Made by a program: the position numbers and the translations under genes. The notes beneath the pieces are model-generated. The model was not told the origin of the DNA, searched no databases, and saw only the letters and a program-made list of their open reading frames with translations. DNA of 64,000 nucleotides from Sporodiniella umbellata (lineage: Eukaryota > Mucoromycota > Mucoromycetes > Mucorales > Rhizopodaceae): contig JAIXMR010000131.1 in assembly GCA_025677835.1 (NCBI GenBank), forward strand, positions 1 to 64,000. Reading direction: 5' to 3'. Shown piece after piece: positions 1 to 64,000 of the stretch (the stretch's first letter is position 1; every line of letters starts with the position of its first letter).

Positions 1-60
1 GTTCTGCACAAGGTCGATCTTTATTTTGATTGGCATGACAAAGACAGTCGCATTTGCCAC

Positions 61-95
<35 letters not shown>

Positions 96-103
96 TGACG
101 TTC

Positions 104-136
<33 letters not shown>

Positions 137-139
137 GTG

Positions 140-1123
140 ATGAGTCATTCACAAGAGCCAACGTTTTCCAGTTTTTCAAGAGAGTTGAATTCGAGTGAAC
201 TTGGAGGGTCTAGTTTTCTTTATACACAAGAAAACCTCTTTCACCATGCGGGTTCGTTAAGTTATGGAGAACAAGTGAAAGAGTTGACCAAGGTATGGAT
301 GGATGAACGCAATGCACCTGAGGTGTTGCACTATCGACGGGATCTGGTAGAATCCCTACTGGATGCAGTGGAGAAACAAGTAAGAAGGGAGGCAATGGAA
401 AGAAATGGGTCATGAACAACACGTTTCTATAGTAGGGCGATAAAATCTTTGAGACGATGGAGTTCACGAACGACAGTCAGTCACGGTTTATTACGATTCT
501 ATTACAGACCGAGATTGAACGGATCAAGTATCTCATCAAGAGTTATTTGCGTACACGGCTGGCAAAAGTAAAAGACCAAGAGGAATGTGGCTATTAAATA
601 ATATATTCCCTTGGTAGATTGAACGATTCTCACTGTATCTATTGAGACAAGTGGATGTAGAAGCGAGGTTGTCCGTACAAGAATTAGAATATGCTCGAAG
701 GTAAGAGGAGAAAGCAAAGCCAACGCTAAAGGTCATGAACAGATATCAGGAAATCATCGAGTTACACGCCCATCATTCGTTTCTGCATGTCCTGCCTGCT
801 TCACAACACAAACAGGATGAACAGACCGAGGAAGTCAATATGGGTAAGAGACAATACAAGTCACAATAGAAACGAAACCAAACGCTTTTAGTGGTCGAAC
901 CCAACTACCATGCGCCCGTCTTTGCCCATATCCTGGCTAACTGTGGCTATATCGAGTCTGTGGGGAGGTAAACATAGAAAAAAAAAAAAAAAGCCATGCA
1001 CTGACTTTTTTTTTTTTGAAAAAAAAAAGAGAGAGTTTACATTTGGAAGAAAACGATATCTATTTATTACGTTATCGAGACATTCAACAGTTCTTAACTC
1101 AAGGTCGGGTCAGGCTAGTCTAA
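140..1123 (+). CDS. SLD5: GINS complex subunit Sld5
   Basis: Predicted exons 140-379, 436-567, 618-700, 743-843, 892-967 and 1036-1123 give 239 residues, close to the usual 220-240 for the family. Sld5 is one of four GINS subunits, part of the CMG replicative helicase at forks. The first exon carries the family N-terminal signature (LTKVWMDERNAPEVL). Exon 2 has the conserved helix TEIERIKYLIKSYLRTRLAK. The last exon ends in the small beta-rich C-terminal domain (DIYLLRYRDIQQFL...RVRLV). All junctions are GT-AG and phases agree. The start follows directly on a long T-tract and is the only ATG giving the conserved N-terminus. The exon 6 acceptor lies in a GA-repeat, so it could shift by a few bases. 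Sure of family; exon ends fairly sure. Confidence 0.88.
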
Positions 1124-1897
1124 ATAAACCGAGCGTTGTCAGTGCACGACGATCTAAAAGTCACTTTTTTTTTTTTTTTGGATGCTAGCCTTTTTCTTGA
1201 TTCTCAGATCCAAGGGGTTTTGAAAGCACTCTTTGGGTTACAAAAAAAAAAAAAAAAAGGAGCAAAAGACGCGCCTAGCCCTTATTGGTTCAAAACGAGT
1301 CCAAAGTGATCCATCTCTCCTTTTTTTTTTTTTTTTTTTTTTTAGGATGAAACTCTAAAAAAGAAATGTTTTTTTTTTTTGGTGATTTGAAACTCATTTT
1401 TTCTTTACGCTTTGTCTTTAGGCAGACGCTTGCATGGCTGTTGAGATTCCGATGATTATTTATTTTTTATATGCCAAAAAAAAAAAGAAAGTGAATTTAA
1501 AACAGACGGAAAATGAAGCAGAACGATTCTGTCTCTTTATGCTTGGTGTTTGAAACAGTTTAAAAAAGTTGTTTTATTTTTCCCATTCAATTGCATTTCG
1601 GTCTCCGCCAAAGAGGATATTTTTTTTTTCTGCTCTCGATTCCGATCTCCGCCCCAGCATGTGCTATCTTTTTCTCTGCAATAGAAATTTGGGGGGAAGC
1701 CAAAGATTCTTTGTATAAAAATTGATTCTCTCTCTCTTTTTCTCTTTTTTTTTTTTTTTTTTTCTTTTATGAAATTTTCCCCATTTTAGAGTCAAAAGAA
1801 ATTCTTTATTCCCCCAGCCCCCCCCCCCTCCGCCGCCTTCAAACAACCTCAGCATCCAACGATTCCCCAGCCTAATCAACCGATATACACCTATTTA
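1124..1897. other. Spacer between SLD5 and kinase; possible upstream kinase exon
   Basis: About 770 bp of AT-rich DNA with runs of T and A (for example near 1321-1343 and 1745-1763). A proline-coding C-rich stretch at about 1790-1860 lies just after an AG (ttttag, 1784-1789). It is open in the frame of the kinase start at 1898, so it could be an extra 5' exon of that gene or its leader. Nothing else recognised. Confidence 0.35.
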
Positions 1898-2608
1898 ATG
1901 CTACATCTAACACACCACACCAACACAGCCAAGTTTGGTAAACACATTCTAGCAGCTGCTAAAGACCAGGAGAGAAATGTAGGTTTAAATAGATAGATGT
2001 AATATCGGTTGGCCAACCCCCCTTTTGATAGAGACTGCTGGATTCTAAACGTTCACCAGAGCCTAGACATCCCTTGCGTAAATCCAGATCGCTGACGACA
2101 GAAAAGACCAGTCTGGTACCTGTGGATATCTCCCTCAAGAGAAGATCGACGGGTTGTCTCCGTCGAGCCTCTTTTTACTCTACCAAATCCAACGAAGCCA
2201 ACCCAACGGTGACCAAAGTAAGCCCGGCCTCTTTCAACTCCACAGCGTTTTTTTTTTTTACATTTTTTTTTTTTTTTTTTTTTTTTATTAGGAAATCTGG
2301 CGTCCGCCTGGTCATTATGAAATTCCTAATGTGTTTGGCCCCGACTGCTTTTTAAAACCCGAGGCCAATCCCAAGAAGAGTCTCACGCTCCGTGAATACC
2401 TCGATAAGCCCGTGGTGAGTAACAAGCCTTGGTATCCAGTAGGCCCTGCTACGGAAATACCTCAATTACCCCCTTTAATTCGCTCAGAGAATGAATTTGA
2501 ACGCAAGATCCGCAAGACTTTACCCAAGACACCCGTCTCTACGCTGGATCCTAGAAATAAATATACTGGTTTTAAAGAAATCGGCACTGGGTAAGAAAAA
2601 AGAAAAAA

Positions 2609-2644
<36 letters not shown>

Positions 2645-3422
2645 TATTGGTTCTAAATTCCATTGCGTTTTCAGTGTCAATGGTTCCGTCGTCTGTGCAA
2701 CCCATAAATACAAAAAGAATTTACGTCTGGCCATCAAACGATGCCGTCTGGATCCAGACAGGGAATACAAAGCCGCCATTTTACGAGAGCTCAAGATTAT
2801 GTCTACCGCCCATCCTAACCTGATCCGTCTTCGTGAAGTCTCACTCTGGCGTGATGATGTCTGGATGGCCATGGATCTAATGCGTTGCTCGGTCTTTGCC
2901 GTACTCTGTCAACGGGGGATGCCTGAAGAGCATACGCTTCATATCGCTTGCGAATCGCTCAAGGCCTTGCATTATCTGCACACCAAAGGCTTTATTCACC
3001 GCGACATCAAATGTGAAAACCTCTTGCTCGGCTGGAATGGCGAAGTCAAACTCGCTGACTTTGGCTTGGCCACTCGGTCCTCACGTCGGAATCGTGATCG
3101 CTTAGGTACCAGCAAATGGATGGCGCCTGAAGTCATCCGTGAACAGTACTATACTGAGAAAATCGATATGTGGTCCATGGGTATCACCCTGATCGAAATG
3201 ATGGACCGTGTTCCTCCCCATTACCTTATCAAGGATGAAATCGAGCTCTTTAGTACCATCGTTCATGAACCCAGCCCTTCCTTTACCTACAGTTATCCTA
3301 CCATGTACATGCGTGGCCTCGTCGCCTGGTTATTGGATGAACAACCTGCCACACGACCTACTGCAAAAGATGTTCTTCACGTAACTTTCTTTTTTTTTTT
3401 TTCTTTGGGCTCCATCTCACTC

Positions 3423-3453
<31 letters not shown>

Positions 3454-3547
3454 TATATAGGAAATCGATGCTCATATTCAAAGTAACCTTTTGAAATCTT
3501 CTACTACTGCTGAACTCGCTAGATTCGTCAATCATGTCTTGCACTAG
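1898..3547 (+). CDS. STE20/PAK-like serine/threonine protein kinase
   Basis: Exons 1898-1978, 2032-2217, 2292-2590, 2675-3380 and 3461-3547 give about 452 residues. The C-terminal half is a complete kinase domain. It has the glycine loop GTGVNG around residue 190, the ATP lysine in LAIKRC, HRDIKCENLL as catalytic loop, DFGLAT, and the STE20-like activation segment GTSKWMAPEV. The subdomain sequences look most like PAK/STE20 kinases, which act in polarity and MAPK signalling. I see no CRIB domain in the N-terminal 180 residues, which are basic and serine-rich, so Cdc42 binding is not supported. The start is uncertain: ATG 1898 is in frame with a proline-rich upstream segment that may be an additional exon. 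The gene is tail-to-tail with SEN1. Confidence 0.8.
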
Positions 3548-3878
3548 ATTTCTTTTCCCCCCTCTTCTATATATATATATATACCCCCCCTTTCCCTAAG
3601 CCTCTCTTTCTTCTTTTTAAGCCTTCTCTCTCTCTTCTATTTATTCGGTTGAAAATTATGAAAAAAAAAAAAAAAAAAAAAAAAACAAAAACAAACCAAA
3701 CCAAAAAAAAAAAAAAAACAACAACAACAACGTTCAATTTCTTTTATGAAACTATAGATGATCAAAAGATAGATCCATTCACCTATCTATCGTTCTACAA
3801 GCCCACGCCCTTCCATTTTATAAAAATAAAACGAAAACAATCCATTTTTTTTTTTTTTTTTTTTTTTTTGGGAGGGGT

Positions 3879-6800
3879 TTATAAAAAGGTTTTGGGTCGT
3901 GTGGGTGGAGGGGATATCGTTTCCTGACCCGCAGGACGTTTGGAGCCCAAGAGGGGAGGCTCTTCTATTTTCACCGGTCCTTTGGGTGGCACCACGGTGG
4001 GTGGAGGCAACATGGTTTCTTGAAGGTAGAGATTGGCAGGTATGTGAGTAGAGAGGGGAGGGAAATAAGGAAATGTACACTAAAAGAGATGGGTGAGTGA
4101 AAGTTTAAGAAGAGGCCTGAATTACCGATCGAATAAGCGCGCGCGCCTGGGCATCCTTGACCAGATCGCCCCAAGCATCACTTTTGGCCAACGATTGCGC
4201 GTGGCCCAAGACAAAGAGGGAACATTTGGCTCGTGTCAGACCTACGTTCATCCGTCTTTGATCGGCTAAAAAACCAATCCCACGCCCTGAACCGGCCCGC
4301 ACACACGAAAAAAGAATAATCTCTTTTTCTTGCCCTTGAAAACCATCCACTGTATTGAAATCAATCACGTCCACAATCCCTGTTCCAAACCGTTTCTGGA
4401 ACCTGGCTTTCAATTGACCCACCTGCTGTTTATACGGGGTAATCACACCAATCTTGGAAGCAAACTAGAGTGGAAAAAAAAAAAAGTAAGTGTCCCTTGG
4501 CTCTTTCTCTTTCTTCTTCTTACTTTGACCGTTGGCAGTTGGGACACCAACGAATCTACCAACGCCACTGCCGCATCCGCTTCGGCCACGTTAAAAACCG
4601 ATTTGCCTCGACCGACCTTTTCCTGCCCGTCTTGAATATCGTAAAAACAATAGGGCGGGAACGAGGGCAAGGCGTGCCAAACGGCTGAGGCATGCGATGC
4701 CATGTTTTCACCATCCTGTAGCCGGGACTGATAGAACAACCGGCTGGGGAAAGCACTGATCTCAGGATGCATACGGTATTGGATACTATCGAAAAAAAAA
4801 AAAAAAACCACACACACACACACACACACACATACATACAGTCATCAACAACTAGCTTTGGCTAACGCCAGTTTACCTTAACAAACTCACTTCTTTCCCC
4901 ATACTTTTCTCTAGTCGCATAAACAAACTCTGAGGATAGCCATACTGACTAGCCACCGTAGACATCACCGTGGGCGGAAGCTGTTCAGGATCCCCCACAA
5001 GAATACAACGTTGGGTATCGAACTTGAGCGGGATCAACGAGCTCAGTTCGATCGATTGAGCCGCTTCATCCACAATGACCGTATCAAACGTAGCGCCCAT
5101 CCCTGTCAACATATCGTGGCCGCTGCCACTGAGGGTGGCACAGACCACGCTGGCTTTCGCAAACACCTTTTGACGTGCCCGGACACGGGAAACCTCCATT
5201 TCCTGCCCATAGTTCTTTTGCTCCTGATAGGCCTCCCGCAGTGCCGATTTGGCCTTCACTAGCTGTTGTCCTAATTCTTTGCGCTTGCTCCGTAACTTGG
5301 ACATCTGTCCCATATCGTTCCCGGCTTGCGTAATCTCGCGATCCACATCGTCCAGGCCGATCTGCAGGTTACGAATCTCGTTATGAAGACTGTCCAGACG
5401 TAACCCAATCTTGCCCAACCGCGTATCGTTCCCCGTTTCCATCTCACTCTCCACCAGTCGATCCAGAATACGATCCTTGACAGAACTATGCACCGCATCA
5501 GCCACGCCGATACGCACCACGTTGGGTTGGCAAAGCCCACCTGAGGTCCGAACCCCTTCTTTCAATCGTTTCGTAATCTCGTCTACCGCCGCATTACTCG
5601 GCGCGCTCACCAACAGCTTGCTCTGTGGCTGTTGTTCCAGTAGAGCAAGGATCAACGCCAGAATCGTCTTGGTCTTGCCTGTGCCCGGTGGCCTTAGATA
5701 TATAAAAAAAAAAAAAAAAAAAAAAAGAGAGAACGTAAGAAAACGAAAGGACCGATCACTATACCCTTGGATCAACGAAAAGCCTTTGCGCTTTTCAAGT
5801 GCAGAGGCAATGGCTTCCGCCTGGGGCGTGTTCACATGATACGTCTGTTGGTACTGTTGTACGACCGAGGCCGGCGGGCGGCGAACGCCTGATGGTTTCG
5901 GTGATAACAAGCAGGCCCCTAGTTCATAATGTTCGAGCGCCTCTAACGCGGCGTATTCTCGCAAGAGAGTGGTCAGACTGACCAGGATGAGTGCATGGCT
6001 AGCCTATGTTATAAGGAAACTTACCTCATCACCTTCAACACGCTCCATAACGTCTTGGGTGAAATCGCATTCAAGACCGTGATACGCTCATGGGTAAAAT
6101 AGGAACGTATACAGACTTCGCCCATACTCTTGCTCTGGTGAATGGACATCACTTTGCCCAGAAAGGCACGGCGTCGCCAAGGTTTCTGTGTCGCGTCGCC
6201 TTCCGTCAGCTGATCCGGTTGCTCGAAAAAGGCGGACCCGAAATGGTTCGCCACACAGACAAGGTCGTCGGTGGAAAGGTGACTGCTGATCTGGTGCATG
6301 GGCAGCATAAAGGAGATATCGACAAAATCGTTGGTATGGCAACGACCCGAGACCATACACCGTTCGAGCACATCGCTTGCACTCAGACCCTCGCGCGCGC
6401 GTTGCATCTGACTCCAGCTTTCTGCCATCAGCAAAGGCTCGAACGTTTGCTTGTAAGCCTGGAAAGAGGCAAACGTCGACGGCACCCGCATAGACACCGC
6501 TTGCCCCGGTGGGCTCTCCCCCGTCACCGTCAGATCCCAGCCAAACACGGTCTTGTAAAGCGCATCCATCTTGGGCGCCAGTTTCTGTCGTCGCACTTGC
6601 GCACGCTGCCGTTGTTCTTTTTGCTGCATGTACTGATGCGTCGGATTATCGATCATCTGCACCTTGCGTTTCGGCTGGGTGTCAAAGAGCGCTTTCAGAC
6701 TCGCACTTTCCGCTCGTACGTTGGCCGCGCGGTCGTTCAAACTCACCAGACCTTCCAGTCCGCCTTCTTCATCTTCAGATGAATCCGAAGAAGACTGTTC

Positions 6801-9800
6801 GGTCGCGTACCGTCGATGAAGCGCGCTCGAGGGTGATTTTGCTGTGGCCATCATCCGTTGCTCCGCTCGAAGTTCCTCGCGCAAACTCTTGATCTTGGAA
6901 AACCCCATCGGTGGTGGCTTCAGCCTTCGACCCGTGCTCGTCACCGAATACGTCGGTTGGTTGGTTGGCACATACACGCGTTCTGCATGCCCTTTTCGTC
7001 CCTCTTTTGGCTTTGCCATCGGCTGTGTCGAATAGACCGGATTCACCCTCGCCCGTGATGGCCCACCCGGTACGGCAATCGGCGTCGCCGCCGCCGCCGC
7101 CCTAGCTGTCGTTTTCGTCACTGCTTTCGTCACCGCTTTCGTCGGCTGGATCTTGGGCGGGTCGATCGCCATCGGCTCTGGCTTAACTTCGTCCAAGAGC
7201 CCTTCTTGCATCATGTGCGCAATATCCAATGCGCCATATTCCTCTGCAAACTCGTCATCATCCGAAATCTCGTAGGGCGCTTCTTGGCTCGTCTCAAAGA
7301 AACGCGTTATTTTGGCCTGTCGTGGTGGGGTGCGCAAGCCAACCTGCGCAAAACTTTGATCCAGCGTCATCTGCTTTGGAGCGCTCTTCTTGACGTGGCT
7401 TTCCACAGGTGTATGTACAGTCTGCCATGCCACCTCTTCATCATCACTGTCGTTCAAAAAAATAAAGTGGCTCGGTTCGTGTGCACTCAGACTCATGAAC
7501 AGTCTTTCCTTTTCGTTGGCGCTCAACTTGCTAGAATTCACGCCGGTGGCAGCCGCCATCAATCGGTCGTACGCTTCCACTGATACCTTGCTCTCCTTCT
7601 TGGTCAAGAGGCTCAACAGATCGATCAAGAGCGGCATCAGACGACGGATCACGTCCTGACGCGTCACATAAATCCAGTGCGAAAGCGCGTCGGTCGAGCT
7701 CTGCACATGGTTGTAGGCCAGCTCGTATGTCTCCAACTTGCTACGGGACTGCATCAGCCCTTGCGCACTTTCAAGCACCGGAATCAACGCGTCTACCACG
7801 TCGCGGGGGCGGTAGCGTTCGGCCCAGCTGAGACCGCTCTCAAACACAAACGCAATCGTCTGCCAGCTATGATCCCAAAAGATTCTTATCTGGTGGGCAT
7901 CGTCCGGCATCATCCCAATAAAGGTCGCCAGGAGGTGGATGAGATGGGGAATGGAGTGAAAGACGTCCAGGCCGGTCTCAAAGAACGCCAGATGTTCCTG
8001 GAGTATCGCGTTCACTGCCTCAAACGCACGTGGGGAACGCAGCAGTTGGACTAGAGCGACGCTTTCGCTAGCCCAGGTACGGAGTTCGGCGTACTGAGAG
8101 CTCCAGAAGTGCAACAGTGGCTTGGTCAATTCATCCTCTGTGTTGTGTTCTAGCTTGATCAGGGGCAAGATACGTAACGTCAGGTCGTGGATCGAGCGTA
8201 CTTGTTCAGCTACCTGAGGGACTTTTAAAAGCGCTTTCTGTTCACCCAAGTTGGGTACGTCGATGGTAGCCACCGCAGCATAGGATTTTAAAAGCATGGG
8301 CGCAAACTGATTGGAAGGGTGCTGGCCGAGTTGCTGCATCAAGACATGCCAGATGGCTTGATAGGATGAACCGACCTCCACCGGCTCTTCAAGAGAGGCA
8401 GCTTGATAGCAAAGCAAAACAGACGATGTATGTTTGTCCATCAGATCACCCAACATCCCCAGGGCCGCTTGAGGTATATGCTGAACAATCGTCGGTAGAC
8501 TGGCCGCTTTCCACTGCGTAAATGACAAGATACGAGGCACATACTCTTCGATTTTCACCCGAGGCACACTATCGTCCGAAAGACACTGCTCGATTATCTG
8601 TAGACCCAACTCGGCACAATACGCACGACTCATCACGCCCCAACTGTCCATCTGAAAATAACCAAAGGTGGTATCAAGCATTCTGTTGGTGATTTGCTCC
8701 TCTACAGGCGACTGCCGTAACGAAGACCAGTACGGATACATCCATTCCAACATGCTCTTGATCCTCGCCATCAACTTATCTTCTGGGTATCGCGTTCCGT
8801 CTTTCTGTAGAATCTTGCCTACGTTGCCTTCACGGGCAATCTTCATCACGGACTGAAAGACATGATGTTCGCAAATCTGTTGAATAATAGATTGGTACAC
8901 TTCAGAACTTGACTCGATCTCACCCCAGAATTGGCCTTGTAGTTTGATGAGCATGATAGTCATCGTCTTTAATATTTCGCTTAACCATTCACTCGGCGTT
9001 GCCAGCTGCCTACAGATCAGGTCGGGCATCGACACGTTGCTTGTCTTCATACTGCTCTCAAGCACCTCAGAAGAAACCGTGGTCGCTAACAGCCGTAGCG
9101 CTTTCCAATACTCACCCATGTTCTCTGTCAGCCGAAAAGGCAAGGCGAGGTCTTTACCCGAGAGCAAGCAAAAAATAGCGACACAGGTACTATCCAACTG
9201 GCTCGCTCTATCTTCTGTCGCTGCAAATTTCTCTAATAGCTTTCTGCACCAAAATCGAACGATCCGATGATGGTGTAGACTGAGCTGGAATAGGTAGGGT
9301 GCTGTGTCGGTAGCGAGCGTGGGGAACATCCCAGTCTTTTGAATCTGATCAAACATGTTGCAAAAGTAACGATCGCAATCGGCTGAGCTTAGCAACTCAA
9401 AAGAAAAAATAACTTCAACCAAGGCGCTCATGACTTGATCTGTCAAGGTAAACTTGGCTACGCAGGTCTGAAACGTGGACTGAACTCTCTTTAAATCAAA
9501 CGTCTTTAGGATCTCAAAAAATTGTTCTACCGTTTGCTTTGGGAATAGCTCTTCATATCTATACCCGTGTCAGTTTTATCGTGGTTTCTGTTTCCTAGTT
9601 ACCTATTTTGGACAACAGCTTTGGATAGTTGATACTGCTTTGCGCAGTGGCTACAACTCTTGAGCTGTTGATTCATTTGATCTTTGTACTGAACAATCGG
9701 TTCATGATCAGGTAAAGAGAACAGCCAGAGAGATTCTCGAGCAATCGGTAGGATCTCTAAAGTGCACCACCAGTGTGGCACAGACAACAAAAACTCGAGT

Positions 9801-9910
9801 GTGTCGTTGAAAAATTTTGTTTCTAGATCTGCATCGTCTCGACTGTTATTTTTCTTTTCTAATGTTTCTAGCAAGTTGGAAAGTCGAGCATCGTTGACCG
9901 AATTGTTCAT
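3879..9910 (-). CDS. SEN1: Sen1-type RNA/DNA helicase (transcription termination)
   Basis: Seven exons, in order 9910-9603, 9558-6025, 5977-5765, 5692-4877, 4785-4524, 4464-4126 and 4079-3879, give about 1,890 residues. Residues 1 to about 1270 form the long helical N-terminal domain of Sen1/senataxin. The SF1B Upf1-like helicase core follows: GPPGTGKTKT (Walker A, near 1352, split by an intron), VDEAAQS (motif II), GDPEQLPP, QYRMHP, and VDGFQGQEKE...GLTRAK (motifs V-VI). The short proline-rich tail (last exon) is weakly supported but stays open in phase. Sen1 unwinds RNA:DNA hybrids and ends Pol II transcription of short RNAs. Mucorales also have a SEN1-superfamily helicase (RnhA) in RNAi; the very long N-terminus favours true Sen1. 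A 45-base homopolymer lies 31 bp upstream of the start. Confidence 0.9.
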
Positions 9911-9939
9911 GGATCTAGAATAAACCCTTTGACTAAAGA

Positions 9940-9986
<47 letters not shown>

Positions 9987-10470
9987 CAGCCAAAAAAAAT
10001 TAAGCCTGCCTCAAAATGCATGTGGGCCAATAAAAAAAAGCGACTTTTTAATACAGTTCAGAAGAGGCGCTAATCCATGAGCCGTAGTTTTTCTACAAAG
10101 AAACATGTGTTACTGCTAAGCACCAAAACCATGCCTACAGTCAGTTTTTTTTTTTTTTTTTTTTTTTAGGACTAAAAGTCTTATGTTATGGAAAAGTCTT
10201 GAAAAGGTCAAAATCAGCTTTCATCGTGCTCTTTGACTGTTAGCTTTTCCTTGGTCTATTTCTTTCCATAGCTCTTTACTTACTCGAAACAAGTCTGTAC
10301 TGTTTAGCCTGTTGATTTTTTCCGGTGCATGGTTCTGAATGATATCATTTCACCACGTTGTCTTGAGATGTTCACAAACAGTCTACTTGAAAGCGGAGTT
10401 GAGCGTGATGTTTTTGCATTGACTTTTTCAAGTTTCTTGTTTTTATTTTTTTGGTCTTTTTCCACTCAAG
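9911..10470. promoter_or_regulatory. Shared divergent promoter region of SEN1 and LIM gene
   Basis: 560 bp separate two divergent start codons. The region contains an uninterrupted run of 45 A at 9941-9985, a T run at about 10145-10167, and otherwise AT-rich sequence. Poly(dA:dT) tracts keep nucleosomes off fungal promoters; applying that here is inference. No clear TATA box was chosen. Confidence 0.5.
9941..9985. repeat. A45 homopolymer
   Basis: Forty-five consecutive A on the + strand, the longest homopolymer in the window. It is T45 in the 5' leader or promoter of SEN1, ending 31 bp before its ATG. Its length is hard to sequence and may be inexact. Confidence 0.9.
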
Positions 10471-11912
10471 ATGTCGTACTTGACAAAAGATCAGCTTGGT
10501 AATCTCAAAATAAAAAAGTTGCACTCTAAACGACTATTTTTTTTTTTTTAAAAAAAAAAATAGAAAACTATTTGAAGCAGCTCCCCGAGACGCACAAACC
10601 CAGCAAAGACTACCAGCAAGTAAAAAACGACCTCACCTATTCAGAAGCTGAGGGTGTGAAGGAGAGAATGAACCGATTACGTCTATCTACAGGCACGCAG
10701 ATGGCTACAACCAACATAAGAACACCGAGTTTTCCAGAAAAGCCGAAAACGAGCTCACCAAAAACAGAAACACCAAAAACAAACTTTAAAGAGACGCCTA
10801 AACCTTCAAAACCAGAGGCTGATCTGCCTGGAACCCCTAAACCTTCGACTAAGGTCAGTGTGCCTAGTGCTCTTTACATTGGTCAGATCTGTCCTGGATG
10901 TCATGAACAAGTCAGCGGCTCTGTGGTCTCAGCTGTCGATAAACTATGGCACACCCGGTGTTTTCAGTGTACGCATTGCCACAAAGGTATGGAAAGCGAA
11001 CAGTACTTTGAGAAAGACAACGGGATATACTGTGCAAAGGACTATCGCTTACTGTTCAGTATTACATGCCATACATGTCAGGAGCCTATTGAGAAGGTGA
11101 TTCAGAAAACCAACCAAAAAGTTAGACTGCTTAATCTTTCTAATAGCAAGCATTAAAAGTACTGGGTAAATACTATCACGAAAATCATTTTTGCTGTACG
11201 GTCTGCAAACTTCCCATTGGCCAGGAGCAATTCAAAGTGTATCAAGATGAACCCTACTGCCAAGAGGATTATAGGAAAAAGTTTGGCAAAAAATGCAGTG
11301 GCTGCAGTCAGTTTCTACAGGGAGAATATATCAACGCGCTTGGACAGATGTGGCACAAACACTGCTTTCATTGTACTGTAAGTCAACTGACAATGACTAC
11401 CAACAGAAAAGGCTATAGCGTTCAATCTAGGTCTGCAAGCAAGGCTTTCAAGGGTCGTTTCTTGTCAAAGACGACCGGCCATACTGTGAAGAGCATTATC
11501 CCAGGGAACAGTCTCCATCCCATTGGACGCCTAAGCCTTTTACCCCACCATCGCTCAAACCCGACCATCCAAACCCAGTCCTCAAGCCCAAGCCTTTGAC
11601 TAAGCCTGTAGGCCTCAAACCGCCTGTGCCTCCCAAACCGGCGCTTTCTTTGAAACCAGCCAAAGCATGTCATGTCTGTCAAGAGGTCATCGATGGTCCT
11701 TGTGCCAGCGCTTTAGGCCACGATTATCATATCCATCACTTTCAATGCTATCAATGCCATCGCTCACTTTCTTCTCGCGTACCAGGTAAGCACTTGCTAA
11801 ACAAAAGAGGAAACGTTTACGATTTATTTTTGTGTGTGTGTGTGTGTGTGTGTTTTTAGGCATGTGGCAAGGCAACTCACAGGGGGAGCTGATATGTAAA
11901 ATGTGTGTATAA
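10471..11912 (+). CDS. Four-LIM-domain adaptor protein, paxillin-like
   Basis: Exons 10471-10498, 10564-11096, 11147-11377, 11431-11785 and 11860-11912 give 399 residues. Four LIM zinc fingers are visible. LIM1 starts at CPGC (near residue 117) and LIM2 at CHTC. LIM3 starts at CSGC and, after a proline-rich linker, LIM4 at CHVC. Each has the C-x2-C...H-x2-C...C-x2-C pattern. The N-terminal 100 residues are rich in K-P and T-P. The LIM3-LIM4 linker contains PPVPPKP, a class II SH3 ligand. Such proteins bridge actin structures, Rho GTPase regulators and membrane receptors. The fungal paxillin homologues Pxl1 and Rga-type proteins are likely relatives, but the exact orthologue is not clear. The last exon is only 53 nt. 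A (TG)n repeat precedes the final acceptor. Confidence 0.83.
11831..11853. repeat. (TG)n microsatellite in last LIM-gene intron
   Basis: About 11 TG units lie directly upstream of the polypyrimidine/AG acceptor of the final intron. A comparable (CA)n on the + strand at about 4809-4832 sits in a SEN1 intron. Confidence 0.85.
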
Positions 11913-11954
11913 AATAAAAAAAAAAAAAAAAAAAAGTGATTTACAGAAGTTTTA

Positions 11955-13146
11955 TTAATTGTCCTTGGACGTACGCATCTCATATGTTTCTTGTTCAAAA
12001 AAAGGTGTATGTAAAGTAGGTGAGGTGGGTGAGTCTTGATCGATTTGAACTTTAGTGCTATCTATTAATTGTTCCAAAAGCTCCTCAGGGGCAGGCGACA
12101 CACACACTACGGGGAAAACACCCTTGAGCCCTGTAGTGACATTGTAACCGAGCGCCCAGCCATCATCAAAATTCATAGCCACACACACGATATCGCCTAG
12201 ATGCAGCCCTAGCTCGTCACCCATCTGTGGAGGGTAGGGATGTTTGACCTCATAAAACTCTTCGATGGGCTGTTGTTGAGGCTTGTTCAGAATGCGCTGT
12301 GAGACCAGAGACTCATAGCCAAACACCCCGGAATCCTGTTGGGTCGTCTTTGGCTTTCGTTTCTTTCTATAGACAAAACCAAGGGCTCCCAGAATAGACA
12401 AAAAGGCAAGGCTGCCAAGCACAATACCTATAATACCACCCACACCAATTTTCGGACAATGAATCGAGCTACAACAGCTGTCCGTACGATTGGTATGACA
12501 GTAATTACAAGCTCCTGCAGTGTCTAAAAAGCCTAAAGAACAATCTCAGTACGTAGAAAAAGTCAAAGAGCTTACCACAATTGTCCGGTTCGTTCGCTAG
12601 TCCAATCATACAGTTGTCCGTTCCGTTGAGTCCGGACCAATAGATACAGGAGGAGTTCATGTTGGCTATGTTGTTTTTCTGCTGAACCAAATTAGGGCAC
12701 GCTTCTGTGTTGTTTGTCAGAGCCTCAACGCTGGCCATGTAGTCAAAACATGTTTGCTGGCATAAGGGTGGTGGTGATGCAGATCGATTATAGTTGCAGG
12801 GCAGTGAGTAACTTGCATCCTGTATTAATATCGAGCACAGATATGTAGTCGAATAGCGTGCGTAGGGTATCGTACTAGCCAGGTTGGCTTTATTAGTGCA
12901 GCCTAGGGGAGCCATATAAAGAGTGGGTGAGGTAACAAAAGATTGCATGCCAGCATCAAACGTTTTGATATCTGTCACATTGCCAAGAAATGGGTATTGT
13001 GTGGCGAGCCCGCTGAGGCTAATGTAATAATCTTGAAATGCTTTACAGGTAGTCGAGCCGCGAAGTGAAAAACAGGAATCATCTTGTGCTAAGGCTGAAA
13101 GCAGTAATGACAGTAGTGCAATATAATTAAAAAATGGAATCTTCAT
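11955..13146 (-). CDS. Single-pass membrane protein: Cys-rich ectodomain, TM, cytosolic SH3
   Basis: Two exons (13146-12576, 12532-11955) give 382 residues. The order is a signal peptide (MKIPFFNYIALLSLLLSALA), a cysteine-rich ectodomain of about 200 residues with several N-glycosylation sites, and a TM helix around residue 220 (GGIIGIVLGSLAFLSILGAL). A basic stop-transfer segment (YRKKRKPK) and an SH3 domain follow (HPYPPQMGDELGLHLGD...DDGWALGYN...KGVFPVVCV). The ectodomain CQQTC pattern loosely recalls Frizzled-type Cys-rich domains, but I cannot assign it. The topology fits a surface sensor that recruits proline-rich partners. Its stop codon is 42 bp from that of the LIM gene, which encodes a PxxPxK motif. 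Domain calls are seen in the sequence; sensor function is inferred. Confidence 0.8.
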
Positions 13147-13572
13147 TTGCTGTGGTTATATATATACATATACACAAGTGTATATGATTCTTTTTTTAAT
13201 CCACTAACACGCCTGCACTATTCAACAAACAAAAAAGAAGAGAGAGAAGGAGAAAGAGAAAAGAATTTTATAAGAAAGAAGGAAGCAAAAATACGAATTC
13301 GGCGTTTAAAAAGCTTTCTTCTTTCCAATTGTCGTAAAAAAAAAAAAAAGTGGCGCTGTGATAAGCCCTGAAGTGTTTATGAATTTACTCATCCTTGCTG
13401 TGCCTAAAAAGCCAAAAAAAAAAAAAAAAAAAAAAAGATAAAATTAAACCTAGCCACACATGTTGTGCGAGGCTTTGAGATAGCCATTTCAGGGACAAAA
13501 AAGGTCTATTTTTAATTTCAAAAATTAGAACAAGCGCTCTTGTTTTTAATCTCAGTAATTTGTCTTTTCAAT
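13147..13572. promoter_or_regulatory. Divergent promoter of SH3 membrane gene and glycosyltransferase
   Basis: 426 bp between two divergent ATGs, AT-rich, with A runs at about 13336-13349 and 13413-13436. TATATATACATATA lies just upstream of the SH3 gene start, on the side facing it. No other site recognised. Confidence 0.4.
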
Positions 13573-15837
13573 ATGGATGTTGATCTCGAAAGAACAGGTA
13601 CTCGATCCAGAAAGCAACACAAGACAAACTCAATTAACACAACCACTTCAGAAGTAAAGAAAAAGCAGACAAAGTACCCCCAGATCATATTAGCGCTTGT
13701 GTGTACAATATCGATTGTTTTTCTTTTTTTAATTACCAATATCCAATCAGTCCAAAACATTTTGAAGACTCCTCACAGTATACCGACTATGCTTTATTAG
13801 AAAAACTTTTACTAAAAGGTGTGTTTCTGCCTCATCGTTTAAATCAGGCTTGTTGCTTATATAATTTGTAGAAAATGTAAATCAAGTGTCGTCATCATCT
13901 GCACTTCAGTTGTCATCTAAAGATGCACATTCGCTAGACACACTTTGGAAACTACCCATTCATATCATTCCCAGCACTACAGTAATTGTAAAAACACACA
14001 GCTCTTTATCAGCACAAATTCAAGCAATCCTATCACAAAGCATCGTTCCCGATAATATCTGGATTACTGGTGACGCGAATCAAGTTGGAACATTACAAAG
14101 CAACAAGCGTATAAAATTTGTATCTGATGCTCTTTCAAAACCAAAGACTGAATATACTTGGATTCTTGATGAGGAAGCATTACCCGGTTCCAAAGCATTG
14201 GAGTACATGTTGAAAACTGTTACTGACAACATGGCAGTTGGAACTGAAGGGGAGCAACAGGAACATTGCGTATGGACTGAAAAGAGCAAAGCCGTTGAAA
14301 AATTGCGCGACAGTTATTTACTAAGATCCGACTGGGTACCTTACAAAGACTCTCTTTATCAACACGGAATCCGGTCGACTCTTTTGCCATCAAATACAGC
14401 AGACAAAAACTATTGGGGCAACACTCGGCGTCAAAACTGCACGCCTGCTGTAGATGTCACTTTGAACCTGCCTGAAAAGCCCATTTTAATCCAAGCAATG
14501 ACCAAACCCATGCAGACATTAGCTTGCGAATTTGTTAGAAAAGATAAAAAGGTGGTAATAGTTACTCAAGAGGACTTGGAATGCAATAGCAAACACGCTT
14601 TTAAGAACGCTGAACGTGTTATAGATTTCATCCAACCCTCTGTGGTTATCACCGACAAAGCCCTCGACGCTCCTGGTATACCTGTCATACATTTACCTAA
14701 AGAAGTTATACCCAACGCTTCTTGGCTTGTCAGTTTACCCACAAACCTTCTTCGAGGTAAGAGCAAATGCTACTTGAAAATTTGGTAACCATGACCTCTA
14801 ACACGTAATTAGAATGGAACAAAATCTCTATAAAGATTATGGTTACTGTGAACAAGAAAAATGACAATCTCGAACGACTTTTGAATTCTTTGAATACTGC
14901 CCATTATTTGGGCGATACAATAGATTTGACACTTTTGATGGACTATACCACTGACCATACTATTCATCATACTGTCGATCGTTACCATTGGCCTCACGGT
15001 CCAAAGTATCTTCGCCACCGTATTGCATCGTCGCATCGAATGGCTCAATTTGCTGAATCTTGGTACCCTACTAGCAACAATGACTATGCCATCATACTAG
15101 ATACTGAGCTTGAACTTTCGCCACTGTTTTATATATGGGCTAAATACGCTGTTCTCCGTTACCGTCGATCCAATCAACAGCTATTCGGTATTAGTCTGTA
15201 CCGACCTGAATTGATAGAGACTGATCCTGAAGGCCGTCGACTGTTTACAGAACGCCCTGATTCTGAGTTTTTGATGCAATGGCCTACTCATTCCGGAGCT
15301 CTGTTCTTTCCCGAACACTGGCGAGAGTACCACGATTATTTGACAGCACGATTAGCAGACCGTGAAGGCTTGGGAATGATGGAGGTGAGCATACCTGACT
15401 CGCGATCAAATGAGTGGAAGCTCTCTTGGAGAAGATACTTTGAAGAATTGGTTTATTTAAGATCCTATGTGATGCTCTACCCACCCGTCAGTCTATCCAC
15501 CCACCACATCGAACTCAAAAAGAAATCTCAGCGCGAAAAATATGCCGATGCATTGACTTTGTATGACGTTCCATTGATGACAAATATGACCACTCTACCT
15601 GCTTGGAAAGAATTACCCGTGGTAGATATTTATGGAAAACTCTCAGACTTTAATACACTACTCGCCCGAGGAAGTGAACTACAAGATGAAATATCGTCCT
15701 GCTTACCCAGATTAGAACTCAACTTTGACCCTTCAGATCTCCTTTGTCCTTTCTCTAGAATTGTCACTGTCACTGTCGAGAACGAAGACGATCCTCCTGT
15801 AAAGCTTCCTCTAAAGAAAGTAGACGTTTTTGTCTAA
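13573..15837 (+). CDS. Type II membrane glycosyltransferase (GT2-like), with apparent -1 frame change in exon 1
   Basis: Exons 13573-13818, 13872-14756 and 14813-15837 give about 718 residues if exon 1 is read with a -1 shift. The N-terminus is basic, then has a 20-residue signal-anchor helix (IILALVCTISIVFLFLITN), as in Golgi enzymes. Exons 2-3 encode a family 2-like transferase with a segment near AIILDTELELSP that may hold the metal/sugar site. Close relatives are annotated only as putative glycosyltransferases, so the substrate is unknown. As written, the start frame stops at 13798-13800. The other frame is open from before the TM end into the splice donor and continues in phase through exons 2-3. 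The switch lies at a T-run containing U UUU UUA in the right frame. A missing base, programmed frameshifting, or an unusual intron (13700s) are the options. Confidence 0.72.
13725..13731 (+). other. Candidate -1 slippery heptamer T TTT TTA in glycosyltransferase exon 1
   Basis: In the ATG frame the codons read ctt ttt tta, so the heptamer is T TTT TTA in exactly the phase needed for tandem -1 slippage. After slippage the next codon is aat at 13731, in the frame that stays open to the exon 1 donor. It is also a 7-T homopolymer, where a one-base sequencing error is a simple alternative. Confidence 0.4.
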
Positions 15838-18538
15838 AATAATAAAAATAGTTGCACTAACATATCAAAAATCTACTCAAACTATAAAACATGTTCTTTC
15901 TCTTTACACGTGTTTAGTGTGGCAAACAGTGGCTTGAATTGAACCCAAAGTTGGATTTATTTCCTAAAATAAACTGCTAACATTGAACTCTTGATGATTT
16001 CACTTCTTAAAATAAACTTGGGTTTGTTTCTTTTTTTGTTGTATAGGTATTGATTGGCCTTGTTTCATACTATGGTCTGTAATGGTTCCATGTCACTCTT
16101 AAGACCAAGCTTGGCTACAGTTGCTCTGTTATGTCTTTTATAACTCTTTGTAGAAGTCGCTAACTAGTATTGCTTACAGTTTTAAACCGATTTTTAAATC
16201 GCTACATGTCTGTCTTTTCTTGGATATTTCTGATCTTGTTTGGGCATTGTGACTGGGATTAAACTAATCACGCGTGTCAACTATGAGCTATTTATACATT
16301 TAAAAACGAATCAACAGGGAAGTAAATATGCACACCAATAAAGCAAGGTTTCTTTTTTTTTTTATTGTATTTTTTTTTAAAAAAAAAAGAAAAAACAATC
16401 AACCAAACACAAAGTTTTTTTTTTTAGAGGATGTACCCATAGACTTTGGTTTCGTAGCATAAAATCGTTAGAGGACTTGCAATAGACGAGGATTAAGTCA
16501 ACAAAGTACTGATTTGTATTCAAAGACTGCAAATGGGATATCATTTGGAGTAACGCAACTATGCAAGGTTACATTTTGTCTTTTAAACACGACAATAAAG
16601 GCTTTTGGCTAAGTTTTATTCAGTACCTGACTTATACTTTGTGGATTCTTAAAAAAAAAAAAAAGGGCGGCATCATGGCTTAGCTTGTGTAATTTATTTA
16701 TTTATTTCTTACCTTAGTAGCTTTAGCGATATACACCGATACTTACTAAGCGCCTTGTTTTTCCCACCAGAAAATCTCCAAAAAATATTTGCCAAAAATG
16801 AAAAAAAAAAAAACTATTTCAATGGTACCAGGCTCCTTGTACTAAAGGGTCAACTAATACTGTAAATCAAAAACATAAAGCTGTAACTTAGACATCTCAC
16901 CGGAGCCAATGTTCTTTTTTGTTTGTAAAGTTAAAGGTTGCGACAACAGACAAATAGTAAATGAAAATATCAGCATAGTGTATAAGGTTGGGTCCCTTGG
17001 ATACGCCATGCCATAAGAAGATGTGTTTGTTTGTCTTTTCAAGCTTAAACTATGTTGTGACTTTTTTGAATAAGAAATACCAATTCTAATTTATCGAGTC
17101 TTTGTGGGGGGTTTTTTTTTATTTTACCATCGCATACACAGTAGTTACAAAGACTTTGAAGGATTTTGTATATAGTAATTCGTGGTATTTTGATTATTAA
17201 GAGTCTTTGACTTATATTTATACAGCTTGGTTCAAATACTAAATAGGTCTTTTAAAGCAAAAGAAAAATCCAAAATCGTTAAATATAGCTGGCTAAGTTT
17301 TGAACAACTTTTTAACACTCTTGCCATAATTTTTAAGATCTTGATAATTTTTTTTTTATGGTGAGCAACAAAAATCCTGTTTGTCATTAATTTTAGAACT
17401 ACACGATTTAGCTACAGAGGTTTAAATTGTATCTTGTTTCTATATTTTTGATATTTTCCAGATATTTGTCTACAAAGTTTTGAAATAAAGTCAAGTACTT
17501 GTTCAGGAACTGACAAAGTTCGTTTATGTATTGTTGTGGGGCTATAAAAAAGCCTGTACCTTTTTAAAATGCACAAAAACCAATTTCATCAGATACATAG
17601 CAGCTAGCATTTTATCAACTGGTGCACTCGCTTTTTAAGTACGTCAAGACAGCTAAATGCCTATCATAGCATTACATCGAAAGTGGTGATTATTTAGCCA
17701 AATATAGATATTCTAATCATATTGGGTTGAGAAGTCGTTTTTAAGTTTACAAAAAGCTTTAATATTATCCTGCTTTGCCAAAACATACTTTTTTGTCAGT
17801 TTTTTTCTGCTTGTAATTGAACTCTGACTATAGCAATTGATATTTTAGAATATTCAAGTACTATATATCAGAACACTTTTTTTGGGTAGTGAACCTGGTT
17901 TACTGCATTTGGTTCGCCTAGCACTTTGCTTGCAATTTTGAGAAGGTCAATAGCTTAATACACAAATTTTTGGTCTCAAAAAAGGTTCTGCGTAACTGTA
18001 GTAGCATTTTAAAACGTTTTTTTCAGTTAAATGTAGTTGTCCAAAGCCAAAAATTGCTACCTGGGGTCAACATTTACTGCTCCGGGATTCCTATTGTCTT
18101 GCAAATCTTTAAAAAAAATTGAAAAAGAAAACCTATTGTATAAACACGGCTGGGTACCAAAAGTAACATACTGCTTTTAGACATCGACTTGGTATTGATT
18201 ATAGTAATAAAAAGGACGAAATTAAGTATATATGTTATTACCAATACCACTTTAAATCATCAGATCAGATCTTTTGTTCTTTTCGACCGCGGTACATCTT
18301 TTAGAGAAACAGAATGCGTGTAAGGTATTCTCTTTTTTCTACTGAGACGTTTCATTTGTTTTTTTTCTATATTTTTGTGTTTGAGCACTTGTAAGACGTT
18401 ACAAAGAAATTATTTTCGGTGAGTTTCGAATCTAAAAAAAGAAGTTACACCAAAGTTAAAAGGGGCGAGGTTTCTTGAGAACTCAATTAAATAACCGAAT
18501 TAACTGTCTTTCTTTCATTTCCTTTTCACCTCCCAACA
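15838..18538. other. 2.7-kb AT-rich region without a recognisable gene
   Basis: No convincing exon chain, tRNA, snRNA or transposon protein was found on either strand. The sequence is AT-rich with short A/T runs (for example 16351-16390). The last few hundred bases are the presumed promoter of the CSC1-type channel gene. Confidence 0.55.
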
Positions 18539-21500
18539 ATGAGTACATACATTTCATTCGAGGATCAAAGAGCACAGGATGCATCATTCACTATCAAAGC
18601 AATGGGGATCCAACTGGGTATCAATGCAGCCACTGCTCTTGCTGTTATGATTGGATTCAGTTTTTTACGACCAGTAAGTTCTGAAGCTCTTCACGGCTCG
18701 TTTAACAATTGCATAGAGAAACACATTAGTTTATTCGCCAAAAACCAAATTCTTAAAAAAAGAGTAAAGAAAAAAAAAAGCCATTGTTTTCCCAAAAAAG
18801 AAAAATTAATTATCGACTAGACACCAGCCACCTCCCATTAAGTCTAATGGCTATTTTGCATGGATTAAACCAATTTTAAAAGTAAAAGACGAGGAACTCA
18901 TGGATAAAATTGGATGTGATGCTTTATTGTATATCCGTTTTGTTCGACTGTTAAGACAGCTATTTTTTTGGATGACTATACTGGGTGTGTGTGCCTTGAT
19001 ACCTATTTACATAATTGCGACAAAGAATACAGGGTGAGAAAAAAAAAAGAGATATCTGCTTATATAGCTAATGCTTATCTTTAATAATAGCGATTGGCCT
19101 CCAAGTAGTGGAAGTATAGATATTTTATCGTTAGCAGGCATAAATTATGTAAATGGAAAAACAAGGACAGACTCAAACACTGATTGGTATTGGACTCCCT
19201 TTACGGCTACATATCTTTACTCTATCTTGATTGCGTTTTTTCTTTACAAAGCCTCTTGTGATTATATTGCTATGAGACAGCATTGGTTTAGGTTGCCTCA
19301 AAATGAAGTATCTATGAAATCGTTGATTATCAGCCCAGTACCTAAAGAAATGAGAACAGATGCAAAATTGAAACAGTGGGTAGAGTCCAACTATCGGTTG
19401 GACCATCCTATTAAAGAAACCATGATCGGTTATCAAAGCCCGAGACTAACTGAGATTTTCCAACAACACAAAGAAGCAGTTCATCGTTTGGAATCTACGT
19501 TAGCAGCCTATCTGAGTGGTAACTGGAAAAAAAGAAAAATCTTTATTATTTGAAAGTTAAGCCCATAACATATAATCCAATAGATGGTAAAAAAGAAACT
19601 AAAAAACGACCCACAGTACGTACAGGCGGGTTTTTATGTATCGGAGGGCGTAAAGTAGATGCGATTGAACACTATACCAAAGAAGTAAGCGATCTAGAAA
19701 AAGAAATTAAAGCGCTTCGGCATGGAGATAGAGATTCCAAAGCTGCGCCCTATGGTTGGGTTTCATTTGATAGAATTGAATGGGCTCATTCTACCGAACG
19801 AAAATTACAAGGGCAATCCCATGTACGACTCTCTCCCACACCACAAGACTTGATCTGGCCTAACCTACCACTGGACGAAAAAACACGAAAGGCTAAGCGA
19901 TGGACAGGACGTGTGATTTATTGGGTATTTGTGTTTGCCTGGATGATTCCAATGTCGGCCCTATCAGCTACATCCAATATAATCAACTTGATACGTATGA
20001 TCCCTAACTCTGCTGATTTTATTACTAGCCATGGGGTCTTAATGGGTGTAATACAGTCTTACTTTACCCCTATTATCATGGCGATTTTTTTTTATCTACT
20101 GCCGATCTTGTTTCGATTCTTGTCTAAGCAGCAAGGATATTGGACTCAGACCACCTTGGACCGCAAAGTTCTCGTAAAACTCTACGTATTTTTTATTATA
20201 AACAACCTATTGGTCTTTACTCTGACATCTATGTTTGTTGGTGTCTATGGTCAGATCAAAGCTTTGATAGAACATGGCACTGTCACTGACAACACAGACT
20301 ATATCATGCAACTCGCCAAAAATATTACACAAGTTTCAAACTTTTGGATAAACTATGTTTGTCTGCACTCTTTAGGGCTTACTATGGAACTTGCCATGCT
20401 TGTTCCTTTGGTTATGATTACTGTACGTAAATTTCTTACACGCCCTAGTCCTGCTGAACTGCGAGAGGTTGCTAGACCCCCAGAGTTTGACTACCCAAAA
20501 AACTACAGCTTGCTTATGTTTTTTTTTACGGTCTCTTTGCTTTACTCTGCTATGTCTCCGCTGATTTTGCCTTTTGCATTCCTTTACTTTGCTGTGGCCA
20601 GTATGGTTTACAAGTATCTTTTGATTTATATTTACGAAACCCGTATGGAAAGCGGTGGTAAAATCTGGCCAGTGCTATTTCAGATCCTAATGACCTCCAC
20701 TGTACTTTTTCAATGCATTATGATCTTAGTGTTGATCTTGAAAGGAGGTCGACTGCAAGCCTATTTGTTGATTCCTTTAGTTGCACTTACAGTAGCGTAC
20801 CAATACCTATATAATCGTAGATTAATGGCGCTTGGTTCCTACTTGGTAGGCTCTGCTTTTACCCATCAAAAATCCAATCTCAAAAGCCAGTTCCAAGATC
20901 CTGCCTATAATGAAAAACTTGTTACTCCTACTGTACACGAAGATGTCAAGCATCTTTTACCTAAAGTCTATCATCATGTTCGTAAACAAGAGGAATTGGT
21001 CCATCAATACTCTCAGCATTTGATTCACGAAATGGATATTGATAAAAAAATACACCGCCATTCAGTTGTCAATGTTCATGAGCCTGGACTGGATATCCAG
21101 TTCGAAACTGTTACGGAAGAAGAGATCACAGAAAAACCCGAAAACAGCTATTCATACCACAATACAATGGCTGAACCCTTGACACGCTTTGATTCAGACA
21201 ATTCGTTAGCTCGAGAGTTATCAAACGAAGACCACATACCTTTACTTGTTTCTCCTCAGCCTTTGCCCCGATCCAACTTGGCTGATCAGTCTCTATATAC
21301 ATACCCGGTATCGAGTAAAAACAACGATCCGCATGCTGCTCAACACAGGTATATTCTTGAAAGCGTCCCAAGCCGAAATGCCCCTCAAGAAAAAACATTG
21401 GTTGAAGTAGACGATACTGACGCTCTAGTCCCTGGTGGTACGAGCACGACGTTGTTGAGCAGGAATAAGACTATTGATAGAAACGTTACGTCCGAATATA

Positions 21501-21766
21501 TCGAAATGTATGAGATGTTTACGCCTAACCCTAGTGCTCTTGATATACTTCAAGAAGAAAACCCAAGCGTGGTCAATCTTTTAGGGGCGCCCTCTAGACG
21601 TTACTCGCTTCCTTTAGAAAACTCTCGTTCACAAGACCGACGACTTTCCCTTCCTAGCTCAGTCATTCTACACACATCAAGGCCAGTGCTCAAAAGAAGT
21701 CAGTCGTTACAAATACCTAAAAACCCTTTTGGAGATCATAAACAAGTCAGACGCAAATCTTTTTAA
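18539..21766 (+). CDS. CSC1/OSCA/TMEM63-family osmosensitive cation channel
   Basis: Exons 18539-18673, 18717-18763, 18821-19033, 19091-19518 and 19557-21766 give about 1,010 residues. The order fits the CSC1 family (DUF221 plus N-terminal TM and cytosolic domains). The first TM ends in FSFLRP, followed by LVYSPKTKF and GYFAWIKPI. A large cytosolic domain carries GGRKVDAIEHY (cf. the family motif KVDAIDYY). The hydrophobic 7-TM channel region starts near WVFVFAWMIPMSALSA. The C-terminal 300 residues are polar and serine-rich, probably regulatory. These channels pass cations on membrane stretch or hyperosmotic shock at the plasma membrane. The fourth intron is only 38 nt and its acceptor is the least certain. 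An alternative continuation of exon 4 (LSGNWKKRK) ends in a stop. Confidence 0.9.
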
Positions 21767-21907
21767 AAGCTGTCAATAAATTTTTTTTCCATTAAAGGTT
21801 TCTAGAGCTAAAACTTGAGTGCTAGCAATTCAAAATCCGTTTTGCTGTCTAAAAAAAAACGTAACGCAAAAATAGTATTTTCTCTTTCTTTTTTTTTTAT
21901 TATCTCA

Positions 21908-23366
21908 ATGAGTTTGACTAAAGCGGATCCCAACAAACAAGGGTGGGAAGCCTCTGTAAAATACATCATTTGTAAAATGTTTTGGACAAAACTTATTAAA
22001 AATATTTAGGAATTTCCAATTGTATGTGAGACTTGTTTAGGAGACAATCCATATGTTCGCATGGTAATGTTGACGAATGCCTCTACACAATTCAACTCAC
22101 TTTCTCCCTCTTTTTTTTTTTTTTTTTTTTTTCGTTAACAAACACACACACATATATATACATAATTATATATATAGACAAAACAACCGTTCGGTTCGGA
22201 ATGCAAGGTAACAAGCAAACAATTGGATCGAATAATAAGTCATCTTAAAACGATAAATTAGATCTGTCAAACTCCTTTTACAGTGTTTCGTTGGCAGCCC
22301 GGTACTAACATGAGACATAAAAAAACAGAAATCTGCCAAACTTGTGCTCGCGTAAAGAATGTATGTCAAACTTGTATTTTGGACTTACAATACGGTACGC
22401 CTCTTCTCTCCCCCTCTCCTCTCTTTATTCTTGACCTTGCTCACTTTAAGAACTTTATTAAATACTATCTGTACTTAGGTTTGCCTGTAGAGGTTAGAGA
22501 CAAAGCCTTGAATCTCAAGTCAGAAGCGCCATCTACCAACATCAATCGACAATATTTTGCACAAAATTTGGCACAAAAAGTATAGATTATTTGTTTTTTT
22601 CTAAAAAAAAAAAAGCATCCATAACCAACCTTTTCATCTTAGGCAGAGGATTCGGAAGAGTTATATAACCCAGGCCGATTGACACCTGATAGTCGTGATA
22701 TGCTGAATCAGTTATCTAGAAAAGAACCTTATTATAAGCGTAACCGCGCTCATGTGTGTTCATTTTTCTTGAAAGGGGAATGTAATCGAGGGGATGCTTG
22801 CCCATACAGGTAAAGATGCTTTTCTGACCTGAAAAAAAGAAAGGAGGATAAAGGAAAAGACTGACAGGACTTAGACATGAGCAACCCAACCCAAATGAAA
22901 CTAATGTCAAACAAAACTTCAAAGATCGTTACCACGGCATTAACGATCCAGTTGCACAAAAAATGTTGAATCGTGTCCGTCATCAACTGAATCCACCTGA
23001 AGATAGATCTGTGGTAAAGTGCATATACAAAAAAATGCATATAGTGTATTGACGACTTTCCTCTTTTGACATGTATAGACCTCTTTGTTTCTTACTGGTG
23101 TAGAACAAGATATATCACAACAAGACTTGACGTAAGTCTCAACAATATGACTTTGAGTACTGAATAAAATTTGTAGTGATCATTTCCAGGCATTTGGTGA
23201 CATCAAATCCATCATTGTGGCACATAGAAAGAAATGTGCTTTTGTTAACTTTTGTACAAGAATGTCTGCCGAGCTTGCAGCCACTAAAATCACTGAACAA
23301 GGGCTTGAATTAAAAAATCATACTTTGACAGCTATCTGGGCAAAACCCAAACCTAGAGGCAAATAA
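21908..23366 (+). CDS. RBM22: Spliceosomal factor RBM22/Slt11 (Ecm2) family
   Basis: Nine exons (21908-21955, 22010-22063, 22178-22207, 22262-22394, 22479-22579, 22643-22809, 22875-23013, 23079-23131, 23177-23366) give 304 residues. The N-terminal zinc-binding region has [18 protein letters not shown], a 10-residue micro-exon ([10 protein letters not shown]), then [11 protein letters not shown] and TEICQTC...NVCQTC. A CCCH finger ([20 protein letters not shown]) and a C-terminal RRM follow (TSLFLTGV...CAFVNF). RBM22 sits at the catalytic centre of the activated spliceosome, contacting U6 and the pre-mRNA branch region. Every family block is present once in order. The exon 1 start is the first in-frame ATG before GWEASEFP. 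The 30-nt exon is needed to complete the third CxxC pair. Confidence 0.92.
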
Positions 23367-23498
23367 TATAAAAAAGTCAATATATAAAAAAAAATAAAAA
23401 ATAAAAAAAACCGAAAAGAAAATTTAGAGAACCCTTCCCTTTTTTCCATTTCTAATATTAAAAAACGACAGTTTTTATAATATATCTTTTCTATATCC

Positions 23499-25543
<2,045 letters not shown>

Positions 25544-25654
25544 TTGTTATAAAGACGGTCACCTCAGTTTTTTTTTTAAAAAAAATATATTCTGTTGCAA
25601 TAAAAAGTAGCCTATTTTTTCTCTAATATACCACAATCACATCTCAATCATTAC

Positions 25655-26452
25655 ATGCATTCGATACGACAATTATCTTTTCACTACAAACCTAGTGGAG
25701 CATTATCGTTTACGACCAAGAAAGCTGTCACACCCAAAGCGAGCCCATCGCCTGAATATGTCAAACGGTCTCGATATACCAAAGAAGGACTAGCAATTCT
25801 ACAGGATACAATGGTTCCTGGTCCTGCTTTACGTTTTTTGAAACCAAGAAAGAACCGATCGGAAAAAACCGAGGATTCCATCTATCAGGAACCTGCTAGA
25901 ACTCAAAAAAGTCAAACGACAGACAACACAAAAGCGGATTTACAGCTCGTGATTGAACACAGAATTCGAAAGGCCATGGCTAACCTTGTGTCCATGGAAC
26001 AATTACCAGACCATTACTTGACCTGTATGACGATTGAGAGGGTCAAAATCAGTAGAAACATGAAATCGATTCGAGTATACTATCTCCCTACATCCACACA
26101 ACTGTCTAAAAGGGTAAATATATATATATATATTAAAGATGCTTCTTTTTTGGTTGGTATTGACCAGGCAGTTTCATAGACTGCAACAGTCGATGCTTAC
26201 AATAAACATACAAAATCATTGAACGTCTTGATTCATAAGCATACACAACTCAAAACGGGCACTACGATTGAATTTCTTGTTGAAGGCGATGCAAAAAATC
26301 AAGAAACAAAACATCTTATGAGGTAGGAAAAAATCATTTACAGAGAAAAAGAAAAAAACGTTTATGATTGTGATTATAGGTTATTAGAAATAGCTGACCA
26401 GGAGTGTAAAGCTTTAGAAGAGGGCACGGACACATCCTTAAAGATCAATTAG
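25655..26452 (+). CDS. RbfA-like (probable mitochondrial ribosome-binding factor A)
   Basis: Exons 25655-26113, 26180-26322 and 26380-26452 give 224 residues. The first 70 residues are basic and rich in S, K and R without acidic clusters, as in a mitochondrial targeting sequence. Residues from about 90 (VIEHRIRKAMANLV...LTCMTIERVKISRNMKSIRVYYLP) follow the RbfA KH-like pattern: an N-terminal helix, a strand beginning with a T-hydrophobic-V motif, then a strand with V-Y. RbfA helps mature the small ribosomal subunit rRNA. The similarity is by pattern only; an unknown mitochondrial protein is the alternative. It lies 111 bp after the previous gene and tail-to-tail with the protease gene (99 bp). 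Confidence 0.5.
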
Positions 26453-26551
26453 AGTCGTCAGTATTTAATAGTTGTCTATAATAGTTTATTGGGGGTTTTT
26501 TTCATAATAAATATGTTTTATCTTATCTACATATGTGTCAAAAGAGTATTT

Positions 26552-27829
26552 TTAAAAGTACTGCTCATAAGCAGGATCCGTCATGGAAACGTCTCGTTTA
26601 GCAACAGCGAAACCGATTCGGCGACGGCCGACATCAAACACGGTATAAAAGTGTTTAAGAAAGACATCACCTAGTACCCAACTCTGTACGTTTTGACCTG
26701 ATACACCCGAAAGACACAGCTTGCTGGATGGGTTAATGGGTGCCAAAAACAGAGCGCTTGCAGGTAAAACAAAAGTACCCTGTTGTGTCTGGATTGTCAA
26801 GGGAGGCATAGAAGCTATAGAATCACAAGGAAAAGACCAGGTGCCATCTCCGTTTTTCATGGCGTCTGGAATTACTTGATGCAACATATCTGCATCTCTT
26901 TTGGGCATAATAATCAAGGTAGAGCCTGATTCAAAGTAAATACGATGCGAAGAAACCAAAAAACACAGTGGTACATACTGAAAATAAATTAAACTTACCG
27001 CTATCAACGATGGCTTTTCTCTTTGGGAAATAGAGTTCGCCGAAGCGGGCTTCTTTTAACTGAATCATCCAGTAGCCGTTATCAACCACGTCTACAAAGC
27101 TGATATCTCCCTGAAAGCGATTGCTATCAACACCACCAAAATCAATTTCGCCTGCATTATGTTGGCTGTAGATAGCAAAGAGGGGTTCATCCAAAATGCC
27201 CTGGTTGACCATAGAAATCAAGGGCGGGTCTTGTTCTGTGCTGGCTATTCTAGGCAGGCCCAGACCAAAGATACCCTGAAAGGGAGCCCCGACAAAATCG
27301 CGAGAAAGGGAAAGGATATTAACAAAGCTTTGACCTTCAATAGCCAGTGCGCGACTGTTCCCGATCCTGACCGTCTCGCGCGAGAGTTGACCGTACACTG
27401 AACCTGTGCCATAATCGATCTGTGTGTTTTGTTCATCGTCTTCAAAAGTACTCGAGATCTCTGAACGGAACGTGTTTTGTTGGGTTCGACAGACTGCGTT
27501 ACGACATTGAGAAGAAACAACCCAGAGATCGGCGCTACCAGTATCAAAAACGACTTTAAAAAGCTGAGGTGGTGTCCCAATACTGATTTCTCCAAAATAA
27601 CCTGAGAATACCTAGGGTGAGTTGGCTGATATTAACAGTTTATTTATTCTTTACCGCTGCCGTGATTGTATGATTGTTGGTCTTGTTTGACAAGATAAGA
27701 AACAGCACGACTGTCATACAAAGAGGGTGGTAACGATTTTTCTAAAGATACTTTAAATTGCTTTTTACGTAACGCTGGAAAGGTAGTGACAACAGTGCAT
27801 AATAAACCCAGACCGAATATAATCCTCAT
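26552..27829 (-). CDS. Secreted pepsin-like aspartic protease (family A1)
   Basis: Three exons (27829-27655, 27601-26999, 26925-26552) give 383 residues. It has a signal peptide (MRIIFGLGLLCTVVTTFPA), a short basic propeptide, then GYFGEISIGTPPQ and the first catalytic motif FDTGSADLWV. The flap region is DYGTGSVYGQLS. The second catalytic motif DSGSTLI is split by an intron. The C-terminal WVLGDVFLKHFYTVFD...RIGFA is typical of A1 proteases. Both catalytic aspartates and the flap tyrosine region are present, so it should be active. Secretion or vacuolar targeting cannot be separated; I see no GPI signal. Its 5' leader carries a 14-bp tandem repeat. The start is the only ATG giving a signal peptide. 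Confidence 0.92.
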
Positions 27830-27848
27830 ATTAAACAATAACAATAAC

Positions 27849-27901
27849 AATAAGAAAATAGGAATAAGAAAATAGGAATAAGAAAATAGGAATAAGAAAA
27901 A
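27849..27901. repeat. 14-bp tandem repeat in protease 5' flank
   Basis: Three exact copies of AATAAGAAAATAGG (27849-27890) and a partial fourth, 20-72 bp upstream of the protease ATG. On the coding strand it is a T/C-rich leader. Slippage origin is likely; a regulatory role is unproven. Confidence 0.85.
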
Positions 27902-28346
27902 GAAACAGAAACAGAAAGCGAGACACGCACAAAAAAAAAAAGAGATGATAATTAAAAAGTTTTTTAGTCTTTTAAAAGTTCTTTTGCAAGTTTAGTTTGT
28001 AATTTTTTTTCTTCTTTTTTACTTTGTTTTCTTAATTTTCCTTGTTTCGTAGATTTTTGATTCAAGAGTTTCTTTTCTCTCCTTTTCGGAACAATAAAGA
28101 GAAGTAAAATAAAACGAAAGCAAAAAAAAAAGAATAGCTTTTAAACAGGCTTTATGTATTGTTTTGTTTTTTTATTTGATCATTTTGATATAAACTTGGA
28201 TAAAATATGAAGGAGAAAGAGAGATCTTTTGGGTACAAAGTCATTTGATAATAAAAAAAAAAGTGTAAAAAAGAGATCTAAAGGTCTTAGTACACAGCCC
28301 TTTTTATGTGTATGTGTGTGTGAATATGAACACAATGATAAGGTTC

Positions 28347-28381
<35 letters not shown>

Positions 28382-28725
28382 TTTTTTTCCTGTATGAATG
28401 AAGGGACACTTTCCTTTTGGTGTACAAAGGGACAAGTTTTATACCAACTTGTCCCACCACTCAGCTCCTTCCCCGCATTTTGTATTTTTTCCTTTTTTGT
28501 TTTATTTATTGCTCGTTTTCCCGTCTGTCTTTCCCGTATTTTAAAAAAACAATAATAAAAATCACGATTCAGTTTTTATGAAATCGTGTGTGGGAGAACT
28601 TTATCTCTTGTAAATGTATTTATTCCGAGTTGTAAAAGACAATTAAGAAGCAGTATTTTTTTTTTTTTAAAAAAAACCTTTTTTTCCTTTTTTTTTTCTT
28701 TCTGCTTTTTTCTTGATATTTCATA
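27902..28725. other. Divergent promoter spacer, protease / carboxylate carrier
   Basis: About 820 bp of strongly AT-rich DNA with a T run of about 29 at 28350-28378 and several shorter T or A runs. No exon-like segment was found. It should hold promoters for both flanking divergent genes. Confidence 0.5.
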
Positions 28726-30763
28726 ATGAATCAAGGCGAAGGATCCAAAGCAAGAGTAGAAGAAATTGAAAATGCTGGAGAATCAAATGGTCAGGCTCAA
28801 AAGAAGTGGCGGGTTCAGATCAAAGATGCCATTTATACCAAACCAGAAAAGTCACCCAACATATGGCATCTTTTGACCAATTTAACAAACACTCAGAGAA
28901 TCACTTTTGTTGCAGGTAAAAAAAAACAATCGTTTTAAATACCCATTTTTTCAAACGATTATCATTTATATAGCTTTTTTTGGCTGGACCTTGGATGCTT
29001 TTGATTTCTTTTCAGTCTCTTTATCCGCCACCAGAATAGGTTTGACACAAGATTTTTTTTTTAATTTTTAGTAACATCTTGTACTTTAAAATAGCTGAAA
29101 CTTATGGTGTTCAACCCTCCGATGTCACAAGTAATTCAACATTTAAATACATTTAAATGCATACATAAACAATAACACTTAATCCCTCTCCCTTTTTATT
29201 GTTATTGTTGATCATTCAACAGGTGCAATCACAACTACTCTGGTAACGAAAAAAAAAAAAAAAAAAGCTTGATTTTAATCAGCCTGTAATAGATGCTACG
29301 ACCAATTGGAGCATTGATATTTGGGTAGTTATTTTATGCAAGATGATCAAAATCTCTTACTTTTTCTTTTGGTTACTAGAGCTTTAGCAGATAAATATGG
29401 CCGTCGATGGCCTTTGATGATTGACATTGCTTTATTTTCAATTATAAATATGGCTAGTGGTTTTGCACCCAATCTATCTACATTTATTGGTCTTCGAGCT
29501 ATTTTTGGTATTGCAATGGGCGGTGAATGGGTAAAGTAAAAAAAAAATCCATTTGAAAGAGAATAGACTTTTTTTTTTTTCAAAGCTCATACAAAACAAA
29601 GGGTTTAGGAGCAAGCTTAGCACTGGAATCGCTTCCCATTGAGGCACGTGGTTTATTCTCTGGTATTTACCAACAAGGCTATGCATGTGGCTATTTGTTA
29701 GCCACACTGGTAAACTATGCCGTGACAGAAACAGGCTCCAGCTGGCGTATTTTATTTTGGGTGGGCGCTGGATTTGCATTGTTAGCGATTGTGATTCGGT
29801 TATGGGTACCTGAATCGGAAACCTTTGTACGTCAGACTCAGGCCCGCAAGATTTTAGGCCGGTCAATCTTGAAAGAACTCAAGACAGCTATCCGTATGCA
29901 TTGGTTACGTATGATATATATGGTAATCCTGATGGCCTTTATGAACTTCTTCTCTCATGGCTCTCAAGATCTTTATCCGACTTTTTTGCTCAACCAACTC
30001 GGCTATACCACAAAACAACAGACAATCACAGGGGTCATTATGAATATTGGTGCCATCGTAGGTGGAACTCTCTTTGGTTACGGTTCAAATTTTCTCGGCA
30101 GACGGTTTGTTATTTCACTTTGTGCAATACTTGCAGGGGCCTTTATACCTCTTTGGGTATTCGCGCCTACTATTCAAACCTTACAGCTCGGTGCCTTTAT
30201 TATGCAGTTCTTTGTGCAAGGCGCTTGGGGTATGTCATGTATTAAAAATACCTCTCTTAAAGTATATTCTGTTAGGTGCCATCCCTGCTCATATTAACGA
30301 GCTAGCACCTGATTCTTTTCGCGGGTTGATGCCCGGTCTAGCTTATCAGTTGGGAAACTTGGTATGTCTACGAATGTATACATGTGTATTGATGTCCTGT
30401 ATAGATCAGTGCTGCCTCGAGTCAAATTGAAGCGACGATTGGTGAACGTTACCCTATCAGAAACTCGGATGGTTCCTACAGGCTGAATTCAAAAGGACAG
30501 ACCATTGCCGACTATGGAAAGACGCAGGCTATCTTTATGGGTTGTGTTTGTGGCGGACTGCTAATAACCAGTAAATAGTATAATGTCGACAATAGACTCT
30601 AACACAAATGTGTTTTTTTTATATAGCTTTGGTGGGCAAAGAAGAAAGAAATAAAGATTTCAATCAAAACCTACTGGAAGGTCATCATTCTAGTATTGGT
30701 CCAGAAGAAGTTAAAGAAAACCAAACCGAACAAGGATTACCGATGACTGAACACACCTTATAA
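28726..30763 (+). CDS. JEN1: JEN1-like monocarboxylate:H+ symporter (MFS, SHS family)
   Basis: Ten exons (28726-28915, 28974-29039, 29095-29130, 29223-29242, 29293-29324, 29380-29530, 29602-30229, 30276-30361, 30405-30570, 30627-30763) give 503 residues with about 12 TM helices. Diagnostic segments are [18 protein letters not shown] in TM1 and [12 protein letters not shown]. The MFS signature is [22 protein letters not shown] and [16 protein letters not shown] are shared with yeast Jen1. It takes up lactate, pyruvate or acetate at the plasma membrane. Jen1 genes are usually glucose-repressed. The TM1-TM2 region is cut into exons of 66, 36, 20 and 32 nt, all needed for the reading frame and all with GT-AG borders. 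Confidence 0.88.
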
Positions 30764-30999
30764 TGTAAATAAACCTTTTTTTCGGTCTTTAAAGTTTTTT
30801 TTATGCTTCATCATTGGTCTTGTTTCAAGTAAAGGTTTTATTTTGCTTATTTACTCCTTGATATTTTCTGAGTGCGTTGTGTTGTGTGTGTACTCTTTTT
30901 TTTCTAAATATATTATTTATATAACAAGAAAAAAAGAAGAATATAATTTTTTCTTCTTTTTTCTTTTTTTTTTTTAAAGCATTGTCCATCAAGAGCCTC

Positions 31000-31857
31000 A
31001 TGTCTAATCACAACTCAACTTCATCTGTAAATAAGAAAACAAAAATAAAGAAATTCTATGTGTATGTGTGTATTGATAGTCAACTTGTAAAAACATCTTG
31101 CTAGTTTGAATTGTTTTATTCGGCATTGATAGCCAAGCCGTTTTTGAATTTTGCAGAAGCGATGATGACTGCCAAAGAGCTGTCATTGAAACATGGACTC
31201 CAGTTTTATCAAAACAAGGCAAGAGAACAGATCATTGGAGCTTTTTTTTAGAGAGATCATTTATTGTCAGTTATATATATATAGAATCAAATCGTTGTAT
31301 CATCCAGTCATAAAGAAGAGCATGAACTAGAGTTGATGCACAAACCACAAGGTTGGGAATTCTTTTTAGATCTCGAGTCACGTACACGGCGGCTAGTGAA
31401 TTTATGTGCACAGTTGTGTATGTTGAACGCAGGCAGTGAAGATTTGTCACACTATTTGGAGAATCAATTAGGCACACTGTTGAAAGAAACCACAGCCGAG
31501 CCCAATCAACTCTATTGTCCGTTACAAGAAGAACTTGCCGTCTCCACCAAAGAATCGCCCAAGCACGGCTCTTTGATAGATTCTTTTAAAGCATTACCCA
31601 AAGTGACCATACCACAGCATACATTGCATATTAAAACCTACAATCAATCTTTAACAGGCGATATCCGTCGCGCTATTTACGAGCATCGATCTCAACCTGA
31701 AGAAGGCCATTGGCCAACCTCTACAAACGAGTCTTGGTCACATCCCCACGCTGCATGGCCCGTGCCCAAACCACCTCTGGCCTCTTCCGCCTTTTCTCTT
31801 AATCCTACTCAAAACTTTTACATGGATCCTTTTCCTCAGGGGAACCCTCTTGAATAA
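31000..31857 (+). CDS. Hypothetical protein with a GC-AG intron
   Basis: Exons 31000-31026, 31105-31218 and 31285-31857 give 237 residues. I do not recognise the family. The middle part (HELELMHKPQGWEFFLDL...LVNLCAQLC) looks helical. The C-terminal 90 residues are rich in P, H, W and S and probably disordered. There is no signal peptide or TM helix. The second intron begins AAG|GCAAG, the usual GC-donor consensus, and ends in TATATAG. Without it the reading frame stops after 10 codons. The short first exon is the weakest part; an alternative start is an ATG within exon 2. It is tail-to-tail with PMP3 (133 bp). Confidence 0.6.
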
Positions 31858-31990
31858 TAACAGTCATAACAATAAAAAAAAAATGAAGGGCTTTGTATGT
31901 ATTATTTTATTTTATCTTTATACAAGGTATCAGTGTATGTGTAATAATAGAAAGGTGTACAGTGTTGGTTTTAAAAAGAGAGACGGCTGT

Positions 31991-32219
31991 CTAAAACTTT
32001 AGAATAATATAGAGTGCGTGAACTAAAAGAGAGAGAGAATCAGTCTATGTTTAGATCAGACGCGGGTCTGCACTTACTGATACCAGGGATATAACCAAGA
32101 ACGGTAAGAGCAATGTTGATCAAGAAATCAACGTTACAGCCTCGTTCAAGAAATACACCAAGAGGAGGGAGCACAATGGCAGCAATGATTTTAATAATGT
32201 CAGAAGCGGTAGCAGGCAT
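31991..32219 (-). CDS. PMP3: Pmp3/UPF0057 small membrane proteolipid
   Basis: Two exons (32219-32078, 32022-31991) give 57 residues. It matches the PMP3 family along its length: a short polar start, TM1 (IIKIIAAIVLPPLGVFLERG), the connecting CNVDFLINIALT, and TM2 (VLGYIPGIIHALYIIL). Pmp3 controls plasma-membrane potential and cation tolerance, and is often stress-induced. The splice choice (a GTAAGT donor in the codon after PGI) restores the canonical GIIHALY motif; read-through would give an unrelated tail. Very sure. Confidence 0.95.
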
Positions 32220-32690
32220 AGTGAATAGTTGTAGTAATTTACAAAAGTTTAATGATCCAAACCTTGCTCTTTTATACCTTTTTCGAATGATTTTGGTGTA
32301 ACAGAATGACAACACGATGATGACGATGATCGTAATAAAGTGTGTTCATATGTTTGTACGTGTTTCTATTGCAGTACACTAAAGGTAAAGATCACGACAC
32401 TAAAAGAAAAAAGGTTATTTGCCAACCCAAACATCGTTTATTATTACAACAATAGCGTACGAAACAAATCCAAGGGATATAGGACAAAAAAATTCGATGA
32501 TTTCACTTTGAAGACATCTAAAAAACAAGGTCACACATAACGTCAATAGAATACTCAAAAATACGTATACACCAAAAGAGGAAAAAATAGAACTTTTTGT
32601 ATATTGAATAAAAAAAACGTCATGGTTGAGCTCTCGATAATAACACGACTTTTGAATCATGTGTTATTTTTTTAACTACTTGACAAATAG

Positions 32691-33244
32691 ACAACAACTG
32701 TACAGTGGATCCAGCAAGTAGTACCACAGGCCAATCAAAATCAATTTCATACTGGTGGAAATAAAAGTCGTATTTTTAAAAACGAAGTCGCCTGCTTCCA
32801 TCAGCATAATTCGGGTTTGAGATTTCTAAAAAGACGACTGATAAAGTTACAGCTTGATGACTCATTATCATGTTTTACCCCTGTCAAGTAAGAAGTATTT
32901 AGTAGCATTTTTTTTACATTCAATATACTGTATAATAAGTTTTGCCAAGGAATAATAAGAGATTTTCACCTGCGCTTAGACATAGAGCCCTGAAGAGTAT
33001 GTTAGGTGAAACACAACAGGCATCTTTCTTGATCGTTTACAGCAACGGGTACTTTTCCAAAATCAAAGTCTTCTCATTCATTCGTGTCTCTGCATTTCAG
33101 AGCCAAATGAAGGATACGTAAGGATTCAGGGTATCGATCTAAGGATAAAAGTAGCCGTTGACCTTGTTGGTTATTAGTAATTACTGCATCAGCATTATTA
33201 TTTATTGGATAACAAAATCCTTCAAAACGAAAGGAGTACATTGA
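32691..33244 (+). CDS. Candidate cryptic gene: three phase-compatible exons, 5' end not found
   Basis: Segments 32691-32887, 32962-33117 and 33178-33244 are each open and bordered by AG and GT sites. They join in consistent phase to about 139 codons ending in TGA. The predicted peptide is basic (RIFKNEVACFHQHNSGLRFL, RHRALKSMLGETQQASFLIV) with a hydrophobic C-terminus (CISIIIIYWI). The first exon has no upstream ATG in frame, so an earlier exon would be needed, perhaps near 32340-32380 where TTGCAG and GTAAAG sites occur. I do not recognise the family. Open length plus matching phases is the only evidence, and chance or a decayed gene is possible. Confidence 0.3.
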
Positions 33245-34835
33245 GCATCGTTAAACAAAATAAATTCTAATGCCATATATTCACAGTACTATCTAGTTTT
33301 TGGGAACTGTGTTGTATTTAAGCTGTTGTCATCGATAAGTATTTGGTTAGTTTCTCTTTTTGCTTCTATCTTTCACGGTGAAGTGGATGTTCAAAATATT
33401 TCTTTTGGCATTTTAATAACTACTAAACTTTGATAATATAAATATAACTATATAGACAAAGTATATTACTCGTTGCTCATTGGCGACAATCTTCTTGTGT
33501 CTTTCATAGTAAATTTTAGGCTTTTCAGTATATTTGTTTTGAGATAAGCTGAAAGTCGAGTATGTGGACCGGTTTACCCTTGTTTAAAGAGACAAAAGCG
33601 TAAGAGACATTCGTAAAATAACATAAGGATGTAGAAAAAGAGAGCAACAAGAGAGGTGACTGACCATTATATGACGAAAAAAAAAGAGTACAAGCAGCCC
33701 AATTAAGTTTACCTTCTTGTTAGTGTAGTGATGGCAACAGCCATCACTACTAGTTTCTTCTTCAATTTGTCGTTTGCTGCGCAGAATTTGATTAAAAAAA
33801 GTGTTTTTTCAGCTCTTCAATACAACCAAAAAGCCCACAGCAACAAGAGCATCCAACGCGGCGAGAGTACTCAACTTCTGGCTGGAAGTAATGTTAGATT
33901 AAATATGAAAAAGAGCGTATGCGTAAAATAAAGCTTACATAACTGTTTATAAACTTTTTCAAAATGGATTTGTTACTGTAAAATGTGGTTAGTTCAATAG
34001 ATTTCTCAAATTTACCAGCTACTTGCAAGTTTTTGCTACGTTTTTGAACCTTTGATTTTATTCAAAATTGAGCTCTATAAGAGATGAACAAAATCAATAA
34101 AAGCATTAATTAAAATAAACTTCAATGAAATAAAAGCATGTACTGTAGATTCGTATAACGTGATCGCGCAAGTTGCGTAAAGTAGATAACTGTTTCCGAT
34201 ACAATTGGAGGATGTAGATTGCAAGTACCTTCTCCATCCAAGTTTTTAATTTTTTTTGGTTGAGGAAGGTAATCGATTGTGATCTGCCAATTGCTTTCCT
34301 TTTATAGTAGGCAACTGGTTATTCTTTCTCATTGGCTAAAAAAATGGCCTATTTGAACTGGTATACTTTCTTATATTTATAGGCGTGCATTTGGCGATCG
34401 CCACTTTTTAAATGTAGGGTTTCCTGTTATATTTTGTCTTACAAGATTTGGTAAAAACATTGTACTGATAAATTTTTTTAAAGTTGTTAAAAAACGCAAA
34501 ATCCTAAACAGGCGACTTTGTTTCGAAAAATACGACTTCTACTTTCGAAAATAGGAAACCAGTTTGGATTAGTTTACGATACCGATTTGAATGGTTTGCG
34601 ACATTAATTTTCATTGGCTACGACATTGTTTGTCGGATTCACTGTACCCCCGTTTTGGATTTGGATCCAGGCTACATTCTTTGACCAAAAAAGTTCACAG
34701 CCAACCTAATTATATAAATTACGTGACGCTGTTATATAAGCAAATGTCTTTTAAAAGCTTAAATACAAAGAGTGTATCTAATCCCAGTTTTTTTTTAAAA
34801 AAAAATCTAAGAAAAGTATACGTGTGTTCATTTTA
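33245..34835. other. 1.6-kb AT-rich region with only weak exon candidates
   Basis: Mostly AT-rich with no clear gene. On the minus strand, 33975-33939 and 33881-33792 form a phase-compatible exon pair ending in a Cys-rich peptide (RRVGCSCCCGLFGCIEELKK). On the plus strand, 33731-33931 is open for 66 codons. These conflict and neither is convincing. Confidence 0.35.
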
Positions 34836-35620
34836 TTAAACCATATCTCTAGAAAGACGAGGTGAGATTCTCAAGTCTATTTTTTCAAATTCGTAGCAGC
34901 TCAGTGCATCGAAGCCAACATCATAAAGAATCAGAGACCATTCAAAGAGCGCGTAGATACTATAGGCTATATATAAAGAGGTTTTAGCTTTCGAGTCGGA
35001 TCGTTCAACGACGGTCTTTACCTCCAGGTACACGATGAACTTTGTGTTGAATAAAAAAATAGACCATGGGTAAAAGAGTACCAAAGAACAATAGAGTGAT
35101 GTACCTTCGCCATTGGAGAGCTTTTGCTTCCTGTGCTTGAGCCAAGATACACAACATCCAAGGCAGAGTGCAAAGTAAATAAACAATCATGGCAATATCA
35201 TGTGTGCCGTGATCGTCTGTAGATGTCACATAAACCCAGCCACCACATGAGACAGTACGCAAAAAGCCTACGATCAATAGGGATCGATTTTGACTTTTCA
35301 GGTACCAGAGAAACACAAGTAATAATCGGGGTCCTGAAGTCAATGCGATCATTACTTGAAAGAAGGCGCGTGCTGGATATCGATCCCCCGTAGTTGCGCT
35401 CACACTTGGTATCCATTCCTTTATATATATATAAATACATACAAAATCATCAATGACTCATTCCTTTCTTTTATATCAATGTATCGTTTTTTTTTACTTG
35501 AGGATAGCCAAAATATTCATTAGATACAATCTTTTCATATTCCGTATAACAACCAACAAAAAGAGCAATCAAAAAGGCACCTAAAAACATATAAGAAAGA
35601 GTATCTGTGCTTTTTCTCAT
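34836..35620 (-). CDS. PGAP2 / FRAG1-DRAM-Sfk1 family membrane protein
   Basis: Three exons (35620-35498, 35418-35022, 34966-34836) give 216 residues with about five to six TM helices and no cleavable signal. The order is TM1 (LSYMFLGAFLIALFVGCYTE), a loop with EWIPSVSATTGDRYPARAFF, then helices LLFFGTLLPMVYFF and AYSIYALFEWSLILYDVGFD. The WIPS-G-D-Y-P loop and the (F)EW...DVxFD ending are shared by FRAG1/DRAM/PGAP2 proteins. PGAP2 acts in the Golgi in fatty-acid remodelling of GPI anchors; in yeast this is the N-terminal half of Cwh43. Here the domain stands alone. A Sfk1-type role is the alternative. Confidence 0.8.
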
Positions 35621-35946
35621 TTACTATAGGCACATAATGTATGTGCATGAGCAATGTATTTTCCAGAAACCTATTTGTATTTGTTTTTATACAAATTTAT
35701 ATGTTTTTTTTATTCGTTTCGTTTGTTCTCAATTCAATTCTTTGTTTGTCTTTTTTTAGCTTGTTTCAAAAGAACAAAAAAAAAAAAAAAAAAAGGTAAT
35801 TAACCTGTGCCATGGCCTCCTTCATCTCCTTCTGGAAAATAATCAAAATAAAAAAGAATTTGTAAAAAAAAAAAAAAAGGGCCAATCGTGCACCCAAAGC
35901 AAATTAAAATAGCGATAAAGCCATAGCTCAATAGCTTGGACCTGAT

Positions 35947-36162
35947 TTACCGCTTGTGTTTCCGAGCTTCAATACCTTCTGGCAAGCGATGCTGAATTAA
36001 TCCATATTCTTTAAAAAGTTTAGTCAAAAGCTTTTTTTCTTTTTTAAGTAGCTCAAATGAATTAGTAGATTGATATAAAACATGCGAAAAAAGAGAGAAT
36101 AAAGCTCTTAAATAAAAGACTTTATGTACGGTTTACGCGCAGTAATTGCTAGAAATTCGCAT
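35947..36162 (-). CDS. Possible small protein between PGAP2-like and GT15 genes
   Basis: On the minus strand 36106-35947 is open and encodes a charged C-terminus (LFKEYGLIQHRLPEGIEARK) that looks coding. ATG at 36162 could join it through a 30-nt gap with GT and AG ends, giving 61 residues. So short an intron is unusual, so the start is doubtful. I do not recognise it. A donor at the end (cg|gtaaat) could also extend it. Confidence 0.28.
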
Positions 36163-36481
36163 CCCCTAAACAAATTCAATATATACACAATACCGTTGGT
36201 ATGTTTGATAAATATTTAATAGACAAGGGAATCTAATTATAGACTAAGCAAAACTAGCTTACGTCGGTTGATTCATCTCTTTCTTTTTTTGTTTTGTTTG
36301 GATACAGTTGTCTTTGGAATTATAGTGAATGGATTTAAGGGTCAAATTAAAAGTACTCTTACCATAGAAAAAGAAGGATTCTTAATACATAGTTAACGTG
36401 CGCTTTATAAGCAAATTCTGTCTATAGACATCTTTTTCTTTCGTCTAAAAAAATTTCTTTTTTGTTATTTGGCGATTCAAT

Positions 36482-37900
36482 ATGATGACTCGAAAGAAAC
36501 AAATGATGGGCTATCAAGCCTTGACTGTTTTCTTTTTGTTTGCCATTTTCAATTATCTACGTTCTTCAGATTCACAGCCCGAGGTCCGACTCCACCCACA
36601 CCCAGACAAGGTGAAGGCCGCCTTTGTCATACTGGCTAGAAATAGCGATCTGAATGGGGTACGACATGCGATGCGACAGCTTGAGGACCGATTTAACCGA
36701 AAGTTTAACTATCCCTATGTCTTTCTCAACGAAGAGGATTTCACCAAAGAGTTTAAAGAAAAAACACTGTCCCTAACTAAGGCAGAGGTTCATTACGGAA
36801 AAATTAGTCAAGAGCATTGGAGTTACCCCGATTTTATTAATCAAACAAAAGCAGCAGAAAAAAGACAAGAGATGGAAGACAATCAAGTAATCTACGGAGG
36901 AAGTGAGTCCTATAGGCATATGTGTCGGTATCAATCTGGATTTTTCTTTCGACATCCTTTGTTGGACTCGTATGAATATTATTGGTACAGCTTTTTTTTT
37001 TGTCGATGTTTTTTTTATCTAACAAACTACCTTTTCACAACCTATTAGGCGTGTGGAGCCAGATATCGACTTTTATTGTGATATAGATTATGACGTGTTT
37101 CAACTCATGAAAGACAATCAATTCAAATATGGTAAAACACAAAGACGATCGCATTTTTAAAATTGGAAAAAAAACAATGGTTCTAAACCCTATTTTCTTA
37201 TTACTGGGAGCACTTTAGGATGGACACTCTCATTGACTGAATACATGGACACAATACCTAGTTTATGGAAAACTACACAGAAATTTATGGAAGATCATCC
37301 TAGTTACATTCAAAAAGGAAACGATAGTCTTTTACCTTGGCTTACGGATGATAATTATGAGTCGTATAATGGGTGTCATTTCTGGTCCAACTTTGAAGTA
37401 TGTCATACCATATATACATAAAACGAATCTCATTCTTCTTTAGATAGCCTCTTTAAACTTTTTGAGAAGTGAGAAGTATTTGAAATATTTCGATTATTTA
37501 GATAGTCAAGGTGGATTCTTTTATGAGAGGTACTATATATATAGGTGTACATTGCTTTGTGACTCATGTTGCTATTAGATGGGGGGATGCCCCGGTTCAT
37601 TCTTTAGCTGTAGCCATGATGTTAAAATCAAGTGAAGTACACTTTTTTAACGACATTGGTTATAAACATATACCCTTGATGCACTGTCCTGCTGAGCCTT
37701 GGCTTCAAAAAACCTGTGCTTGTGATGAAAAAGAAACTTTTGGTATAAAAGAATATAGTTTGTATAGACACTAATTCTATAATACAGATTGGAACGATTG
37801 GAGTTGTATGAAACGGTATTCTGACTTGAATCCACGATTCATTTGGGACGAAGAGACCTTCAAACAAAAAACAAATCCATATAGAGCTTCATTTGAGTAA
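36482..37900 (+). CDS. KRE2/MNT1-type alpha-1,2-mannosyltransferase (GT15)
   Basis: Six exons (36482-36984, 37049-37131, 37219-37397, 37444-37529, 37579-37742, 37788-37900) give 375 residues. It has a short cytosolic tail, a signal anchor (ALTVFFLFAIFNYL) and a brief stem. The GT15 catalytic domain contains AAFVILARN, YPYVFLNEEDF, HMCRYQSGFFF, RVEPDIDFYCDIDYD (with a DxD-like site), NGCHFWSNFE and WGDAPVHSLAVAMM. It adds mannose to O- and N-glycans in the Golgi. Two adjacent ATGs (36482, 36485) could start it. Only 75 bp separate its stop from the next gene's ATG on the same strand. Confidence 0.93.
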
Positions 37901-37975
37901 CATAAAAAATCACTCTTTTTTTTTAATTGGCTTTCTTTTGTTTTGTTTTTTCATAAAAAGAATATAAATTCACAA

Positions 37976-39965
37976 ATGTTGGAATTATTTACTATATTAA
38001 CAAAGGGAGGTTTTGTGCTTTGGCAAAAAGCATTTGCACCTGTTTCTGGGACACCTGTTCAAGATCTTATCAAAAACGTCTTGATTGAAGAACGATCTGG
38101 AACCAATGAATACCTTTCCAATAATTATGCTTTAAAGTGGGCCTTTGCTAACGAAGTCGAACTTGTTTTTGTTGTTGCCTATCAAAGAATTCTTACACTC
38201 AGCTATCTTGAAGAACTATTAGAGACTGTGAAACGAGTCTTTTTATCTACCTTTCAAGAAATCCTTAATGGCGACTTTAACGGAGATTTTACTTTATTTG
38301 GCCCCATCTTTGATAAACTTTTGAAACAAGTGGAAGAAAAGTATACAACAGCAAGGCAAAAAACGCCTAGAAAGTTTGAAAACACTAAAAAGTTTGAACA
38401 ATCCCTCAAGGGATCCCAAGCTCAAAACAGTAACCATCTCTCTCTTTATTTTAACTTCTTCAAGATTCTCATCTTTTTAATTAGCTGGATCGCTTCCGTT
38501 GAATAATTCTGCAGTACAACCTATTGATGAAGATGAAATTACTAAAAACATCAAAGCTTTGCAACTTCAAGGAAAAACTAGAGGAAAAGGACCTAAAAAA
38601 CCAGCGAGTGGTAAGGCGAGCAAGCCAGCGATAGAGTAAGTTTTTTTTTTTTTTTTTTTACAACAAAGATTGCTCAAAAGCGAGGTTTTCTTTCTAGAGA
38701 CATTCAAAAAAAGAAGAAATCGCAAAAACAAGCCCGTGTTTGGGACGGCCAGATATCAAAAGGAGAGATGGATTCTTACGACTATTCAGACAAAGCAACA
38801 TCCGAGGATAGTAGCTCAGCTATCGCTTCTCAATGGGTAGATCAATCCAAGCTTGGACAGAAAAATAAAGACGGTATTTATGAAGTACAGGATATTGAAC
38901 AAGACGATGACGAGGTGGAAGATGATGTGGATGAGGCCCAACCTAAATCGAGTGGATTGTTTTCTTATCTTAAGTCCTTTACAAGTGGGAAAGAATTAAC
39001 GGACGATGTATTGGATCCAGTTATGTCCAACATTCGAGAACATTTGGTTGCACAAAACGTAGCAACGGATATTGCTGATCATCTATGTCAAAGTGTAAAA
39101 TCAAACTTATTGGGGAAAAAACTAGGCAATTTTGAAAGTAAGAAAGCGATGGGTATATCTCCCAAAGAGCTAACTCTTTTTTTTTTTTTTTTTAGGAGTT
39201 ACTACTGCAGTTCAAAACAGTATGGAAGCTGCACTTAAACGTATTTTGACACCCAAAACTTCTCTGGATCTTTTGCGAGATATTGAGCAGGCCAAATTAG
39301 AAAAGAGGCCTTATAGTGTTTGTTTTATTGGTGTGAATGGTGTAGGAAAATCTACAAACTTGAGCAAAGTGTGTTTCTGGCTACTTCAGAACAACTATAA
39401 AATCTTGATTGCTGCCTGTGATACTTTCCGTAGTGGTGCTGTTGAACAGCTTCGCGTCCATGTGCGTAATTTACGTGCGTTACAAACAAGCGGCGAAGGT
39501 GAAATCGAGTTGTTTGAACGTGGATACGGAAAGGACTCTGCTGGTATTGCTAAAGATGCCATCAGCTATGGTGCTGCTAATAAATTTGATGTGGTTTTGA
39601 TTGATACAGCAGGTCGTATGCAAGATAACGAACCCTTGATGCGGGCATTATCCAAGTTGGTTTCTATTAATCAGCCTGACAAGATCATCTTTGTTGGTGA
39701 AGCCCTGGTGGGTAATGAGGCTGTGGATCAACTGACCAAATTCAATCAAGCCCTAAAGGACTTTTCTGGTCTTCAAAACCCTAGACATATTGACGGTATG
39801 ATCTTGACCAAATTCGATACCATTGATGACAAAGTGGGTGCTGCTCTCTCTATGACTTATATCACTGGTCAGCCTATCTATTTTGTTGGTACTGGCCAGA
39901 CCTATACAGATTTAAAAAATCTCAAGGTTTCTCATGTTGTTCATAGTCTTTTGAAAAAACAGTAA
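37976..39965 (+). CDS. SRP101: Signal recognition particle receptor subunit alpha
   Basis: Exons 37976-38429, 38485-38635, 38698-39137 and 39196-39965 give 604 residues. The N-terminal longin-like SRX domain ([17 protein letters not shown]) binds the beta subunit. A lysine-rich linker and an acidic stretch ([15 protein letters not shown]) follow. The NG GTPase has GVNGVGKST (G1), [20 protein letters not shown] (G3), [14 protein letters not shown] (G4) and GTGQTYTDL. It docks ribosome-SRP complexes at the ER. A TTTT-rich acceptor precedes the last exon. The next gene is convergent, with 105 bp between stops. Its promoter must lie in or next to the GT15 3' end. Confidence 0.94.
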
Positions 39966-40070
39966 TCACCTTAATCGTTATCATAATAATAATAATAATA
40001 AAAACAACTATCTACTATTTATGTATAACCCATGAACTTTTTTCCCCTGTGTACATGTATGTTTTTATTG

Positions 40071-42886
40071 CTATTTTGAATAAAAGCTATTATAATCCAG
40101 TCTAGTAGATAATGATCTCAAGTCTTCATCATGATAGGATCTTAAGGCTTCCAAGAACTGCAATGTTTGTGTTGTAAATGTATCTTCTATTTCCCGACGA
40201 TGACGACGAATATTTTCAAGCTTTTCCTCTTCTCTAAGACCAAAACGAGTATATACACTAGCGGTTTGTTGGTCTGCATAAAGACAAAGGTGCTCCAGGA
40301 TGGCTTTATATTTTAGGATGCAATCAAACAGTTGGTTGAGTCGAGGAGCCAGAGCAGTTTTTTTTCGTCCATGAAGGAAGCCTTTTTCAATAATTTCTTT
40401 TAGGTAATGGGTATGTGACTGAATGATGGAATCCAGATCCACGCTGTTGTTTTCGATCTCGTTTTCTAACTTTTCCCATGAACACTCGAGCACTTCAAAC
40501 AACACATAGTGCTGAAGTTGGTATATAAAATGAATCATCTTCTGGATCGTCATTTGGATCTCCCTGAGGTCTTTTAGTAACTCAGGTAAATGTGAGAACT
40601 GACGGCCCGATTTCCCGCACTGTTTCCAAGAGGTAGAAAGCGTATACTGAATGCGTTTCAGACGCCAAAGAAAGTTAAAGATTTGAAGATACTGTGTCAT
40701 GGCGCCGGAGTGAATCACAGTATCCAGGGGTGTATCGACACGGTAGTCCAGCGAAAAGACATCCCAGCCTAGGTCATCTCTCTGAGCTTCGAGCAATCGA
40801 ACGTCGAGTTTCTGAAGTATCTCTGGATCATCGTACTGTGCATTGGATGACCGAACGGCTGTTTCCAAAACACTTGTTAAATGGTGTCGAAATAGCTGAC
40901 TCGCAGGTTGATCCAACTGTGGCCTAAAAGGTGATCAGTAATCAGATAAATTTTTCTCTCTCTCTCTCTTTCTCTCTCTCCCTCTCAATTATGTTGCCTT
41001 TACCCTAATATATCCATCAAATACTCGATACAATCCCCTTGGCCTAAAAAAAGATATCTTTTCAGAGCGCGCAAATGGTCCATGAGGCGGTACTTTGTTT
41101 TCAGCAAGTCCAACAAAAACTGACTGGTTTCTTTATAGATGACCAGGATGGACCTTTCCAAGGTTTGTACTTGATCGTATTTGAACAAGGTATTGTTTTG
41201 TGAGACATCGATACGATGATGACAGCTGTAGCGAATGAAATTTAGGGACTTGCCAATAGAGAATATTTTGAGTGCCAGCTCTTTAGAAATAAACGAAGGT
41301 AGCATATCTTCCCGTATCGAATATTTGTTTTTCCACATCTCTTGTTGAGGCGCATCTACGTTACATGCCACAAAAAACTCTTCAAATGGATCGTCTAGTT
41401 CCCCCTCATAGACCCAGCTCTGTATCATAGCGTAGAAAGGCTGAGAGATAGTGTCCAGAATTTGAGTGATAAATTCCTTAATGAACGGATCTCCATGTTT
41501 TGTATGATTATGTAATATGTTGACTAACGCACCTCCCTTATAGCCTATGATTAACTGAGTGATATTTCTTTATATATATATATATATCTTTGCTTACCAT
41601 GAGAAGCATCGGCCAAAAGAGTCAACAGTCGTAGTTTTTCATTGGTTTCATCTATCCAGACCAACAGGCCTTTCAAGGTCAGATCTTGATCCCAGCGGTC
41701 ATGGTCTATTTGAGCCTCGACTTGTGCCTCGATTGCAGCAATTGATTGATAATAACTTTTTAATTCGTTCCGAATGGCAGCACATAAGGACTGACCTACT
41801 AGCCCTTTGGGTCCTCGTTCGATAAATCTTCGAATGAGCGTATATAACCAACCGGTTTCTGTAAGTCGATAGACCAATTGTTGTGTCGATAGACTGATCG
41901 ACAGTCGTTTATCCACTAGGTATTCATCTGTAGTTGAATCAAATCGTATGTACTGTCCATCGATTCCTTGAAAGACATAGACCAGATCTCTTAGAATCTC
42001 TAGAATCCAAAATCAATAAAAGCGAGCTTACAAAAAAGTATATGCGATGCCTTACGGTGGGTTTGTTGTGCTTTAATCTTTTCTTGTTCGGATAGTGCCG
42101 GTTTTTCATACCGTCTTTTCTGAGTAGGCGGTGATTTTGACAAATTGTCGAAAGAGCGTGGCCTGGATGACTCTATATTAGGCAAGCCTAAGGAACTAGT
42201 AGACATTGGACTAGCCGAACGTACAGACTACCGAATTGGGTTATTTTTCTGTTTTTTTTTTTTTTTTGGCTTTTACATTGTGTGTCGATCTTGGCTGATC
42301 TAAAGGTAGTTTGCTTAAAAGCGACAATAAATAAAGTACCGACCCTTTTTTCTGAAGCTTTTGCTATTATTCCTCAAAAGAATGAGCTTTTTCCAGGTGT
42401 GATTATGTCATTATATACATGCTTGTGTATATGTATTTTCTTACTGTAGAAGATAATCTGCTAAACAACTGAATGAATCTGATCTCTTTCTCTGGATCAT
42501 GAGCGGACTGCTTTACTATAAAAAAATAGTTAATTTCTTTGTAACGAAAAGAAAAGCAAAAGACAAAAAGCATTTACATCGGTCGTGAACATTATTTACA
42601 ATACTATTTTCGTCCGGTACAATTGTCATTTCTTTTTGACTACTGGCCCAAAAAAAAAAAAGATCAGCGTGTCGTATAGAGTGTGTATATATTCGAACCT
42701 TATTAAGAGGTGATTGTATTTTTCTAAAAGACTGTTTTGAACAAAAGATTCCTCAAGATCTTGAACGTCAAAATCATAAAGATCGTGACGATTCATTAGT
42801 TTTGAGAGTGTCTTTATCCATTGTGTTGATTCATGTGTTGTATTTATGGGCGGTTTGTTTATACGAGACTGAGGCGATATATTCAT
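40071..42886 (-). CDS. SPC98: Gamma-tubulin complex protein 3 (GCP3/Spc98)
   Basis: Eight exons (42886-42699, 42639-42578, 42515-42445, 42351-42277, 42227-42056, 41999-41598, 41544-41004, 40923-40071) give 787 residues. The GCP3 N-terminus shows EIRFIQLFSRLSS and SVLYLLSLLSKL. After a basic linker the GRIP1 domain starts at ILRDLVYVFQGIDGQYIRF. KGLVGQSLCAAIRNEL, GGALVNILHNHTKHGD, and the C-terminal GRIP2 (PLDTVIHSGAMTQYLQIFNF; LRREEE-type helices) follow. GCP3 with GCP2 and gamma-tubulin forms the small complex that nucleates microtubules at the spindle pole. Exon 1 ends at a weaker donor (GTTCGA), needed for phase. The small exons 2-4 are predictions from frame and homology. Confidence 0.88.
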
Positions 42887-43018
42887 AACAAAAAAAAAAA
42901 AAAAAGGAAAAAGAAAAAGAAAATAGAGAAAGGGAAAATATTTTATTAAATAATAGTGAAAATAATAGTGAAAAATGTGTGTGTGTATTTTTTGTTTCTT
43001 TTTTATGAAAAAAATATA

Positions 43019-44671
43019 TTAGTAGGCTTCTTTGATTTGTTCATCTACAGGTTCTCTAGGAGGAAGTTCACCGGACAATTCTTCAAGCGATTTTCCTTTA
43101 GTTTCGGGGATCAAAAGGGAAGAGAAGATACCAGTAAGCATAAAGAAGGCAAAGATTTGAAGCAAGTGATTGATCCATTTGTTGGGACCGCCAATATCTT
43201 TCAAGAGGCCAAAACCAACCTGGGCGATAATGGAGCCGACCTTACCAGAAGCAGCAGAGATACCGTGAGCGGTGGATCTATAACGGGTAGGGAAACATTC
43301 ACCAGGTACGATGAATGTGGTGGTATTGGGGCCAAAGTTGAAGAAGAGCTGGGTGATGGTATAGAGAACGATGAAGAGGACATTAGAGGTAGCCAAGATC
43401 TTGTCGTAAGCGAAGCCAAGAATGATAAACATGATGGTCAAGACAATGAAACCCATGATTTGGATAGGCTTACGACCGAGCTTGTCGATGGTAAAGACAG
43501 AGACCCAGTAACCAGGCACGGAACCCAACAAGTTGATGATTACGTTACCGACACAGACACGGAAGACAGCAGTATAGGGATCTTTGTCACCACCGAAACC
43601 GATGTTTGACAGAATAATAGAGTTGTTCAGACCGAGACCGTACCAGGCTACATCTAAGGCAAACCAAGAATAGGCAGCACCAAAGAGAACCTTACCGTTC
43701 TTCCATTGACCAAAGTGACGACAGAAATCACCCCAAGAAGCCTTAGGTGCAGTGGCAGTACGAGCAACAGCAATGTTGTCCGTGTAGTCACCTGAAGAAG
43801 CACCGTTTTGAATAAAGGCCTTGGCATCCTGAATACCCTTTTCCATCTTTTGCTCGACATCGATAGTAAAGCGAGGGGTTTCGGGAATCGTAAGACGATA
43901 GTAAAGAGCACAGAGACCAGGTACAGCACCCAAACCGATAACGATACGCCAGACAAAGTCCAATTTGGTTTGGTCAGCTTGGATAGCACTCTTGAAAGCA
44001 GCGGTGGCGCATAGGCCGACGAGACCGGCAGTGACCTGACCAATACCTTGCATAGCAAAGACTGCAGCCATCATGGCACCACGGCGTTTGGTAGTAGCAA
44101 ATTCAGAAGTAATGACAGAAGAGAGAGGGTAATCACCACCGATTCCGATACCCACCAAAATACGCCAGAAAGTAATCACACCCCAGAAAGAGGCAGCAGG
44201 GCTATTACCGACCAAAGTTTGACCCACAGTTCCGACAATGATAATCATAAGCTCAACACCATACATACGCTTACGACCTACACGATCAGCCAGATAACCA
44301 AACAAGAGCTGACCAATCACTGTACCCACGGAACAAGAGACTTTGATAGCGGTATCTACATTATGAGGTGTTTTGTTGCCGTTTTCTTGAAAGTAGACGA
44401 AACCGATCATGGTGGACACCAGATTGATAGCAAAGATATCATAAGCATCTGTAAAGAAACCGATGCCAGAGACAATACAAGCACGGATATGGAACCAGCC
44501 AAATTCAGCATTGTCAATCTAAAGATGTTTTGGTAAGCGATCGTTCTTGTCTGGCAGTATATAGCTTACCTCTTCTAAAGCAAGACGTCTTTTTTCAATT
44601 GCATCTAAAGCAAGTTGATCGTGTGTTCTTTCTTGATCTGTTTCTAGTGCTCTACTCGATTTGAGAGACAT
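43019..44671 (-). CDS. PHO84: PHO84-type inorganic phosphate:H+ symporter (MFS)
   Basis: Two exons (44671-44570, 44518-43019) give 533 residues and 12 TM helices with a long central loop. Family motifs are FGWFHIRACIVSGIGFFTDAYD, the MFS signature ADRVGRKRMYG, GGDYPLSSVITSEFA (the phosphate-binding GGDYPLS), PETPRFT, NFGPNTTTFIVPGE and FPTRYRSTAHG. It imports phosphate at the plasma membrane and is usually induced by starvation. Third-position base use here is noticeably more GC-rich than in neighbouring genes, typical of a highly expressed gene; this also creates long antisense open frames. It starts 132 bp downstream of GCP3 on the same strand. Confidence 0.95.
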
Positions 44672-46028
44672 AGGCAAAAAAATATGAATTAAATAAACAG
44701 TAAAGAAAAAAAGAAAACACCTTATTTTGCCTTACTATTTATACTTCGTAGCACTCCCAATGCCTCTCTCTTTTTTTTTTTTTTTTTTTGCCACCACCAC
44801 CAAGAAGTTCATGTACTACAAAACGCTAAAAAGACCCAATCACCTATCGTCCTCAAGTCCACGCTTCAAATGTCAAAAGAAGAAAAGATTTTCCAAGTAT
44901 TCCATCTCTCCAATAGAATCTTTATTGCTCTCTCTTTTATTTTTGGTTTATTCTCAAAAAGAAAATAATCACTCAAAAGAAAAACCATTGGTTTCCTTTA
45001 CATTTCTGTTTAAATAAAAGGTACCACTGCGTGTTAACAACTCTACACTGCTTTTGGCTGTTGAGATTCAAATAAATAAAAGCCCAGATCTTTTTTTTCG
45101 GCCTGCATCGGTTTTCCCAAATCTATCCATTCACGCATTGACTCATGATTTTTTTTTATCAAGGGAATAGTTGGGTCTGAAGAGAAAACCAAAAGGAATA
45201 ATCCATAAAAGATTATATGCGCGTGTGTGTGTGAGTGTGTGCTTATTGATAGGTTAAGGTAACGCCTTAGTGGCTCTTTTTTTTTTTTACTGATATGTTA
45301 AAGAAGGAAGAGTGAAAATAACAGAAGCCTACGTGAGCCTCAGAGCTTGCATTTGATTTGTCCTTGTCTATATTAAGCATTTGTATACAACACTTGAGTT
45401 TGTTTTAAAGAACAAACAAGGTTTGTTTTTTAGTATCGTTGCTTTGTCCAACCGTTTTTACCAAGTATTTTACAATAGCTATAGTTGGTATAGCCAAAAA
45501 AAAAAAAAAAAAAAAAAAAGGAATCACCTTCTTTTTTTAGTAAAGGGCATTCCTTCTCGGTTGGTGATCATTGACATAGATAAATAACTTGCTTTAAAGA
45601 AAAAAAAAACAGACTTAAAGAAGCAAAAAACAGATAAGCACTATAACCATAGGCCAATACCATGCCTTTAGATTTCCGTTTCTTTTTCTTGACTCAAGTA
45701 AATTTTTACTGTTCTTCTGGGTGCTTTTTTTTTGTAATATACTTGTGTGTACCCACATGAAAGACGAAAATAAGCCTTCAAGATTTATCACCTGTACATA
45801 GGATGACACCAAGTACTTCTTCTACCAATGAACTCAAAACTGCGGGGCACGTTGGTTTTTGTTGTGGCCCAATGTGCGTCTTTAGATTTGCTGGGATTCA
45901 GGTTTCACTGACAAGCTGAGATTCAAGTTTACCAAAAAAAAAAATCGGAAATCAAAAGGTGGGAGCAGAGAGAGGACACACGAACACGTACCTTTAGTCT
46001 TAAACCACTCGCTCCTTCCTTTTATTTC

Positions 46029-46059
<31 letters not shown>

Positions 46060-46331
46060 AGTATCTTTCGTTATTTTTTTCTCATTATCTCTGTGTTTTC
46101 CGTTATTCGGCTCCCTTTTGGTGTAGAAGCAAGCTCAAAACTAAACAAAAGAGAACGATTTTTCTTTTCTCAATAAAAAAGTGTTGATAAATGAAAGTCT
46201 AAATTGTCCTTTTTTTTTTTTGGTGGTTAAAAGCCGCGGGTTAATCTATTTCTTTAGATCTTGGGCACCAATAGAAACATTCAGCAAACTAAGCACGTAG
46301 GCTATATCTTGCTACATCAATAACAATTTGT

Positions 46332-46358
46332 TTATATATATATATATATATATATATT
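46332..46358. repeat. (TA)n microsatellite
   Basis: About 13 TA units in intergenic DNA, self-complementary and prone to slippage. Confidence 0.85.
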
Positions 46359-48017
46359 CTCATGCAAAGTTGGGTCTGAGAAAATTGTATTACCTTGTTG
46401 GGCGTAAAACAAACGTTTTCTGTCCCTATTTACAGTGTTTCTGATTGTACACCTTCATATGTTTTTTTAATAATAACATATCATATAACAGGTCGATCAA
46501 GATTGACTAGAGGGCTCTTTCTATGTGCATGTATGCTATCCAGTAGACATCCCGTAAACCATAGATACATAGGAAGCATTAAGAGAGCAAATCAGTATAG
46601 AAAACTAAACAATGGCTCTGTGATTAAATGCAGCTTATATTAATGATCAAGACCTTTTTTTTTTGGGGTGAAGCTGTATATGTCAAAGCAAATTGCGATG
46701 ATATACTAGGATACGTAATATAGCTTTAGTTTAAAGTGATCATTTTCACTTTTTTTTTTTTTGATCTCCACATGATCACTTGATTTTCATTCTTACTTTA
46801 AGTATTTACTGAAACATGTTTAAAGTTGTTTGACTTAAAACGGCAATATTATGCTTAGCATCAATAGTGTATATACATTCAGTACTACAATATCCTTCTT
46901 GCATCGATATATTAGAAATGAGATGCCATAGTTTATGCAAGGTAACACCACGTTCTTAAGTAGGCCTGAGGTTTTAAAGAAAAAGATAGGTATAGTAGGT
47001 GATGAATGTACCTGGATGCCATCTTCGGTGCAAGTCGGGCATTTAAAATGAACCTATACAAACTCGATTGTTTTATAGACTTTTTGTGAACTCTTGGGCT
47101 TTTAAGATTGTTATATAAACTGATTCAATATTTACGTTTGAAGTTTCCTCTTCAATGCTTTTCTTTTAGGGGAAAAAATACGGTAGTTGATATTTCCTCA
47201 AAAGGAAGCCAATTTTCTATAATTCTCTTTTTATTTTGTATAAGCAAACAAATCTTAACTTTTTTTTAGGTTCAAGTACTCCAAGCGACTATTAGAAGTT
47301 ATACATTTTACTTTGTTTATATGCAAAAAACTGACGCATAGTAATATATATATAGCAAAGCTCTTCATATTTTGACTATATGCTTTAATGCAAACTTAAT
47401 GCCTACCTAATGTAAATACTTTCTTCTATTATGTACAAAATCGCGTCAGTAAATCATTCCTTTCTTTTGTTGTTGGAAAATAAATATACAAGCCTATTTA
47501 TAATTTGTTTGTAGAGATCAATCTGAGAAAATTCGATACGTATGAATTTATCGTACTTTGTTAAGTTGTTTACGATAAAGCCAAAAAAAAAAAAAAGTAT
47601 CTATTTCCTAAAACACAAGGTCAGTGATACCGATTACCTAATATGTATAGTTAAAAATCGAAGAAAGCTGACAGCCTGAGTGTGTACAAAAGTTTATGTT
47701 GAATGGTTTATCCCTGTTTTCTGATGAAGAACCACAAGCATGGGGGTTATACAAAAAAGAAATTCGCTGGGTATACTAAAGATACAATTAGTTTGTTTCA
47801 AACGTACTATTTATGTGTCAAAATACAGGGCAAATTTTTAGGAGTTATTTTTGAGATTTCATTTACTTATCAATTATAATCTTTCGTCAATCGCATTAGA
47901 TACATATTAGATAGGCTCTGGTATTGCTTTTATTTAAAGCCGTAAATAAAGCAACAGCATTGTATCTTTTTAGAAATAATATTTCCAAATAAAACGCTTT
48001 TTAAGTGCTCCTTATAG

Positions 48018-48025
48018 TATCTATC

Positions 48026-48055
<30 letters not shown>
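48018..48055. repeat. (TATC)n followed by (TA)n microsatellite
   Basis: About six TATC units run directly into about six TA units, 230 bp upstream of the F-box gene start. Confidence 0.85.
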
Positions 48056-48056
<1 letters not shown>

Positions 48057-48284
48057 CTTTAGAGAAAAAAGATGCTTTAGAAATATATTTTAAACTATAA
48101 TCTGCAATAAGAACTGATGTTTTTTTTTTGTAAAGGAAAGTCGGTTGAACGGACTTTGAAATAGTAATGTCTATGCAGCATGTTTATATAAATATGAGCA
48201 CCTGTGGTATTGCTCTTTATCTTTTTTGTTTCTATATTTTACTTTTCTTGATTAAAAGCACACATTTATTTATTGCCACAAAAA

Positions 48285-49333
48285 ATGGCTTTACATCTAT
48301 TAGCTTATGAACTACTATTAAATATTGTATCTAATCTTCATTATAAAGATTTACAACCCTTTTTACAATGTAACAAAAACTTGTTTGCTAAATCGAATCA
48401 AAAAGCCTTTTGGAAAGATCTTTGTATGATGAAAGGTATTAGATATCGCTGTCCTGATATATCATGGCGAGAATTGTACAAATCGGAAAGTGTCCATACA
48501 ATGTGTCCTCATATTCATCCAAGAGGGTTTGAGGATAAAAAGAAACAGTTTTGGCCATTATTCAATCAACAAGATACCACCTGTCCCATTATGTATTGTC
48601 TTTATCCTTCCTGTGAATTTCTAGGTACAATTGATTGATCTCCTTCCCTTATTAAAAAACTTTTTAGGCACAGACGAACAATTTGCTAAACATGTGCATC
48701 CTGTTGCATTAACACTATCGCCTTTACACATCTTTGACGTTTGGTGTGACACTTGTTCTAAATTAGTAAGTGCACCCTTTTTTTTTTTTACTGTAAACAC
48801 ATGTTATTAACCTGTATGTATAGATTAGTCTAAACAAAAATGACAATATCTCTTATGGGGTTAGATCCGAGCGTTATGTATTAGAAAAGCTACTAAAAGA
48901 TTTAGGCTCGCTGACTAAAGAGAAGGCTGTTGACCAACAGATCGTTCAAGGACGAAGAGCGATTGAAAGAAGAGTTTATTCTTTACAGACCCGACTTATA
49001 CCAGTGAACATTATCAGAAGAGATTGGTATCTTTCTTGGTTAGATTTTATCACTGGTAGATCATATGATTTACCCGGTTGTCTGGATAACACAGTCCTTT
49101 TAAAAGAAGGTAGACTGGACCCCACGATTGCTCTAGGTCAACACTTTGAAGTTATATCCGATAAGTTGAAGCACTATATCGAAAAGTTTTATTCACCAAA
49201 GGGCTCTTTTGTTTCTCTTGTGAATTTACAAGGGGATCCAACGTATTGCAAACTTGTACATAAAATCAAAATAAGACATCAAATCCAGCGTGTGGCCCTT
49301 ACCCCTTCTGATATTTTACTTGAACAACCCTAA
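48285..49333 (+). CDS. F-box / ZnF-UBP / DUSP protein without a protease domain
   Basis: Exons 48285-48624, 48668-48765 and 48824-49333 give 315 residues. Residues 1-45 are an F-box (LLAYELLLNIVSNLHYKDLQ...FWKDLC). Residues about 70-155 contain a Cys/His pattern like a UBP zinc finger (MCPHIHPRG; CPIMYCLYPSCEF; FAKHVHP; FDVWCDTCSKLI). Residues about 200-275 match a DUSP domain (IRRDWYLSWLDFITG...LPGCLDNTVLL...HFEVISDKL). F-boxes bind Skp1 in SCF ligases. ZnF-UBP and DUSP domains are normally found in deubiquitinases of the USP20/33 type, but no Cys/His-box protease is present. It may therefore be an SCF receptor reading ubiquitin or a USP-type partner. Domain calls are by eye. Confidence 0.72.
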
Positions 49334-51501
49334 AATACCCCCACTTTACGCAGAATTTAAATAAATTCGATTATTTTTGTTTGTTCGTATTTCTATAATT
49401 TTTGTGATTCCGTAAACCTGACTTTCTCTAAAGCTATGCAGCATCTGCGTAAAAAAAAAAAAAAAAGAATAAATAGACGTAAGATCTAATAAGTAAAAGG
49501 ACTAATATAAACTGTTCGTCACGCAGTCTCCATTGGACTTGTACAATTTATTTTATAAATAAATAAAAGTTTTCTCATTGTTCGTAGTCACTCACTCTAT
49601 ATTTTTTGATCATTTTTTTTTTTTAGAATTGAATTTTGTTCAAAAAAAAACTAATGGTATGGTGCATTTGTCACTTATTGCATGCATAAAAAATACAGCT
49701 ATTTCTAGGATAGTTTATGGACAAAAAAACGTTATACATGCTTTTTGTTTATCACCTACTCTCTTTAGATCCTGCTTGAACGATTATAGCATATATTTCA
49801 AGTAGAAAACTAATCCACTGCATAGTCTGGAATAAAATAAGTAAGGACTTACATATATATTTACTTCATAAAAGAAGGATGCATAAGCTGTTTATGTCTA
49901 AGTCTCTTTCATTGATCGTGGAAGTAAGAATAAGTTGACTTATTGTTTTTCTTTCTCTTTTTTTTTTAAAAAAAAATCAAGATAAAGAAATAGTTGGCAG
50001 AATGTAAATGGATTGTCAATAAACAATATTTTCTTAGTTTCTCAATACGGGACTCTACATACTTCATCTGAAAAAGTCATTCGGGTTTTGCATGACTCTT
50101 CTACGGTAATAAAAGGAGGGGGGGACCTTTTCTCTATTCGCTCCGAACATGACAGGTTTGTTACATCAAGATTAATAGAGAAAGGAGTTTGGAATATATC
50201 TAAGACGCTCTTTTAAATAACAGTTTTTATATTTATAAGCAACGTGTTGTTTCACAGCTCTTTGTTCTACAATAAAAGGCAAGAAGAGAGGTTACTTTAT
50301 TCTAATAACTATATAAAAAAATTTATAGATATTTCTTTCTGTTACTAATAAACAAATCAAAAAGTCCAGTGAAAAACAGAGTTCATATGAATATCACAAT
50401 TATGTTGGTGTAACACAGCCAAGGGAGACTGGAATCTAGTAAAGTCTATACCCAATAGAATAAAAAGAACCCTCGACCCTTTTTTGTATAATTGATTTAT
50501 GACAATTACCTTTTTATTTGTCAAAAATTCAACCGATAAATGACGATTAAGTTTTTGGGTACTCTCAGCTGTATACGGACCTTTTTCTCCCTTTTTTACA
50601 CAAAAGAGCTGTCTTACTCCTGAGGAGGAGAGTACGTTTTTCTATATACAAACCCAAAGGGAGGAAAAATTAGTGCAACCTATGTTCTTTTGAGGCAGGA
50701 TCGATAGGCCCTATGAGACCCAAAAATAAGGTACTATGAGTGAACACATATAGTAATATTGACTTACTCTTTTGTGAGCCTAGTTTCGTTTAATCAAATG
50801 TTTCATTAACAAGAAAACAATTACGGAAAAAAACAGTCTGTTATAGGCGACATATCTTCAACCCGTTTCTCCTATTGCGTCTTGATCTATCATTGGAACC
50901 ATACTAAAAAAGAAATAAATGTTTTTTTTTATTTTTCTGTGATTATACAAGTGGGTTCCTTAAGGAAATACTTTAAAGTAAATCTCTGTTTTTTTTTACT
51001 AATTCTCAACAACAACTGTACATTGAAATAAGCTTTTTCCAAGAGAGTTCATCTTTGTTGCTTAGAATACACACGCACATGCCCCTTCTTTTTCTTTTCG
51101 GGTAAAGCAAACCCCCATGAAATGTAAGGAGATAGACAAAAAACAAAAAATTGCCTAGTTTACTCTTAAAGCAAAGACCAAGAGATCGAACATCAGTTGT
51201 AAGATTCTCATATCCTCGTGTAGTGCATTTTTTTAAGAAAAAAAAAATTTTTTTTATAGAAATTAAGCATACATTTGCATAAGCAAAAAAAGCAAATGTT
51301 GTGTTCCAGTAAGGTTATTGAACACGAGCACATATAGTGAGAGAGAGACAGAGAATAGAGAATGCAACAAAAGGTTAGCCAGTTAGTGGATAGAGCGTTT
51401 TTTTTCCTATTTATTTTGTTTATTTTGCTTTTGCTTTTCTTTTTTCTTCTCTCTTTTCTTTTCCCTTCTCCTTTTTTTTTTTTTTTTTGATTCCAATAGT
51501 C
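49334..51501. other. 2.2-kb AT-rich intergenic region
   Basis: No gene supported. A few short open frames exist but are low-complexity. Runs of T (51470-51488) and A/T lie just before the CEP104 start. No RNA gene was recognised. Confidence 0.5.
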
Positions 51502-54500
51502 ATGAGCGATTGTTCACTTCCTTATCAAGTTGCTCATTGTTCTTCTTGGGATGAGGATTATAGTCCTGAGCAGCTGGTCAAAAGCAATTTCGGTAATGAG
51601 TTGTTTTCTGAAAAGTGCAAAGGCTGGCAAACATCAAAGTAAATAATAATTAATAAACAGGACAATAAACTTTTTTGTTCTAGATATCCTGAATACCCTC
51701 AAGATTTAATTTTTCATTTATTATCCGGTCCAGCTCGAATTCAAAAAATTGAAATTCTATCTCATCACTTTAAAATTGCAACTAAAATGGATGTTTATAT
51801 TGGTTCAGTCAAAGAGGACAGTATACCGGATACAGACGAAGAACTCATGATTGAATTCACTCGTTTGGGGTAAAAATATAAGGAGATTTACCAAAAAAAA
51901 AAAAAAAAAAAGAGGGGGAAAAATCCTATTGACAGCTTTACTTATTTCCCCCTTATAGTTTTGTACGCTTTGATAACAATGCTGGTGCTCATTTCAGAGC
52001 CAGAGAATTGAAATCAATCAAGACTAATATGGACGGAGAATATGTTCGTTTGGTGATTAGAAATTGTCATAATAATAACCTTAATGTCTTTAATCAAGTA
52101 ACCAGAAATAGAGTTAATGTCAAAATTAATTTTTTTTTTCCCTCCAAAAAAAAAGGTGGGTATTCATGCTTTAAATATTCATGGTCAGACAATAGAAGAT
52201 AGAATCCCTTATGAATCCGTAAAATATATACATATTTTTCTTTACTATTCCGTTGACCTGACATTTTAAATATGTATAGAAAAGCCCACCCCTTTATCGT
52301 TTGGATCAGGATAGCTCTCGTCCCCCAAGCGTCAACAGTCAGCGTAGTCTTTCGCCCTATTCCCCAAACCCTGTTGAGGTCGAACTTGAACAATGGGCTC
52401 ATCTCCTAAGCATAGCCGAAGAAGATGCTGTACAGAGTATGTGAATACACTCTTTTTTTTTTTTTTTTCACATTAGTAATACTTCGTTTGTTAGGCGAAA
52501 GCTATCAGGCAGCCAAGGTATACAATTACCTCAGTACGAAAATGCTGCGATTCAAAAAAATCGTTGCTGAACTGGAAGGTGGAAAGAGATATGCAATAGA
52601 AACCAAAGATTATGACGAGGCAGAAAAGATAAAGGTAACAGACATCGTGATTTGATTTTTTTTTCTTATATTTTTGTTAGTATGACATAGAAGATATTCG
52701 ACATAACGTAGAACTGTTGCTGAACAAACATGAATTATGTATAACGCCTGAAGGAGAACTAGCCACTTCAAAGCCCAACAAAACTCAAAAACGACTTTCA
52801 GGAGCTCTCGAAATACCCAAAGATGACGAAGATGAATTAGAGATGGGTCCTCGACCTGAAGACTGGGCTGTTCTTGATCAGCCACGAAAACAACCAACGC
52901 CTCCCTTAGAAGAAGAAGAAGAAGAGTTTGTCATGTTGGCAAGAAATGCGGTAGATCCCGAAAGCATTCCAGAACCTATTCTGGATGAAGAACGAGAACC
53001 ATTTCGACTTGCGATCCACGTGTTTGGAGAAGATACCGTGGCCTGTTTGCTGAGCATCAAATCGAAATGCCGAGGTCGAGGGTTAGGTCAGATGGAAACC
53101 AAGATGGATGAAGTTTATCAATTAGCTCGTAACGATGCCCTCGGGGATCTTTGTAATCTGTTTGAACAAGACTCGTTTGAGACCCAACAGGCTGTAGAGG
53201 ATTTCGTAATTGCCTCGCTCATGTTGATTCAGGAGACGGTGATGGATTCACGTGAGGCGATCGTTACCTTGGTGATCAGTATCTGGCATCAGCTCTTGGA
53301 CTTTTGTGAGGAAGTGGTGGTGGACACTGAACTTACCATCGATTGGGTTGAACGTGCCTTTGGCGGTCTTTTGAAACGGACGAGTGATAGTCATCAGAGA
53401 ATTCGACAGGATGCGACTGCTCTCATCTTGGTCTTGGTCCAAGCCTACTCAGAACCCCCCAATACACTTGTGTCTCTCTATGTCGGAAAGCCAGAACGTT
53501 TGATGCATAATCATAAAGAAGCAAAGTTTCGTATACAATTGGTCGAGACAACCGTACGCAAGCTGGGTGTCAAGGGAAACAAAAAGAAGAATGGTTTTGT
53601 TTCTCTGGAAGATACGATGGCATTTGTCGTTGCCTACCTCAAACATAGTCATGAAGACGTACGCGAGGCAGCTGTCAAATTGGTAATTACCATCTCGGAT
53701 CAAGTTGGATTTAGTCGTATTAGCTCTTATATAGATAGCTCACTCAAAGTGTCCTTAGCTGATGTAAGCCTCACAAAAAACAAAGAGACCTGTTTATTGA
53801 TCAACTTACATAGACGGTCAAGAAATTTGCAAGTAATAACAAGACTATCAAAAGTGATACAAAGAAAACGATTTCTGAAATTAATGCCATGGCAGCTCCC
53901 TCACAAAAACTTAAATTAAAAAAAACCGAAGCAAAAAGCACTACCGCAAAGAAAACAACAAATACCCGAACGCCTCGCTCTAAACCTAAAGAAGAACTAG
54001 TTTTAAAAGAGGAAGACAAGTAAGAAAAAGAACGGAAGGGGCTTCTATACATTACTTACAAAATGATTTTAGTCTATGTATCTTTTGTGAACAAGTCAAT
54101 CCAGACTTTAATGAAGAGACATTAATAAAGCATTACTACAACGCCTGCCCAGTATTGACTACTTGTCCTACTTGCAAAGTGGTAAATGTATTCTTGTACA
54201 GTTGCAATCAAACTAACCTTTCTTCTTTTATTAGATAACTGAAATTGCTACCTTAAATGAACACATGTTAAAAGACTGCGAAAAATCTCACCTAATCAAA
54301 GAATGTACTCGATGTCACCAGGCTATTCCTGTAGAACAATGGCTTCAACATTCATTAAAACAAACATGCCCCAGTAAGCCCAAGACTGTGAATGTGTATA
54401 TAACCCAGACTAATCCAGCTTTTTTTTTTCTGGGTATAGATTTAAGCGATAGAAATAGAGTCGTTTGTCCTTTATGTATTACAAATATTGAACCTCCTAA

Positions 54501-54606
54501 TGAATCAGGTTGGAAAAGCCATCTTCAGACAGGCGAAGGTTGTCCTAAATTAAAAAAAAATCGTCTAGCCAGCAAGGCGATCAAAAAACGAACAATAAAG
54601 AAATAA
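51502..54606 (+). CDS. CEP104: CEP104 homologue (ciliary-tip / centriolar microtubule protein)
   Basis: Eleven exons (51502-51638, 51684-51869, 51959-52097, 52156-52218, 52280-52436, 52495-52634, 52681-53763, 53814-54019, 54073-54181, 54235-54373, 54440-54606) give 841 residues. The order matches CEP104. An N-terminal jelly-roll has GWQTSKYPEYPQDLIFHL, GFVRFDNN...RARELKSI and NVFNQVGIHALNI. A coiled coil (KRYAIETKDYDEAEKIK) and a TOG-like helical array (about 330-610) follow. A lysine-rich linker leads to the C-terminal zinc-finger array CIFCEQ, CPTCK, CTRCH and CPLCI...GWKSHL. CEP104/FAP256 caps ciliary plus ends and binds tubulin and EB1. I see no SxIP motif. Phases agree throughout. Confidence 0.9.
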
Positions 54607-55117
54607 AGTAGTACGAATAATAATACACTAATCTCACTCTCCGAACGGTCTTTATATTTGCTTGTATTACGATTTTGAAAATAGACGAAGATCTTGTTTA
54701 TACAACGTTTCGCGCGGGTATTTTGAGAAGAAAGGGAGAGAGTATAGACTACTCTGTCGCTTTAGTATACCCTTTTCTTTTTCTCCCTTATTTTGGATCA
54801 CACCCTTTTTTTTCCCTGAATAGGTATAGTTTATGTATCTACCCCATTTACCTTTTGAAAACATACGATGTTTTTCTGGTAGTTTCTTCAAGATACTTTA
54901 CACCCCCTCAATTGTTTAAAAAACAAGAATTATCAATCCAGACCAAACTGCTATTCAGAGTGGCGTAGCTAAATACACAAAGGAGAACTGACATATCTAT
55001 AGACCGGCACACGCGTCTCCCTTAAAGCACCCATGTTTATATTAACTTTTTGGTAGTACTGAGAGCTTATTAGGGTTCCCCTCTTTACTGGGTGATATAT
55101 AACTGAGATAGAAACAT
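54607..55117. other. Convergent 3' spacer between CEP104 and sorting nexin
   Basis: About 510 bp of AT-rich DNA holding both 3' UTRs. Long but low-complexity open frames on each strand have no family pattern. Nothing else seen. Confidence 0.5.
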
Positions 55118-56601
55118 TTATTTGACAACCAAAATATCTTGCCAGATCAACAACTTTTTTCTCTCTAAATAGAGCTGACTTGTAGCATAATCGTGCAGGC
55201 TTTTTTTGAGGTCTTGAGCCACATGCGATTTGTATTTATATTCGATATCTTCCCTTAGGTTCTCATCCAATTTTTCGTAATGTTTCAATCGTCTCCCCTC
55301 TTCCCTTCTTGCATTTTCCAAAACAACAATCGCTTCATTGGCTTGTTCTCGACTGATGCTATTAGAAAGTCGCATTCTTTCAACTGATCTCAAGCTGGAT
55401 TCTGTTTTCTTTTTACTGGAAAGATAACTAGACAGTGCATCCAATCGGCGTTGCATTGCATCCTGGATAGATTATTTATCAAAAGACATGCATATACATT
55501 TCCCCTTACTTGCGCAGGTCGAACATTTTTCATTTGATAGCTGATTTCGTTTCCTACAGTTTCCAAAGTGCTTAAAGCCTGTTTTGTATGTTAGCAACAT
55601 ACATATTGTCTTGAGAAAGGTTTACCTGAAAGCGATGTAAGTCACATATTTGCTGACATCCTTTGGTTAAAGATTTGTAAAGACTTTTCTTTTTTGTTAA
55701 AATTTGCGCGTTTTGCTATGTTTTTTTCCGTAAAACTACTTGCATAAACAAATCTGAATCTCTTTCTAAAGCACCGTAAGAAACAAAGAAAGATACAAGA
55801 AAAGACCAGTGATCTGCCATCACTGAAATAGAAACAAAGAAAGATTCCTTTAGATACAGTTCAAGGGTTTTTTCTTTTTTTACTTTTATGCTCTTGAATC
55901 AGTTTGTTACTTTTAATCAAACATAATTGAAGCTCGTTTGAAAAAGAATTGAGCTGATTGACCCAAAAATTCAACTCTGGGTCTATATCCTTTTCAGGTA
56001 CAAAAGTGGATAAGGTCCGAATACCGAGTATTTTGGAGGAAGGTGTGTACTATAAGGAATGATGTCAATACCACTTTTTTGTGTTCATGTAGTATATACC
56101 CCAATATCTTTCTCTGTGAATTCGTTTAGAATGCCACTGTGTTGAACTGCCTCATTTTCAACGATTCGGTTCAGCCAAGTTTGAATCTTGCTTTCTTCAA
56201 CCGAGTCTGTGGACATGGGTGCTTGAAGATTGAGCCACCATTGTCTAGGCACTTGATTACCTTCCTTATCTAAACGAGGTACGGATAACAAAGGTAATTG
56301 AGGTATAATAGTATGGGGAATATTGCTAGAAAGTTGAGTATATAGCTTTTCTAATTCACTGTAATATCTTGGTAATCGCTTTTGTTGATTCAAACCAGCC
56401 TATAGATACCCAAAAAAAAAAAAAAAAAAAAGGGTGGGGAAAGCGAAACCCTATTATATTATACATTGACTATATTCTTATAACTTTTTTGTGTGTGTAC
56501 ATTCTATAACTTTCGCATGACTTTACTATAGCTTCTATCCAAAATACAGGGTCTTTACGTTTATAGTCCGTACTGGTAATGGACAGTTGAATGGCGGACA
56601 T
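55118..56601 (-). CDS. PX-BAR sorting nexin, Vps17-like
   Basis: Seven exons (56601-56527, 56399-56100, 56049-55884, 55822-55740, 55688-55626, 55578-55510, 55462-55118) give 366 residues. The first 130 residues form a PX domain (RLPRYYSELEKLYTQL...TIIPQLP, QTWLNRIVENEAVQHSGILN) ending in EKDIGYTPS, much as in Vps17. Residues from about 160 are helical with BAR-like repeats (ALSTLETVGNEISYQMKN, KLDENLREDIEYKYKSHVAQ). Vps17 pairs with Vps5 in the retromer membrane coat. The RY(S)E basic pocket is imperfect, as in Vps17. The model is shorter than typical Vps17. An upstream exon near 56740-56800 (QVEPTHRQ) is open and could add an N-terminus. Snx family sure; Vps17 less so. Confidence 0.7.
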
Positions 56602-57849
56602 GGTTGTAGGCAACTAAAAAAAAAAGGAGTTGCCAAAAAAAAAAAATAGTGTCTCATGTTTCGTTTCAAACGCCGAGTGAAACATCTACAACAATCTACA
56701 ATGCACTTCTTTTTGTTCTTTGATCAATGAAAGATAAATTAACCTGGCGGTGTGTAGGCTCCACTTGAGCAAGTGAAAAAACCGTTTCTTCTTTCTTTTT
56801 TCTCTTCTAAAACAGCTGTGCTTAAAGCGTATATTTTTTGCCGCATGGGAGTCTTTTTTTTTTAAAAAAAAAAAGTAAAACATCAACATAATAAATGGTG
56901 TTGCATAAAAAACAAAGATTTTCATTGGCTCCCTTCCTTCTAGACTTTTTTTTTGTTCTTTTGGAGCTTAAAACGTTGAAGATCTACCAACACGTTGTGT
57001 GTCCGGTGTAATCCAGTTGGTCAAATAAAAACGAGGCGGTTTCTATTGGAACTATAGAATCAAGACAATGAAAAGCTTAAACTGCCTAAAGTTATACTAG
57101 ACTACTATTTACTGAACTTTATCAAAAGTATCTGCAAACAAGAATATCAGGCTTTTTTAATATTGTAGAAGCGTAAAGCATGCACCAGCAGAAAAGCAGT
57201 TGATTGGCGTAGTCCCTTTTGATTTGTTTATAAAGAAAAGTGCAATACAATGTCTTCTCCCATAGCGTATAGTTGACTCTTTTCTTCTAGTTCAACAGTT
57301 ACCCACAGTCTAGGACGTGCAGCAAAATTCGTCATAGGAGCGTATGTGTTAAATCCATTTATTGTGTCAATTTTGTAATGCACCTTGCCTGCATAAAAGG
57401 CACTATGGCATCTATGTGTATATAGCTGGATAGGCTGCTTATATATCCTGCATTCTTTTTTTAAATAAAATGTTTTATGCAGCTCATTCTTTCCCTTTTA
57501 GAGTAAGATTTTTTTTAACCAAAAACGTCACTATTATTGTTTTTTTTTATTATTATTAGGTAATGTCAAAATATTTTATAAACAAAAAGCGCATCTTGCA
57601 TAGAAGCTAGCTGTCATTATACTTTGTATGTTATTGATCGAAATAAATGTTATACTAGACGAGCTAATATGCGCTTTTTTTTTTTGCCCAAGCACGTCAT
57701 TTGCTGTATATAATTTTTGGTGTTTGTGAGCGCGTCCTTTTATAGCTAAACAGTCGAGAAAACTGAAGCTTATCTTATTTACACCAAAAAAAAAACAACA
57801 ACAGATAGAGTAAATCCCTTATTGTAGCAATTTTTTAGATACAGCCAAT
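56602..57849. other. 1.25-kb spacer upstream of sorting nexin
   Basis: Contains the sorting-nexin promoter and possibly one extra 5' exon (about 56740-56800, minus strand). The rest (56930-57849) is AT-rich, with nothing recognised. Confidence 0.4.
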
Positions 57850-57921
57850 TTATTTTACAGGTGGTATATGTAAAATTCGTCCTGGTCGCAGTGTACTCTG
57901 GTGTGATATAAATATATGATC
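57850..57921 (-). pseudogene. LysM-like C-terminal fragment downstream of methyltransferase
   Basis: On the minus strand the 23 codons before a TAA at 57850-57852 read DHIFISHQSTLRPG then RILHIPPVK. This resembles the second half of a LysM carbohydrate-binding motif (Ixx-N/HQ-STLRPG-x-hLxIP). It is in a different frame from the methyltransferase that ends at 57927 and is open back into its last codons. No start or first half of a LysM was found. It may be a decayed gene, an alternative terminal exon reached through the AG at the ggtatag upstream, or chance. Confidence 0.3.
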
Positions 57922-57926
57922 AAGAA

Positions 57927-59163
57927 CTATTGTTTTTGTGCAGCCACTGCAACTATACCAACAAAGCACTCGAGACTTCTCAAAGAGCGTTCAAAGTTTT
58001 CTATAAATAGCGTTGCGCTTATATCCTCGTCCAGTTTCAAAAACGGTTCAATATTAGTAAAGCTAGACTTTAAAAACTCTGTAACATTCCATCTAAATCG
58101 ATTTGACACCGAGTTGTCCAAGCCTACTCGTAGACAAAAATAAGAAAAGTTGGTTCCCAAATATATATACAATTTACTGAGATCAATCATTTTTTTCTCT
58201 ACTTGTTTGATTTGAACATTTTTGTTTTCAGAAATCCACGACTCAAGCTTGTACTGAGCTTTTGGGTCTTGTCCCCGAGAAGCGGCTATAGCATAGTCTA
58301 TTTTAGTAGAAAAAAAAAGGCTCTGGTTTTAAAATCATGTGCAGAACAGGTGGCTAAATTGACCTACTTGCGGTTACAAATCTTTGAAAAGCGGAGACAT
58401 CTTTAGGAAGCTATTAGAACAAAAAAAAAAAAAATACACAGTAAGCGTTCTATTACTTATCAATAAGATACAGTAACTACCTCAAATCCAGCTTCTATCA
58501 GCTGAAACATTCCCCCTGGTTTAACAACGCGAATTATTTCTTTAATGGCTTTTGGCCATTCATCTGCACGAAGAGCAAAGATCAAAAGTCGCATTTGAAC
58601 AAAGTCAAATGTATTGTCGGGATATGGTAAACCTTGGGCTACATTACTACGACTGAAAGTAAAATTGACCAGGTTTGTCTTTTTATCTATAGCATCAACA
58701 ATATCGCACCCATCGAATACACACTTAGGATATTCTTGTGCCATATCCTATAGTTTATCCAAAAGTTTTCTCTTTAAAAAAAAAGCTTGACAATACCAAA
58801 AAAAAAAAAGAAGGAAATTACCGCAACCCAAGCACCAGCGCTACATCCTACATCTAAAACACGAGCGCCACTTTCAAAGTCAATGTTTTTTTTTACGCTT
58901 TTCAAGGTGTTTCTACCATACAATCAGGATTTCAGTGCAGTCGTGCTTTTACTTACCCATTGAACATCTCTTTGTAGATAATTTGTTGCTAATTATATGT
59001 TAGCCTTTTCTATTTAAACATTGATTTTTAATAAAAAGCTTACACCAGCCAGGCGAGCTTGCTCTTCATCGTCTTTAGCCAGCCAGTAAGAAGATGTTTC
59101 TTCAGTATGATATGATCGAGAAAGATGGTTGGAGGTAGAGATTGCTTCAGTAGTGACTGGCAT
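57927..59163 (-). CDS. Class I SAM-dependent methyltransferase
   Basis: Six exons (59163-59044, 58988-58957, 58912-58822, 58747-58481, 58410-58368, 58297-57927) give 307 residues. The SAM site is VLDVGCSAGAWV (motif I), followed by FDGCDIVDAI (motif II) and GLPYPDNTFDFVQMRLLIFAL (motif IV region). EIIRVVKPGGMFQLIEA is the post-motif. The C-terminal part (AASRGQDPKAQYKLESWI, LGTNFSY, ECFVGIVAVAAQK) matches fungal methyltransferases of the UbiE/Methyltransf_25 group. These act on varied small molecules, so the substrate cannot be stated. A 32-nt exon 2 is required by phase. Confidence 0.82.
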
Positions 59164-59549
59164 ACTTTTATCTATACAATCCAAAGAATTAAATTGAATC
59201 GTTCTTTCCTACACGCATAATCTTTACTATTTCGATATTATTGAGAATAGAGAAAGAGAGAAAAAAGCCAATTGTTTACTATGTTCTGTTATTGGACTCT
59301 ATTTAGCTTTGTTTCTGATGTAATACACGTTTCTATATTTAAATTTTCAAGAACCAATGTACCGGTTTTCTTTTTCCTATATGGATTGGCATTCATTATA
59401 ACGCACTGTAATATAGACAGCTTCTGTATTAATGTAGAGGCATATCTTGCATCGTAAACAATAAGGAATATGATAGTCAATCTAATGTACAGAGACAAAT
59501 ATACCTCATTTAAGTATAAAACACAAAATATGCACGTCTAGAATTTTTT

Positions 59550-60237
59550 TTATTGAAAGGTAGACTTCAATTTGCAACCTATATCAGAAATAACCCAGCT
59601 TGTGTTTCGATCTGGTTTGTAAGCATAAAAATGTAACGATTGAAACGTCGTACAATTAGTACAAATTGTAAAATGGCTGGTTTCTAAGTCATAAATAAAT
59701 GTCCGTTTTTTGTTTTTCAAAAACAACGATGTATTTGCGTCACAGCTTACCAACCAATATTTACTAGCCCTTGAAACGATGACTAAAGAGAAAAACAAGC
59801 ACAACTTATATCTGTTTGAAAAAAAAGTACGGGCACAAAGTATACAAGGATACCCAATTGTCGGCTTCAGGCCACAATCACTAACTTTATGAATGGTGCA
59901 GATCATTGGCAAGAACTCTTGAGTATATTCGGATGTGTACTCATCCTTGATGGCACTATCTAACTAAACTGTATATGTGTAGATTGACTTCTTCAGTATA
60001 TTTCAATAAAACAGGGAGTTCATTGGCTCCCATTGTTTGCATAAAAATGCTCTCTTTCATGTATAGGGGGAATCAAAAGCAAAGCTATAAACATCGATAG
60101 TAACAAGAACGGGCTAAAAATCCTTTTTTGACTAGCTTGACATGCGTGACATGACGGATGGCCGCTTTTTGGCTTTGAAGATCTATATACAGTAATCGCG
60201 TGTTCCTATAGAGAAAAAACCAGACTGTTTGCTGCAT
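59550..60237 (-). CDS. Hypothetical protein; coding-like exons, model incomplete
   Basis: Several open, protein-like segments lie on the minus strand. ATG 60237 begins a frame with YRNTRLLYIDLQSQKAAIRH. A second segment contains ELPVLLKYTEEVNLHIY and a third DEYTSEYTQEFLPMICTIHK. The last, after a possible intron, has SKYWLVSCDANTSLFLKNKK and ends at 59550. The repeated strand-like pattern (LxYIDL, FIYDLETSHF, WVISDIG) suggests a beta-propeller or similar fold. I could not join the segments with good splice sites and constant phase. So this is either a gene with unusual introns, a sequence with small errors, or a decaying gene. Confidence 0.38.
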
Positions 60238-60341
60238 TAACAAATTGCCACTTAAATAGCAAAGAGCGAAGGAGAGAGGGGTGCACTATAGCTGTTTAAA
60301 TAGCCGTCATTTTTTTTTTATTTGTTGAACTTGAACATGAC

Positions 60342-60911
60342 TTACTATCAAAAAAAAAAAAATCAGTCTTTGCTTTGTTTATTTCTCTCTCTACCCGCCT
60401 CTTGACTTACAAAGTTCACAGATATTAAGTAATCAGCCAACGCTTCAACTACCTTGGCACAGTTACCAGGCTGAATACCATCCTTATAGGTGCCCACCAG
60501 AAATGTTTGGTCGGTCTTGACTATACAGATACCTTCCTCTTGCTTTGTTCAAATACTTTGATTAGTATACTTGACGAGTTTTTTAAGTTGTAACAATCTA
60601 CCTTTTTGCCATAAATAGATCGCTCATTCGTCAAGATTACAAAATATTTTTCGCCAGCAACATGAACACCATTAGCACGAATTTTTTCAGGGTTCTGAAA
60701 GCCAGATAGAATTTCTTGAACTTCAGAAGGTCGTAACTGTTCAAGATATGCCATTAAAAAAAGTCCTGCATGTCAACACTCGTTAGCGAAATTTATTTAC
60801 TTGGAATCCAGGAGAAGTAGCCCACACGTCACCAGTCAAACCATAGATGGAGGCCTGCGATACACTCCCGGTACCAACAAGATTTGTATCGACATAGCTT
60901 TGCCAAGACAT
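60342..60911 (-). CDS. PFY1: Profilin, with the stop codon in its own exon
   Basis: Exons 60911-60801, 60736-60602 and 60542-60411 encode 126 residues, exactly the length of yeast profilin. The N-terminus MSWQSYVDTNLVGTGSVSQA and GLTGDVWATSPGF, the middle RANGVHVAGEKYFVIL and RSIYGKK, and the end GNCAKVVEALADYLISV are all classical. Profilin binds G-actin, poly-proline (formins) and PIP2. After the last residue (F) comes a perfect donor GTAAGT. A T-rich acceptor GATAG at 60345-60349 is followed directly by TAA (60344-60342), so the terminal exon would supply only the stop. If that intron is retained, translation adds 15 residues (VSQEAGRERNKQSKD) before a TGA. It is divergent to DED1. Confidence 0.92.
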
Positions 60912-61381
60912 TTTGTTTGTAATTAGCTTTCGAAAAAGAAGGTGGAAAAAGGTAAAATGCAACTACCTTGCAACTTTAAACAGCGAAATGTCAAGTATCA
61001 CGTGTGTAGTTGGTTATGAACACCTTTTAGTCTATGAATGAAGCCACTAAGCTATAGGAATTTTTTGGTCCAAGTATAAATTAAAGACTTGTAGCGAGTC
61101 TCATTCGTACCTCAATAACAGGTGTGTTGTGCCGGAAGTTTCCCAGCTACCGTAAAGAGGCTTACCCTAATTCGAGTTTTCTGTCAAAAATCTTTCTAAA
61201 AACCGTGTGTTTTTATTCATAACTATCTACTGAGCACTTTCCAGAAATTATCCTCTTTTTACATCTTATCTATCAGAAAAGAGGATATGCAGGTGTTCAA
61301 TATGTCGTAAATGATAAATAACAAATACCAAAGAAAATCATCGTTTTTGTCACTCCGAGTTTTAATGCTTTTGTTTTCAAA
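60912..61381. promoter_or_regulatory. Bidirectional promoter, profilin / DED1
   Basis: 470 bp between the two divergent ATGs of highly expressed housekeeping genes. The region has fewer homopolymers than other spacers. No defined element was chosen. Confidence 0.45.
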
Positions 61382-63909
<2,528 letters not shown>

Positions 63910-64000
63910 AAAAACAAATAGGTACCACTGCAAACAGTACACTTTTGTTCAAAAAAAGTCTATCTTTAAAAATATCTGTATATAGCCACCCAAAAAAAAA

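What the first reader, a model, noticed from the sequence alone, without database searches (positions are those of the whole stretch)
51502..54606. Complete CEP104 homologue in an apparently non-flagellated fungus
All CEP104 regions are present in order (jelly-roll, coiled coil, TOG-like array, C-terminal CxxC zinc-finger array) over 11 in-phase exons, so it looks intact and expressed. CEP104/FAP256 is known as a ciliary-tip and centriolar protein and is expected to be lost with the flagellum. If the source is a mucoralean fungus, the protein has been kept for another microtubule plus-end or spindle-pole job. GCP3 is about 9 kb away. If instead the organism swims, the finding is about taxonomy.
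Basis: partly seen in the sequence, partly recalled or inferred. Interest (0 to 1): 0.75.

Follow-up and report, generated by a model that had tools for sequence, protein, structure and literature searches.

The report
CEP104 kept by non-swimming fungi
A mould that has no known swimming stage carries two intact copies of CEP104, a protein best known from the tips of cilia, and relatives in three fungal groups carry it too, so it probably has a second job outside cilia.

Summary
Confirmed. Window 51502-54606 (+) encodes an intact 841-residue CEP104 in 11 GT-AG exons; jelly-roll, TOG and four-finger ZnF score far above Pfam cut-offs and match solved CEP104 folds. It is identical to a GenBank "hypothetical protein" of Sporodiniella umbellata (Mucorales), so the source is a non-flagellated fungus. 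The genome shows one dynein heavy-chain place, only alpha, beta and gamma among 9 tubulin loci, and no IFT57, SAS-6, radial-spoke or PACRG match (four absences without a positive control). A second intact copy shares 9 of 9 introns. The family occurs in Mucorales, Glomeromycotina and Mortierellomycotina, and its tree follows the species tree out of chytrids: vertical retention after flagellum loss. Some relatives already bear CEP104 names in databases; my paper searches found no account of it. New here: among 44 Mucorales rows none keeps the aromatic tubulin-contact residue of the TOG domain (18 of 18 rows outside Mucoromycota do) and none has an SxIP tail, which 3 of 5 mortierellid rows show; jelly-roll and zinc ligands are better kept. 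Best reading: a non-ciliary microtubule-end factor whose tubulin interface was remodelled in Mucorales. Function is untested.

The parts
51502..54606 (+). CEP104 gene copy A, 11 exons (51502-51638, 51684-51869, 51959-52097, 52156-52218, 52280-52436, 52495-52634, 52681-53763, 53814-54019, 54073-54181, 54235-54373, 54440-54606 with stop), 841 residues
   Evidence: exon model, stop codon read; identical to GenBank protein P0001
51502..52218 (+). N-terminal jelly-roll (CEP104_N, residues 41-164 in Pfam), exons 1-4
   Evidence: Pfam 137.2 bits; fold like IFT25 and XRCC1
52280..52730 (+). predicted helical stretch, taken as the coiled coil (model helices at residues 206-290)
   Evidence: residue-to-base conversion by hand from the exon table
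52981..53763 (+). single CEP104-like TOG domain (about residues 375-635)
   Evidence: Pfam 135.2 bits; 5lph and 5jo8 top Foldseek matches
53062..53064 (+). Ser402 codon, at the place of the TOG T1-loop aromatic (human W448)
   Evidence: phmmer alignment; MAFFT alignment A2
54018..54546 (+). four-finger C2HC zinc array (CEP104_ZnF), 16 of 16 ligands present
40074..42012 (-). gamma-tubulin complex component 3 (GCP3) ORFs; neighbour, not part of the system

Best explanation
This is a true, vertically inherited CEP104 orthologue that outlived the flagellum in Mucoromycota because it also had a job outside cilia. Most likely it holds and stabilises microtubule ends in the cytoplasm or spindle (hyphal plus ends or the spindle-pole body), docked by its jelly-roll and zinc array to partner proteins, with the TOG domain near the tubulin end. 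Shown here: identity, intactness, two copies, vertical descent, constraint, no sign of flagellar genes as far as searched, and the lack in Mucorales of the TOG aromatic and of a C-terminal SxIP motif. Inferred: that it sits on microtubule ends, that recruitment in Mucorales goes through jelly-roll/ZnF partners rather than EB1, and that the remodelled TOG loop changes tubulin affinity.
For: CEP104 domains in order. Homologues with these domains in Mucorales, Glomeromycotina and Mortierellomycotina. Careful tree of 30 rows: algae, animals, aphelid-like row, chytrids, Mortierellomycotina, Glomeromycotina plus Mucorales; 100/98 for Mucoromycota. Two copies, 9 of 9 of B's introns at the same column and phase as in A; dN 0.35 with dS saturated. 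Jelly-roll and ZnF are the best-kept domains among 14 chosen Mucorales rows, mean identity 0.74 and 0.66 against 0.51 for TOG. Two EB1 loci and an XMAP215/Stu2-like ORF show ordinary plus-end machinery. Three of five mortierellid rows have SRIPK after the ZnF, like the SKIP/SRIP of vertebrates. Human CEP104 blocks plus-end growth and slows disassembly in vitro, and some ciliary-tip proteins also act on cytoplasmic microtubules and in cell division (PMC12170345, passages).
Against: No localisation, expression or binding data. In Mucorales the tubulin-contact aromatic is gone (0 of 44), the V493 place is Arg (as in chytrids) and no SxIP follows the ZnF (0 of 44; some tails are cut), so the known ways onto microtubules look weakened. 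SxIP-type strings elsewhere in the protein occur in 25 of 44 Mucorales rows, copy B included, so EB binding by another site is not excluded. The join of Mucorales with Glomeromycotina is weak, 83/39. CP110 domain not found (no control rang). Of positions conserved outside Mucoromycota, most Mucorales keep 9 of 17 in TOG, 30 of 40 in the jelly-roll, 26 of 32 in ZnF.
Confidence: 0.55

Rival explanations
1. CEP104 was repurposed in Mucorales into a scaffold that no longer binds tubulin: the TOG fold stays as a platform, while jelly-roll and ZnF bind partners such as a NIMA/NEK kinase.
For: T1 aromatic missing in 44 of 44 Mucorales rows and replaced by a kept alternative, Cys-Arg at the loop end in 41 of 44; no SxIP after the ZnF in 44 of 44; ZnF and jelly-roll better kept than TOG.
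Against: R626 place still Arg in 77% of Mucorales rows; W448A only mildly weakened tubulin binding of the human TOG (PMC5222566, passages); the TOG fold is intact in the model. NEK kinases were not examined.
Confidence: 0.25
2. Evolutionary relic: the gene is decaying and does nothing.
For: Long stems for Mucorales and mortierellids (1.11 and 1.07 changes per column, against 0.16-0.46 for the glomeromycotinan and chytrid stems); no partner known.
Against: Intact in two copies with kept introns, dN 0.35 with dS saturated; 16 zinc ligands in 36 of 44 Mucorales rows; found in three subphyla.
Confidence: 0.05
3. A hidden flagellated stage or contamination: the gene comes from, or serves, a swimmer.
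For: In the species of the papers seen, CEP104 is mainly described as a ciliary-tip and centriole protein (passages).
Against: One dynein heavy-chain place; no delta or epsilon among 9 tubulin loci; no IFT57, SAS-6, radial spoke or PACRG match. The contig is 66 kb and the nearest relative is from Rhizopus stolonifer (77% over the full length, 79%). The four zero results lacked a positive control.
Confidence: 0.02
4. Horizontal transfer into Mucorales.
For: None found.
Against: The tree repeats the order chytrid, Mortierellomycotina, Glomeromycotina with Mucorales.
Confidence: 0.01

Closest known systems
CEP104 / FAP256 (human, Chlamydomonas, Tetrahymena)
   Same: Domain order, four C2HC fingers, TOG and jelly-roll folds; mean 37% identity in jelly-roll and in ZnF between 14 Mucorales rows and 8 rows of the animal set
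   Different: Present without a flagellum; T1 aromatic of TOG and SxIP tail not found in Mucorales; two copies in this genome
CEP104 of chytrids and an aphelid-like row (P0061, P0074, P0128)
   Same: Same domains; Arg at the V493 place in 3 of 3
   Different: They have Phe at the T1 place; chytrids swim
Mortierellomycotina CEP104 (Entomortierella, Mortierella, Podila)
   Same: Non-flagellated; three CEP104 domains (one protein; labels)
   Different: SRIPK motif near the C-terminus in 3 of 5 rows; T1 residue is Leu in 5 of 5
XMAP215/Stu2 and CLASP TOG proteins
   Same: TOG fold; CLASP1 TOG1 and the 4ffb TOG are lower Foldseek matches
   Different: A separate gene of this kind exists in this genome (L022); jelly-roll and zinc array are not known from that family (recalled)

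Membership tests
CEP104 | CEP104_N jelly-roll domain | tested here: met
   137.2 bits against cut-off 27.5; fold
CEP104 | CEP104-type single TOG domain | tested here: met
   135.2 bits; 5lph and 5jo8 best folds
CEP104 | C-terminal four-finger C2HC array with 16 ligands | tested here: met
   113.5 bits; 16 of 16 ligands; 5lpi fold, 38% identity
CEP104 | Orthology (groups with chytrid and animal CEP104 in species order) | tested here: met
CEP104 | Tubulin-contact residues of TOG (human W448, V493, R626) | tested here: not met
   Ser, Arg, Arg: one of three kept. A feature of function rather than of descent; the V493 place is already Arg in chytrids
CEP104 | SxIP EB-binding motif after the ZnF | tested here: not met
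   none in the tails of copy A or B; also absent in flies (PMC5222566, passages) and in 2 of 2 green algal rows, so not required for membership
CEP104 | Localisation to centriole distal end or ciliary tip | not testable with these tools
   needs microscopy; the genome shows no flagellar genes as far as searched

The most novel reading that the evidence does not exclude
In Mucorales, CEP104 was released from tubulin after flagellum loss and rebuilt into a new scaffold: the T1 tubulin contact was exchanged for another kept sequence, EB recruitment by the tail was dropped and the gene was duplicated, while mortierellid fungi kept EB recruitment. The phylum would be a natural series of steps by which a ciliary-tip protein finds a new role.
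Probability: 0.25. Interest if true: 0.75.

Novelty: new variant of a known kind. Interest (0 to 1): 0.55.

Why it matters
CEP104 is counted among ciliary genes in phylogenetic profiling (PMC10425847, passages) and is mutated in Joubert syndrome (PMC6900356, listing). Its retention in three subphyla without cilia points to a role outside cilia, and gives a setting in which that role can be studied with no cilium in the way. The stepwise differences (SxIP tail in 3 of 5 mortierellid rows, T1 aromatic in 6 of 11 glomeromycotinan-type rows, neither in 44 Mucorales rows) make predictions that can be tested one domain at a time.

Tried and rejected
Tektin as a flagellum test: 0 matches, but tektin is among the orthogroups without fungal homologues in PMC13358043 (passages), so it says nothing. 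CP110 domain search: 0, no control rang. Absence in Dikarya or Zoopagomycota: no such name appears among the listed proteins, but the lists are capped by word sharing, many rows have no name, and the mortierellid proteins are also missing from the 120 listed (of 128), so absence is not shown; Umbelopsis and Endogonales were not seen either. dN/dS could not be given as a number: dS was saturated and the second method failed. LxxPTP EB motif: 2 of 72 rows scanned (P0066, P0075). GCP3 neighbourhood: real, no sign of a functional link. The list of 132 flagellar orthogroups shared with non-flagellated fungi (PMC13358043) may contain CEP104; its main text holds neither CEP104 nor FAP256 and supplements could not be read.

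Full report
What is there. The window gene at 51502-54606 (+) has 11 exons joined by 10 GT-AG introns and encodes 841 residues without a break (the stop codon, 54604-54606, read). It is identical to a Sporodiniella umbellata protein in GenBank named only "hypothetical protein" (P0001); contig length 66490 equals that of G000:C37. Taxonomy places the species in Mucorales, Rhizopodaceae. Three CEP104 Pfam domains score 137.2, 135.2 and 113.5 bits. The 3 PDB sequences matched at E 0.01 are all CEP104 domains. The predicted structure has mean pLDDT 83.8, and Foldseek returns CEP104 TOG, CEP104 ZnF and, for the jelly-roll, IFT25 and XRCC1 first, APC10 lower.

Second copy. In the genome (25.9 Mb, 198 contigs) the CEP104_N, strong CEP104-TOG and ZnF matches all fall in two genes (two further weak TOG places are L021 and L022). 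Copy B on C149 is P0004 (899 residues). Its 10 exons were recovered from the DNA; 9 of 9 introns fall at the same alignment column and phase as in A, and A has one more. A and B have the same residue at 466 of 805 aligned codons; dN 0.35, dS saturated. In the tree A pairs with Rhizopus stolonifer P0002 and B with R. stolonifer P0021, so the duplication appears to lie within the Rhizopus/Sporodiniella group; an older duplication within Mucorales gives a clade of six of the rows used (P0043, P0044, P0046, P0050, P0051, P0054).

No flagellum as far as searched. Dynein D6 domain 1 place, IFT57 0, SAS-6 0, PACRG 0, radial spoke 0. Tubulin: 13 matches in nine loci, 5 beta, 3 alpha, 1 gamma (the class names are mine, from sequence and mutual identity). 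The method does find cytoskeletal genes here: tubulins, dynein, two EB1 loci, an XMAP215/Stu2-like ORF (L022). For SAS-6, PACRG, radial spoke and CP110 nothing rang in the 14 control genomes, so those zeros are weak; for IFT57 three archaeal controls rang, none over the cut-off.

Spread of the family. One search lists 65 proteins; those with an organism name are Mucorales (Rhizopus, Mucor, Lichtheimia, Absidia, Cunninghamella, Pilobolus and others) except the chytrid Blyttiomyces. One search lists 32, among them Glomeromycotina (Rhizophagus, Ambispora, Geosiphon, Glomus, Funneliformis), Mortierellomycotina (Mortierella, Podila, Entomortierella, Dissophora), a chytrid and two animals. One search (jelly-roll of Rhizophagus) found 128 among 499 candidates, 120 listed: glomeromycotinan fungi, some Mucorales, green algae, animals and unnamed rows. 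Some carry database names such as "centrosomal protein of 104 kDa-like" or "flagellar associated protein". Pfam finds the three domains in 6 of 6 relatives scanned, with a partial ZnF in the two chytrids. The careful tree of 30 chosen rows (of 201 proteins) gives algae, animals, aphelid-like P0128 (the name Paraphelidium is my reading of its label; its branch is long), chytrids, Mortierellomycotina, then Glomeromycotina with Mucorales; Mucoromycota 100/98, the last join only 83/39. This is vertical descent. Flagellum loss at the base of Zoopagomycota, Mucoromycota and Dikarya is the published view (PMC8371127, passages).

What changed. Alignment A2 holds 78 of the 201 proteins. Human TOG residues W448, V493 and R626 matter for tubulin binding; V493D and R626A are severe, W448A mild (PMC5222566, passages). 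I placed them through the phmmer alignment (numbering inferred from the construct limits) and A2. At the W448 column: W 14 and F 4 in 18 rows outside Mucoromycota (5 of them without an organism name); Mucorales 0 of 44 aromatic (V 16, A 13, S 11, I 3, G 1); Mortierellomycotina 0 of 5 (Leu); glomeromycotinan-type rows 6 of 11 (Phe), two of the eleven being unnamed metagenome rows. A looser check over the whole loop gives 18 of 18, 3 of 44, 0 of 5 and 7 of 11 rows with any aromatic. In Mucorales the loop reads SxKxKCR in 35 of 44 rows and ends in Cys-Arg in 41 of 44, so it is exchanged rather than random. The V493 column is Arg in 56 of 78 rows including the two chytrids. R626 is Arg in 77% of Mucorales rows. 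SxIP was scanned in 72 of the 78 rows; after the ZnF it is found in 5 of 8 rows of the animal set (one of the eight unnamed), 3 of 5 Mortierellomycotina (SRIPK), 0 of 44 Mucorales, 0 of 10 Glomeromycotina, 0 of 3 chytrid/aphelid, 0 of 2 algae. Some tails are cut: 3 Mucorales rows have none. SxIP-type strings elsewhere in the protein occur in 25 of 44 Mucorales rows, copy B among them and copy A not. Rows with 16 of 16 zinc ligands: Mucorales 36 of 44, Glomeromycotina 8 of 10, Mortierellomycotina 4 of 5, chytrid/aphelid 1 of 3, animal set 6 of 8; the shortfalls were not inspected one by one. Positions conserved in at least 80% of rows outside Mucoromycota and kept by most Mucorales: jelly-roll 30 of 40, TOG 9 of 17, ZnF 26 of 32; at the 70% threshold 38 of 57, 15 of 37, 34 of 45. 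Rows are related, so these are counts, not tests.

How it may work. In vitro, human CEP104 blocks plus-end growth and slows disassembly; its jelly-roll binds CSPP1 and CCDC66, its ZnF TOGARAM1, its SxIP EB proteins (PMC12170345, passages); the ZnF also binds CP110 and NEK1 (PMC5222566, passages). The kept jelly-roll and ZnF suggest that partner binding is what selection holds in Mucorales. I therefore favour a non-ciliary microtubule-end factor recruited by partners (0.55), with a tubulin-free scaffold as the main rival (0.25). No partner was identified here.

Novelty. The protein is a CEP104; the family in these fungi is visible in databases. Searches of the held library for CEP104 with Mucor (0 papers), with Rhizophagus, with fungi (10 papers, none on this going by title and start of abstract; two of them read in passages) and FAP256 with fungi (likewise), and broader searches (listings) showed no account of it. 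PMC13358043 counts 132 flagellar orthogroups shared with non-flagellated fungi (passages) and PMC10406608 describes gradual loss of ancestral families (passages); CEP104 may be in their supplements, which I could not read. Hence: a new variant of a known kind, moderately interesting.

Noticed in passing
G000:C149:88574-91851 (+), locus L004 3575-6852: Second intact CEP104 copy (GenBank BY458DRAFT_515368), 10 exons, its 9 introns at the positions of the window copy.
   Followed up: yes
window 40074-42012 (-): GCP3 ORFs, by Pfam and PDB matches; a DUSP-domain ORF (48824-49330) and a sugar transporter (43022-44518) lie between it and CEP104.
   Followed up: partly
P0012 (labelled Rhizopus stolonifer CU098): Groups with Choanephora and Blakeslea in the tree, not with Rhizopus; the record may be misnamed or mixed.
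   Followed up: no
P0050 (Mucor velutinosus): A CEP104-domain protein named Oxysterol-binding protein 4; possibly a naming error.
   Followed up: no
Mortierellomycotina rows P0075, P0077, P0079: SRIPK motif near the C-terminus after the zinc array, like the vertebrate SKIP/SRIP, in fungi without flagella.
   Followed up: partly
G000 loci L006-L014, L021-L024: Five beta- and three alpha-tubulin loci, two EB1 loci, and two TOG ORFs of which L022 matches Stu2/XMAP215 and L021 looks alike by eye.
   Followed up: partly
window 4001-8000: G+C 52.5% against 32-43% in the other 4 kb steps of the window, over a SEN1-like helicase (4876-9569, -).
   Followed up: no
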